Origin: Chitinophaga pinensis
Lineage (GTDB): Bacteria; Bacteroidota; Bacteroidia; Flavobacteriales_D; Crocinitomicaceae
DNA: 37,466 bases
Reading direction: 5' to 3'
NCBI GenBank assembly: GCA_943324565.2
Contig: CALPMC020000022.1
Span: forward strand, 1-37,466
Shown here: one piece after another, positions 1 to 37,466 of the stretch
How positions within the stretch are numbered: position 1 is the stretch's first letter
Layout: the number at the start of each line of letters is the position of its first letter
The notes under the pieces: generated by a model
Databases searched by the model: none
What the model was told of the DNA's origin: nothing
The model's input: only the letters and a program-made list of their open reading frames with translations
Position numbers and translations under genes: made by a program

Positions 1-1
1 C

Positions 2-94
2 ATTGATTTAACTAAAGCTTCTGATAATTTGAATATTTCAGCTTTGGCGCAACCTGTAGAGAAATATTTCTTGTGTTTTCCGATTAAGAGATAA
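2..94 (+). CDS. C-terminal fragment of an unknown protein (cut by window start)
   Basis: An open frame enters from the left edge and stops with TAA at 92-94. It gives about 30 residues ending in KYFLCFPIKR. The composition looks protein-like and there is no competing frame, but the piece is too short to assign a family. Coding status is an inference. Confidence 0.4.
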   Translation: MDLTKASDNLNISALAQPVEKYFLCFPIKR

Positions 95-170
95 CGAGAA
101 AATATCCACTTTTTTGTTTCAATTGAAGTTGTATTTTGTCCATTGAATTTTATTATAGGTACTTTTATTA

Positions 171-308
171 AGTATTTATGTTGTTTACTATTGGATAAAG
201 TTATAGTTTACTATCAAATAAAAATATTGTTTAGTAATAAATAAAAATGTATGATAGTAACGAATAAAATTGTAGTTTTGTGTCAAATAAAGTTATGGTT
301 AGTCAATT
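171..308 (+). repeat. Degenerate 23-bp tandem repeat, about six units, running into the ATPase start
   Basis: Six consecutive 23-nt blocks start at 171, 194, 217, 240, 263 and 286. The middle blocks all begin with (A/G)ATAAA, followed by a T/A-rich part and an approximate TTTAGTATCA. The first and last blocks are the most diverged. The GTG at 280 lies in the fifth block and the ATG at 295 in the sixth, so the repeat covers the translation start of the next gene. Because 23 is not a multiple of three, gain or loss of a unit changes the frame of anything started upstream. Confidence 0.7.
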
Positions 309-1518
309 TCAAATAGAGGAAGTAATAGCATTTCAAAAGAAAAGCTTGCAACGTCGCGTTTTGGGAACAGAGCGTGAAGATGCTCATAATTATGTACTTA
401 CTGAGAATTTTGCGAATATTATAACTGGAATACGTCGCTGTGGGAAAAGCACATTGATGTATCAATTAATCGCGCAAAACAAGGATGTTTCTTTATTCAT
501 AAACTTTGAAGATCCACGACTTGCAGGTTTTGAGTTTGATGATTTTCGTCGCTTGGATGCAATCATAGAACGTGATAAATTCACACATTTATTTTTTGAT
601 GAAATACAAATGCTCTCGAATTGGGAATGGTATGTCCGTCAAAAATTAGATGAGGGTTTTCAAGTGGTTGTCACTGGTTCAAATGCCAATTTACTAAGCA
701 AAGAATTAGGAACGAAATTGACGGGTCGCCATTTATCTTCTGAATTATTCCCGTTTTCATACACAGAGTTTTTGACTTTCTCTAAATTAGAAAGCAATGT
801 AGAAAGCGCCTTGAAATACATGCAAGTTGGTGGTTTTCCGGAATATTTAAAAACGAATAACCCACTGGTTCTACATCAACTTTGGGATGATATATTGTAC
901 CGTGACATAGCAGTAAGATATGGAGTTCGCGATGTGCAAACCTTGCGAAAATTGGCCATCTATCTACTTTCGAATATCGGAAAAACGTATTCAGCGAATA
1001 ATCTTTCAACGCTTTTTCAGTTTAAATCGGTGAGTACTTTATTGGAATATATCTCACATTTGGAAAATGCATATTTGGTTGCAAGTGTCCCCATGTTTAG
1101 CTATTCATTGAAAGCACAAGTTCGAAATCCAAAGAAAGTTTATACCATCGATTTAGGTTTATTCACGAATCTTTCCATCGTTTTTACTGAAGAAAATGGT
1201 CGTAGATTAGAGAATTTAGTGTTCTTGCATTTGAGACGTTCTTATCCTTCCATCTATTATTTTAAAGAAAAATTTGAATGTGATTTTGTTGTTTTTGATA
1301 AAGAGCAAGTGAAATCACTATATCAAGTTTGTTTTGATTTCAATTTTGAAAATCAGGAACGTGAATTGAAAGGTGCGTATGAAGCGATGAAATTTTTCAA
1401 TCTAAAAAAAGCAGTAATCGTAACAGTCAGTCAATCGGATGTTTTTACGAATGAATTTGGAGTTGTTGAATTAATGCCTTTGTATCGATTTTTGGAAAAG
1501 AAAGCTAGACTTTTGTAA
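280..1518 (+). CDS. AAA-type ATP-binding protein with C-terminal DUF4143
   Basis: This 412-aa protein belongs to the widespread bacterial P-loop ATPases that pair an AAA_14-type domain with DUF4143. The Walker A motif is ITGIRRCGKST near residues 48-58. A Walker B-like LFFDEIQ lies near 104-110, followed by a sensor-like VVVTGSNANLL. The second half holds the DUF4143 region, with GGFPEYLK and RDIAVRYGV and then a winged-helix-like part; the C-terminus ends in a nuclease-like segment (YYFKEKFECDFVVFD). Members are often found in variable regions and their cellular role is not established. The longest start is GTG at 280; ATG at 295 is an equal alternative, and both lie within the tandem repeat. 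The 3' end overlaps the convergent mscS-like gene by 14 nt. Confidence 0.85.
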   Translation: MSNKVMVSQFQIEEVIAFQKKSLQRRVLGTEREDAHNYVLTENFANIITGIRRCGKSTLMYQLIAQNKDVSLFINFEDPRLAGFEFDDFRRLDAIIERDKFTHLFFDEIQMLSNWEWYVRQKLDEGFQVVVTGSNANLLSKELGTKLTGRHLSSELFPFSYTEFLTFSKLESNVESALKYMQVGGFPEYLKTNNPLVLHQLWDDILYRDIAVRYGVRDVQTLRKLAIYLLSNIGKTYSANNLSTLFQFKSVSTLLEYISHLENAYLVASVPMFSYSLKAQVRNPKKVYTIDLGLFTNLSIVFTEENGRRLENLVFLHLRRSYPSIYYFKEKFECDFVVFDKEQVKSLYQVCFDFNFENQERELKGAYEAMKFFNLKKAVIVTVSQSDVFTNEFGVVELMPLYRFLEKKARLL

Positions 1519-1996
1519 CGATTGTTTTTTGTAAAACAACTGACGTTGGAATCGTTATCATATTGTTGTTTTTGTCACGTATGTACATGAAAAAGAACGA
1601 AATATCAATCAATTCTCCTTCAATGTCGTACTCTTTGTCCATCACTCGAACTTGATGTCCAATTTTTAGTGGATGATTGAAAAACAAGATTAAACTTGCT
1701 GTAATGTTAGAAAGTATCGACCATTGAGCAAAAAAAGCGATTCCTAAAACAGTTACAACTGATGTCATAAAAACAATAAGTTGTTCTCTTTGAATATTCC
1801 AAATGGCAGCGAGTGCTATTAAAATAAAGATTGTAAGGAAGAAATTGATGATTTTGTGTGTAATTCTTTTTCGCTTTAAATCGAAATCTATCTTATGCAT
1901 AAGTCGATTTACTGCTTTTCTCGTAATCAATTTTATAATTGTAACAACAACTGCCAAGACTGCTGTTTCTATTATTTGAATTTCAAAATCACTCAT
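1505..1996 (-). CDS. Small mechanosensitive channel family protein (MscS-like)
   Basis: At 163 aa this is a minimal MscS-family protein. The N-terminus has hydrophobic segments near residues 8-25 and 50-70. The pore-helix-like stretch VLGIAFFAQWSILSNITA (about 83-100) matches the MscS TM3 region. It is followed by the beta domain, with FFNHPLKIGHQVRV and then ITIPTSVV. The usual large C-terminal alpha/beta cage is absent, since the chain ends right after the beta domain; short versions are common in Bacteroidota. The family releases osmolytes through the inner membrane under hypo-osmotic shock. The gene starts 3 nt after the mazG stop, so the two are probably co-transcribed. Confidence 0.85.
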   Translation of the reverse strand: MSDFEIQIIETAVLAVVVTIIKLITRKAVNRLMHKIDFDLKRKRITHKIINFFLTIFILIALAAIWNIQREQLIVFMTSVVTVLGIAFFAQWSILSNITASLILFFNHPLKIGHQVRVMDKEYDIEGELIDISFFFMYIRDKNNNMITIPTSVVLQKTIVTKV

Positions 1997-1999
1997 AAT

Positions 2000-2770
2000 T
2001 TATTTTTTAAGTATTAATTTTGCTCGGTACCAATAGCTATCCATTTCTTCTAACTCCATTGATTTTATGTCTTTTGAATCGGAAGCAATCAGTTCTTCCA
2101 TTAATTGGAAACGTTTTATAAATTTCTGATTGGTAAAAGCTAAAGCACTTTCAGGCGAAATATTGATAAATCGAGCATAGTTAACTAGAGAAAACAACAA
2201 ATCACCAAATTCTTCTTCAATATGCTCGGATTTACTATCTACTTCGATTTTAAATTCAGCCAATTCTTCCTCTACTTTTTTCCAAACATCTTCACGATTA
2301 TCCCATTCAAAACCAATTCCTTTGGCTTTTTCTTGAATACGAGTTGCTTTTACTAGAGCGGGTAGGGAAGAGGGAACTCCTTCCAAAACTGATTTTTTTC
2401 CTTCTTTTAATTTTAATTTTTCCCAATTTGCTTTTACTTCTTCTTCGTCTTTAACTTCTACATCGCCGTAAATGTGCGGATGACGGTAAATTAGCTTTTC
2501 GCAAATGGCATTAAGAACGTCGGCAACATCAAAAGCGTCTTTTTCTTTTCCGATTTTCGAATAAAAAACGAGGTGTAAAAATAAATCGCCCAATTCACCT
2601 TTAACTGCATTTAAATCGTTATCTGTGATAGCGTCTGCAAGCTCGTAAGTCTCTTCAATAGTGAGGTTTCGCAAGGTTTCCATCGTTTGCTTTTGGTCCC
2701 AAGGACATTTTTCACGAAGTTCATCCATCACGTTCAATAAGCGTTCAAAAGCAACAAGTCTTGCGTCCAT
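2000..2770 (-). CDS. mazG: Nucleoside triphosphate pyrophosphohydrolase MazG
   Basis: This is a two-domain MazG of about 256 aa that hydrolyses NTPs to NMP and pyrophosphate, a house-cleaning role that also affects (p)ppGpp responses. The first domain has CPWDQKQTMETLRNLTIEE followed by GELGDLFLHLVFYSKI, the EExxE...ExxD metal-binding pattern. The second domain has EEFGDLLFSLVNYARF, so both halves keep acidic metal ligands. An in-frame TTG exists at 2785, but it lies inside TAATTTTG at 2783-2790 on the minus strand, a good match to the Bacteroidota -7 element. I therefore prefer the ATG at 2770, a few bases after the expected transcription start. The gene is followed directly by the MscS-like gene. 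Confidence 0.93.
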   Translation of the reverse strand: MDARLVAFERLLNVMDELREKCPWDQKQTMETLRNLTIEETYELADAITDNDLNAVKGELGDLFLHLVFYSKIGKEKDAFDVADVLNAICEKLIYRHPHIYGDVEVKDEEEVKANWEKLKLKEGKKSVLEGVPSSLPALVKATRIQEKAKGIGFEWDNREDVWKKVEEELAEFKIEVDSKSEHIEEEFGDLLFSLVNYARFINISPESALAFTNQKFIKRFQLMEELIASDSKDIKSMELEEMDSYWYRAKLILKK

Positions 2771-2830
2771 ATTTTTTTTCTGCAAAATTAAGTTTATAAC
2801 TCATTTTCCTTTGTTTAACTTTGTTAATTC

Positions 2831-3916
2831 GTGAAAAGACTTTTTTTAATAGCAAACTTGGTGTTTTTCGTCTCATTTGTTCATTCGCAAATGAAGAGCG
2901 AGTATGGTTTTGAGTTTCGTCAAAAGCTTGGTTTTTTAGCTGCTCATCGAGGAGCGCTCGGACATTTACCTCAAGAATCTGCGAAAGCAATGGAGTTTAC
3001 CTATTTCGTTCAAACGCGAGGTTCTAAAAATTGGCATCAGGCATACCGACAACCAAAAGTAGGTGCTACCTTGTTTGTTGGTTCTGTTGGAAATAATGAT
3101 TTACTTGGAAGATATATTGGCTTGTCTGGATTTGCAGAATTGCCAATGATTAAAAAGAACAACTTTGAATGGAATTGGAAAATGGGTTTTGGTTTAGGTT
3201 ACACGACAAAAACATTTGATCCAATTTACAATCCAAAAAACAATGCGATTGCCTCTAAAATAAATGCAATGATTGTTATCGGAACAAAGGCTAATTACAA
3301 CTTCGGAAAGAATTTCATAACAATTGGCTTGGATTTAACTCATTTCAGTAATGCTGCATTCAAAGTTCCAAATTATGGAATCAATCTTCCTTATTTATCA
3401 CTGGGATACGGTCGAGTATTAAGTAAAGAACAAGCTTTGAATTCCACCATCAAAAGTAGTCTTCCTCTGAAAAAATGGCTATTCGGTGCTTTAGGAATCT
3501 TTTCAATGAAAGAAATGAATCCTATTGGAAATAGAAGATATCCAGTTTATTCTTTAAGTCTTTTTACACGAAGAATTTTTAGTCAAAAGGCTGGGTTAGA
3601 ATTATCTTTAGATTTGTTTTCCAAGCAAGCAATTTTAGGAGTTGAACCTCTTGTTCCAAAAACACAATTAAGTATCATTCAAGCCGCTTTGTTTGCGGGT
3701 TATATTGTTCCATTTGAACGCTTTAGTTTTCTGTTTGGTGCAGGTGCTTATGTTCGTGATGTTTACAAATCCGATGGCCCAGTTTATTTTAGAATTGGTA
3801 GTCGTTATCAATTTCCAAAAGGGATTATGTTGAATTTCACGCTAAAATCTCATTTTGCGAAGGCAGATTACATGGAATTAGGACTTGGTTACACCCTAAA
3901 TTATAAGCAAAAATGA
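2831..3916 (+). CDS. PagL-like acyloxyacyl hydrolase (lipid A 3-O-deacylase family), outer membrane
   Basis: This 361-aa beta-barrel-type protein has a signal peptide (MKRLFLIANLVFFVSFVHSQ). The region LDLTHFSNAAFKVPNYGINL, near residues 167-186, carries the HxSN signature of PagL-like lipid A deacylases. The family's catalytic residues are a His and a Ser two residues apart plus a Glu 12 residues later. His171 and Ser173 are present, but the residue at +12 is Asn, so activity is uncertain. Many alternating aromatic strands fit an outer-membrane barrel, and the protein is longer than the short proteobacterial PagL. The start is GTG, with TAACTTTG at 2816-2823 just upstream as a possible -7 element. 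Its TGA overlaps the ATG of the next gene. Confidence 0.75.
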   Translation: MKRLFLIANLVFFVSFVHSQMKSEYGFEFRQKLGFLAAHRGALGHLPQESAKAMEFTYFVQTRGSKNWHQAYRQPKVGATLFVGSVGNNDLLGRYIGLSGFAELPMIKKNNFEWNWKMGFGLGYTTKTFDPIYNPKNNAIASKINAMIVIGTKANYNFGKNFITIGLDLTHFSNAAFKVPNYGINLPYLSLGYGRVLSKEQALNSTIKSSLPLKKWLFGALGIFSMKEMNPIGNRRYPVYSLSLFTRRIFSQKAGLELSLDLFSKQAILGVEPLVPKTQLSIIQAALFAGYIVPFERFSFLFGAGAYVRDVYKSDGPVYFRIGSRYQFPKGIMLNFTLKSHFAKADYMELGLGYTLNYKQK

Positions 3917-4653
3917 AAAAGTTGCTTGTTTTTGGATTGATTGTTTTGCTTTTTTCTAATTGTAAAAAGGCCAATGAACGCACTTGTTGGAAATCAGCTG
4001 GAGAACAGACAAATAAGATAATTCCTGTTGCTTCTTTTGAAAAGTTAGCATTATACGAACACATCAAATACACTTTAGTCCAAGATTCTTTAGAATTTGT
4101 GGAAATTAAGGCAGGAAAAAATCTTATAGACCTAATAGATGTGAGTTCAGCAAATTCGATTTTAAAGATTGAGAATTTGAATAGATGTAATTTTTTGGGT
4201 TATCAAAAAAGAAAAGTAGCAGTTGAAATTCATGTTCGAAATCTAAAAGAAATCTATTTTAAAGGAACAGATTCTTTAGTTAACAAAGGGATTTTGAATC
4301 TAAATAATCTGAATGTTAAAATCGAAGACGGTGCTGGGTCGATTAACTTTAATTTGAATGCAAAAAGTGTAAATTTTTTAATACCTCACGGCTGGGGAGA
4401 TTTTATATTGAAAGGATTTACAAAAACTTTTAGAGTTGACATTGATGGAAGTGGGTATTTTGACACGCGTGAATTACAAGTGCAAGATTCAATTTCAATA
4501 CTTTCTATTTCACCAATTCTATCAAAAATTAATGCTGAAAATTGTAAGTTGAAAGTAGAATTGAATGGGGAAGGTGACTTGTGGTATTATGGAATTCCAA
4601 CGGCTTTGTTGAAAAATGAATATAGTAAAGGTCGAGTTATTAATAAGAATTAA
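3913..4653 (+). CDS. DUF2807-type lipoprotein (head GIN domain)
   Basis: This 246-aa protein has an N-terminal lipoprotein signal ending in LLFSNC, with the acylated Cys at about residue 17. The rest is a repetitive beta structure with DG/GSG turns, such as VKIEDGAGSINFNL, VDIDGSGYFDTREL and VELNGEGDLWYYG. This is the pattern of DUF2807, the putative auto-transporter adhesin head GIN domain, which forms a beta-helix. Its function is unknown and surface or periplasmic exposure is inferred. An ATGA overlap with the PagL-like gene indicates translational coupling. Confidence 0.75.
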   Translation: MKKLLVFGLIVLLFSNCKKANERTCWKSAGEQTNKIIPVASFEKLALYEHIKYTLVQDSLEFVEIKAGKNLIDLIDVSSANSILKIENLNRCNFLGYQKRKVAVEIHVRNLKEIYFKGTDSLVNKGILNLNNLNVKIEDGAGSINFNLNAKSVNFLIPHGWGDFILKGFTKTFRVDIDGSGYFDTRELQVQDSISILSISPILSKINAENCKLKVELNGEGDLWYYGIPTALLKNEYSKGRVINKN

Positions 4654-4687
4654 AAGACCAAAATAATAAATTATAAATACTAGAAAT

Positions 4688-5446
4688 ATGAAGATTGTAT
4701 CCTTTAATGTTAACGGAATTCGAGCAATAACAGGTAGAACATTTATTCAAGATATGAAAGAAGTGAATGCTGATATAATTTGTTTACAAGAGACAAAAGC
4801 AACTCCTGAACAAGTAAAAGAAGCATTGACTGAACTTAGAGATTATGCTGTTTATGCAAATGGAGCAGAGCGAAAAGGTTATTCTGGAACAGCAATTTTA
4901 ACAAAGAAATTACCTTTAAATGTTACCTATAAAATCTTAATTGAAGAACATGACCAAGAAGGAAGAATCACTAATCTTGAATTTGAAGATTTTTTCTTGA
5001 TTTGTGTCTATGTTCCCAATTCGGGAAGTGAGTTAGCACGTTTAGGATACCGTCAGAAATGGGATGCCGATTTTTTAGCTTATTTAAAAAATCTAGAGAA
5101 AACCAAACCAGTTATAGTTTGTGGTGATTTTAATGTTGCTCACAAACCAATTGACTTGGCACGGCCAAAAGAAAATTACAACAAATCAGCGGGTTTTATG
5201 CAAGAAGAAATTGATGGAATGACTAATTTCTTAACAAACGGATTTGTTGATTCATTCAGAGAAAAACATCCTGAAACTATTAAATATACTTGGTGGAGCT
5301 ATAGAGCAGGAGCAAGGCAAAAGAACGTTGGTTGGAGAATTGATTATTTCTTAGTATCAGATTCAATTAAAGACAAAATAGAAGATGCATTTATTCTCAA
5401 TGAAGTGCTTGGTTCGGACCATTGCCCAGTAGGAATTATGCTTTAA
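4688..5446 (+). CDS. xth: Exodeoxyribonuclease III (AP endonuclease)
   Basis: This 252-aa protein of the EEP/ExoIII family cuts DNA 5' of abasic sites in base excision repair and has 3' exonuclease activity. It begins MKIVSFNVNGIRA, carrying the metal-binding Asn. ICLQETKA supplies the catalytic Glu, VVCGDFNVAH the D-x-N pair, YTWWSYRAGARQKNVGWRID the family signature, and LGSDHCPVGI the terminal Asp-His. Length and all active-site motifs are complete. It is convergent with the Wzc-like gene, with only 17 bp between stops. Confidence 0.95.
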   Translation: MKIVSFNVNGIRAITGRTFIQDMKEVNADIICLQETKATPEQVKEALTELRDYAVYANGAERKGYSGTAILTKKLPLNVTYKILIEEHDQEGRITNLEFEDFFLICVYVPNSGSELARLGYRQKWDADFLAYLKNLEKTKPVIVCGDFNVAHKPIDLARPKENYNKSAGFMQEEIDGMTNFLTNGFVDSFREKHPETIKYTWWSYRAGARQKNVGWRIDYFLVSDSIKDKIEDAFILNEVLGSDHCPVGIML

Positions 5447-5463
5447 AATTCTATTTTCTCAGA

Positions 5464-7893
5464 TTATTTAAACCAATTTAAAGGGTTAAATCTTTGAAAT
5501 AGTGTTTTTGGTTTGTTTGTGTCATCCTCATAATATCCTTGAGTGTAACCGTAACCATATCCATAACCGTATCCATAACCGTATCCGTAACCATACCCTT
5601 TACCTGCTTGTGTACCATTCAGAAGAATACTCATATTAGGTAAGCGTTTTTCTTTGTGGATTTCAATTGGAATATTCAGCATTTTCTTCGGAAGTTCATG
5701 TGCACGAACGATATACAAGAAAATATCTGCATATTTCGTCAATAGAAACGTATCGGTAACAATCCCAGCTGGAGCGGTATCTACGATTATATAATCATAT
5801 TTTTCACCAATTTCTTTAAATATTTGGTCTATACGATCACTCATAATCAATTCAGATGGATTTGGAGGAATGTCACCAGATGGAAGAATATCCACATTTT
5901 TATTTAATTCAGTGGTGTAAATTAAGTCATCAAGTGTTAACTCTTCGTCGATTATAAAGTTTGTGATTCCTTTAGATCGGTCTTTTCCAATATACTGCTC
6001 TAGTTTTGGTGCTCGTAAGTCAAGTCCCACCAATAAAACTTTTTTATTTGATAACGCTATTGATAAAGATAGATTAACCGCTGTAAACGATTTTCCTTCT
6101 TTTGCAACAGAAGAAGTTACAAAAATAAACTTTGGACCTTTTTTATTTTTTAGAATAAAGTCAACATTGGTTCTTAAAGTTCTGAACGCTTCTGAGATTG
6201 CAGTTTTACTTCCTCTCGATATAACGATTTGTTGACCAGCTTGCCCTAAAGGAATGTTTCCTATGAAAGGTAATTTAACGCGTTCAATATCTTGTTTTGA
6301 GTTTACTTTATCATAAAGCGTTTCTCCTAGGTATATTATAACAATTCCAAATAACAATGCGAAAACTAATGAACCTGCATAAATAAATGTTTTTCTAGGA
6401 GAAACAATACTGCCATTACTGTAGGCAGAATCAACTATTTTGGCATTTCCAATTCCAACAGCAAGTGCAATTTGTGCCTCTTCTCGTTTTTGAAGTAGGT
6501 AAATGTAGAGTGCTTCTTTAATTTCTTGCTGACGAATGATTCCTCTTAAATCTTTTTCAAAACCAGGCATTCTTGCTAGGTTTCTATCGATTCTGACTTC
6601 TTCTTTTTCAATTTCTTGAAGAATTCGTTTTTTTGATTGAATTAAGTTTTTTATACTCGTTTCAATGTTGATTTTAAACTCACTTATCCGATTAGAAAGG
6701 TTGATTATCCTTGGGTTTTTAAGCGTTGTGGTTTTTAAATCCTCAATGCGCTCCATTACTAATTTGTTGTGTTCTTGAATAATATTTTCGATTCGGTTGT
6801 CTGAAAGACCAAGATTGATTGGGATTAAATCATCCGGACGATTATTCGTTTGAAGATGATCCAACATCATATAACTTAATTGCAATTGCGTATTTGCCTC
6901 AATGTATTTGCTTCTAATATCTTTTGCAGAATAGACACCTGATTCTGTTTCAAATTCGACATTTGTTAAGTCATTATTGTTTTTGAAAATTTTCGCGGAG
7001 TCTTCAATGTCACCAAGTTCCTTTGAAATCACGCGAACGCGATCACTAATAAAATCTGATGTGTTTCTAGATATAAAATTTTTATCGCTGATTGCATCTT
7101 CATTATATTGGTTGACTAATTCATCTAAAATATCTTGTGCTTTTTCTTTTGAATTATCATTCATTTTGATTGTCAAAATCGTAGATCCAGCGCCTAATTG
7201 TGATATAACAATTTTTCCTAAGTATTTATTTACTGCAGATTCAAGTGGAATGTATTTATACTCGTAATTTCTGCCAATTACATCATCATTAAAATATTCA
7301 TTTTTTGAAATTTTAATTTTAACACCTTTTTTAATTTTCAACCACATGTTTAATGGAAAGGTTCTTTTTTTTCCACCATTTACGAATTGAAGCGAAATAT
7401 TTTGGTGGTTTAAAATTGTAATTGCCGTAAAGAAAGAAAATTCATCAGTTTTGGCAGAATCACTTTTAGAAATATTTACATTCAACGGACTTAGCCTGTA
7501 AATCTCCCTTCTTTTAAAACCAGTAACTTTACCAACAGCATAATATTCTTCTCGAAGTTTTAAGCGATTAATAACATTCCGCATTAAGTTTCTTGAACTT
7601 AAAATAGCTTTTTCATTTTCAATTGAATTTCCATCTGCAAAAATGGATAAGTCTTCAAAAGCTGAGGTTTCAGACATTCCTGAACCGCCTTTTTGATTGT
7701 TTTTAATTAAAATTGTTGTAGAAGCTTCAAATTGAGGAACTTTGTAGCGTAAGTATATTGTCGAAAAAATTAATGCGCCAGCTATTAAAGCAGCAAATAA
7801 CTTCCATCTTTGGGCATACTTAAATGCAAGTTCTTTATAATTTATTTTTTGACTTTGTTCATTGTCAAAAAAACTAAGTTGGTTTTCTTCCAT
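5464..7893 (-). CDS. Wzc-like polysaccharide chain-length regulator and tyrosine autokinase
   Basis: This 809-aa inner-membrane protein controls export of capsule or exopolysaccharide. A Wzz-type domain begins with one TM segment near 31-49 (LFAALIAGALIFSTIYL), continues through a long coiled-coil periplasmic region and returns through a second TM near 505-525. The cytoplasmic BY-kinase domain has Walker A VTSSVAKEGKSF, Walker A' VLLVGLDLRAPKL and Walker B YDYIIVDTAP. The C-terminus carries nine consecutive Gly-Tyr dipeptides followed by TQGYYEDD, a tyrosine-rich tail of the kind such kinases phosphorylate. Its ATG shares one base with the stop of the upstream export gene (TAATG), so the two are coupled. 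Confidence 0.92.
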   Translation of the reverse strand: MEENQLSFFDNEQSQKINYKELAFKYAQRWKLFAALIAGALIFSTIYLRYKVPQFEASTTILIKNNQKGGSGMSETSAFEDLSIFADGNSIENEKAILSSRNLMRNVINRLKLREEYYAVGKVTGFKRREIYRLSPLNVNISKSDSAKTDEFSFFTAITILNHQNISLQFVNGGKKRTFPLNMWLKIKKGVKIKISKNEYFNDDVIGRNYEYKYIPLESAVNKYLGKIVISQLGAGSTILTIKMNDNSKEKAQDILDELVNQYNEDAISDKNFISRNTSDFISDRVRVISKELGDIEDSAKIFKNNNDLTNVEFETESGVYSAKDIRSKYIEANTQLQLSYMMLDHLQTNNRPDDLIPINLGLSDNRIENIIQEHNKLVMERIEDLKTTTLKNPRIINLSNRISEFKINIETSIKNLIQSKKRILQEIEKEEVRIDRNLARMPGFEKDLRGIIRQQEIKEALYIYLLQKREEAQIALAVGIGNAKIVDSAYSNGSIVSPRKTFIYAGSLVFALLFGIVIIYLGETLYDKVNSKQDIERVKLPFIGNIPLGQAGQQIVISRGSKTAISEAFRTLRTNVDFILKNKKGPKFIFVTSSVAKEGKSFTAVNLSLSIALSNKKVLLVGLDLRAPKLEQYIGKDRSKGITNFIIDEELTLDDLIYTTELNKNVDILPSGDIPPNPSELIMSDRIDQIFKEIGEKYDYIIVDTAPAGIVTDTFLLTKYADIFLYIVRAHELPKKMLNIPIEIHKEKRLPNMSILLNGTQAGKGYGYGYGYGYGYGYGYGYTQGYYEDDTNKPKTLFQRFNPLNWFK
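5545..5598 (-). repeat. Nine imperfect 6-bp repeats encoding (Gly-Tyr)9
   Basis: Nine hexamers of the type GTAACC, GTATCC, ATAACC, ATATCC or ATACCC follow each other without interruption and encode GY pairs at the kinase C-terminus. The synonymous codon mixture (GGT/GGA, TAC/TAT) shows that the peptide repeat has been kept while the DNA diverged. Unit gain or loss would be in frame and would change the number of phosphorylatable tyrosines. Confidence 0.85.
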
Positions 7894-8669
7894 TATTTTG
7901 ATAGTATACTAATAGCGCTAAGCAGGATTGAAATTGTAGATATTATTGGCAAGAATATTTGACTAACGTTGGCGTTACTTAATTTGGCTCGATTTGGTTT
8001 TACATAAATAATATCGTTTTGCTGTAGGAAATATGTGTTTTGATTGAAAATATTTTTTTGTGTTAAATCAATATTATATTCCTTCAAAACCCCATTTTCT
8101 TCACGGATTATTTTCACTTCTTTTCTTTTACCAGAAATATTTAAATCTCCAGCAATTCCAACTAGTTCAATAATTGTCATTTTTTCATTGGGTACGTTGT
8201 ATGTTCCAGGGGTTTTAACGTCACCTAAAATTGTCACTTTGAAGTTAATGATTTGAATCTGTACTATTGGATCTTGAATGTACTCACTTAGTTTTTTCTC
8301 GATTTCGTTTTCAACTTGTTCTCTTCCTCTATTTACAACTACAAATTTACCAATAAAAGGTAACTCAATTTCACCTAAACTATTAACCAAAAACCCTCCT
8401 TTTGCAACGCCACCAGATGAATAAGTCACAGTAGAGCGTGCATTTGGAATTTCTGGAGTTAGCATTTTTACAGCTTCTTCATTTGAGGCTGTAAGTTTAA
8501 TTTCCAATAAATCATTTATCCTAATTAGAGGAATAAACTTCTCGTGTAATTGAATATTTTGTTGGGATAATTCACCTTGAAAGTAAAGTGTCTTTTCGGC
8601 TGTCTTACAGGAGAATAAGCTCAATGTTAAAAGGACTAAGAAAAGGATTTTTAAAAAGTTACAATTCAT
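7893..8669 (-). CDS. Wza-like polysaccharide export lipoprotein
   Basis: This 258-aa protein has a lipoprotein signal ending LLTLSLFSCKTAEK. A polysaccharide export (Poly_export) domain follows, with PLIRINDLLEIKLTASNEE and NSLGEIELPFIGKFVV. Next comes an SLBB-like segment (VTILGDVKTPGTYNVP, ITIIELVGIAGDLN in outline) and a C-terminal hydrophobic helix, IFLPIISTISILLSAISIL. Wza-family proteins form the outer-membrane export pore and work with a Wzc-type kinase, which is the next gene. The C-terminal helix fits the amphipathic or membrane helix that closes the pore in this family. Confidence 0.9.
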   Translation of the reverse strand: MNCNFLKILFLVLLTLSLFSCKTAEKTLYFQGELSQQNIQLHEKFIPLIRINDLLEIKLTASNEEAVKMLTPEIPNARSTVTYSSGGVAKGGFLVNSLGEIELPFIGKFVVVNRGREQVENEIEKKLSEYIQDPIVQIQIINFKVTILGDVKTPGTYNVPNEKMTIIELVGIAGDLNISGKRKEVKIIREENGVLKEYNIDLTQKNIFNQNTYFLQQNDIIYVKPNRAKLSNANVSQIFLPIISTISILLSAISILSK

Positions 8670-8681
8670 GAATTATGTTGT

Positions 8682-9746
8682 TTATGAAGAACGTTTTCCT
8701 TTGAAAACAATTTTAAAGATAGAAACAAAAAAATACTTGATATCTGTTGTATATGGATTTTTTGTTTTTTGTTCTAAGTAAACCAATTCAGCTTCAAGTA
8801 CACTTTCTTTTGTAGTCCCAAAGTCATGAGCAAGATAAGGAGGTATACATCCTGGTTTATAATGAATTCTTTTCTCTCGAATTTCTTTGGGTAGCGTATT
8901 AAGATAACTTTCACTTACTGGCCTAACGCCTACTATTTTCATTTGAAATTTTAGCACATTCAAAATTTGCGGTAACTCGTCTAACCAATATTTCCGAAAT
9001 ATTTTTGCCCATTTTGCAGCTCTAAAATCATTTTTTATTTTTCCTTTTTCATCGAATCCGTGAGTTTTTATCATGTATTCGTGAAGATATTCAGAATATG
9101 GATGCATGGTTCTTAATTTATATACTTTAAAAAGTTTTCCGTTTTTACCAATTCGATTAATCTTAAGTAGTACGCCTTCACTCGTAGTTTGTTTCAAGGG
9201 ATCGCCTTTCCTTTCCAATATAAAAACATGAAAGTTAGATTTTAGTGGAAAGAAATCGCATATTTCAAAACCGTTATACACAAATCGACCTAAAACCTCA
9301 GCTTTTGATAGTAATCTTTTTGATTTATGAAATGTTAAAAATTTATACCAACTTAATTTTGGTAAAATTCGGTAAAAAACAAAAAAAAGAATTCTTACCA
9401 ATATTCCTATTACTGGTTTTTTTAAAACATTTTTTTTCTTTTTCCAATCATCTAGTGTCTCAACTAATCCTATATAATAAGGCACGTTTGAACTTTTTAG
9501 TTTTTGATTAACTTCTGATAAATGTAAATTTAAAAATTGGTGTTTTTGTAAGAAGTCTTGATCAACAATGGCTTTTAAATTGCTAGTTGATAATGAGTCT
9601 ATAATGATTTTTTTTGCAATTTTTGAGTTAGATTTTTCATTAAAATTGGAATTTAAATGGTCTCTTAGTATTGTACTAAATAGGTCAATTTCAATTTCGT
9701 GAGTCTTTGGTTTATTTTCGTAACTTCCAGATTGCGATGCAAACAT
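8682..9746 (-). CDS. Sugar transferase (bacterial sugar transferase family) of the exopolysaccharide locus
   Basis: The C-terminal half is a phosphoglycosyl transferase-type domain: VYKLRTMHPYSEY, RKYWLDELPQILN and MKIVGVRPVSESYL, then YKPGCIPPYLA. Such enzymes transfer a sugar phosphate from a nucleotide sugar to undecaprenyl phosphate to start polysaccharide repeat units. The N-terminal ~130 residues are a poorly conserved soluble region, followed by a hydrophobic segment VIGILVRILFFVFYRIL that probably anchors it. The longer frame starts with TTG at 9782, but TACATTTG at 9780-9787 (minus strand) resembles a -7 element, so the ATG at 9746 is preferred (about 354 aa). The gene lies 12 bp upstream of the export gene, in the same operon. 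Confidence 0.85.
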   Translation of the reverse strand: MFASQSGSYENKPKTHEIEIDLFSTILRDHLNSNFNEKSNSKIAKKIIIDSLSTSNLKAIVDQDFLQKHQFLNLHLSEVNQKLKSSNVPYYIGLVETLDDWKKKKNVLKKPVIGILVRILFFVFYRILPKLSWYKFLTFHKSKRLLSKAEVLGRFVYNGFEICDFFPLKSNFHVFILERKGDPLKQTTSEGVLLKINRIGKNGKLFKVYKLRTMHPYSEYLHEYMIKTHGFDEKGKIKNDFRAAKWAKIFRKYWLDELPQILNVLKFQMKIVGVRPVSESYLNTLPKEIREKRIHYKPGCIPPYLAHDFGTTKESVLEAELVYLEQKTKNPYTTDIKYFFVSIFKIVFKGKRSS

Positions 9747-9863
9747 TTTTTGTGTTGTAGTTATATGTGTTTTGAAACACAAATGTAGCTATTTTTGTTG
9801 CAAAGTTATCATTAGGTAAACGCCAGTACCATAATAAAATCAAATAGTCCTCAAGAATTTAAT

Positions 9864-10889
9864 ATGTTTAAAAAAATAAAAAAAGCACCTAGTTATTTCC
9901 GAAGTATTAACAAACGGATTAACAGGATTGGATTTTTTAAAACTGTTAATGAATTAATCAAATACAATCGGTTTTATTACCGACTTTTAAAAAATAATGG
10001 AATCAAAGTTGGCATTAAAACAGTTCTTTTTCATACTGCATTCTACACCAAGGTTGTTAATCTTTTTTCAGAAATTTCTCATGAAGAATTGATGAAAGTA
10101 ATTCCTAGAAGCATAACTCATGGTATCTATGAAAAAATTAAATTAGAACGTCGTGAAATTACGTATGATAAACATAAAATGTATGAACGCATGCTTCAAG
10201 GGGGAATCACTACTCCTGAAATATTTTTAGTCACTGCAGAAAATTCAGAATGTATTTTTGAGCATAAATCGTTCATTGAATTACTCAAACTAGCAGAGAC
10301 CACTCGTGTTTTGGTAAAGCCTAGATTCTCAAATGGTGGTGTGGGAATTCATTTATTAACTCCAAAAGATAAAATTTTAGACAACCATATTTACCAAGAA
10401 TTTGTATATAACCATAAGAAAATTATTGCTTTACAAGGCTCCGATTATTGTGGTACAATTCGATACGTTATTTATAATAAGTCGAAAGAAGAAAAATTTC
10501 CTGTCGCAGCCTCTATCCAGATGAATGGAGGTAAAATTACAGATCACATGGTTAACGGTGGGTCTTACAGTGCATCAATTGATTTAAAAACAGGAAAAAT
10601 TTCAACTAAGGGATTGGATCGTTCTGGTGAAATTTTAGAAAAAAATCCTATCTCTGGAATGCAAATAGTTGATTTTCAACTGCCTCTTTGGGATGAAGTA
10701 TTGTCTCTAGTCGAGAAGACATGCGATGAGTATACAGAGCTTCCATTAATTGCATTTGATGTGGCATTAACTGATCAAAAACCGTTAATCTTAGAAATTA
10801 ATGCTGGTTGTGGAACGGTTGCGGCTCAATTTGATAAAGGTTGGTTGTATCATCCTTTTGTAACTGATTATTTTAGTGTTAAACCTTAA
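9864..10889 (+). CDS. Sugar-transfer-associated ATP-grasp protein
   Basis: This 341-aa protein fits the ATP-grasp family found in polysaccharide clusters (ATPgrasp_ST / TupA-like). The ATP-grasp core is visible as VLVKPRFSNGGVGIHLL (lysine and glycine-rich loop), IYQEFVYNH (hinge), GTIRYVIY, and the metal-binding end PLIAFDVALTDQKPLILEINAGCG, with acidic residue plus N-x-G. Families like this ligate a carboxylate to an amine using ATP; here an amino acid or similar group added to a glycan is plausible but not shown. It is divergent from the sugar transferase, which supports a role in the same pathway. Confidence 0.8.
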   Translation: MFKKIKKAPSYFRSINKRINRIGFFKTVNELIKYNRFYYRLLKNNGIKVGIKTVLFHTAFYTKVVNLFSEISHEELMKVIPRSITHGIYEKIKLERREITYDKHKMYERMLQGGITTPEIFLVTAENSECIFEHKSFIELLKLAETTRVLVKPRFSNGGVGIHLLTPKDKILDNHIYQEFVYNHKKIIALQGSDYCGTIRYVIYNKSKEEKFPVAASIQMNGGKITDHMVNGGSYSASIDLKTGKISTKGLDRSGEILEKNPISGMQIVDFQLPLWDEVLSLVEKTCDEYTELPLIAFDVALTDQKPLILEINAGCGTVAAQFDKGWLYHPFVTDYFSVKP

Positions 10890-10935
10890 GCTTTTTCATT
10901 ATTTTAATTACTATTTTCGCATACAAATTCACAAA

Positions 10936-11301
10936 ATGGAATACACAATCTTAAAGTCTAAAATTCACACAGTCCGTGTTACAGAAGCAAATATAGAATA
11001 CAAAGGTTCAATTACAATCGATGTTGCACTTATGGAAGCTGCAAATCTTAAAAAATACGAACAAGTTTATGTAAACAATGCTACTAACGGCTCTCGAATA
11101 ATGACTTATGTACTACCGGGAGAACGTGGATCTGGTATGGTTTGTATGAATGGAGGTGCAGCTTTACACGCAAATGAAGGAGATACAATTCATGTTTTAA
11201 CCTTTTGTTCTTTAAATGATGAAGAGTTAGAGACTTTTATTCCGCTTGTGGTATTTACAGATGAAAATAACCAACTCCTTTCTATTGAAGAATATGTATG
11301 A
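10936..11301 (+). CDS. panD: Aspartate 1-decarboxylase (pyruvoyl enzyme)
   Basis: This 121-aa PanD makes beta-alanine for pantothenate and CoA. The self-cleavage site is intact: YKGSITID, where cleavage between Gly and Ser creates the pyruvoyl group. Lys and His of LKSKIH, the Arg of GSRIMTYVLPGERGSG and the NGGAALHA loop are also present. A longer frame begins with GTG at 10876 inside the previous gene, but the family starts at this ATG. Another CoA gene, coaX, lies far to the right at 34531-35256. Confidence 0.95.
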   Translation: MEYTILKSKIHTVRVTEANIEYKGSITIDVALMEAANLKKYEQVYVNNATNGSRIMTYVLPGERGSGMVCMNGGAALHANEGDTIHVLTFCSLNDEELETFIPLVVFTDENNQLLSIEEYV

Positions 11302-11617
11302 TTTTTCAAAAATAAGTTTAATAAGGACATTTTTTAAGTATTTTTTTTGTTAACCTAATTATAAATCTCGCAGAATTGTTGTTTTAAAAGTTCTTTTAAA
11401 TCTTTTGCTTAAACCAACTTGATGCCTATTCCATCTCTGAAATAAATTTAGGTAGAATAAGTGTAAACAACAATGTGGATGTTTTTTGAATTTAAGTTCA
11501 TGCTTTGTAAATAGTTTATTGAAAATGTGTGAATTATGTAATAAATAATACTTTCTAGGTAAGTTATCATTACTTTATTTAGTTGTACTTTGTGAATATA
11601 AATAAGTACAATCTATT
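11302..11617. other. AT-rich intergenic region before the AraC-type regulator
   Basis: These 316 bp hold no open frame of note. They contain T-runs near 11325-11350 and a TACTTTG close to 11586-11592 that could be a weak -7 element for the regulator. No clear terminator hairpin, RNA gene or repeat is seen. Confidence 0.5.
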
Positions 11618-12178
11618 TTGAAGTTATACATTAAATACATGGTTAGTAATCGCTGTAAAATGGCGGTTAAGGAGGAATTAAGGAAACTTAATTTACATTT
11701 CATACTTGTTGATTTGGGTGAAATTGAAATCATGGAAAACCTAAGTAAGGATGAACTTGAACTTTTTAGAATTGGATTGATTTCAACTGGCTTGGAATTG
11801 ATGGACGATAAAAAAGCGGTCTTAATTGAGAAAATTAAGAACGTGATTATTGAAATGGTGCACCATTCTGACGAAGTGCTTAAAGTAAATTTTTCCGATT
11901 ATTTAAGTGAAAAACTTCATCATGATTACACTTATCTAGCGAATTTATTCTCAGAAGTTCAAGGCACAACTATTGAACAATTTATAATTTCACATAAAAT
12001 TGAACGCATCAAAGAACTCATCATTTATGGAGAGTTAAATATCACCGAAATCGCCTGGAAAATGAACTATAGTAGCGTAGCTCATTTATCTAATCAGTTT
12101 AAAAAAATGACAGGTTTATCTCCTTCTCATTTCAGAAATCTTAAGGACAAAAGACGAACCCCAATTGAAGAAATTTAA
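11618..12178 (+). CDS. AraC-family transcriptional regulator (short Bacteroidota type)
   Basis: This is a 186-aa DNA-binding protein. Residues ~100-178 form the two-helix-turn-helix AraC domain: DYTYLANLFSEVQGTTIEQF, then ELNITEIAWKMNYSSVAHLS and FKKMTGLSPSHFRNLK. The N-terminus, KLYIKYMVSNRC followed by VKEELRKLNLHF, resembles a small metal-binding-like alpha/beta fold seen in related Bacteroidota proteins, where I recall MVCxRC; here the first Cys is Ser. I chose the TTG at 11618 because it keeps the conserved KLYIK start; the first ATG is at 11639 and would cut it. The gene sits 11 bp before the histidine kinase, suggesting co-regulation, but the target is unknown. Confidence 0.8.
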   Translation: MKLYIKYMVSNRCKMAVKEELRKLNLHFILVDLGEIEIMENLSKDELELFRIGLISTGLELMDDKKAVLIEKIKNVIIEMVHHSDEVLKVNFSDYLSEKLHHDYTYLANLFSEVQGTTIEQFIISHKIERIKELIIYGELNITEIAWKMNYSSVAHLSNQFKKMTGLSPSHFRNLKDKRRTPIEEI

Positions 12179-12189
12179 TTTTTTAAACT

Positions 12190-14925
12190 ATGCCTTTAAT
12201 AGAAAATCAAAATTCCCAATATGCAAGAAGTCTTATTGAAGCAAGTCATGACCCACTTGTAACTATAAACATTGACGGTGAAATTACTGATATGAATCAA
12301 GCAACGATTGATATCGTTGGTATAAAACGGGAGCAATTGACGGGAACTAGTTTTTTAAACTATTTTACAGATCCACAAAAAGCAAAAGCGCTTTATGAAA
12401 AGATTTTTGCTGAAAACTCTGTATCAGATTCACCATTAACGTTAGTAAATTCAGAAGGTCATTTAATAGAAGTAATTTTTAATGGTTCTGTTTATATGGA
12501 CAATGCTGGTATTATTCAAGGTGTTGTTGCTGTGGGAAGAGATGTTACCAAGAATAACAAAATCAAAGCAAATTTGGAAAAAAGTCTGAAGGAAATTTCA
12601 GGTTATAAAAAAGCAATAGATGAATCTTCGATTGTTGCGATAACAGATAGTAAGAGCATCATCAATTATGTAAATGATAATTTTTGTAAAACGTCAATGT
12701 ATTCTAGGTCAGAGTTAATTGGTAAAACACATAAATTAGTAAATTCAAAATATCATTCTTCAACCTTTATGAAATTATTATGGGACACAATAAGTGTCGG
12801 AAAAGTTTGGCATGGAGAAATTAAAAATAAAACAAAAGCTGGAGAATTTTATTGGGTGGATACAACCATCGTTCCTTTTCAAGATGAACTTGGTGAAATT
12901 TATCAATTCGTTTCGATAAGCTATGATATTACAGATAAAAAGATGCTTTCTCAATATACATTGAGTTTAATTGAAGCAAGCCGTGATCCTCTTGTCACCA
13001 TTAGCAAAGTAGGTAAAATAATGGATATGAATGAGGCTATGGTACGTGTGACTGGTTTTTCGCGCGAGGCATTAAAAGGTACTGATTTTAAAAATTATTT
13101 TCTAGAAACCCAAAAGGCCAGCGAAGTTTATAAAGAAGTTTTCTCAAAAGGTTTCGTTGCAGATTTTCCTCTAACGATAAAAGATGGAAAGCTCACAGAT
13201 GTATTATTTAATGGATCTATTTACAAAGATGATTTGGGAGTTGTGCTTGGTGCTGTAATTGTTGCAAGAGATATAACTGAGCAAAAACGAATCGAAAACG
13301 AACTTACGGAGGCGAAGGTATTTGCTGAACTTGCAACAAGTTTTGCTGAAGAAGAGAAGGAGAAAGCAGAAAGAGCAACATTAATTGCTGAAGAAGCCAT
13401 GCGTTCAAAACAGCAATTTTTATCGAATATGAGTCACGAAATTCGTACACCGATGAATGCGATTATTGGTTTTACTAAAGTGCTTTTAAAAACAGATTTG
13501 ACCGAAAAACAAAATGAATATTTTTCAGCGATTAAGATTAGTGGCGACGCATTAATAGTTTTAATAAATGATATTTTAGATTTAGCAAAAGTTGATGCTG
13601 GTAAGATGGTTTTTGAGAAAACTCCATTTTCGTTATCCAACTCCATTCCTTCAATGTTGCATCTTTTTGAGACAAAACTTAAAGAGAAAAACTTAAAAAT
13701 GATTGTAAAATTAGATACTAAAATACCCTCAACTTTAGTAGGTGACCCTATTCGATTACATCAAATCATATTAAATTTAGTTAGTAATGCGATTAAATTT
13801 ACATTGGAAGGTGAAATTACAGTTGAATTGAAATTATTAAGTCAAAATAAAGAACAAGCAACAATTGAATTTTCAGTTCAAGATAGTGGAATTGGTATTC
13901 CTTCTGATAAATTAGCGAGTATTTTTGAAAATTTTCAACAAGCAACCAGTGAGACCTCACGGATTTTTGGTGGTACAGGTTTGGGTTTAGCGATTGTAAA
14001 ACAATTGGTTGAATCTCAAGGAGGGTCAGTTAGAGTAGTAAGTGAAATAAACAAAGGTTCGACCTTCAGTTTTGTGTTGAGTTTCAATAAATCGAGTGAA
14101 AAGGCAAATGAAGAAATTGTGTTTGTTCAGCCAACAATTGATACCAAAAACATTCACATCCTTGTTGTAGAAGATATTCCAATAAATCAGCTGTTAATGA
14201 AAACAATTTTAGACGATTTTGGCTTTCAACGCGATATTGCTGCCAATGGAAAAATTGCCATTCAAATGATGAAGGAGAAACAATACGATATCATTTTGAT
14301 GGATTTACAAATGCCTGAAATGAATGGTTTTGAGGCAACGGAATATATTAGAAACACATTAAAATTAAAGGTTCCAATCATTGCATTAACGGCAGATGTT
14401 ACCACCGTTGATGTCGCAAAATGTAAAGCTGCAGGCATGAACGATTACATGTCAAAACCTCTAGATGAGCGTATTTTGTATACCAAAATAATGGAATACG
14501 TGAAACATACTCCAACTTTCGATTTTCAAGAAGTGCTAGTAAATCAAGAGGAACGAAAACAAGATTTTATAATTGATTTAAAGTATTTGTCCAATCATAC
14601 GAAGTCGAATCCTAAGATGATGAAGGAAATAATTCTCGCCTTTTTAGAACAAACTCCAACATTAATTTTATTAATTAAAAAAAGTATGATGGAGAAAGAT
14701 TGGATTACACTTAATGCTGCTCTACATAAAATGATTCCTTCTCTTTCAATTGTTGGCATGGATAAGTCGTATGAAAAAATGGCAAGAAAACTGCAAGGAT
14801 ATGCTCTGTTACAAGAGCAAAACATAGATATTAGTGAGATATTAATAAAACTAGAAGACGCTTGTATAATAGCTTGCAAGGAATTAAAAGATGAGTATAA
14901 CCGAATAAACAGTAATAAAAAATGA
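12190..14925 (+). CDS. Hybrid sensor histidine kinase: PAS-PAS-PAS-HisKA-HATPase-REC-HPt
   Basis: This 911-aa phosphorelay protein has no membrane segment, so it probably senses a cytoplasmic signal. PAS domains lie at about 11-122, 139-250 and 255-365. A coiled coil (~370-408) leads to HisKA with phospho-acceptor His416 (SNMSHEIRTPMNAIIG). The ATPase has the N box near 533 and G boxes DSGIGI (565) and GGTGLGL (594). A receiver follows at ~655-770 with Asp705 (ILMDLQMPEMNGFEA), then an HPt domain at ~795-905 with probable His846 (ALHKMIPSLSIVGM). PAS1 and PAS3 are clearly duplicates (SLIEAS.DPLVTI, NGS.Y.D..G), while PAS2 differs. It overlaps the receiver gene by ATGA. Confidence 0.93.
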   Translation: MPLIENQNSQYARSLIEASHDPLVTINIDGEITDMNQATIDIVGIKREQLTGTSFLNYFTDPQKAKALYEKIFAENSVSDSPLTLVNSEGHLIEVIFNGSVYMDNAGIIQGVVAVGRDVTKNNKIKANLEKSLKEISGYKKAIDESSIVAITDSKSIINYVNDNFCKTSMYSRSELIGKTHKLVNSKYHSSTFMKLLWDTISVGKVWHGEIKNKTKAGEFYWVDTTIVPFQDELGEIYQFVSISYDITDKKMLSQYTLSLIEASRDPLVTISKVGKIMDMNEAMVRVTGFSREALKGTDFKNYFLETQKASEVYKEVFSKGFVADFPLTIKDGKLTDVLFNGSIYKDDLGVVLGAVIVARDITEQKRIENELTEAKVFAELATSFAEEEKEKAERATLIAEEAMRSKQQFLSNMSHEIRTPMNAIIGFTKVLLKTDLTEKQNEYFSAIKISGDALIVLINDILDLAKVDAGKMVFEKTPFSLSNSIPSMLHLFETKLKEKNLKMIVKLDTKIPSTLVGDPIRLHQIILNLVSNAIKFTLEGEITVELKLLSQNKEQATIEFSVQDSGIGIPSDKLASIFENFQQATSETSRIFGGTGLGLAIVKQLVESQGGSVRVVSEINKGSTFSFVLSFNKSSEKANEEIVFVQPTIDTKNIHILVVEDIPINQLLMKTILDDFGFQRDIAANGKIAIQMMKEKQYDIILMDLQMPEMNGFEATEYIRNTLKLKVPIIALTADVTTVDVAKCKAAGMNDYMSKPLDERILYTKIMEYVKHTPTFDFQEVLVNQEERKQDFIIDLKYLSNHTKSNPKMMKEIILAFLEQTPTLILLIKKSMMEKDWITLNAALHKMIPSLSIVGMDKSYEKMARKLQGYALLQEQNIDISEILIKLEDACIIACKELKDEYNRINSNKK

Positions 14926-15353
14926 ATTTACCAAAGAAAAAAATCGTTCTTGTTGATGATGATGCTGTATTTTTAAAAATGCTTCAAGCTAGTTTAATGG
15001 AACATGATGTATTTGAAATTGAAGCGTATCCAACAGGAGAGCAATTTCTTGAAACTATTTCCAATTCAATAGACTTGGTTATTCTTGATTTTCATTTGAA
15101 CGGCATAAACCAAACAGCCATAAATGGACTAGAAACTTTGGATAAAATCAAATCTTTCAATTCCGAGATCCCAGTAATTATGCTTTCTTCACAAGATAAA
15201 ATTGAGGTCGCAATTGACTGTATTCACCACGGAGCGATCGATTACATTGTGAAAAGCGAAACTGCTTTTTTCAAAGTTAATCAATCAATTACTAAGCTTT
15301 TTGAATTCAAAAAAATCGAGAAAGAACTTAGTTGGTATATGAAAAGAATGTAA
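14922..15353 (+). CDS. Stand-alone response regulator receiver protein
   Basis: This 143-aa protein consists of one receiver domain. KIVLVDDDAVFL gives the acidic pocket and LVILDFHLNG the phospho-acceptor Asp56. VIMLSSQDKIEVA supplies the switch Ser and DYIVKSE the conserved Lys. There is no DNA-binding output domain, so it acts through protein contacts or as a phosphate sink. The ATGA overlap with the hybrid kinase makes it the likely partner of the HPt domain. Confidence 0.9.
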   Translation: MNLPKKKIVLVDDDAVFLKMLQASLMEHDVFEIEAYPTGEQFLETISNSIDLVILDFHLNGINQTAINGLETLDKIKSFNSEIPVIMLSSQDKIEVAIDCIHHGAIDYIVKSETAFFKVNQSITKLFEFKKIEKELSWYMKRM

Positions 15354-15366
15354 TTTTAATGTAGAA

Positions 15367-16017
15367 TTATAAGAATCTTCCATCACGCATCACTAAGCTT
15401 CTATCCGCCATGTGTGCTAGTTCTTCGTTGTGCGTAACGATAACAAAGGTTTGATTGAACTCGTCTCGCAATTGAAAAAATAATTCGTGTAGTTCTTTAG
15501 CGTTTTTAGTGTCTAAGTTTCCAGAAGGTTCGTCAGCAAAAATCACTTTTGGGTTATTGATTAAAGCTCTACAAACTGCTACACGTTGTTGTTCACCACC
15601 AGATAATTCAGAAGGTTTATGCGTTTTACGGGAAGCAATCCCCAATCTTTCTAGTAGAGGCAAAGCGAGTTGTTCTGCTTCCTTTTTACTTTTTCCACCG
15701 ATTAAAGCAGGTAACATTGCATTTTCAATAGCTGTAAACTCAGGTAATAATTGATGAAATTGAAAAATGAATCCCAAGGAAGTGTTTCTGAAATTTGCTA
15801 ATTCCTTTTGAGATAATTTAAATGGATTAACCCCACCAATTTCTAAGATACCAGCATCAGGTTTGTCCAGCGTTCCTAAAATTTGAAGTAAAGTTGTTTT
15901 TCCAGCACCAGAAGAACCGACAATAGAAACGATTTCTCCTTTACCAACTTCTAAATTTACTCCTTTTAGAATGGGCAGTTCACCGTAGGCTTTTTGTATG
16001 TCTTTTGCGACAAGCAT
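15367..16017 (-). CDS. lolD: ABC transporter ATPase, LolD-like (lipoprotein release)
   Basis: This 216-aa ATPase has Walker A GSSGAGKTT, the Q-loop FQFHQLLPEFTA, signature LSGGEQQRVAVCRAL, Walker B VIFADEPSGNLD and a switch His (VIVTHNEELAHM). The MacB/LolD/FtsE group is recognised by the signature and by LGFIFQFHQLLPEF, which fits LolD, the motor that extracts lipoproteins from the inner membrane together with LolC/E. No permease gene is adjacent, so the name rests on similarity. A TTG at 16020 also exists, but the ATG at 16017 overlaps the ribBA stop as ATGA, favouring it. Confidence 0.85.
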   Translation of the reverse strand: MLVAKDIQKAYGELPILKGVNLEVGKGEIVSIVGSSGAGKTTLLQILGTLDKPDAGILEIGGVNPFKLSQKELANFRNTSLGFIFQFHQLLPEFTAIENAMLPALIGGKSKKEAEQLALPLLERLGIASRKTHKPSELSGGEQQRVAVCRALINNPKVIFADEPSGNLDTKNAKELHELFFQLRDEFNQTFVIVTHNEELAHMADRSLVMRDGRFL

Positions 16018-17231
16018 CAAATATCCAATTTTAGATTGTGTCCCATTTTGTCTCTTTTCACTTGCAAGTAGCTCGCATTGTGAACGTTGCTTTTAATTTC
16101 CAAAGATACATTTTCTACAATCTCCAATCCATAACCAACTAAACCGGTTCGTTTTTTAGGATTATTAGTCATCAATCGCATTTTTGATACACCTAAAGCT
16201 CGCAACATTTGTGCACCTAAACCATAATCTCTTTCATCAGCTTTGAAACCTAATTCGATATTAGCTTCCATTGTGTCCATTCCGCCTTCTTGTAACTTGT
16301 AGGCTTTCAATTTGTTAACCAAACCAATTCCACGTCCTTCTTGATTCATGTATATGATTACACCTTTACCTTCTTTTTCAATAAGATTCATAGCTGCATG
16401 TAATTGAGGACCACAATCGCAACGACAAGAACCGAAAATGTCGCCTGTCATACAAGAAGAATGTACTCGTACTAAAACAGGTTCGTCTTTATCCCAAGTT
16501 CCTTTTACCAATGCCAAATGATCCATATCAGAATTCAAATCTTTAAAAGCGTGCAATTGAAAATCACCAATTTCTGTAGGTAAATTTACGTCTACAACGT
16601 GTTCAATATGCGTTTCGTTTTTGATTCGGTATTTGATTAAATCTTCAATAGAAACAATTTTCAAATCGAATCTTTTCGCGATTTCAATTAGTTGTGGCAA
16701 ACGCGCCATAGAACCATCTTCATTCAAAATCTCAACGATAATTCCAGCTTCTTCAAAACCTGCCATTCTTGATAAATCAACCGCAGCCTCCGTATGTCCA
16801 GCACGTCTCAAAACACCGCCTTTGCGTGCCCGTAATGGAAAAATATGCCCAGGCTTCCCTAATTCTTCAGGGCGCGTTTCAGGATCAATCATTGCCAAAA
16901 TCGTTTTCGCACGATCGCTTGCAGAAATTCCAGTTGTACATCCGTGACCAATTAAGTCGATACTTACTGTGAATGGAGTTTCATAAGCGGCAGAATTGTT
17001 GCGAACCATCATCTCCAAACCTAAGTTGTCGCAACGTTCTTCACTGATTGGCGCACAAATTAATCCACGACCGTGAGTTGCCATAAAATTGATAATCTCA
17101 GGGGTTGCATTGCGAGCAGCAGTAAGGAAATCGCCTTCATTTTCGCGGTCTTCGTCGTCCACTACGATGATTACTTTTCCATTTTGAATTTCTTCAATTG
17201 CTTCCTCGATTGTATTTAGTTGAAATGTCAT
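16017..17231 (-). CDS. ribBA: Bifunctional DHBP synthase / GTP cyclohydrolase II
   Basis: This 404-aa fused riboflavin enzyme makes both precursors. Residues ~1-200 are RibB, which converts ribulose 5-phosphate to dihydroxybutanone phosphate: [25 protein letters not shown] and [11 protein letters not shown]. Residues ~205-400 are RibA, which opens [23 protein letters not shown] with the three zinc cysteines, then [17 protein letters not shown] and the terminal TNNPKK. Both halves have complete motifs. It is translationally coupled to lolD downstream. Confidence 0.96.
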
Positions 17232-17292
17232 TGTTTTTATTGGGACTTTAAGATGTTAGGACTTTAGGATTTTAGGACGAAGTTAGATTTCT

Positions 17293-17377
17293 ACCTCCCC
17301 CTTCGAAGGGGGATTGAGGGGGATGACTATAAATTAAATTGTCACCTCCCTCAATCCCTCCTCAAGGAGGGAAGTCA
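17293..17377. repeat. GC-rich intergenic inverted repeat upstream of ribBA
   Basis: Two ~35-bp blocks, 17293-17328 and 17344-17377, are imperfect reverse complements and flank a short AT spacer. Each also contains its own palindrome (CCCCCTTCGAAGGGGG; CCCTCCTCAAGGAGGG), so either a cruciform or two hairpins could form. It is much richer in G and C than the surroundings and resembles the short palindromic intergenic repeats scattered in Bacteroidota genomes. Short tandem phrases (ggactttaag, taggactttaggattttagg; tttcagttctcagttttcat) lie on either side. Confidence 0.7.
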
Positions 17378-17423
17378 TTCACTCTTCACTTTCATCTTTC
17401 AGTTCTCAGTTTTCATTTTTCAG

Positions 17424-18878
17424 TTATTTTGTAGGTATTTGCTTCAACGTTTCCAAATAGTAACCCCAGAATTTTTGAACCGAAGAAATCTGAACTTTTT
17501 CATCTGGTGAATGTGCTGCACGAATGTTTGGTCCGAAAGAAATCATATCTACACCTGGTAAATGTTTTCCTAAGATTCCACATTCTAAACCTGCGTGACA
17601 CGCTTTTACTTTTGGTTGTTCGTTGTATAATTCTTTATAGAGGTTTTCCATCAAGTTCAATATTGCTGAACTTGGATTTGGTTTCCATCCTGGATAATCA
17701 CCTCCTTGAACTACTTCGCAACCTGCATTTTCAAAAGCGCAACGAATATTCATCGCTACTTCAGATTTTGTAGATTCAACGCTACTTCTTTGTAAAGATT
17801 GGCTCGTAAATGAACCGTTTGAAATAATAATTCTAGCCAAGCTTGAAGATGCTTCTACTAACCCAACGATATCTGGACTCATTCTGAAAACTCCGTTATG
17901 AACAGAACAGATAAGATTGATTATTCTCTTGAAATCAGCATCATTCATTGCTTTTTCAGCGGTGTCAATTTCTTTCGCTTGAATATTGATTGCTGGCTCG
18001 ATGCTTTGGTATTCTTCTTTTAAAGTTGCTACTTGAAGATCAAAAAGTTCGTGGAATTTAGCTGCATCTGATGCTTGAATAGCAAGTACAACTGTCGCTT
18101 CACGTGGAATTGCATTACGTAAACTTCCTCCGTCAAACGCCACTAATTGAATAGAAATCGATTGGCTAATTTCCCATAAAATGCGCGCCATCCATTTGTT
18201 AGCGTTTCCTCTTCCTTTGTCGATGTCCATTCCAGAATGACCACCCAACAAACCACGAATTGAAATTTCAACCGTTTTACTGTTTGCATTTACAAGAACT
18301 TCTGAATAGGAATAAGAAGTATTGGTATCAATTCCACCAGCGCAACCGATCGAAAGTTCGTCATCGTCTTCAGTATCGATATTCAATAAAATCTCACCTT
18401 GTAATAAAGAACCATCCATTTTCATAGCACCTGTCATTCCTGTTTCTTCATCGATTGTGAAAAACGCTTCGACAGCTGGATGTTGAATTTCGTTGGAAGA
18501 TAAAACTGCCATAATCGCAGCAACTCCGATACCGTTATCAGCGCCAAGTGTTGTACCGTTTGCACGTACCCAATCACCATCCACCAACATTTCAATTCCT
18601 TGTGTGTCGAAATCAAAAACGGTATCCGAATTTTTTTGGTGCACCATATCTAAATGCGCTTGAAGAATGACCGTTTTGCGGTTTTCCATTCCTGCAGACG
18701 CTAGTTTTTTGATAATTACATTTCCAATTTTATCAACAATTGTTTCCAATCCAAGATTATTTCCGAAATCAACCATAAATTGACGTACACGTTCTTCTTT
18801 TTTTGAAGGTCGAGGAACTGCGTTTAAATCAGCGAAGTGATTCCAAAGAATTTGAGGTTCTAACGAGCGAATTGACAT
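17424..18878 (-). CDS. pepD: Aminoacyl-histidine dipeptidase (PepD, M20 family)
   Basis: This 484-aa di-zinc peptidase of the M20C group cleaves dipeptides such as carnosine and other Xaa-His. Metal ligands and catalytic residues are visible: LQAHLDMVHQ (His), LGADNGIGVAAIMA (bridging Asp), TIDEETGMTGAM (catalytic Glu pair) and, near the end, HAGLECGILG and HSPDEKVQISS. The lid domain in the middle carries GLLGGHSGMDI. Length matches the family (about 485). It is probably cytoplasmic, with no signal peptide. It lies 9 bp after menB on the same strand. Confidence 0.93.
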   Translation of the reverse strand: MSIRSLEPQILWNHFADLNAVPRPSKKEERVRQFMVDFGNNLGLETIVDKIGNVIIKKLASAGMENRKTVILQAHLDMVHQKNSDTVFDFDTQGIEMLVDGDWVRANGTTLGADNGIGVAAIMAVLSSNEIQHPAVEAFFTIDEETGMTGAMKMDGSLLQGEILLNIDTEDDDELSIGCAGGIDTNTSYSYSEVLVNANSKTVEISIRGLLGGHSGMDIDKGRGNANKWMARILWEISQSISIQLVAFDGGSLRNAIPREATVVLAIQASDAAKFHELFDLQVATLKEEYQSIEPAINIQAKEIDTAEKAMNDADFKRIINLICSVHNGVFRMSPDIVGLVEASSSLARIIISNGSFTSQSLQRSSVESTKSEVAMNIRCAFENAGCEVVQGGDYPGWKPNPSSAILNLMENLYKELYNEQPKVKACHAGLECGILGKHLPGVDMISFGPNIRAAHSPDEKVQISSVQKFWGYYLETLKQIPTK

Positions 18879-18887
18879 AAGTTGAGT

Positions 18888-19709
18888 TTAAGGAAATTTA
18901 GGATATTGTTGGAAATTTGGATCGCGTTTTTCTAAGAAAGCGTGTTTTCCTTCTTGCGCTTCTTCCGTTAAATAATAGAGTAAAGTGGCATCGCCAGCCA
19001 ACTCCATCAAACCGTGTTGTCCGTCTAGTTCAGCATTCATCGCACGTTTAATCATACGAATTGCCAACGGACTTCTTTTCATAATCGTTTTGGACCAAGC
19101 AACAACCGTGTCTTCCAATTCATCAAAAGGAACCACTTTGTTTACCATACCCATTTTTTCAGCTTCTTCGGCTGTATATTGTTCACATAAGAACCAAATT
19201 TCACGTGCTTTTTTCTGACCGACGCAACGAGCTAGGTAAGACGAACCAAAGCCTCCATCAAAACTTCCAACTTTAGGACCTGTTTGACCAAAGCGTGCAT
19301 TTTCAGAAGCAATTGATAAATCACAAACAACGTGAAGAACGTGTCCACCACCGATTGCATAACCGTTTACCATTGCAATAACTGGTTTTGGAAGCGAACG
19401 AATAGCTTTATGAATGTCTAACACATTTAAACGAGGAACTCCATTTTCTGAAATATAACCTCCAACACCTTTCACGTTTTGATCACCACCAGAACAGAAA
19501 GCTTTGTCTCCTGCTCCTGTTAGTACGACCACGTTAATGTTTGGATTTTCTCTACAAATAACTAATGCGTCTAGAATTTCAAAATTTGTTTCTGGACGAA
19601 AAGCGTTATAAACTTGAGTACGATTGATGGTGATTTTTCCAATACCTTCAAAAAACTCAAACTTGATGTCGGTATATTTTTTAAGTGTTTCCCAATTTCT
19701 AGTTGCCAT
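18888..19709 (-). CDS. menB: 1,4-dihydroxy-2-naphthoyl-CoA synthase
   Basis: This 273-aa crotonase-fold enzyme closes the second ring of menaquinone from O-succinylbenzoyl-CoA. The oxyanion-hole motifs [17 protein letters not shown] and [20 protein letters not shown], followed by [20 protein letters not shown], are specific for MenB. The C-terminus [17 protein letters not shown] is also typical. TAATTTTG at 19724-19731 (minus strand) is a good -7 promoter element 15 bp before the ATG. No other men genes are in view. Confidence 0.95.
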
Positions 19710-19857
19710 AAAAAAAGTTTTTGCAAAATTAACAACATCAAAGGAAAGGGGATTGTTTAATTGGTCTTATTTTAGAATAAGTAACATAAATCAATTAAAC
19801 ATTAACCTTTTAATTCAATACTTAACAGTATAAAGATCTCGATTAAAATTATGAAAA

Positions 19858-20187
19858 CTACACTTTTTCGGATTGTAAAGAATCGCTGAGAAGGTCATAC
19901 ACAAACGTTCCTAGTTCGCTTTGGAAATAGATGTTGAATAATTCTAAATCAGCGATAAGTGGTTGATTTTCTTTGTTTTCTTCGATTGCGCCAAATTCTT
20001 GTTTGGCAATTTTCTTGAAGTATTTCTCTATTATTTTTTCTTCTTCCCAAAAATCATCTTCGATTAAATAGATAGTTGACTCAGGATTTGCATCGAAAAA
20101 GGGAGTTTCTTCAGTAACTGTTTTTGCCCAATCTATAAAGGTTGGAGTAGGAGTTATTTTGATAAATCCGCGGTTTAAAATTTTCAT
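19858..20187 (-). CDS. Unknown small acidic protein
   Basis: This 109-aa protein has no signal peptide or membrane segment. It has an aromatic/acidic core, TPFFDANPESTIYLIEDDFW, and a C-terminal region rich in Phe and Tyr. I do not recognise a named family. Its ATG overlaps the stop of the upstream lipoprotein gene (ATGA), so the two are translationally coupled and may act together. Confidence 0.7.
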   Translation of the reverse strand: MKILNRGFIKITPTPTFIDWAKTVTEETPFFDANPESTIYLIEDDFWEEEKIIEKYFKKIAKQEFGAIEENKENQPLIADLELFNIYFQSELGTFVYDLLSDSLQSEKV

Positions 20188-20810
20188 TTAGAAGGAATTA
20201 AAGTTAGTTTTTCATCAGCAAATTGATACCAAAGTACTTTAGAATTTCGTTTTTGGATGATGATGTATTTATACGTTTCGGTATTTCTGTTGAATTTCAC
20301 ATAACGCATCAATTTTGGAATTTCCAATTTCTTTTTAGAGTAGAAAAAATCGATGTGTTTCTCGGTGACAAGTGCTGTAAAGAAATCTTTTGAAAGTGAT
20401 TTTGGTGCAAAAACTTTAGACGATTTCTCGATATCTAGCCAATTATAAAACGCATTTTTAGTAGCACTTGAATCCTTAAATTCCCACGAAAAATGTTCGA
20501 TGTTTGTTATTGAATCTTTTTGTTGAAGTAAAAAAGCAGTTTTTTTTACAGGTTGAAATCGAGTGATGAAGTGCGAATGTTCAATTGGTGAAATGGATTC
20601 AATTTCCAGCAAAACAGAGTCTTGCGTATAACTCGTTAAATAGGGGAGAAGTGTATCTTTTGATTCTTTGGTCTCTTTAATTCGTTCTTTACCTTCCGAT
20701 TTCGGTCGAATTTCATCCAGGTTTTTCATCTGTTTAGGTTTTTCGCTACAGGCATTAAGAAGATTCAAGCAAAGAATTAAAACACTAAAAAATAGACCAC
20801 TTATTTTCAT
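20184..20810 (-). CDS. Unknown lipoprotein
   Basis: This 208-aa protein starts MKISGLFFSVLILCLNLLNACSEK, a lipoprotein signal with Cys at about residue 21. A charged linker (SEGKERIKETKESKD) is followed by a globular part with alternating charged and aromatic residues. No family is recognised. It is likely exposed in the periplasm or on a membrane and is the first gene of a two-gene operon. Confidence 0.7.
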   Translation of the reverse strand: MKISGLFFSVLILCLNLLNACSEKPKQMKNLDEIRPKSEGKERIKETKESKDTLLPYLTSYTQDSVLLEIESISPIEHSHFITRFQPVKKTAFLLQQKDSITNIEHFSWEFKDSSATKNAFYNWLDIEKSSKVFAPKSLSKDFFTALVTEKHIDFFYSKKKLEIPKLMRYVKFNRNTETYKYIIIQKRNSKVLWYQFADEKLTLIPSK

Positions 20811-21154
20811 GGTTCAAAGGTAGGCGAAAAATTATTGATGAATGGTAAATTCTTAATGTTTAATAGTTGCTTTAAATCTAAATAAATCAACTAATTCTTG
20901 AAAACTAAAATCTAATCAGATCTCTTATTTCTCAATAAAATCAATCAATATTATGGACCAATTGGTTGATTAATACCAACATTACAAAATTAAGTATATA
21001 ATGAAATTGATATTATCTAATACATACGACTTTAGCGATAATTAACTTTCTATGTTGACTAGGTATTTGTTAAGATTCCAATTTATTTTAACCTTTTTAA
21101 ACCAGAAACAAAAAAGCCTTTCGAGAAATCTTCTGAAAGGCTTTGTGGTACTTG
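20811..21154. other. Intergenic region left of the integrated element
   Basis: About 340 AT-rich bases with no convincing gene. The only structure seen is the terminator at 21110-21145, which was probably the original terminator of the tRNA-Val gene now 6.1 kb away. Confidence 0.55.
21110..21145 (-). terminator. Stranded chromosomal terminator of tRNA-Val
   Basis: On the minus strand AAAGCCTTTC, a 12-base loop and GAAAGGCTTTTTTG form a strong hairpin with a T-run. It lies 10 bp beyond the left 47-bp att repeat, the position a terminator would have had before insertion. Confidence 0.75.
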
Positions 21155-21201
21155 TGTGGGGGTTGACGGGTTCGAACCGCCGACCCTCTGCTTGTAAGGC
21201 A
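21155..21201 (-). repeat. Left att repeat (tRNA-Val 3' remnant)
   Basis: This is an exact 47-bp match to 27281-27327. It contains the tRNA-Val T arm, variable region, 3' anticodon stem and anticodon, but is followed by unrelated sequence instead of the D arm, so it is not a working tRNA. Confidence 0.93.
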
Positions 21202-21259
21202 CCCAAAACAACATTCTAATGCGCACAATATCAAGCGCCTACATTCTCTTGTTGTTGAA

Positions 21260-21280
21260 TGTGCACGTTTGATGTGCACA
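21260..21280. promoter_or_regulatory. Left-end TGTGCAC pair (possible recombinase arm sites)
   Basis: TGTGCACG (21260) and TGTGCACA (21273) are spaced 13 bp start to start, about 60-80 bp inside the left att repeat. A related TGCGCAC lies at 21220. The same motif with the same spacing is found at the right end, which fits arm-type binding sites of a tyrosine recombinase or its excision factor (inference). Confidence 0.5.
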
Positions 21281-21305
21281 GGAAGCAAGTTTAACATCTA
21301 TTTTT

Positions 21306-21668
21306 TTAATCTATAAACCATCTATAAGGGGAAGATTTGTCACTCAATGCTTGACCTATTCCAGAGGCAAGTTCAAAGGCATTTACTCCTCTCTGTAGAA
21401 AGAGGTCTATGTAACTGTTCTTATTTGCACCTGTGAATAGGTTATACATTCTCCAAAGGTCAAAATATCCTTGCTCATTAAGTGCAAAGCTTTCGTCTAC
21501 AAAGTAATCTTTTGCAACATGATTAACTTGTGTGTCATTGAATTGCAACATAGGAATCAAGCGCTTTTGCTCTTTAGGGAGATATTGATGCAATCTACAC
21601 ATACCCAATACTTGTGCAAACTGCTGTTCATTTATCGACAGTTGTGTAAGTTGATACATCAGTTTCAA
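21306..21668 (-). pseudogene. 5'-truncated DUF3871 gene
   Basis: The 120 residues INEQQFAQVLGMCRLHQYLP ... DLWRMYNLFTGANKNSYIDL ... GVNAFELASG resemble the C-terminal third of DUF3871 proteins, which as I recall are ~320 aa and occur on Bacteroidota mobile elements. Upstream in the same frame a few more plausible residues (NADIQ) are seen before a stop, and the sequence beyond belongs to the XRE region. The start shown is a TTG and probably not real. Coding loss is inferred from length. Confidence 0.65.
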
Positions 21669-21695
21669 TTGAATATCAGCATTTTAGAAACAGGG

Positions 21696-21740
21696 TTTGC
21701 ACATTTGGAAATAAATTCTATTTTTGTCCTTTTAGGACAA
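21696..21740 (+). promoter_or_regulatory. Promoter with overlapping palindromic operator for the XRE controller
   Basis: TTTG (21696-21699), 19 bp and TATTTTTG (21719-21726) match the Bacteroidota promoter pattern. A perfect inverted repeat, TTGTCCTTTTAGGACAA (21724-21740), overlaps the -7 element and lies 14 bp before the ATG at 21755. This is the normal arrangement for autorepression by an XRE-type controller. Confidence 0.65.
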
Positions 21741-21754
21741 GTCATTTTTGAGTT

Positions 21755-21916
21755 ATGATTGGAGCAAAGGTTAAAGAGTTGCGTAAAGCAAAAGGATTGT
21801 ATCAAAGACAACTTGCTGTGACGTTGGATACTGATTCAGCTTCTAATTCGAAGGTAGATGGCGCAAGTTTACTCATGCAGAAATTCTTGAAAGAGACAAA
21901 ACAATTTTTGAAATGA
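21755..21916 (+). pseudogene. Truncated XRE-type controller gene
   Basis: The first ~28 codons, MIGAKVKELRKAKGLYQRQL then AVTLDTDS, match the start of Bacteroidota XRE regulators, which as I recall often precede restriction-modification genes. After this the frame continues only as noise to a TGA at 21914, giving 53 aa. The break comes before the recognition helix, so it cannot bind DNA normally. Sequence from about 21850 is HsdM-derived in another frame, which marks a deletion junction. Confidence 0.75.
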
Positions 21917-22038
21917 TTTGGATTAAGGACAAAAGTCTCACAGACCTTGACAATCTACCTGATCCAAATGTTCTTGCAGAAGAAATCATTGAAAATCTAC
22001 AATCAGGTATAGAAAGTTTCATGTTGGGTTTGAAATGA
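21850..22038 (+). pseudogene. C-terminal remnant of type I methyltransferase subunit HsdM
   Basis: In the frame ending TGA at 22036-22038 the translation contains GRWRKFTHAEILERDKT, FEMIWIKDKSLTDLDNLPDP and LAEEIIENLQSGIESF. This matches the conserved C-terminus of type I restriction-modification methylases (ERDK ... WLKD.SL.D.DNLP.P..LA.EI...L). The catalytic body is missing, and a stop lies at 21844 in the same frame. An internal ATG at 21913 overlaps the XRE stop as ATGA, and the stop overlaps the next gene as ATGA. Confidence 0.78.
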
Positions 22039-23177
22039 TGGAAAGCGAGCAAAAATATAAAATCACCATAAAACTATTTTCAGGTGGTAAGTTCATTCAT
22101 GTTTATGAAAGCAACCCTGAATTTGGGTATGTAGTTCTTGAGTCAGAAGAACCTTTTTTTTGTCCAACACTTTTAAGTGATGTATATTTAAAAACAAGTG
22201 ATGTAAAATCATTTAAATTTCCAAAGCGTCAAGCAATTCTGAGAGGCAGTATTGAAAGACTTGAGAAGTTAGTGGACGCTACTAGTGTAATAAATCTACC
22301 AGGAAGAATTAGAATCACAGAATACCTAGAAGACGAGATACCTGAAGATGTTAAAAAAGCAAACATTAGGGATGACATTCCTTTTGAAGAAGCTATCAAA
22401 CCCTATTTGCTTGTGTTTAAATCTAAAAATGATTCAATAGAAAATAAGATAAGGGATAGATTCAGAAAAAAATCAAATGATGAGGTTCTGACAAAAAAAG
22501 GTAAAAGAATTGTAAGGTTTTTCATATACCAAGTGGACAATAAAGCGGACTTATTGATAAAAGGTTTTGATATAAAGTTTGAACCTAAAACGCCAATATT
22601 TACTGGTATTGACGTTCCAGTCAATGATCCTAAAGAGGAAGAAAATAATTCAAATTTGTACAATCAAGAATTCAGAAAGGTTTATTATGAATGCGTAAAG
22701 CATTTGATTGACGCAAATACTGATTTATTTAGAAATTCAAATCTGTGCAATGAAATTTCGTTCAAAACAGAACTTGAAATAGCGCTTTACACTTGCGCAT
22801 TTATTGAAAATAACAATCCAATAAACAGCAACAGTGCAAATTATGAAATTTACAAAGAAACATTAATAGAAATTCTTAAATGGATGTTTTCTCAACATAT
22901 GCTTCTTTTACCCTCTGACTACTTCGGTAAGCGCTTGTCTGAATATGAATTTGACATAAAAAACTGTACTTCAAATGATTATAATCTGCCTTTGTATTCT
23001 TATTACAGTCTATTTAAGTCACCACTTAGGCAGTTTGAACTAGATAAGGTTAATGATTACGATATAATGGAATTATACAAATTCAAGTTATTCATGTTTC
23101 ATATTTCAGATATGAATAGAAAATCAGCAGAATTTTTATTCAAGACACTCAAGAATTTACTGAATACTAATAGTTAA
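22035..23177 (+). CDS. Unknown 380-aa protein; C-terminal domain shared with two other cargo genes
   Basis: I do not recognise a family. Residues 1-200 look like a beta-rich domain (YKITIKLFSGGKFIHVYESN, KKGKRIVRFFIYQVDNKADL). Residues ~215-370 share a pattern with the 225- and 211-aa cargo proteins: FKTELEIALYTC, then after ~50 residues RLSEYEFDIKNC, NLPLYSYYSLFKSPLR. There is no membrane segment. Its ATG overlaps the HsdM remnant stop, so it was probably the gene after hsdM in the lost operon and may still be read from the controller promoter. Confidence 0.75.
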   Translation: MMESEQKYKITIKLFSGGKFIHVYESNPEFGYVVLESEEPFFCPTLLSDVYLKTSDVKSFKFPKRQAILRGSIERLEKLVDATSVINLPGRIRITEYLEDEIPEDVKKANIRDDIPFEEAIKPYLLVFKSKNDSIENKIRDRFRKKSNDEVLTKKGKRIVRFFIYQVDNKADLLIKGFDIKFEPKTPIFTGIDVPVNDPKEEENNSNLYNQEFRKVYYECVKHLIDANTDLFRNSNLCNEISFKTELEIALYTCAFIENNNPINSNSANYEIYKETLIEILKWMFSQHMLLLPSDYFGKRLSEYEFDIKNCTSNDYNLPLYSYYSLFKSPLRQFELDKVNDYDIMELYKFKLFMFHISDMNRKSAEFLFKTLKNLLNTNS

Positions 23178-23187
23178 ACACCTTATA

Positions 23188-23403
23188 ATGTCTATTTCAA
23201 AATGGTTATCCAATAAACTTGATTCTCTAAATGATTATGCGACTGTTAAAACACATCAAAATGCGAAAGAACAAATTGTTATATACTTATTAGAAAGAAA
23301 AGATTATGAAGTAAAGGCACTTTTTCATAAAGAGTTGCTACGATACCAAGATATTTTAAGGAAAACAGAGAGAAATCAGTATATAATTAATGAAAAACTT
23401 TAA
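23188..23403 (+). CDS. Unknown 71-aa protein
   Basis: This small soluble, charged, mostly helical protein begins MSISKWLSNKLDSLNDYATV and contains KALFHKELLRYQDILRK. It lies 10 bp after the 380-aa gene on the same strand and is probably in its operon. No family recognised. Confidence 0.6.
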   Translation: MSISKWLSNKLDSLNDYATVKTHQNAKEQIVIYLLERKDYEVKALFHKELLRYQDILRKTERNQYIINEKL

Positions 23404-23463
23404 GAGTTTCAGATGTGGTTTCAATACTCAACAATTTGTAGAAAATAGAATTTAAACTAAATT

Positions 23464-23757
23464 ATGATAATACTTGTTATACTTCTTTTGTGTGTTGCAG
23501 GTTTCTTTTTGTACAGAGCTTTTTTTAGAACCGCAGATGCAATGATAATTAAACATGCTATGCATGAAAACAACAAAGCAAAGAATAAAATATTCAATGC
23601 AATAGAAATCGGTAATTTGAATTTAGCAAGTGATTATTTCCAAGAGGAAAAGGGTAGGTTGAAACACCACTTAAGCATTGCAAAACTTTCAATCTATGAA
23701 ATTGAGACAATACTTGAAAGCTTTGATATTTGGTATAAGGAAGTTAAATGTAAGTAA
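23464..23757 (+). CDS. Unknown 97-aa protein with an N-terminal membrane anchor
   Basis: MIILVILLLCVAGFFLYRAF forms one transmembrane helix, followed by a charged helical domain (NNKAKNKIFNAIEIGNLNLA, KHHLSIAKLSIYEIETILES). A single-pass protein with its bulk in the cytoplasm or periplasm is likely. It sits in the same direction as its neighbours. No family recognised. Confidence 0.6.
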   Translation: MIILVILLLCVAGFFLYRAFFRTADAMIIKHAMHENNKAKNKIFNAIEIGNLNLASDYFQEEKGRLKHHLSIAKLSIYEIETILESFDIWYKEVKCK

Positions 23758-23771
23758 TTCAATTTTCATTC

Positions 23772-24053
23772 ATGAGATTCTTTCTAACAATTCTTTTCCT
23801 AATACTCCTCAATGCTAACTCTTTCTCTCAAAGGCATGTCACAGAAGATGAGATGCTTATGGTAGAAATCATCAAAAAGTATGAAAAAGAGAAGGTAAAA
23901 AAGGTATATAAACGCAAAGATGGATTTGTTGTGCTAATATTTCCAAATACAAAATATGTTACAGATGACTCGTATATTCAGAATGTTTATATCAAGCAAA
24001 ATGGCAAATGGGTGGATCTCACAAAGATCAAACAAGAAAATGGAAAGCATTGA
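23772..24053 (+). CDS. Unknown small exported protein
   Basis: This 93-aa protein has a signal peptide MRFFLTILFLILLNANSFSQ and a ~73-residue mature part with a small beta domain (YKRKDGFVVLIFPNTKYVTD, VYIKQNGKWVDLT). It is 14 bp after the membrane-anchored protein, so the two may form an envelope pair. No family recognised. Confidence 0.6.
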   Translation: MRFFLTILFLILLNANSFSQRHVTEDEMLMVEIIKKYEKEKVKKVYKRKDGFVVLIFPNTKYVTDDSYIQNVYIKQNGKWVDLTKIKQENGKH

Positions 24054-24312
24054 TTTACAAGTGGAAATGAATAACGCGTGCAAACTTGCTCTATCAGATA
24101 CGTGCAACGAGGAGGTTTGGTTGGAGAAATATCATATGCTTTATAAAAGATGCAGTCTCAAACCTCAAGGAAGACCAAGCATTTCTCTTTCATTTCATCA
24201 TGGTGAGTTTTTTGAGGAGATAGATGAATTTGTTTTAAGGTATTCCAATCTCATTGAACCAACAAAGCAGTGGACAGATGAAGATTACCTTAACTTAGCA
24301 GAAGATGAATGA
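24040..24312 (+). CDS. Unknown 90-aa cargo protein
   Basis: I place the start at ATG 24040, overlapping the exported protein's 3' end by 14 nt; a longer frame from 23956 lies mostly inside that gene. The protein is soluble and acidic at the end (KQWTDEDYLNLAEDE) and contains NEEVWLEKYHMLYKRCSLKP. No family recognised. Confidence 0.6.
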   Translation: MESIDLQVEMNNACKLALSDTCNEEVWLEKYHMLYKRCSLKPQGRPSISLSFHHGEFFEEIDEFVLRYSNLIEPTKQWTDEDYLNLAEDE

Positions 24313-24447
24313 TTGTATAGCTATGTAGTACTTCTTTTATTTGATAGAATAACTCAAATTATATGTGTTGAGACACTTTGCTTCGAGTGGTTCATGAATA
24401 CGTGTGCAAAAAGGCAAACTCTAAACAGGATATTTTAAAATAACTTT

Positions 24448-25125
24448 ATGACATTTCCATTTTACAAATCAAGTCTTAATTACGAAGAATCAGAATTAGC
24501 AAGCTTGATACTTGACAATTTCAATCTTAAAAGAGACTTAGGAGATTTTGATTATTTCAAATCATTAGAGGTTTCAAAGGAAATAGAAATAGAATTGACC
24601 ATTCTTAGTATTGCTATTTTATGCATACACAGACCAAATTTCATTTCTGATGAAGACGCAGACAGAATAGAGCAAACATGTTTAGAAGTAATTGTTTGGA
24701 TGGCAGGTATGTATCCTCAAAAATTTTCAACAATTAGAGAAGGGCAACTCTATCATGCAAAAACAAAGTTAGATACCTATAAGAAAGAATTGCTAAGCTG
24801 TTTGAGGGGTGAAGAGGGTGGTTTGCCTTGGAACATTTATAGTGGAATCTTTCATTTTCCTTTGCAGAGCAAAATAGTAGAAGAAAATCATGAAGTTTTA
24901 GCGCGAATAAAAAGCTTTAATTCTACTTTAAAGTGGTTAATTTCAAAGCACACTGAGATTTCTTTCAAATGTTTTGCAACACTTAATCCAGATCTTTGGT
25001 GGTATGCTTTTCCATCTTCAAAAGAAGATTTATTACAACATAAAGAAAAATATTTATGCTGTAATAAATGGTTTGATTATGTAAGAGAAAATGAAAAATT
25101 GTATGAGAAATATAAAAAAGTGTAA
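24448..25125 (+). CDS. Unknown 225-aa protein, member of the cargo paralogue family
   Basis: It shares the cargo domain with the 211-aa protein and the C-terminus of the 380-aa protein: FDYFKSLEVSKEIEIELTIL (about 34-53), a long helical part, then LDTYKKELLSCLRGEEGGLP and YSGIFHFPLQ (about 108-140), and FNSTLKWLISKH. It is Trp/Tyr-rich near the C-terminus (NPDLWWYAFP). There is no membrane segment or known catalytic motif. A 135-bp gap precedes it, so it may have its own promoter. Function unknown. Confidence 0.72.
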   Translation: MTFPFYKSSLNYEESELASLILDNFNLKRDLGDFDYFKSLEVSKEIEIELTILSIAILCIHRPNFISDEDADRIEQTCLEVIVWMAGMYPQKFSTIREGQLYHAKTKLDTYKKELLSCLRGEEGGLPWNIYSGIFHFPLQSKIVEENHEVLARIKSFNSTLKWLISKHTEISFKCFATLNPDLWWYAFPSSKEDLLQHKEKYLCCNKWFDYVRENEKLYEKYKKV

Positions 25126-25184
25126 TAGTTGATTGCAAAACTCTAATTACTAACCACCTATCAAAGATAAATTAGACATAAAAT

Positions 25185-25820
25185 ATGACCTACACAAAAT
25201 CAAAAGTTTTAGATTGGCTAGAACCTAGTGTTCCAAAGCTAACTTGGCAACAGCAAACATTGTATAAACTTATTATAGACCATACAAGAGTAAGAAGGTT
25301 GTTGTTTCAGCATGGCTATTTTGCAGATGAGCTTGCCTCAAATAAAGTTGAAATGGAGTTGGCGATTTTGACTTGTGTAGTCTTTTCCTCTCACAATTCA
25401 AATGACTTACAGGTAAAGACTTTACAAGAAATTGACAATGATATTATTGCAATTCTAAGGTCAATTGCTTGCAGTTGCGCCTTGTTTCATCTCAATCAAG
25501 ACTTTATCAGAAAAAGGATATTTGAGTATCAAGATGATTTAAAGCAATGCCAATCAGAAGAATCAACTTTTTTGCCATTTAAAAGTTATCATAATATTTT
25601 TAACCAGCCACTAAAAAAGGAGGATATTAAGCAGATTCAAGTTGATGATAATGCTGTGGCAAAATTTAAAGAAGTTCTGATAGAAATTGTGGAAAATCAC
25701 AAAACAGTTTTTGATAAGTTCTCAAAGAAGCATGTTCCATTTAACTTTTTTTCAGCAGCATTAGATGAGGTGCGTCATTACAATTTTATAAATCAGATGT
25801 ATTACAAAGAGGAGAGATAA
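25185..25820 (+). CDS. Unknown 211-aa protein, member of the cargo paralogue family
   Basis: It aligns over its length with the 225-aa neighbour: GYFADELASNKVEMELAILT (about 44-63), FEYQDDLKQCQSEESTFLP and YHNIFNQPLK (about 113-144), then FKEVLIEIVENHKTVFDK. The spacing between blocks is nearly equal in both, so they are duplicates that have diverged far. Mainly helical and soluble. It is convergent with the integrase gene, 14 bp between stops. Function unknown. Confidence 0.72.
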   Translation: MTYTKSKVLDWLEPSVPKLTWQQQTLYKLIIDHTRVRRLLFQHGYFADELASNKVEMELAILTCVVFSSHNSNDLQVKTLQEIDNDIIAILRSIACSCALFHLNQDFIRKRIFEYQDDLKQCQSEESTFLPFKSYHNIFNQPLKKEDIKQIQVDDNAVAKFKEVLIEIVENHKTVFDKFSKKHVPFNFFSAALDEVRHYNFINQMYYKEER

Positions 25821-25834
25821 AAACAAGGAGGCTT

Positions 25835-27058
25835 TCACCTCCCTGTTACAGCATTGATAATCTTTCTATTGAGCGCATCCAACTTTTGAAGGTCATATTG
25901 CTCCAAGTAAATCTCAGTCACAGCATGCGCAGGAGATTTATGTCCTAGCAGATAGGAAATTTCTTCTACAGTTATACCTAAGCCCCTTGCTATATTGGCG
26001 TATGAGTAGCGCATAACATAGGTAGACAGCTTGATATCTAACTCTAGTAACTTGCTAATTTTTTTGAGATGATTGTTCACTACATGTAGATGCTGACCAT
26101 ACCTTTTGAGAACTTCAATGTCCTTGTCAAGTAGTTGAATTTCTTCATCCAAAACGCCAATGAGTGTGATGCCACCTTTGGACAGCTTTTTCAGAAGCAC
26201 GTTTACCTCTTCTTCCATGCCAATAGAATATATGGTCTTGGTTTTTGAACGCTCATAGATAATTCTGTCACCTAAAATTTGCTTATTAGTAAGTTTTACC
26301 AAATCCTTAAAGTTGATACCACGCAACAGGAATATCAACTTACCAATACAGTAGCTTCTGTAAAGAGGATGTTGCTCTGGCAAATTCAAGTCAAAATACC
26401 TTTGCATCTGTTCCAGATTCAGTGTTTTTGGAACAGACTTACCTTTCTTTATCTTGTATCTGAAGAAAGGATACCAACCTTGCTCTACTATATCTACAAG
26501 GATTGCTTTGTTACAGATTGCCCTCAAGGTTCTCATGTACACGCTTAGTGTATTCAACTTGACGCCATTTTTCAAAAGCACCGTCTCAGCTTCAAGCAAG
26601 TGCATGTGCTTTAATTCTTTGAATGGAATATCCAAGTTCATAACACGCTTCAATCCTCTCAAGGCGCTGAGGTAGACACCTGCATTTCCTGCTTTACCAA
26701 TTTCAGCAAGTCTGACTGCTTCTTGTTGCCAAAACTCAACGATGGTAAGTTCTGATTTTTGACTCTTGCCAAAGAGCGCTTTTATCTGCTCAATACTCAC
26801 ATCATCTTGCATTTGCTCCAAATGGATAATCTTGTCTCTACAAGTATCAATCTCCTTTTGTAAGGACTTGTTGAGGGATTTGTTTCCTATTACAACTTCT
26901 CTTTTGTCATCAAACTGATGCTCATGTAATTCTTGGTTAGTTGCAACATCTACATATTTACCCGCTTGTCTAATGCGAATTACCAAAGGGTATGCACCAG
27001 ACTTCTTTTTTCTCCTTTTGTCAAGGACTAATTTAACTGTTGCCATTGCACAAATCAT
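25835..27058 (-). CDS. Tyrosine recombinase (integrase) of the tRNA-Val element
   Basis: This 407-aa integrase has an N-terminal arm-binding domain (KLVLDKRRKKKSGAYPLVIR), a SAM-like core-binding domain (~105-205) and a catalytic domain. The active site is visible as IFLLRGINFKDLVKL (first Arg), YERSKTKT (Lys), STYVMRYSYANIARGLG (second Arg; the box II His position is Tyr, which I believe is common in Bacteroidota), YLLGHKSPAHAV (His) and EIYLEQYD (nucleophile Tyr). The family usually starts MATVK, which would be ATG at 27046; ATG at 27058 is given. It lies next to the tRNA and reads inward. TGTGCACG motifs sit just upstream and may regulate it. Confidence 0.93.
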   Translation of the reverse strand: MICAMATVKLVLDKRRKKKSGAYPLVIRIRQAGKYVDVATNQELHEHQFDDKREVVIGNKSLNKSLQKEIDTCRDKIIHLEQMQDDVSIEQIKALFGKSQKSELTIVEFWQQEAVRLAEIGKAGNAGVYLSALRGLKRVMNLDIPFKELKHMHLLEAETVLLKNGVKLNTLSVYMRTLRAICNKAILVDIVEQGWYPFFRYKIKKGKSVPKTLNLEQMQRYFDLNLPEQHPLYRSYCIGKLIFLLRGINFKDLVKLTNKQILGDRIIYERSKTKTIYSIGMEEEVNVLLKKLSKGGITLIGVLDEEIQLLDKDIEVLKRYGQHLHVVNNHLKKISKLLELDIKLSTYVMRYSYANIARGLGITVEEISYLLGHKSPAHAVTEIYLEQYDLQKLDALNRKIINAVTGR

Positions 27059-27090
27059 TGTGCTTCCTGTTTGACATCACCACCAGAAAA

Positions 27091-27150
27091 TGTGCACGCC
27101 TCATGTGCACGTTTCATCAAAATTCAGCCATGTGCACGCGCTTGTGCACG
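27091..27150. promoter_or_regulatory. Right-end TGTGCACG cluster (possible recombinase arm sites)
   Basis: TGTGCACG occurs four times, at 27091, 27104, 27131 and 27143, as two pairs spaced 13 and 12 bp, between the integrase start and the right att repeat. The pairs match the one at the left end. Arm sites or an integrase operator are both possible. Confidence 0.55.
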
Positions 27151-27251
27151 CCATTTGGCACTTGTAAAAGAATTGAAAAGTAGTAGTACTTTGAATTTTG
27201 AGAATATGGATGTGTCTCGCACAACCACTTTAAATACAAGCGTTTTAAAAC

Positions 27252-27280
27252 AAAAAAGCCTCACATTTCTGTGAAGCTTT
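27252..27280 (-). terminator. Element-borne terminator of tRNA-Val
   Basis: On the minus strand AAGCTTCAC, AGAAAT and GTGAGGCTTTTTTG form a hairpin with a T-run directly after the tRNA 3' end. It differs in sequence from the old chromosomal terminator at 21110-21145. Confidence 0.75.
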
Positions 27281-27327
27281 TGTGGGGGTTGACGGGTTCG
27301 AACCGCCGACCCTCTGCTTGTAAGGCA
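27281..27327 (-). repeat. Right att repeat within tRNA-Val
   Basis: This 47-bp sequence is identical to 21155-21201. It covers the tRNA from the anticodon arm to the 3' end and two bases beyond. Crossover should lie somewhere inside it. Confidence 0.93.
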
Positions 27328-27357
27328 GATGCTCTGAACCAGCTGAGCTAAACCCCC
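27283..27357 (-). tRNA. tRNA-Val (TAC)
   Basis: The cloverleaf is complete: acceptor GGGGGTT/AACCCCC, D arm GCTC/GAGC, anticodon stem TCTGC/GCAGA with loop CTTACAA (anticodon TAC, Val), and T arm GGCGG-TTCGAAC-CCGTC. CCA is not encoded. It is the target of the 6.1-kb element and stays intact. Confidence 0.95.
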
Positions 27358-27373
27358 TTCTTTTTTGAGAGTG

Positions 27374-27406
27374 CAAATATACTTAAATTAAAATGAATAT
27401 TCCAAA
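27374..27406 (-). promoter_or_regulatory. tRNA-Val promoter
   Basis: Minus-strand TTTG (27403-27406), 21 bp, TATATTTG (27374-27381), then 16 bp to the tRNA 5' end. It matches the Bacteroidota primary-sigma pattern and has the same spacing as the tRNA-Phe promoter. Confidence 0.65.
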
Positions 27407-27418
27407 TTGTTTTTGAAA

Positions 27419-27676
27419 TTATTTTTCATTTTTTATTTCTTCTATTTTACTTAAAACATCATCTAAGCCTTCTTTAAATTTTTCAAAATCTTCTTTATAA
27501 AGGAAAATCTTGTGCTTCTGATAGTTACCGTCACCCCCTTCGTCAGAAAATGTTTTTTTACTTTCCGTGAGTGTGATATACAAATCATTTCCTTTTGTTG
27601 CTTTGATGTCGAAAAAGTAAGTTCGCTTACCTGCCCGCACAACTTTAGAGTAGATTTCGTTTTGATCTGAATTCAT
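27419..27676 (-). CDS. PUR family DNA/RNA-binding protein (DUF3276)
   Basis: This 85-aa single PUR repeat has the family pattern IYSKVVRAGKRTYFFDIKAT followed by LYITLTESKK and HKIFLYKEDFEKFKEGLDDV. PUR proteins bind purine-rich single-stranded nucleic acid, and the bacterial role is poorly known. Length is shorter than most Flavobacteriia members (~100-130) but the fold is complete. It is a monocistronic gene next to tRNA-Val. Confidence 0.85.
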   Translation of the reverse strand: MNSDQNEIYSKVVRAGKRTYFFDIKATKGNDLYITLTESKKTFSDEGGDGNYQKHKIFLYKEDFEKFKEGLDDVLSKIEEIKNEK

Positions 27677-27863
27677 AAAATAGTTTTAGAGTGTCAAAGA
27701 TGCTGTTTTTTTGATAAAAATCAAAAAAATGTAAAAAAAAATAATCTTAACTTGCTTAAATACAAGATTGTAAAACAGATTTAATTAGTCAAAATGATTT
27801 ATTTATTCGTTTCAACTAGCATTAATCTGAATTTCAATTTAAATGTTAAGTTATAATTCTACC

Positions 27864-28100
27864 TTATTTTTCTAACACTTTTGAATAATAAGTGTTAAAT
27901 TCAACACTTGAACAATGAACAAAAGACACTGAAAAGTTTAACATATCTTGAATACGAATTATTTCAGGATACTTTTTTGCTTCGGTTTGATATAGAAAAC
28001 ACTTGCTTCCAATTAACTGAATTTCATAAAAAGAACGCTCGCTGTCGATGCGATAAAACGATTTGTCATTCATCAGTTTTCGATATTGTGGAAAGTTCAT
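27864..28100 (-). CDS. Unknown 78-aa protein
   Basis: This small protein (MNFPQYRKLMNDKSFYRIDS) is rich in Tyr, Phe and Ser and lacks a signal or membrane segment. It follows the flavoprotein gene by 2 nt, so it is probably co-transcribed. No family recognised. Confidence 0.65.
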   Translation of the reverse strand: MNFPQYRKLMNDKSFYRIDSERSFYEIQLIGSKCFLYQTEAKKYPEIIRIQDMLNFSVSFVHCSSVEFNTYYSKVLEK

Positions 28101-28102
28101 CC

Positions 28103-29593
28103 TTAAAGTCTTTCCAAAGGTGTTTTTACGCCATCAACAAGAGAATAACACGCTAATTTATCTTTAAAAACAGATGATTTGAAAATAGAACGATTCAAAA
28201 GCATTCGAACACATTCTTGTATTCCTTCAACTATAGATGGATGTGGATGAATCAACTCAGAAAGCACTTCAATTGGCATATTTAACTTAATCAATAAACC
28301 AACTGCTTGAATGGCTGTAGAAGCATGTGCACCTACAACACGCATTCCTAATATCCGCATTTCGTTGTCATTCGTTACAATAATTTTGAAAAAACCTTGT
28401 GTTTTTCGCATCGCAATTGCACGCGTAATCAAGGAATAATCTATCTTAACAACTTTAATTGGAATTCTTTGTTCGACACATTGTTGTTCATTAAAACCAA
28501 CAGAAGCAACCTCTGGATTTAAAAACATTATTGTACAAATATTGACGTAGTTCAACAATTCGGGTTTATTTCCAAATGCTTTTTCAACTGCATGTCGCGC
28601 TTCGATTTCACCCATGTTTACTAAAGCAATACGTCCGGAAACATCACCAACAGCATAAACATTAGGAATATTTGTTCGTGTATCCTCATCACCAATATGG
28701 ACACCTCGTTTAGACATTAAAACCCCAGCGTTTTCTAATCCAAGATTTTCGATATTTGGCTGACGACCAATGGATAAAAGCGCTTTTTCAACACGAATTA
28801 CTTCGCTCCTCCCATCAGGATAAGACAATTCGTACTCCACTTCACCATCAATTTTTTCAAGTCGTTCTAATTTTGCATTGGAATGAATCACAACACCTTT
28901 ATCTGTTAAATTACTCGAAATCAATCGGGAAATATCTGCATCTTCAAATGGTAAAATGCGTTCTTGTCGGTCGATGATGTAAACTTTTGTACGCCCAAAA
29001 TTGGAAAAAATAGTTGCATATTCACATCCAATTACACCTGCACCAACTATTACTAAACTTTTAGGATAATCTTCAATGTTATCGATGCCGTTACTTGTAA
29101 GAATAACCTTTTCGTCCACATCAAATTCAGGCATTCTACGTGGTCGACTGCCTGTTGCAAGTACTATATTTTCTCCCCAAACGATTTTTTCTTCCCCTTC
29201 GTGTGTTATTCTAACTTCGTTTTTAGAAACTAAATATCCATGACCTCGCTCGTAGTGAAGCAATTTGTGCATGGTTTCGGTTTGCAATAATTTAATATGG
29301 GCAGAGTATTGAAATTTGCGTTCAAAAATCGCTTCAGCAAGGTTTTTCTTTACATCCTCCCAAGAAAGTTCAAATTTTGTTCTTCCTTTTGAAACAATCA
29401 TATCATTCACATCAGCAACACGATTGGACAATTCCCAAAGAGTTTTTGATGAAAGCGCACCATTATATACGCCTGCTCCTCCAACTTTATCCATTTCGAT
29501 TAAACAAACACGTTTACCGAAATCTATCCCTCTCATTGCTGCTGCGTATCCTGCAGGACCACCGCCAATGACAACTAAATCAAATTTTTCCAT
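28103..29593 (-). CDS. FAD/NAD-dependent oxidoreductase of the Lpd/SthA fold without redox cysteines
   Basis: This 496-aa flavoprotein has the dinucleotide folds VVIGGGPAGYAAAMRG (FAD) and VIVGAGVIGCEYATIFSNFG (NAD), ATG motif LATGSRPRRMP, second FAD motif NVYAVGDVSGR and a dimerisation domain with HPHPSIVEGIQ, which keeps the His and Glu of the family. In dihydrolipoamide dehydrogenase the first helix carries GGTCLNVGCIPSK; here it is GGAGVYNGALSSK, so both cysteines are Gly and Ala. It cannot use the disulfide mechanism. SthA-type transhydrogenases keep one Cys, so a transhydrogenase or diaphorase role is only a guess. Confidence 0.85.
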   Translation of the reverse strand: MEKFDLVVIGGGPAGYAAAMRGIDFGKRVCLIEMDKVGGAGVYNGALSSKTLWELSNRVADVNDMIVSKGRTKFELSWEDVKKNLAEAIFERKFQYSAHIKLLQTETMHKLLHYERGHGYLVSKNEVRITHEGEEKIVWGENIVLATGSRPRRMPEFDVDEKVILTSNGIDNIEDYPKSLVIVGAGVIGCEYATIFSNFGRTKVYIIDRQERILPFEDADISRLISSNLTDKGVVIHSNAKLERLEKIDGEVEYELSYPDGRSEVIRVEKALLSIGRQPNIENLGLENAGVLMSKRGVHIGDEDTRTNIPNVYAVGDVSGRIALVNMGEIEARHAVEKAFGNKPELLNYVNICTIMFLNPEVASVGFNEQQCVEQRIPIKVVKIDYSLITRAIAMRKTQGFFKIIVTNDNEMRILGMRVVGAHASTAIQAVGLLIKLNMPIEVLSELIHPHPSIVEGIQECVRMLLNRSIFKSSVFKDKLACYSLVDGVKTPLERL

Positions 29594-29706
29594 TTACTCT
29601 AAATTCGATGTAAATATAGTTATTACCTGAGTTCAATGGATTTAATCACTATTAGTTTAATATGAAAAAAAATAGTATTAGTTCAAGATTACTTGAATTT
29701 TCAACC

Positions 29707-32175
29707 TTAAAAATTCCATTTCATGCTTCTGTCGTCAAGGACAGCAAAAGAAATCTTCCAAGCAGGAGTTGGTTTGATGTTGTTTCCATCGGAAAGTACG
29801 CCATAAATTCCGACACGTAAACGACGACGAGAAAGTTTAAAATTTCGTTCTAAACCAGCAAGTATTTCGTAGTGTTGCCAATTATATTCCTGAACATAAA
29901 GTGCTCCAACACCAGCAACTAAACCAATTCTGGTTTTTTTCATAAATGGGATTTTATTCAAAATTGCACCATTGTCGTGATGCACAAAATGCGCCTCTAA
30001 AGATAAACCTGAGGTAATTAAATTACTGTCTAAACCTTGAAAAGAATACAATGGATTGGAGAACCAAATGGGGTCGCTTCTTCGTTGATATTTAAAATCA
30101 GGATTATATAAATTCCGTGTACTTAAGAATTTACCTGCTGATAAACGATAACTGGAAGTACCTAAAGTGGCAATTTTAAACGTTTGCATGATGTCAAATT
30201 GCATATAAAAATGATCGACATCGCTACCAAATATTTTAGGCATTCCACGTTCGAAGTTCAAGTAAAAAGTTGGCCAAGCAGAACCTAGCAATACTTTTCG
30301 ATAAGGCTCACGCATGTATTTTTGCATTGGTGTATAACTCAATGTCAAATCACCAATCATCGCTTGATAGGATTTAAAATCTGAAGGTTCTGAATTTGGT
30401 AAAATAGAATCTACAGCTGTCAAAAATTTATATCCTTTCAAACTTCTTCTTTCGCTAAATTCAAAACTTAAATCGATGTAAAACCCGTTGAAAATTTCGT
30501 ATTCAACATTGGTTCGCATGCGAGTTGCTTCAATAAAATTTTCTCTTTTATAGACTTGTGTTATCGCATCAAATCCTCGTATTACATCAAAATCATGATT
30601 GATTGAAAAGCGCAAGAAACCAAAATGAAAAGGATCAAATCGGTATTTCCACCAAGTACTTCCTTTTATATCTTGATTAAGCAATCCATAAGAAATTCGG
30701 GTATAAGAATCCAAAGTTCGCTCATCTTTCCACTTTTTGAAATAATCAAAACTTGGTGTCAAGCGAGGCCCTGCAATATAAATTGGTTGAATGAAAGTTG
30801 CTAAAGAACCTATTGTCCATTGCTGTCTTTTAGGTCGATTTCTGTGGTCAACTCCAAACCAAAGCACTTTTAAAACCGTTACTTTATTAAAGATTTTATC
30901 AACGGAATCGAGGTATTCTTTTCTGTTTTGAAAGTCGCGAATACTATCTTTTGCAATGATAAATTTTCGTTCTTCTTCTGTTAAAGTTGTTTGTCTATTT
31001 TGTGCCCAAAAAGCAGTGTCTTTCTCGTAAGCTTCTTTTTCTGTTACAGCAAGCTCAGTGTTGAAAAACTTATTGCCGAAAGTTGGTTTAAAATTATAAT
31101 TCGAGAAAATAGCATTGGTCGAACACTTTGAAACTTCATTTTTGTAGCGCACACCGTAAGTTAAGTTTTGGGTAGCAAGTACACAAATGGAGTCACCTGG
31201 ATGCGTGAATGTTTGTTCAATGGTGAAATAATCGTAAATCAACAAATTCCCTTTGTTCATCGTTAATTCGAGCTTCTGCACTAACCACAAACTATCGATT
31301 ACATAAATGTATCCTTCTAAAGTTGTAGTTGCAGTGTTTCTGGGGATAATTTTAATTTTTGAAATCATTCTTCCGTTTTCTTCAAATTTCTTTTCCAATC
31401 GGTATTTGTACGAAAGGATTCCCGGTGAAGAAATAGGTGAACTGACAGGAGTTTGGTGTAAATCGTCTAAATGCAATAAATTTTCAAAGAAATTAAAATT
31501 CGATTTTACAGTCGTTGTATAATAAAGTGATTGTGCGTTTCCTCTTAATGTAAATGCATTTCGGATTTCCTTTACCTTGTTTCCCGGTGCATAATTTCGA
31601 GTCAGTTGAACTTCCACTAAATTCATTTTATCTGTCCAATCACCTTTTTTCTTTTTATCATTTTCTAAAGGATCGGCGTCCGTTTTTGTAGGCTCGTTGG
31701 TTTGTTTTTCTTTAAGTTTAGGATCTAATTTTTCAGTTGCTTTGATGTACACATCAACGATATGTGAATAATTCCAAGGGTTAATTTGCTCCCTTTTTTT
31801 CACGACTTCCATCATGATATCTCTTCCGGGGTTTGATTTTTTAATGGAAACTTCGATTGATTCCAACTCTTTTATTTTAGTAGGAAAGAGCTGCATGTTT
31901 TTGGCAATGTCTAAATTGTTTAGTGTTACGTACGTTTCTCGATCATTAAAACCTGTTGCTGAGAAGATTAAAAAGTATTCTCCAGGCATCATTGAAAGTT
32001 CGTATTTCCCATTAATATCTGCAACTGTTCGTTGTTCGGATGCATTTTTTACATAAACAATAGCGAATGGAATTGGTGTATTACGTTCGTCGACAATTTC
32101 ACCTCTCACAAATTGTTGAACGAAAGCGGGGAAACTGATGGTAAAAAAGAAAAATAGTAAAAGTATTTTTTTCAT
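29707..32175 (-). CDS. DUF5686 outer-membrane protein with carboxypeptidase-like regulatory domain
   Basis: This 822-aa protein has a signal peptide (MKKILLLFFFFTISFPAF) and an N-terminal CarboxypepD_reg-like beta domain (GEIVDERNTPIPFAIVYVKN, GKYELSMMPGEYFLIFSATG). The long DUF5686 region ends in a beta-barrel-like C-terminus and a terminal Phe (RSMKWNF). The domain order matches Bacteroidota proteins annotated 'DUF5686 and carboxypeptidase-like regulatory domain'. Function is unknown; outer-membrane location is inferred from the barrel and the terminal aromatic residue. Confidence 0.85.
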   Translation of the reverse strand: MKKILLLFFFFTISFPAFVQQFVRGEIVDERNTPIPFAIVYVKNASEQRTVADINGKYELSMMPGEYFLIFSATGFNDRETYVTLNNLDIAKNMQLFPTKIKELESIEVSIKKSNPGRDIMMEVVKKREQINPWNYSHIVDVYIKATEKLDPKLKEKQTNEPTKTDADPLENDKKKKGDWTDKMNLVEVQLTRNYAPGNKVKEIRNAFTLRGNAQSLYYTTTVKSNFNFFENLLHLDDLHQTPVSSPISSPGILSYKYRLEKKFEENGRMISKIKIIPRNTATTTLEGYIYVIDSLWLVQKLELTMNKGNLLIYDYFTIEQTFTHPGDSICVLATQNLTYGVRYKNEVSKCSTNAIFSNYNFKPTFGNKFFNTELAVTEKEAYEKDTAFWAQNRQTTLTEEERKFIIAKDSIRDFQNRKEYLDSVDKIFNKVTVLKVLWFGVDHRNRPKRQQWTIGSLATFIQPIYIAGPRLTPSFDYFKKWKDERTLDSYTRISYGLLNQDIKGSTWWKYRFDPFHFGFLRFSINHDFDVIRGFDAITQVYKRENFIEATRMRTNVEYEIFNGFYIDLSFEFSERRSLKGYKFLTAVDSILPNSEPSDFKSYQAMIGDLTLSYTPMQKYMREPYRKVLLGSAWPTFYLNFERGMPKIFGSDVDHFYMQFDIMQTFKIATLGTSSYRLSAGKFLSTRNLYNPDFKYQRRSDPIWFSNPLYSFQGLDSNLITSGLSLEAHFVHHDNGAILNKIPFMKKTRIGLVAGVGALYVQEYNWQHYEILAGLERNFKLSRRRLRVGIYGVLSDGNNIKPTPAWKISFAVLDDRSMKWNF

Positions 32176-32327
32176 TCTTTATTGAGACAATCTTATTAGT
32201 GTTTAAGTTACTTTTTTCGATAAAATTTATTGTGAAAATAAACCATTTCAGTTTTTTTAACTCAACAATTGTGTTTAAAGAATTTTGTGGATTAAGAACC
32301 TTAATAAAAGATGTATGAAAGGATAAT

Positions 32328-32570
32328 TTATTTTTTTTGTGGTTGGTTGTTTTCTTGATTTTTTACTTCTGCAAGGTATTTTAAGTGCTTTTCCATTCTT
32401 TTCATCATATATGTTTTCATCAAATACATTCCGAGTGAAACGGCTACGAAAACGTAATAAAAAGACCATTTATTAAAGCCATCCATAATTGATAGATAAG
32501 TAATTAATAATCCAAGCGAAATGGCTGCAAAAAGCCAAAAATATCGCATGATGTTGTTATATGTATTCAT
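32328..32570 (-). CDS. Small two-helix membrane protein
   Basis: This 80-aa protein has two hydrophobic helices (FWLFAAISLGLLITYLSIM and FYYVFVAVSLGMYLMKTY) and a charged C-terminal tail. It is 18 bp after lptC. Unknown function; it may belong to the lptC operon. Confidence 0.75.
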   Translation of the reverse strand: MNTYNNIMRYFWLFAAISLGLLITYLSIMDGFNKWSFYYVFVAVSLGMYLMKTYMMKRMEKHLKYLAEVKNQENNQPQKK

Positions 32571-32588
32571 TTGTTTTGGGTATTCTAA

Positions 32589-33179
32589 TTAGTTTATTTC
32601 AAGTTCTTCTTCAATTTGAATTTTTCCTTCTGGTTTTAATAATTCATATTTATTAAATTCTTGTGTTGTTTTTATCCCGTCCTTACCAATAACTATACCT
32701 TTTGGTGAACGCACAATTATTTGGGAAAGGGAATAAATCGTACTGTCTCTTTGATTCCAATAAAGTGCCTCTGTTTCAAGCATTTGTTTGTTCTTAAAAT
32801 TATACAATCGCACAGAATCCTTTACAATAATAGTTCCATTTGTAAAATTTATTTCTCCGTATAATGCAAATAAAGTTGATATGACTTTGCCTTTATCGTT
32901 AAAAAAGTTAACACGTAAGCTATCTTTAACCTTTGTGATGTGTGTTTTGTTTCGGAATGTTTCTGCCAAAGTTGCAATTATTTCAACCTTTGCATAACCA
33001 CTATCAGATATCATAATGTGTAAATCTTTGGTGGTTTCATCAGGCGTATTCGTGTCGAAAGTGATTTTTTGAATTGCTTCCAAATCATTTTCACAAGAAT
33101 AGATAATAAGCAATGAAAGCAAGTAAATTACTAAAAGATTTTTTTTTTTGCTTTTTATGGTTATCGGTCTCATTGACAT
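32589..33179 (-). CDS. lptC: LPS export protein LptC
   Basis: This 196-aa protein has an N-terminal hydrophobic signal ending LLIIYSCEND, which reads as a lipobox with Cys, then the LptC beta-jellyroll pattern: DLHIMISDSGYAKVEIIAT, RVNFFNDKGKVISTLFALYG, NFKNKQMLETEALYWNQRD and GKDGIKTTQEF. LptC hands lipopolysaccharide from LptB2FG to LptA across the periplasm. It is downstream of an outer-membrane protein gene in the coaX operon. Confidence 0.9.
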   Translation of the reverse strand: MSMRPITIKSKKKNLLVIYLLSLLIIYSCENDLEAIQKITFDTNTPDETTKDLHIMISDSGYAKVEIIATLAETFRNKTHITKVKDSLRVNFFNDKGKVISTLFALYGEINFTNGTIIVKDSVRLYNFKNKQMLETEALYWNQRDSTIYSLSQIIVRSPKGIVIGKDGIKTTQEFNKYELLKPEGKIQIEEELEIN

Positions 33180-33209
33180 TTATTGAATCAAGGCAATTTT
33201 AATTAAATC

Positions 33210-34547
33210 TTAATCCAATTTTCTTTTTCTAAACCACTTATCAAAACTTGAAGGTGAAACAATCAATCCAAAATTCATTCCTATAAATGATTCCTTCAAT
33301 GCATTTGCTTCATTCAAACCTCTTTGTCCAAATTGAAAAGATATATTCAGAGATGAAAGTGATTGTTGAGCAAGAATTGGAATTCCTAATCCAAAGGTTA
33401 AACCACGTTCTTCATAAACACGTTCATTTTTAAAATAAGGTAAAGTTTGTTGATAAGCACCCAAACGATAACTGAATTTTTCTAAAGCTTTTAAATTAGT
33501 AAAGTTCTCAGAGATTCTTAATTCAGGATTGAACTGTAAACCGAAACTCAATTTAGTGTAATCTACTAAATCCCATTTCGTTAAGGTTCCAATTTCTGGT
33601 TGAACACTACTGTAATCAGCATAAGAAAGCATAACATTTAAACCGGGATGCAAAATTCGTGTTTTACGATGCCAATCAGGTAAGGCAAATAAGTAATTTA
33701 TTCCGAGTTTAAAACATAAACCAACATTCACTTTTCCGCTAGTTACGTTGTAAAGTAGTGTATCGTAAGAATTTGGTGTATTGATGTTTGACGCTGTATA
33801 TAATTCTTCCTTGTAAGTAGTATTGTAACTTTGTGCCGGTTCAACAACTGCAGAAAGCATCAATTGTTGTTTTTTGGTAATCGCTTGACGGTAGTAAGTT
33901 CCTATTTCATAATGGAATGCGCGCATTTGAAAAATATCATAACTCAATCCGCCTTGTGAAGTATTTGGATCCACTAACAGTGATTTTCGTTGATTGTTAA
34001 CACTTCCAAATAAATAAGAAGCATTGAATCCTAGTGCAAGTTTTGTATTTTTCTTGTTTAAAATTCCATAGGAAAAACCCAAAAATAGATTTTGAATTCC
34101 ACCTGTTCCGATGTACGTATATTCCAACGTGTCAGTTCCAGTGAATTGTTTTTCAGAAAATGAATATCCTCTTGTTGAATAAGGACGAAGACCAAACGCC
34201 AATCCCATTTTCTTTTTCATTTTGAATCCGATAGCGAAATGTTCTACTAAAGCAGTTCCACTTAATTCTGAAGCAGAACCTTGGTCGTAACGAGAAAGAC
34301 GTGAGGTAATATCTAAAGAAAACAGTGTATTTCCACTACTTAAAGTACTATATGAAGCGGGGTTGAAAAAATTCAATTGCGTAGAATCGAAAAAGTTAAA
34401 GTTATTTTTTCCTAACGCATTATAAATGGAGTGACTTCCTGATGCTTGTTCTCCGATTCCAGAGTAGGAAATAGGGTCTTTGGTACTTGATTGACCATAA
34501 ATTCCTGATATAAAAGCTAATAAAAGTAAACTAAGCGTGTGTCGCAT
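33210..34547 (-). CDS. Outer-membrane beta-barrel protein (FadL/PorV-like appearance)
   Basis: This 445-aa protein has a signal peptide (MRHTLSLLLLAFISGIYGQ) and many amphipathic beta strands with Gly/Tyr turns, e.g. KMGLAFGLRPYSTRGYSFSE and RKTRILHPGLNVMLSYADYS. The N-terminal NFFNPASYSTLSSGNTLFSL is like FadL- or PorV-type barrels. A named function cannot be assigned. It starts inside the 3' end of coaX (17-nt overlap) and precedes lptC, an arrangement I recall as common in Flavobacteriales. Confidence 0.75.
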   Translation of the reverse strand: MRHTLSLLLLAFISGIYGQSSTKDPISYSGIGEQASGSHSIYNALGKNNFNFFDSTQLNFFNPASYSTLSSGNTLFSLDITSRLSRYDQGSASELSGTALVEHFAIGFKMKKKMGLAFGLRPYSTRGYSFSEKQFTGTDTLEYTYIGTGGIQNLFLGFSYGILNKKNTKLALGFNASYLFGSVNNQRKSLLVDPNTSQGGLSYDIFQMRAFHYEIGTYYRQAITKKQQLMLSAVVEPAQSYNTTYKEELYTASNINTPNSYDTLLYNVTSGKVNVGLCFKLGINYLFALPDWHRKTRILHPGLNVMLSYADYSSVQPEIGTLTKWDLVDYTKLSFGLQFNPELRISENFTNLKALEKFSYRLGAYQQTLPYFKNERVYEERGLTFGLGIPILAQQSLSSLNISFQFGQRGLNEANALKESFIGMNFGLIVSPSSFDKWFRKRKLD

Positions 34548-35256
34548 TCAATTTGTAAATTTCAAAGATTCCTTTGAGGGTTAAATTTTCGTCTGCAAAG
34601 ATGTTACTTTTTTGCTCGAAATCAAAATAATGAGCATCTCCACCTGTGATAAAAATAGTTAAGTCTTGATATTCATGTTGATAACGATTAATAATACCAT
34701 TTATTTCAGCTTGCATCCCATTTTGAACACCTGACTGAATGGCTGAGGTTGTGGAATCACCAATTAAATCTATTGCTGTTGTTGGTTCAAGAAGTGGCAG
34801 TTTGGCCGTAAATGAATTTAAAGCTTTGAAACGCAACCGCAAACCAGGAGAAATCGCACCGCCTAGATAATTTTGATGTTCATCTAAAAAATCAAATTTG
34901 ATACAAGTACCAATGTCAACGCACAATCGATTCCCAGTTGACTTTAGTGAATTTAAAGCAGCGATATTACAAAGTCGATCGATGCCTAAAGTTGCTGGAG
35001 TTGTATATTTCATCCCAAATGGAAGACTCAAATTGGAATGAATTTGAAAAATTGAACTTGCTTTTTTCTTTAAATCCTCCCAAAAAGAGGCATCTATTAC
35101 CGAAGAAAGAACGATTTTTTCATTTTTATCTATAAAATTTAGGAGTGCTAAACGATCTTCAAAATATTTAACAGAAAGAAGTGTATTGTTTTCAAATACA
35201 GCAAGTTTAACTCGTGTATTACCTGCGTCAAGTACTTGAATTCTTTCCATTTTCAT
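34531..35256 (-). CDS. coaX: Type III pantothenate kinase
   Basis: This 241-aa CoaX phosphorylates pantothenate, the first CoA step. The ASKHA-fold signatures are LDAGNTRVKLAVF, TLGIDRLCNIAAL, CVDIGTCIKFDFL, GGAISPGLRLRFKAL and IFITGGDAHYF. TAACTTTG at 35269-35276 (minus strand) is a -7 candidate 12 bp before the ATG. The gene is first in the operon coaX, outer-membrane protein, lptC, small membrane protein. It stands divergent to tRNA-Phe. Confidence 0.93.
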   Translation of the reverse strand: MKMERIQVLDAGNTRVKLAVFENNTLLSVKYFEDRLALLNFIDKNEKIVLSSVIDASFWEDLKKKASSIFQIHSNLSLPFGMKYTTPATLGIDRLCNIAALNSLKSTGNRLCVDIGTCIKFDFLDEHQNYLGGAISPGLRLRFKALNSFTAKLPLLEPTTAIDLIGDSTTSAIQSGVQNGMQAEINGIINRYQHEYQDLTIFITGGDAHYFDFEQKSNIFADENLTLKGIFEIYKLNATHA

Positions 35257-35306
35257 CGGTTTTCAGCACAAAGTTAAACTGCTTTTTACGATTTTTTGGA
35301 AATAAA

Positions 35307-35339
35307 TTTGATTTTCAAAAGAAAAAGTTATTAAATTTG
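35307..35339 (+). promoter_or_regulatory. tRNA-Phe promoter
   Basis: TTTG (35307-35310), 21 bp, TAAATTTG (35332-35339), then 15 bp to the tRNA. Motifs and spacing equal those of tRNA-Val in this window. Confidence 0.7.
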
Positions 35340-35354
35340 CACCCACCGAAAGCT

Positions 35355-35427
35355 GGTACCTTAGCTCAGTCGGTAGAGCAAAGGACTGAAAATCCTTGTG
35401 TCCCTGGTTCGATTCCTGGAGGTACCA
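35355..35427 (+). tRNA. tRNA-Phe (GAA)
   Basis: Acceptor GGTACCT/AGGTACC, D arm GCTC/GAGC, anticodon stem AAGGA/TCCTT with loop CTGAAAA (anticodon GAA, Phe), and T loop TTCGATT. The T stem CCTGG/CCTGG has one T-T mismatch. CCA is not encoded. A second, damaged copy of its 3' half lies at 35725-35779. Confidence 0.95.
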
Positions 35428-35434
35428 CTGAAAG

Positions 35435-35469
35435 AAAAGCGACGCGAAAGTGTCGCTTTTTTTGTTTCT
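35435..35469 (+). terminator. tRNA-Phe terminator (first copy)
   Basis: AAAGCGAC, a short loop and GTCGCTTTTTTT form a hairpin with a T-run right after tRNA-Phe. The 35-bp sequence is identical to 35784-35818. Confidence 0.85.
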
Positions 35470-35483
35470 TAATAATAATTACT

Positions 35484-35729
35484 ATGTTTTTCGTTTATGT
35501 AATTTATTCAGATACAATTGGAAGAAAGTACATTGGTCAAACTGAAGATTTAGAACGAAGAATAAATGAACATAACAATGGTTTGTTAGGTGTTTACACT
35601 AAAAATAAAGGACCATGGCGGCTGGTTTATTTTGAGCAATATCAAACAAGATCGGAAGCAATGAAAAGAGAGAAGGAACTTAAAACTGGTAAAGGGAGAG
35701 ATTTTCTTAAAACAACAATAGGTTACTGA
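35484..35729 (+). CDS. GIY-YIG nuclease family protein
   Basis: This 81-aa single-domain nuclease begins MFFVYVIYSD (GIY position), followed by KYIGQTEDLERRINEHN (YIG plus conserved Arg) and MKREKELKTGKGRDFL with the metal-binding Glu. It is like the short URI/GIY-YIG proteins common in Bacteroidota. A longer open frame starts upstream but runs through the tRNA; the ATG at 35484 is the sensible start. The stop TGA lies within the tRNA-derived repeat that follows. No promoter is seen between the preceding terminator and this ATG, so expression would need read-through. Confidence 0.88.
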   Translation: MFFVYVIYSDTIGRKYIGQTEDLERRINEHNNGLLGVYTKNKGPWRLVYFEQYQTRSEAMKREKELKTGKGRDFLKTTIGY

Positions 35730-35779
35730 AAATCCTTGAGTCCCTGTTCGCCGCGGCGAACGATCCTGGAGGTACCACT
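35725..35779 (+). repeat. Damaged second copy of the tRNA-Phe 3' half
   Basis: It matches 35385-35429 (anticodon loop to past the 3' end), with one substitution (TTGTG to TTGAG), small indels and an insertion in the T arm that creates the 14-bp palindrome TTCGCCGCGGCGAA (35747-35760). The acceptor end GGAGGTACCACT is intact. No 5' half is present, so it cannot be a tRNA. It holds the stop codon of the GIY-YIG gene. Confidence 0.9.
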
Positions 35780-35783
35780 TGAT

Positions 35784-35818
35784 AAAAGCGACGCGAAAGT
35801 GTCGCTTTTTTTGTTTCT
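35784..35818. terminator. Second copy of the tRNA-Phe terminator
   Basis: Identical to 35435-35469 over 35 bp. It lies between the GIY-YIG gene and the convergent PD-(D/E)XK-like gene, whose stop codon (35817-35819) overlaps its last bases, so it may serve both directions. Confidence 0.85.
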
Positions 35819-36734
35819 AAATCTCAATCAATAAATCATTTTCTATTATCCAATTTCTGATTTGTTCCAAATTAAATAAACCTTTTTTGATATCTTCTAT
35901 TTGATCTTCAAATTCCTTTGTCCTATCAATTTTTGTTGATTTAATTCGAATTGAAAAGCTTTTATTGTGTTTTTCGAGCAGCATTCCATTAGGAAGTTTT
36001 TCTTTTATTTTAAAGTACAACTCATTACTGAACCCTCTAAAATTTGCATCTGTGTTTCCTTGACCAAGTTTGTGGTAAAAAGTTATTCCTTGAAGTTCAT
36101 CATCATAAAGCATCGGCCAATCGCTGTTATGTGGAACAATACCAGGTTTTTTCATCGTAAATGAAGGGTGATTCTTTTCTTTAAAATGCCAGTATAAATG
36201 CCAAAATTTTTGAACAGTTTCAGAATTTACAGGTTGATATCCCCTTCTTAATTTTTCTGATGCGATTTTGAGAAGTTCACTTTTAAATAGATTTCTTTTA
36301 GTCCCAATCAATTCAAATCTTGATGCAATTGTTTCGTATGAAATGTAATTTTCAAAATCGTTTTGATTCTCACAATATAGGTTTGGTGCAACTAATACGG
36401 TATATATTTTATCGCACTCATTTTTAATTAGATACTCATTTGCTCTTTTAGTATATCGTTCATATTGAGCTTCCTGAAAAGAAGCATCTAATTTATTCTC
36501 TATTAGAACAAATATTTTGGAATCTTCTGAATTATAAGAAAACAATATATCAGTTTCTCCTAAACCAAAGTCTGTAATACTTCTCCATGCTCCATTTACA
36601 GATAAAAATCTAGGCAAATTCAATTCATTTACAAACCACTCACAAAAGGAATTGTCAGTTATCAATTCTTCAAGTAATATTAAATCAACATCCCTTTCTA
36701 AAATTGATTCGACTGGTAAAATAGTATGTTCCAT
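35817..36734 (-). CDS. PD-(D/E)XK nuclease superfamily protein
   Basis: This 305-aa protein has a restriction-endonuclease-like core near residues 58-95: GETDILFSYNSEDSKIFVLI, ENKLDASFQEAQYERY. This gives Asp62, Glu79-Asn-Lys81 (the D...ExK triad) and the QxxRY tail, as in PDDEXK_4-type families. The C-terminal half (LYFKIKEKLPNGMLLEKHNK) may be a substrate or partner-binding part. Members occur singly in variable regions and are suspected to act on DNA, but no methylase or partner gene is near. It stands alone. Confidence 0.8.
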   Translation of the reverse strand: MEHTILPVESILERDVDLILLEELITDNSFCEWFVNELNLPRFLSVNGAWRSITDFGLGETDILFSYNSEDSKIFVLIENKLDASFQEAQYERYTKRANEYLIKNECDKIYTVLVAPNLYCENQNDFENYISYETIASRFELIGTKRNLFKSELLKIASEKLRRGYQPVNSETVQKFWHLYWHFKEKNHPSFTMKKPGIVPHNSDWPMLYDDELQGITFYHKLGQGNTDANFRGFSNELYFKIKEKLPNGMLLEKHNKSFSIRIKSTKIDRTKEFEDQIEDIKKGLFNLEQIRNWIIENDLLIEI

Positions 36735-36815
36735 TTTGTAAAGTAGTTTTCTTTTTACGTTAACTTGTTCATTCTAAAATTAAAAATATTTCCCAAAATA
36801 GAATTCCCCACTTTA

Positions 36816-37466
36816 TCAAGAATCAAATTGTGATGCATCCCATTCAGCGTCATCGGGAAAAAGGTCAGCTTTTCTTTTACTCATTTCTGTGGCAATGGAA
36901 GCGCTGTTTCCTACTTGTTCATTTAATTTTGAAATGATATTCTGGTAGCTTTCTTTATCTTTATTTTGACTGAGTTTGAAAACGTTTTCAATCTTATCTG
37001 CTCGAATTTCAAAACCTACAATGGCAGGCATCATTTTACTTAGATATTGGTCGGACAAGTTGTCGTAAAATGTCAATGATTGCGTATTCCCTTTTTCAAA
37101 TTTTAATGTTAATTTTCGCATGAATAGCTTCAAATCTTCTTGTTGCATGAAAGTTAGTTGTCCGCCAATGTGAACGCTCATGTAATTCCATGTCGAGCCA
37201 ATGTGCGGATTCGTGTACCAAGAAGCACTTACATAGCAACTCGGACCTGTGAAAACGAGTAATGCGTTCGGATTTTCTACAAATGCTTTGTGATGATCCG
37301 TATTTCGCATGAGGTGACCTTGTAAATAAAGTTCGCCGTTTCTTTCCTCGAATATTACAGGAATTTGTGTGGCAACTTGTTCACCCAACAATGTACTTCC
37401 TGTTAAAAATGCAAATGGATGTGCCTCAATAAATTCCAAAATTGCTTGCTGGTCTTTTTCTTTGAA
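36816..37466 (-). CDS. PaiB-like FMN-binding protein (N-terminus cut by window end)
   Basis: The frame is open to the right edge (FKEKDQQAILEFIEAHPFAF), so the TTG at 37439 is not the start; perhaps 5-8 residues are missing. Motifs fit PaiB, a flavin-reductase-like split-barrel protein: LTGSTLLGEQVATQIPVIFE, GHLMRNTDHHKAF, FTGPSCYVSASWYTNPHIGS and TWNYMSVHIGGQL, then MPAIVGFEIRADKIENVFKL. PaiB of Bacillus represses sporulation and protease genes; in Bacteroidota the role is not known. Confidence 0.88.
   Translation of the reverse strand, partial: FKEKDQQAILEFIEAHPFAFLTGSTLLGEQVATQIPVIFEERNGELYLQGHLMRNTDHHKAFVENPNALLVFTGPSCYVSASWYTNPHIGSTWNYMSVHIGGQLTFMQQEDLKLFMRKLTLKFEKGNTQSLTFYDNLSDQYLSKMMPAIVGFEIRADKIENVFKLSQNKDKESYQNIISKLNEQVGNSASIATEMSKRKADLFPDDAEWDASQFDS

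Follow-up and report, generated by a model that had tools for sequence, protein, structure and literature searches.

Introduction

SegB is a free-standing GIY-YIG homing endonuclease of T-even phages, which cuts in tRNA genes (PMC13096335, PMC2988022). Its cleavage motif, RAWTSGAAC, is found at 23 of 83 mapped sites and is described as enhancing rather than required (PMC13096335). In fungal mitochondria, mobile open reading frames (Allomyces atp6; Glomus atp6, atp9, cox2 and nad3) are described as replacing the 3′ end of a gene (PMC3630166). UPF0213/Slx1-like proteins, which consist of the GIY-YIG domain alone, have been described as DNA repair or structure-specific nucleases (PMC1564403). Genomic islands in tRNA and tmRNA genes are found with programs such as Islander, which, according to the accessible text, rejects candidates that have no integrase or are smaller than 2 kb (PMC4383910); units of about 350 bp are therefore excluded by design. 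A search of the open literature by titles and beginnings of abstracts, with subscription papers and preprints outside its scope, gave no description of the units reported here among the papers listed.

Short hairpin sequences mark the unit boundaries of integron cassettes and of REP/RAYT elements, and integrons also carry arrays and cargo. Integrons use an integrase, and the REP/RAYT elements an HUH transposase.

Layout of the tRNA-Phe locus

The window, i.e. the whole stretch of DNA analysed (37,466 nucleotides), is one contig of a 3.17-Mb genome (termed G000; 179 contigs, 98.9% complete). An earlier note on this DNA had described an intact tRNA-Phe gene with its terminator, an 81 amino acid GIY-YIG gene, and a second tRNA 3′ part with a terminator. 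This layout is confirmed by the sequence (Table 1), and the offsets given for it (340 and 349 bp) and the identity of the terminators over 35 bp are exact. A pattern search (41 bases, up to 3 mismatches) found a single copy of tRNA-Phe in the genome.

Table 1. Features of the tRNA-Phe locus and of the unit in the window.
Feature	Position	Strand	Remarks
Intact tRNA-Phe(gaa)	35355..35428	+	Rfam tRNA, 69.8 bits; 3′ part element-borne under the proposed mechanism
Terminator T1, adjoins the intact tRNA	35435..35469	+	Direct repeat; element-borne under the proposed mechanism; the G003 remnant fits T2 better
GIY-YIG nuclease gene, 81 aa	35484..35729	+	Catalytic domain only, UPF0213/Slx1-like; PF01541
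Left tRNA-derived piece of the putative element end, anticodon loop to T-stem, 22 bp	35725..35746	+	Contains the nuclease stop codon (35727-35729)
Perfect 14-bp palindrome TTCGCCGCGGCGAA in place of T-loop bases; putative element/native junction	35747..35760	+	
Putative displaced native tRNA-Phe 3′ tail	35761..35777	+	Direct repeat; terminators of relatives
Terminator T2, putative displaced native, 35 bp identical to T1	35784..35818	+	

Three direct repeats join the two halves of the locus: a 22-bp repeat at 35385 and 35725 (spacing 340, 95% identity), a tRNA tail repeat at 35414 and 35764 (spacing 350, 16 of 16 positions) and the terminator block at 35435 and 35784 (spacing 349, its first 35 bp identical). 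The spacing shifts from 340 to about 350 because the T-loop of the second copy contains the palindrome. The palindrome is missing from the earlier note, which had placed the point of entry at the anticodon loop. Its position indicates that the insertion junction is the T-loop; together with the allele boundaries described below, it moves the point of entry to the T-loop in tRNA-Phe and to gene positions 45–50 in tRNA-Arg. In the 22-bp piece, which starts within the anticodon loop, one odd base (GAGTCCCTG for GTGTCCCTG) is shared with units of two related genomes, G062 and G073; this piece therefore seems to belong to the end of the element itself. The unit spans about 35410–35760.

A group I intron with a homing endonuclease was considered and rejected: the tRNA is uninterrupted, and an Rfam scan of positions 35200–35950 with matches up to E = 0.1 gave no group I intron. 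Directly 3′ of the element, at 35817–36734 on the minus strand, is a gene of a PD-(D/E)XK nuclease family (PF14281, E = 6.2e-08).

The nuclease protein

The 81 amino acid open reading frame matches PF01541 with E = 1.8e-18. It is nested in a longer open reading frame that has an upstream GTG start. An alignment of the nucleases displays conserved columns at Y5, Y16, G18, R26 and E63, which we take to be the catalytic positions of the GIY-YIG domain. Known GIY-YIG homing enzymes have a DNA-binding domain; the 81 amino acid protein is without one. The closest solved structures by sequence are UPF0213 and SLX1 (PDB 1ywl, 1zg2 and 7cq2), and for this reason a structure-specific role at a hairpin is the main rival to the mechanism proposed below.

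GIY-YIG is the sole recognised gene in the window unit, and likewise in 329-bp units of the genome G015. There is no integrase gene within the window unit or these 329-bp units. Neither an IntI integrase nor an HUH Y1 transposase is found in the window unit, whose protein is PF01541.

The tRNA-Phe locus in related genomes

Comparison with relatives bears on the question of which of the two tRNA 3′ copies is native. Upstream of the tRNA tail the genome G003 is identical to the window at 197 of 200 positions. Behind its tRNA-Phe there is a different terminator, which is like that of G009 (downstream identity 94% over 184 bp). The tRNA-Phe of G003 is thus an apparent mosaic, upstream like G000 and downstream like G009. 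A D-loop base that it has in common with G000 is absent from G009, which places the crossover inside the tRNA gene. A remnant 3.3 kb further on in G003 matches the window's T2 over 38 bp and T1 over 29 bp. Because the remnant fits T2 better, the second copy in the window is likely to be the ancestral 3′ end, and the 3′ part joined to the intact tRNA is likely to be the incoming copy. The similarity of T1 and T2 over 35 bp suggests that the donor was probably a near relative. The far junction in G003 is decayed and shows no palindrome, and therefore this locus is supporting rather than clean evidence.

An empty tRNA-Phe locus, which the earlier note had proposed to look for in close relatives, was found in G021, where one native terminator lies directly behind the tRNA. 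The same terminator is found behind the last displaced tail in G073 and G062, and other terminators adjoin the tRNA-Phe of these two genomes. The tRNA-Phe of G062 is followed by three units in tandem, two of which are of about 100 bp and have no nuclease gene. The Phe-type nuclease has a patchy distribution: of 86 genomes of the genus, at least 10 have it next to tRNA-Phe, and no nuclease gene was found in the scanned Phe loci of G021, G009, G003, G025 and G007. G003 and G025 have displaced tails with no nuclease at the site.

The tRNA-Arg locus

The clearest cases of transfer are at tRNA-Arg, where, as at tRNA-Phe, both occupied and empty target alleles are present among relatives. In G062 tRNA-Arg carries an allele termed Y, followed by its own terminator, and is free of units. 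Compared in 50-bp windows, G073 and G062 agree at 0.86 to 1.00 from −550 to −50 upstream of the tRNA. The value is 0.28 over the 50 bp next to the tRNA, where additional sequence is present in G062. The tRNA-Arg of G073 is a second allele, X, identical to that of another species, G068, across the whole tRNA. Counted from tRNA base 46, its unit is identical to the G068 unit at 349 of 357 positions (98%). Behind this unit in G073 is the palindrome TCCGCCGCGGCGGA, and then the 3′ half of allele Y with a terminator region identical to that of G062 at 123 of 130 positions. Donor sequence changes to native sequence within AGGTCT (gene positions 45–50), starting one base past the palindrome.

The 5′ half of the G073 tRNA is also of donor type, from position 6 on. 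This points to co-conversion, a mark of break repair and not of exchange at a single core, for which this tRNA is the one clean case. The nuclease gene of this unit (L286) is broken into two pieces in different frames, and the unit is therefore not autonomous at present.

G004 displays the reverse arrangement: allele Y is in the tRNA-Arg, and behind the unit and a palindrome is the 3′ half of allele X with a terminator region identical at 129 of 130 positions to that of G060, which is free of units. The tRNA-Arg tails of G076 are Y and then X. No nuclease gene is found in the scanned Arg loci of G060 and G062. Allele Y by itself was set aside as a weak marker of the nuclease; it was seen in 17 genomes out of 46 that gave a match, and several of these loci have no second tail.

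The earlier note had proposed that a unit of about 340–350 bp entered the tRNA, supplied a new 3′ half and displaced the old one. The G003 mosaic, the terminators of G021, G073 and G062, and the tRNA-Arg cases support this, with one change: by the evidence of G073 the sequence brought in can extend beyond the 3′ part to a whole tRNA. They also bear on a reading with no mobility, by which the tRNA 3′ end was duplicated locally in tandem around a resident nuclease gene and then decayed. Tandem copies are common, and the 35-bp identity of T1 and T2 is as this reading would have it. Against it are the mosaic in G003 and, at tRNA-Arg, the foreign allele and the unit that is 98% identical in another species, with the native tails displaced. 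A purely local duplication is contradicted at both the Arg and the Phe loci and was rejected; we consider it highly improbable.

Mini-units and cargo

Units with no nuclease gene (mini-units) are present in G062, in G015 and in the window's own genome. Those at L128 and L131 lie upstream of tRNA-Met and have a D-loop palindrome; there are three in tandem in G015 and one in the window genome. Other genes may also occupy the site. In G003 (L034, 1659–4990) an AbiEi/AbiEii pair lies between tRNA-Phe and the displaced native terminator, and in G025 two tRNA tails enclose a zeta-toxin-like gene. No small GIY-YIG gene was found in either of these cargo loci.

According to the earlier note, its model would be refuted if relatives without the nuclease carried both tRNA 3′ copies. 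In part this is so: displaced tails without a nuclease do occur (G003, G025 and the mini-units). There are also empty loci with the native terminator behind the tRNA (G021 at Phe; G060 and G062 at Arg), and because of these the nuclease-free tails and mini-units are read as units from which the gene was lost or in which it was never present.

Occurrence in other genomes

The observation at tRNA-Phe belongs to a widespread kind of element. In all, 199 distinct small GIY-YIG open reading frames in 152 loci were collected, and sets of these are termed A–D. The genus set, A, consists of the small open reading frames among the matches listed. Set C contributes 46 of its 54 loci; L196–L200 were dropped as repeats of genus loci and three had no open reading frame over the threshold. 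Set D (L176–L195) is a manual selection made mainly for tandem arrays, and it counts towards the pooled totals of 84, 172 and 199. The elements of the named set were found by protein alone.

Exact direct repeats of at least 14 bp on the same strand flank 133 of the 172 small GIY-YIG genes that have enough flanking sequence, as compared with 5 of 93 control open reading frames from the same loci. With tandem nuclease copies left out, the values for sets A–D are 31/40 (among the matches listed), 18/21, 20/32 and 5/6. The repeats overlap a nearby intact tRNA in 19/52, 16/34, 20/46 and 9/33 of the scored elements of sets A–D, and some of them are not tRNA copies.

Counted as distinct elements, those with a tRNA on the same strand no more than 450 bp away number 45 of 56 for the named, 28 of 36 for the class and 17 of 33 for the hand-picked set; for the genus set they number 35 of 67 among the matches listed. 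The named records include Bacteroidota, Ignavibacteria, Patescibacteria, other candidate phyla and three archaeal MAGs, one of which has a tRNA beside the gene. The tRNAs involved are those for Met, Asn, Phe, Arg, Val, Lys, Ser, Cys, Pro, Leu, Asp, Glu, Thr, His and Ala. The lineage of the nuclease follows the identity of the tRNA: a tree of 65 rows, poorly resolved with its 85 columns, requires 26 label changes, and the lowest of 200 shuffles requires 36. For tRNA-Met (23 rows) there are 3 changes, compared with 19.1 expected.

These data also bear on the possibility that an unlinked tyrosine integrase moves the units as miniature tRNA islands, with the nuclease as a passenger. The layout and the subsites (anticodon loop and T-loop) do match those given for tRNA islands in the accessible text of PMC4383910. 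Such a passenger would have to recur beside tRNA genes across phyla in lineages that track the tRNA, and a single crossover at an att core would not replace the 5′ half of tRNA-Arg as seen in G073. This explanation appears improbable.

One subfamily is associated with tmRNA (L118 1190–2110, L100 and L109), with the GIY-YIG gene downstream of it; the gene of L118 is followed by AACCCCTCCGGCTCCAC, a displaced tail of tmRNA. A sister subfamily with the motif MYILxC (L057–L078, L086 and L087) has no tRNA on the same strand within 1 kb in 16 of 16 loci and thus serves as an internal control for the link with tRNA. Ten of the 14 members that could be scored lie between other direct repeats. Some of these repeats are palindromic (e.g. 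around CCCTTCGACAGGCTCAGGG), as though a different nuclease lineage were paired with a different repeat.

Tandem arrays reach 10 units: L176 (G214:C9) has 10 nuclease units at a spacing of 457 bp behind a single tRNA-Met, and L178 (G271:C34) has 8 units at about 364 bp, with no tRNA found in that stretch. Phage and plasmid collections gave matches of less than 60% identity only (18 and 13 records). A phage origin is not supported; three pattern matches in viral contigs do not encode a relative.

Junctions and palindromes

A displaced partial tRNA copy was scored in 84 of the 199 elements and none in 115, some of which are without flanking sequence or a tRNA. A perfect stem of at least 6 bp is present at the homology breakpoint in 76 of the 84, as compared with 10% of random windows from the same loci. 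Many of the palindromes read TCC...GGA. There are 119 elements that have sufficient flanking sequence and a tRNA on the same strand no more than 450 bp away; a copy was scored for 78 of them and not for 41, and the hairpin is found at 71 of the 78 (genus 20/20, class 15/16, named 22/25, hand-picked 9/12, other 5/5). Taken with the 45 of 56 named elements that are near a tRNA, these counts bear out the earlier expectation that GIY-YIG genes elsewhere would be linked to partial tRNA copies.

Where the unit lies upstream of the tRNA, the breakpoint is at tRNA positions 17–26, the D-loop region, in 18 of 18 cases. Where it lies downstream, 30 of 66 breakpoints are at positions 41–49, 24 at 50–57 and 12 elsewhere.

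The hairpins are central to a different explanation, in which the palindrome and tRNA pieces make up a structured site (a folded single strand or cruciform) as in an integron-like cassette. An Slx1-like nuclease would cut the hairpin and so free or expose the unit, and the tRNA loop would be the homologous landing place. The UPF0213 and SLX1 relationship of the protein is in accordance with this, as are the hairpins at 76 of 84 scored junctions and the resemblance of arrays, mini-units and cargo to cassettes. Pairing is also kept at ten tRNA-Met junctions, where 98.3% of cells are paired through two-sided changes (covariation 0.281, a value as high in 0 of 500 shuffles). Set against these points, the same palindromes are also dispersed in the genome at sites away from tRNA genes, and their form may reflect their own spread. 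On balance this explanation is rather unlikely, and homing into the tRNA gene is preferred.

The dispersed palindromes are of the 14-bp type TNCGCCNNGGCGNA, with 47 copies in G000 and 31 in G015 (0 and 2 for the reversed control); there are no occurrences in G088 and G017. They are spread over the whole of G000, e.g. in loci L130–L144, and occur also away from tRNA genes. At corresponding sites there is one informative repeat family: the palindrome of L140 lies in a repeat whose G003 copies have no palindrome, with a net change of 11 bp. The T-loop of the G015 Phe copies is altered by the same net 11 bp. The dispersal and the equal net change suggest that the palindrome may exist independently of the element. 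In the window there are two more GC-rich palindromes, TCCCCCTTCGAAGGGGGA and TCCCTCCTCAAGGAGGGA, at 17296–17372, their starts 59 bp apart.

Proposed mechanism

The probable explanation, in our judgement, is homing: the unit would be a minimal element of this type, targeting a tRNA gene, and would spread by break repair with co-conversion, in the manner of the fungal mitochondrial mobile open reading frames and of phage SegB. Its insertion, the displacement of the native tail, the replacement of alleles and the identity of units across species are documented by the genome comparisons; we infer cleavage by the 81 amino acid protein, and the position of the cut. The unit would consist of a tRNA 3′ part, a terminator, the gene for a GIY-YIG-only nuclease and, as its end, a short tRNA piece with the palindrome. 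The nuclease would cut a loop, in this case the T-loop, of a tRNA gene that has no unit, and homologous recombination from an occupied copy would mend the break, with donor tRNA sequence, terminator and nuclease gene copied in. The product seen in the genome comparisons begins with an intact tRNA of donor type; the unit and the palindrome follow, and behind them lies the native 3′ part of the recipient together with its own terminator. The palindrome may shield the displaced copy from cutting, which would otherwise excise the unit. Tandem arrays could arise by repeated insertion or by unequal exchange at the same tRNA, and the same site would be usable by mini-units or other genes.

Several points count against homing. 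The intact tRNA keeps the presumed target, and frequent self-cutting would therefore be expected. The protein has no extra domain and resembles the structure-specific Slx1/UPF0213 proteins. A mere blocked site does not predict the regular palindromic form or the covariation. In addition, no partial copy was scored for 41 of the 119 elements that have enough flank and a nearby tRNA, displaced tails occur also without a nuclease, and the Arg nuclease of G073 is broken.

A more general and doubtful possibility is a bacterial cassette system, in which GIY-YIG-only nucleases, each dedicated to one tRNA or tmRNA and with half-tRNA ends closed by a palindrome, load units, among them defence genes (e.g. 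AbiE) and mini-units without a nuclease, into tRNA loops, move them between species and replace the host tRNA allele each time. The same kind of nuclease would then write the dispersed palindromes.

If the unit is indeed a homing element, it would be among the smallest self-moving units known to us, about 350 bp with one protein of 81 residues. It would exchange tRNA gene alleles between species, in this case the sole tRNA-Phe found, and an integrase-based island finder such as Islander would reject it by design. A testable function would be provided for many genes named only “GIY-YIG nuclease” or “putative endonuclease”, and the palindromes scattered through these genomes might be connected with such elements.

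Comparison with known systems

The fungal mobile open reading frames are similar in that an endonuclease open reading frame comes with a foreign 3′ part that completes the host gene, the native 3′ part being displaced downstream, and in the atp9 case the endonuclease is GIY-YIG (PMC3630166). They differ in that they occupy mitochondrial protein genes, are larger and are mostly LAGLIDADG; the term “palindrom” is absent from the accessible text.

SegB is likewise a GIY-YIG gene beside tRNA genes and drives recombination and tandem amplification (PMC13096335, PMC2988022). It is phage-borne, however, whereas the present units are chromosomal and rebuild the tRNA. The terms “palindrom”, “hairpin”, “partial tRNA” and “truncated tRNA” are absent from the accessible SegB text (PMC13096335). 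By our own reading, the reverse complement of the SegB motif, GTTCSAWTY, would correspond to the tRNA T-loop box, and the palindrome of the Phe unit sits in the T-loop, the counterpart region of this motif.

The UPF0213/Slx1-like proteins share the minimal GIY-YIG domain and are the closest solved relatives, but tRNA-borne units are not described for them in the accessible text (PMC1564403). The tRNA and tmRNA islands, as described for Islander, share the regenerated tRNA with a displaced fragment, the same loop subsites, and a 3′ and a rarer 5′ type, but require a tyrosine integrase (PMC4383910). A regenerated tRNA with a displaced fragment, by which such islands are recognised, is found also at the window element. 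In contrast to integrons and REP/RAYT elements, the present units have a GIY-YIG nuclease, and tRNA halves as their ends.
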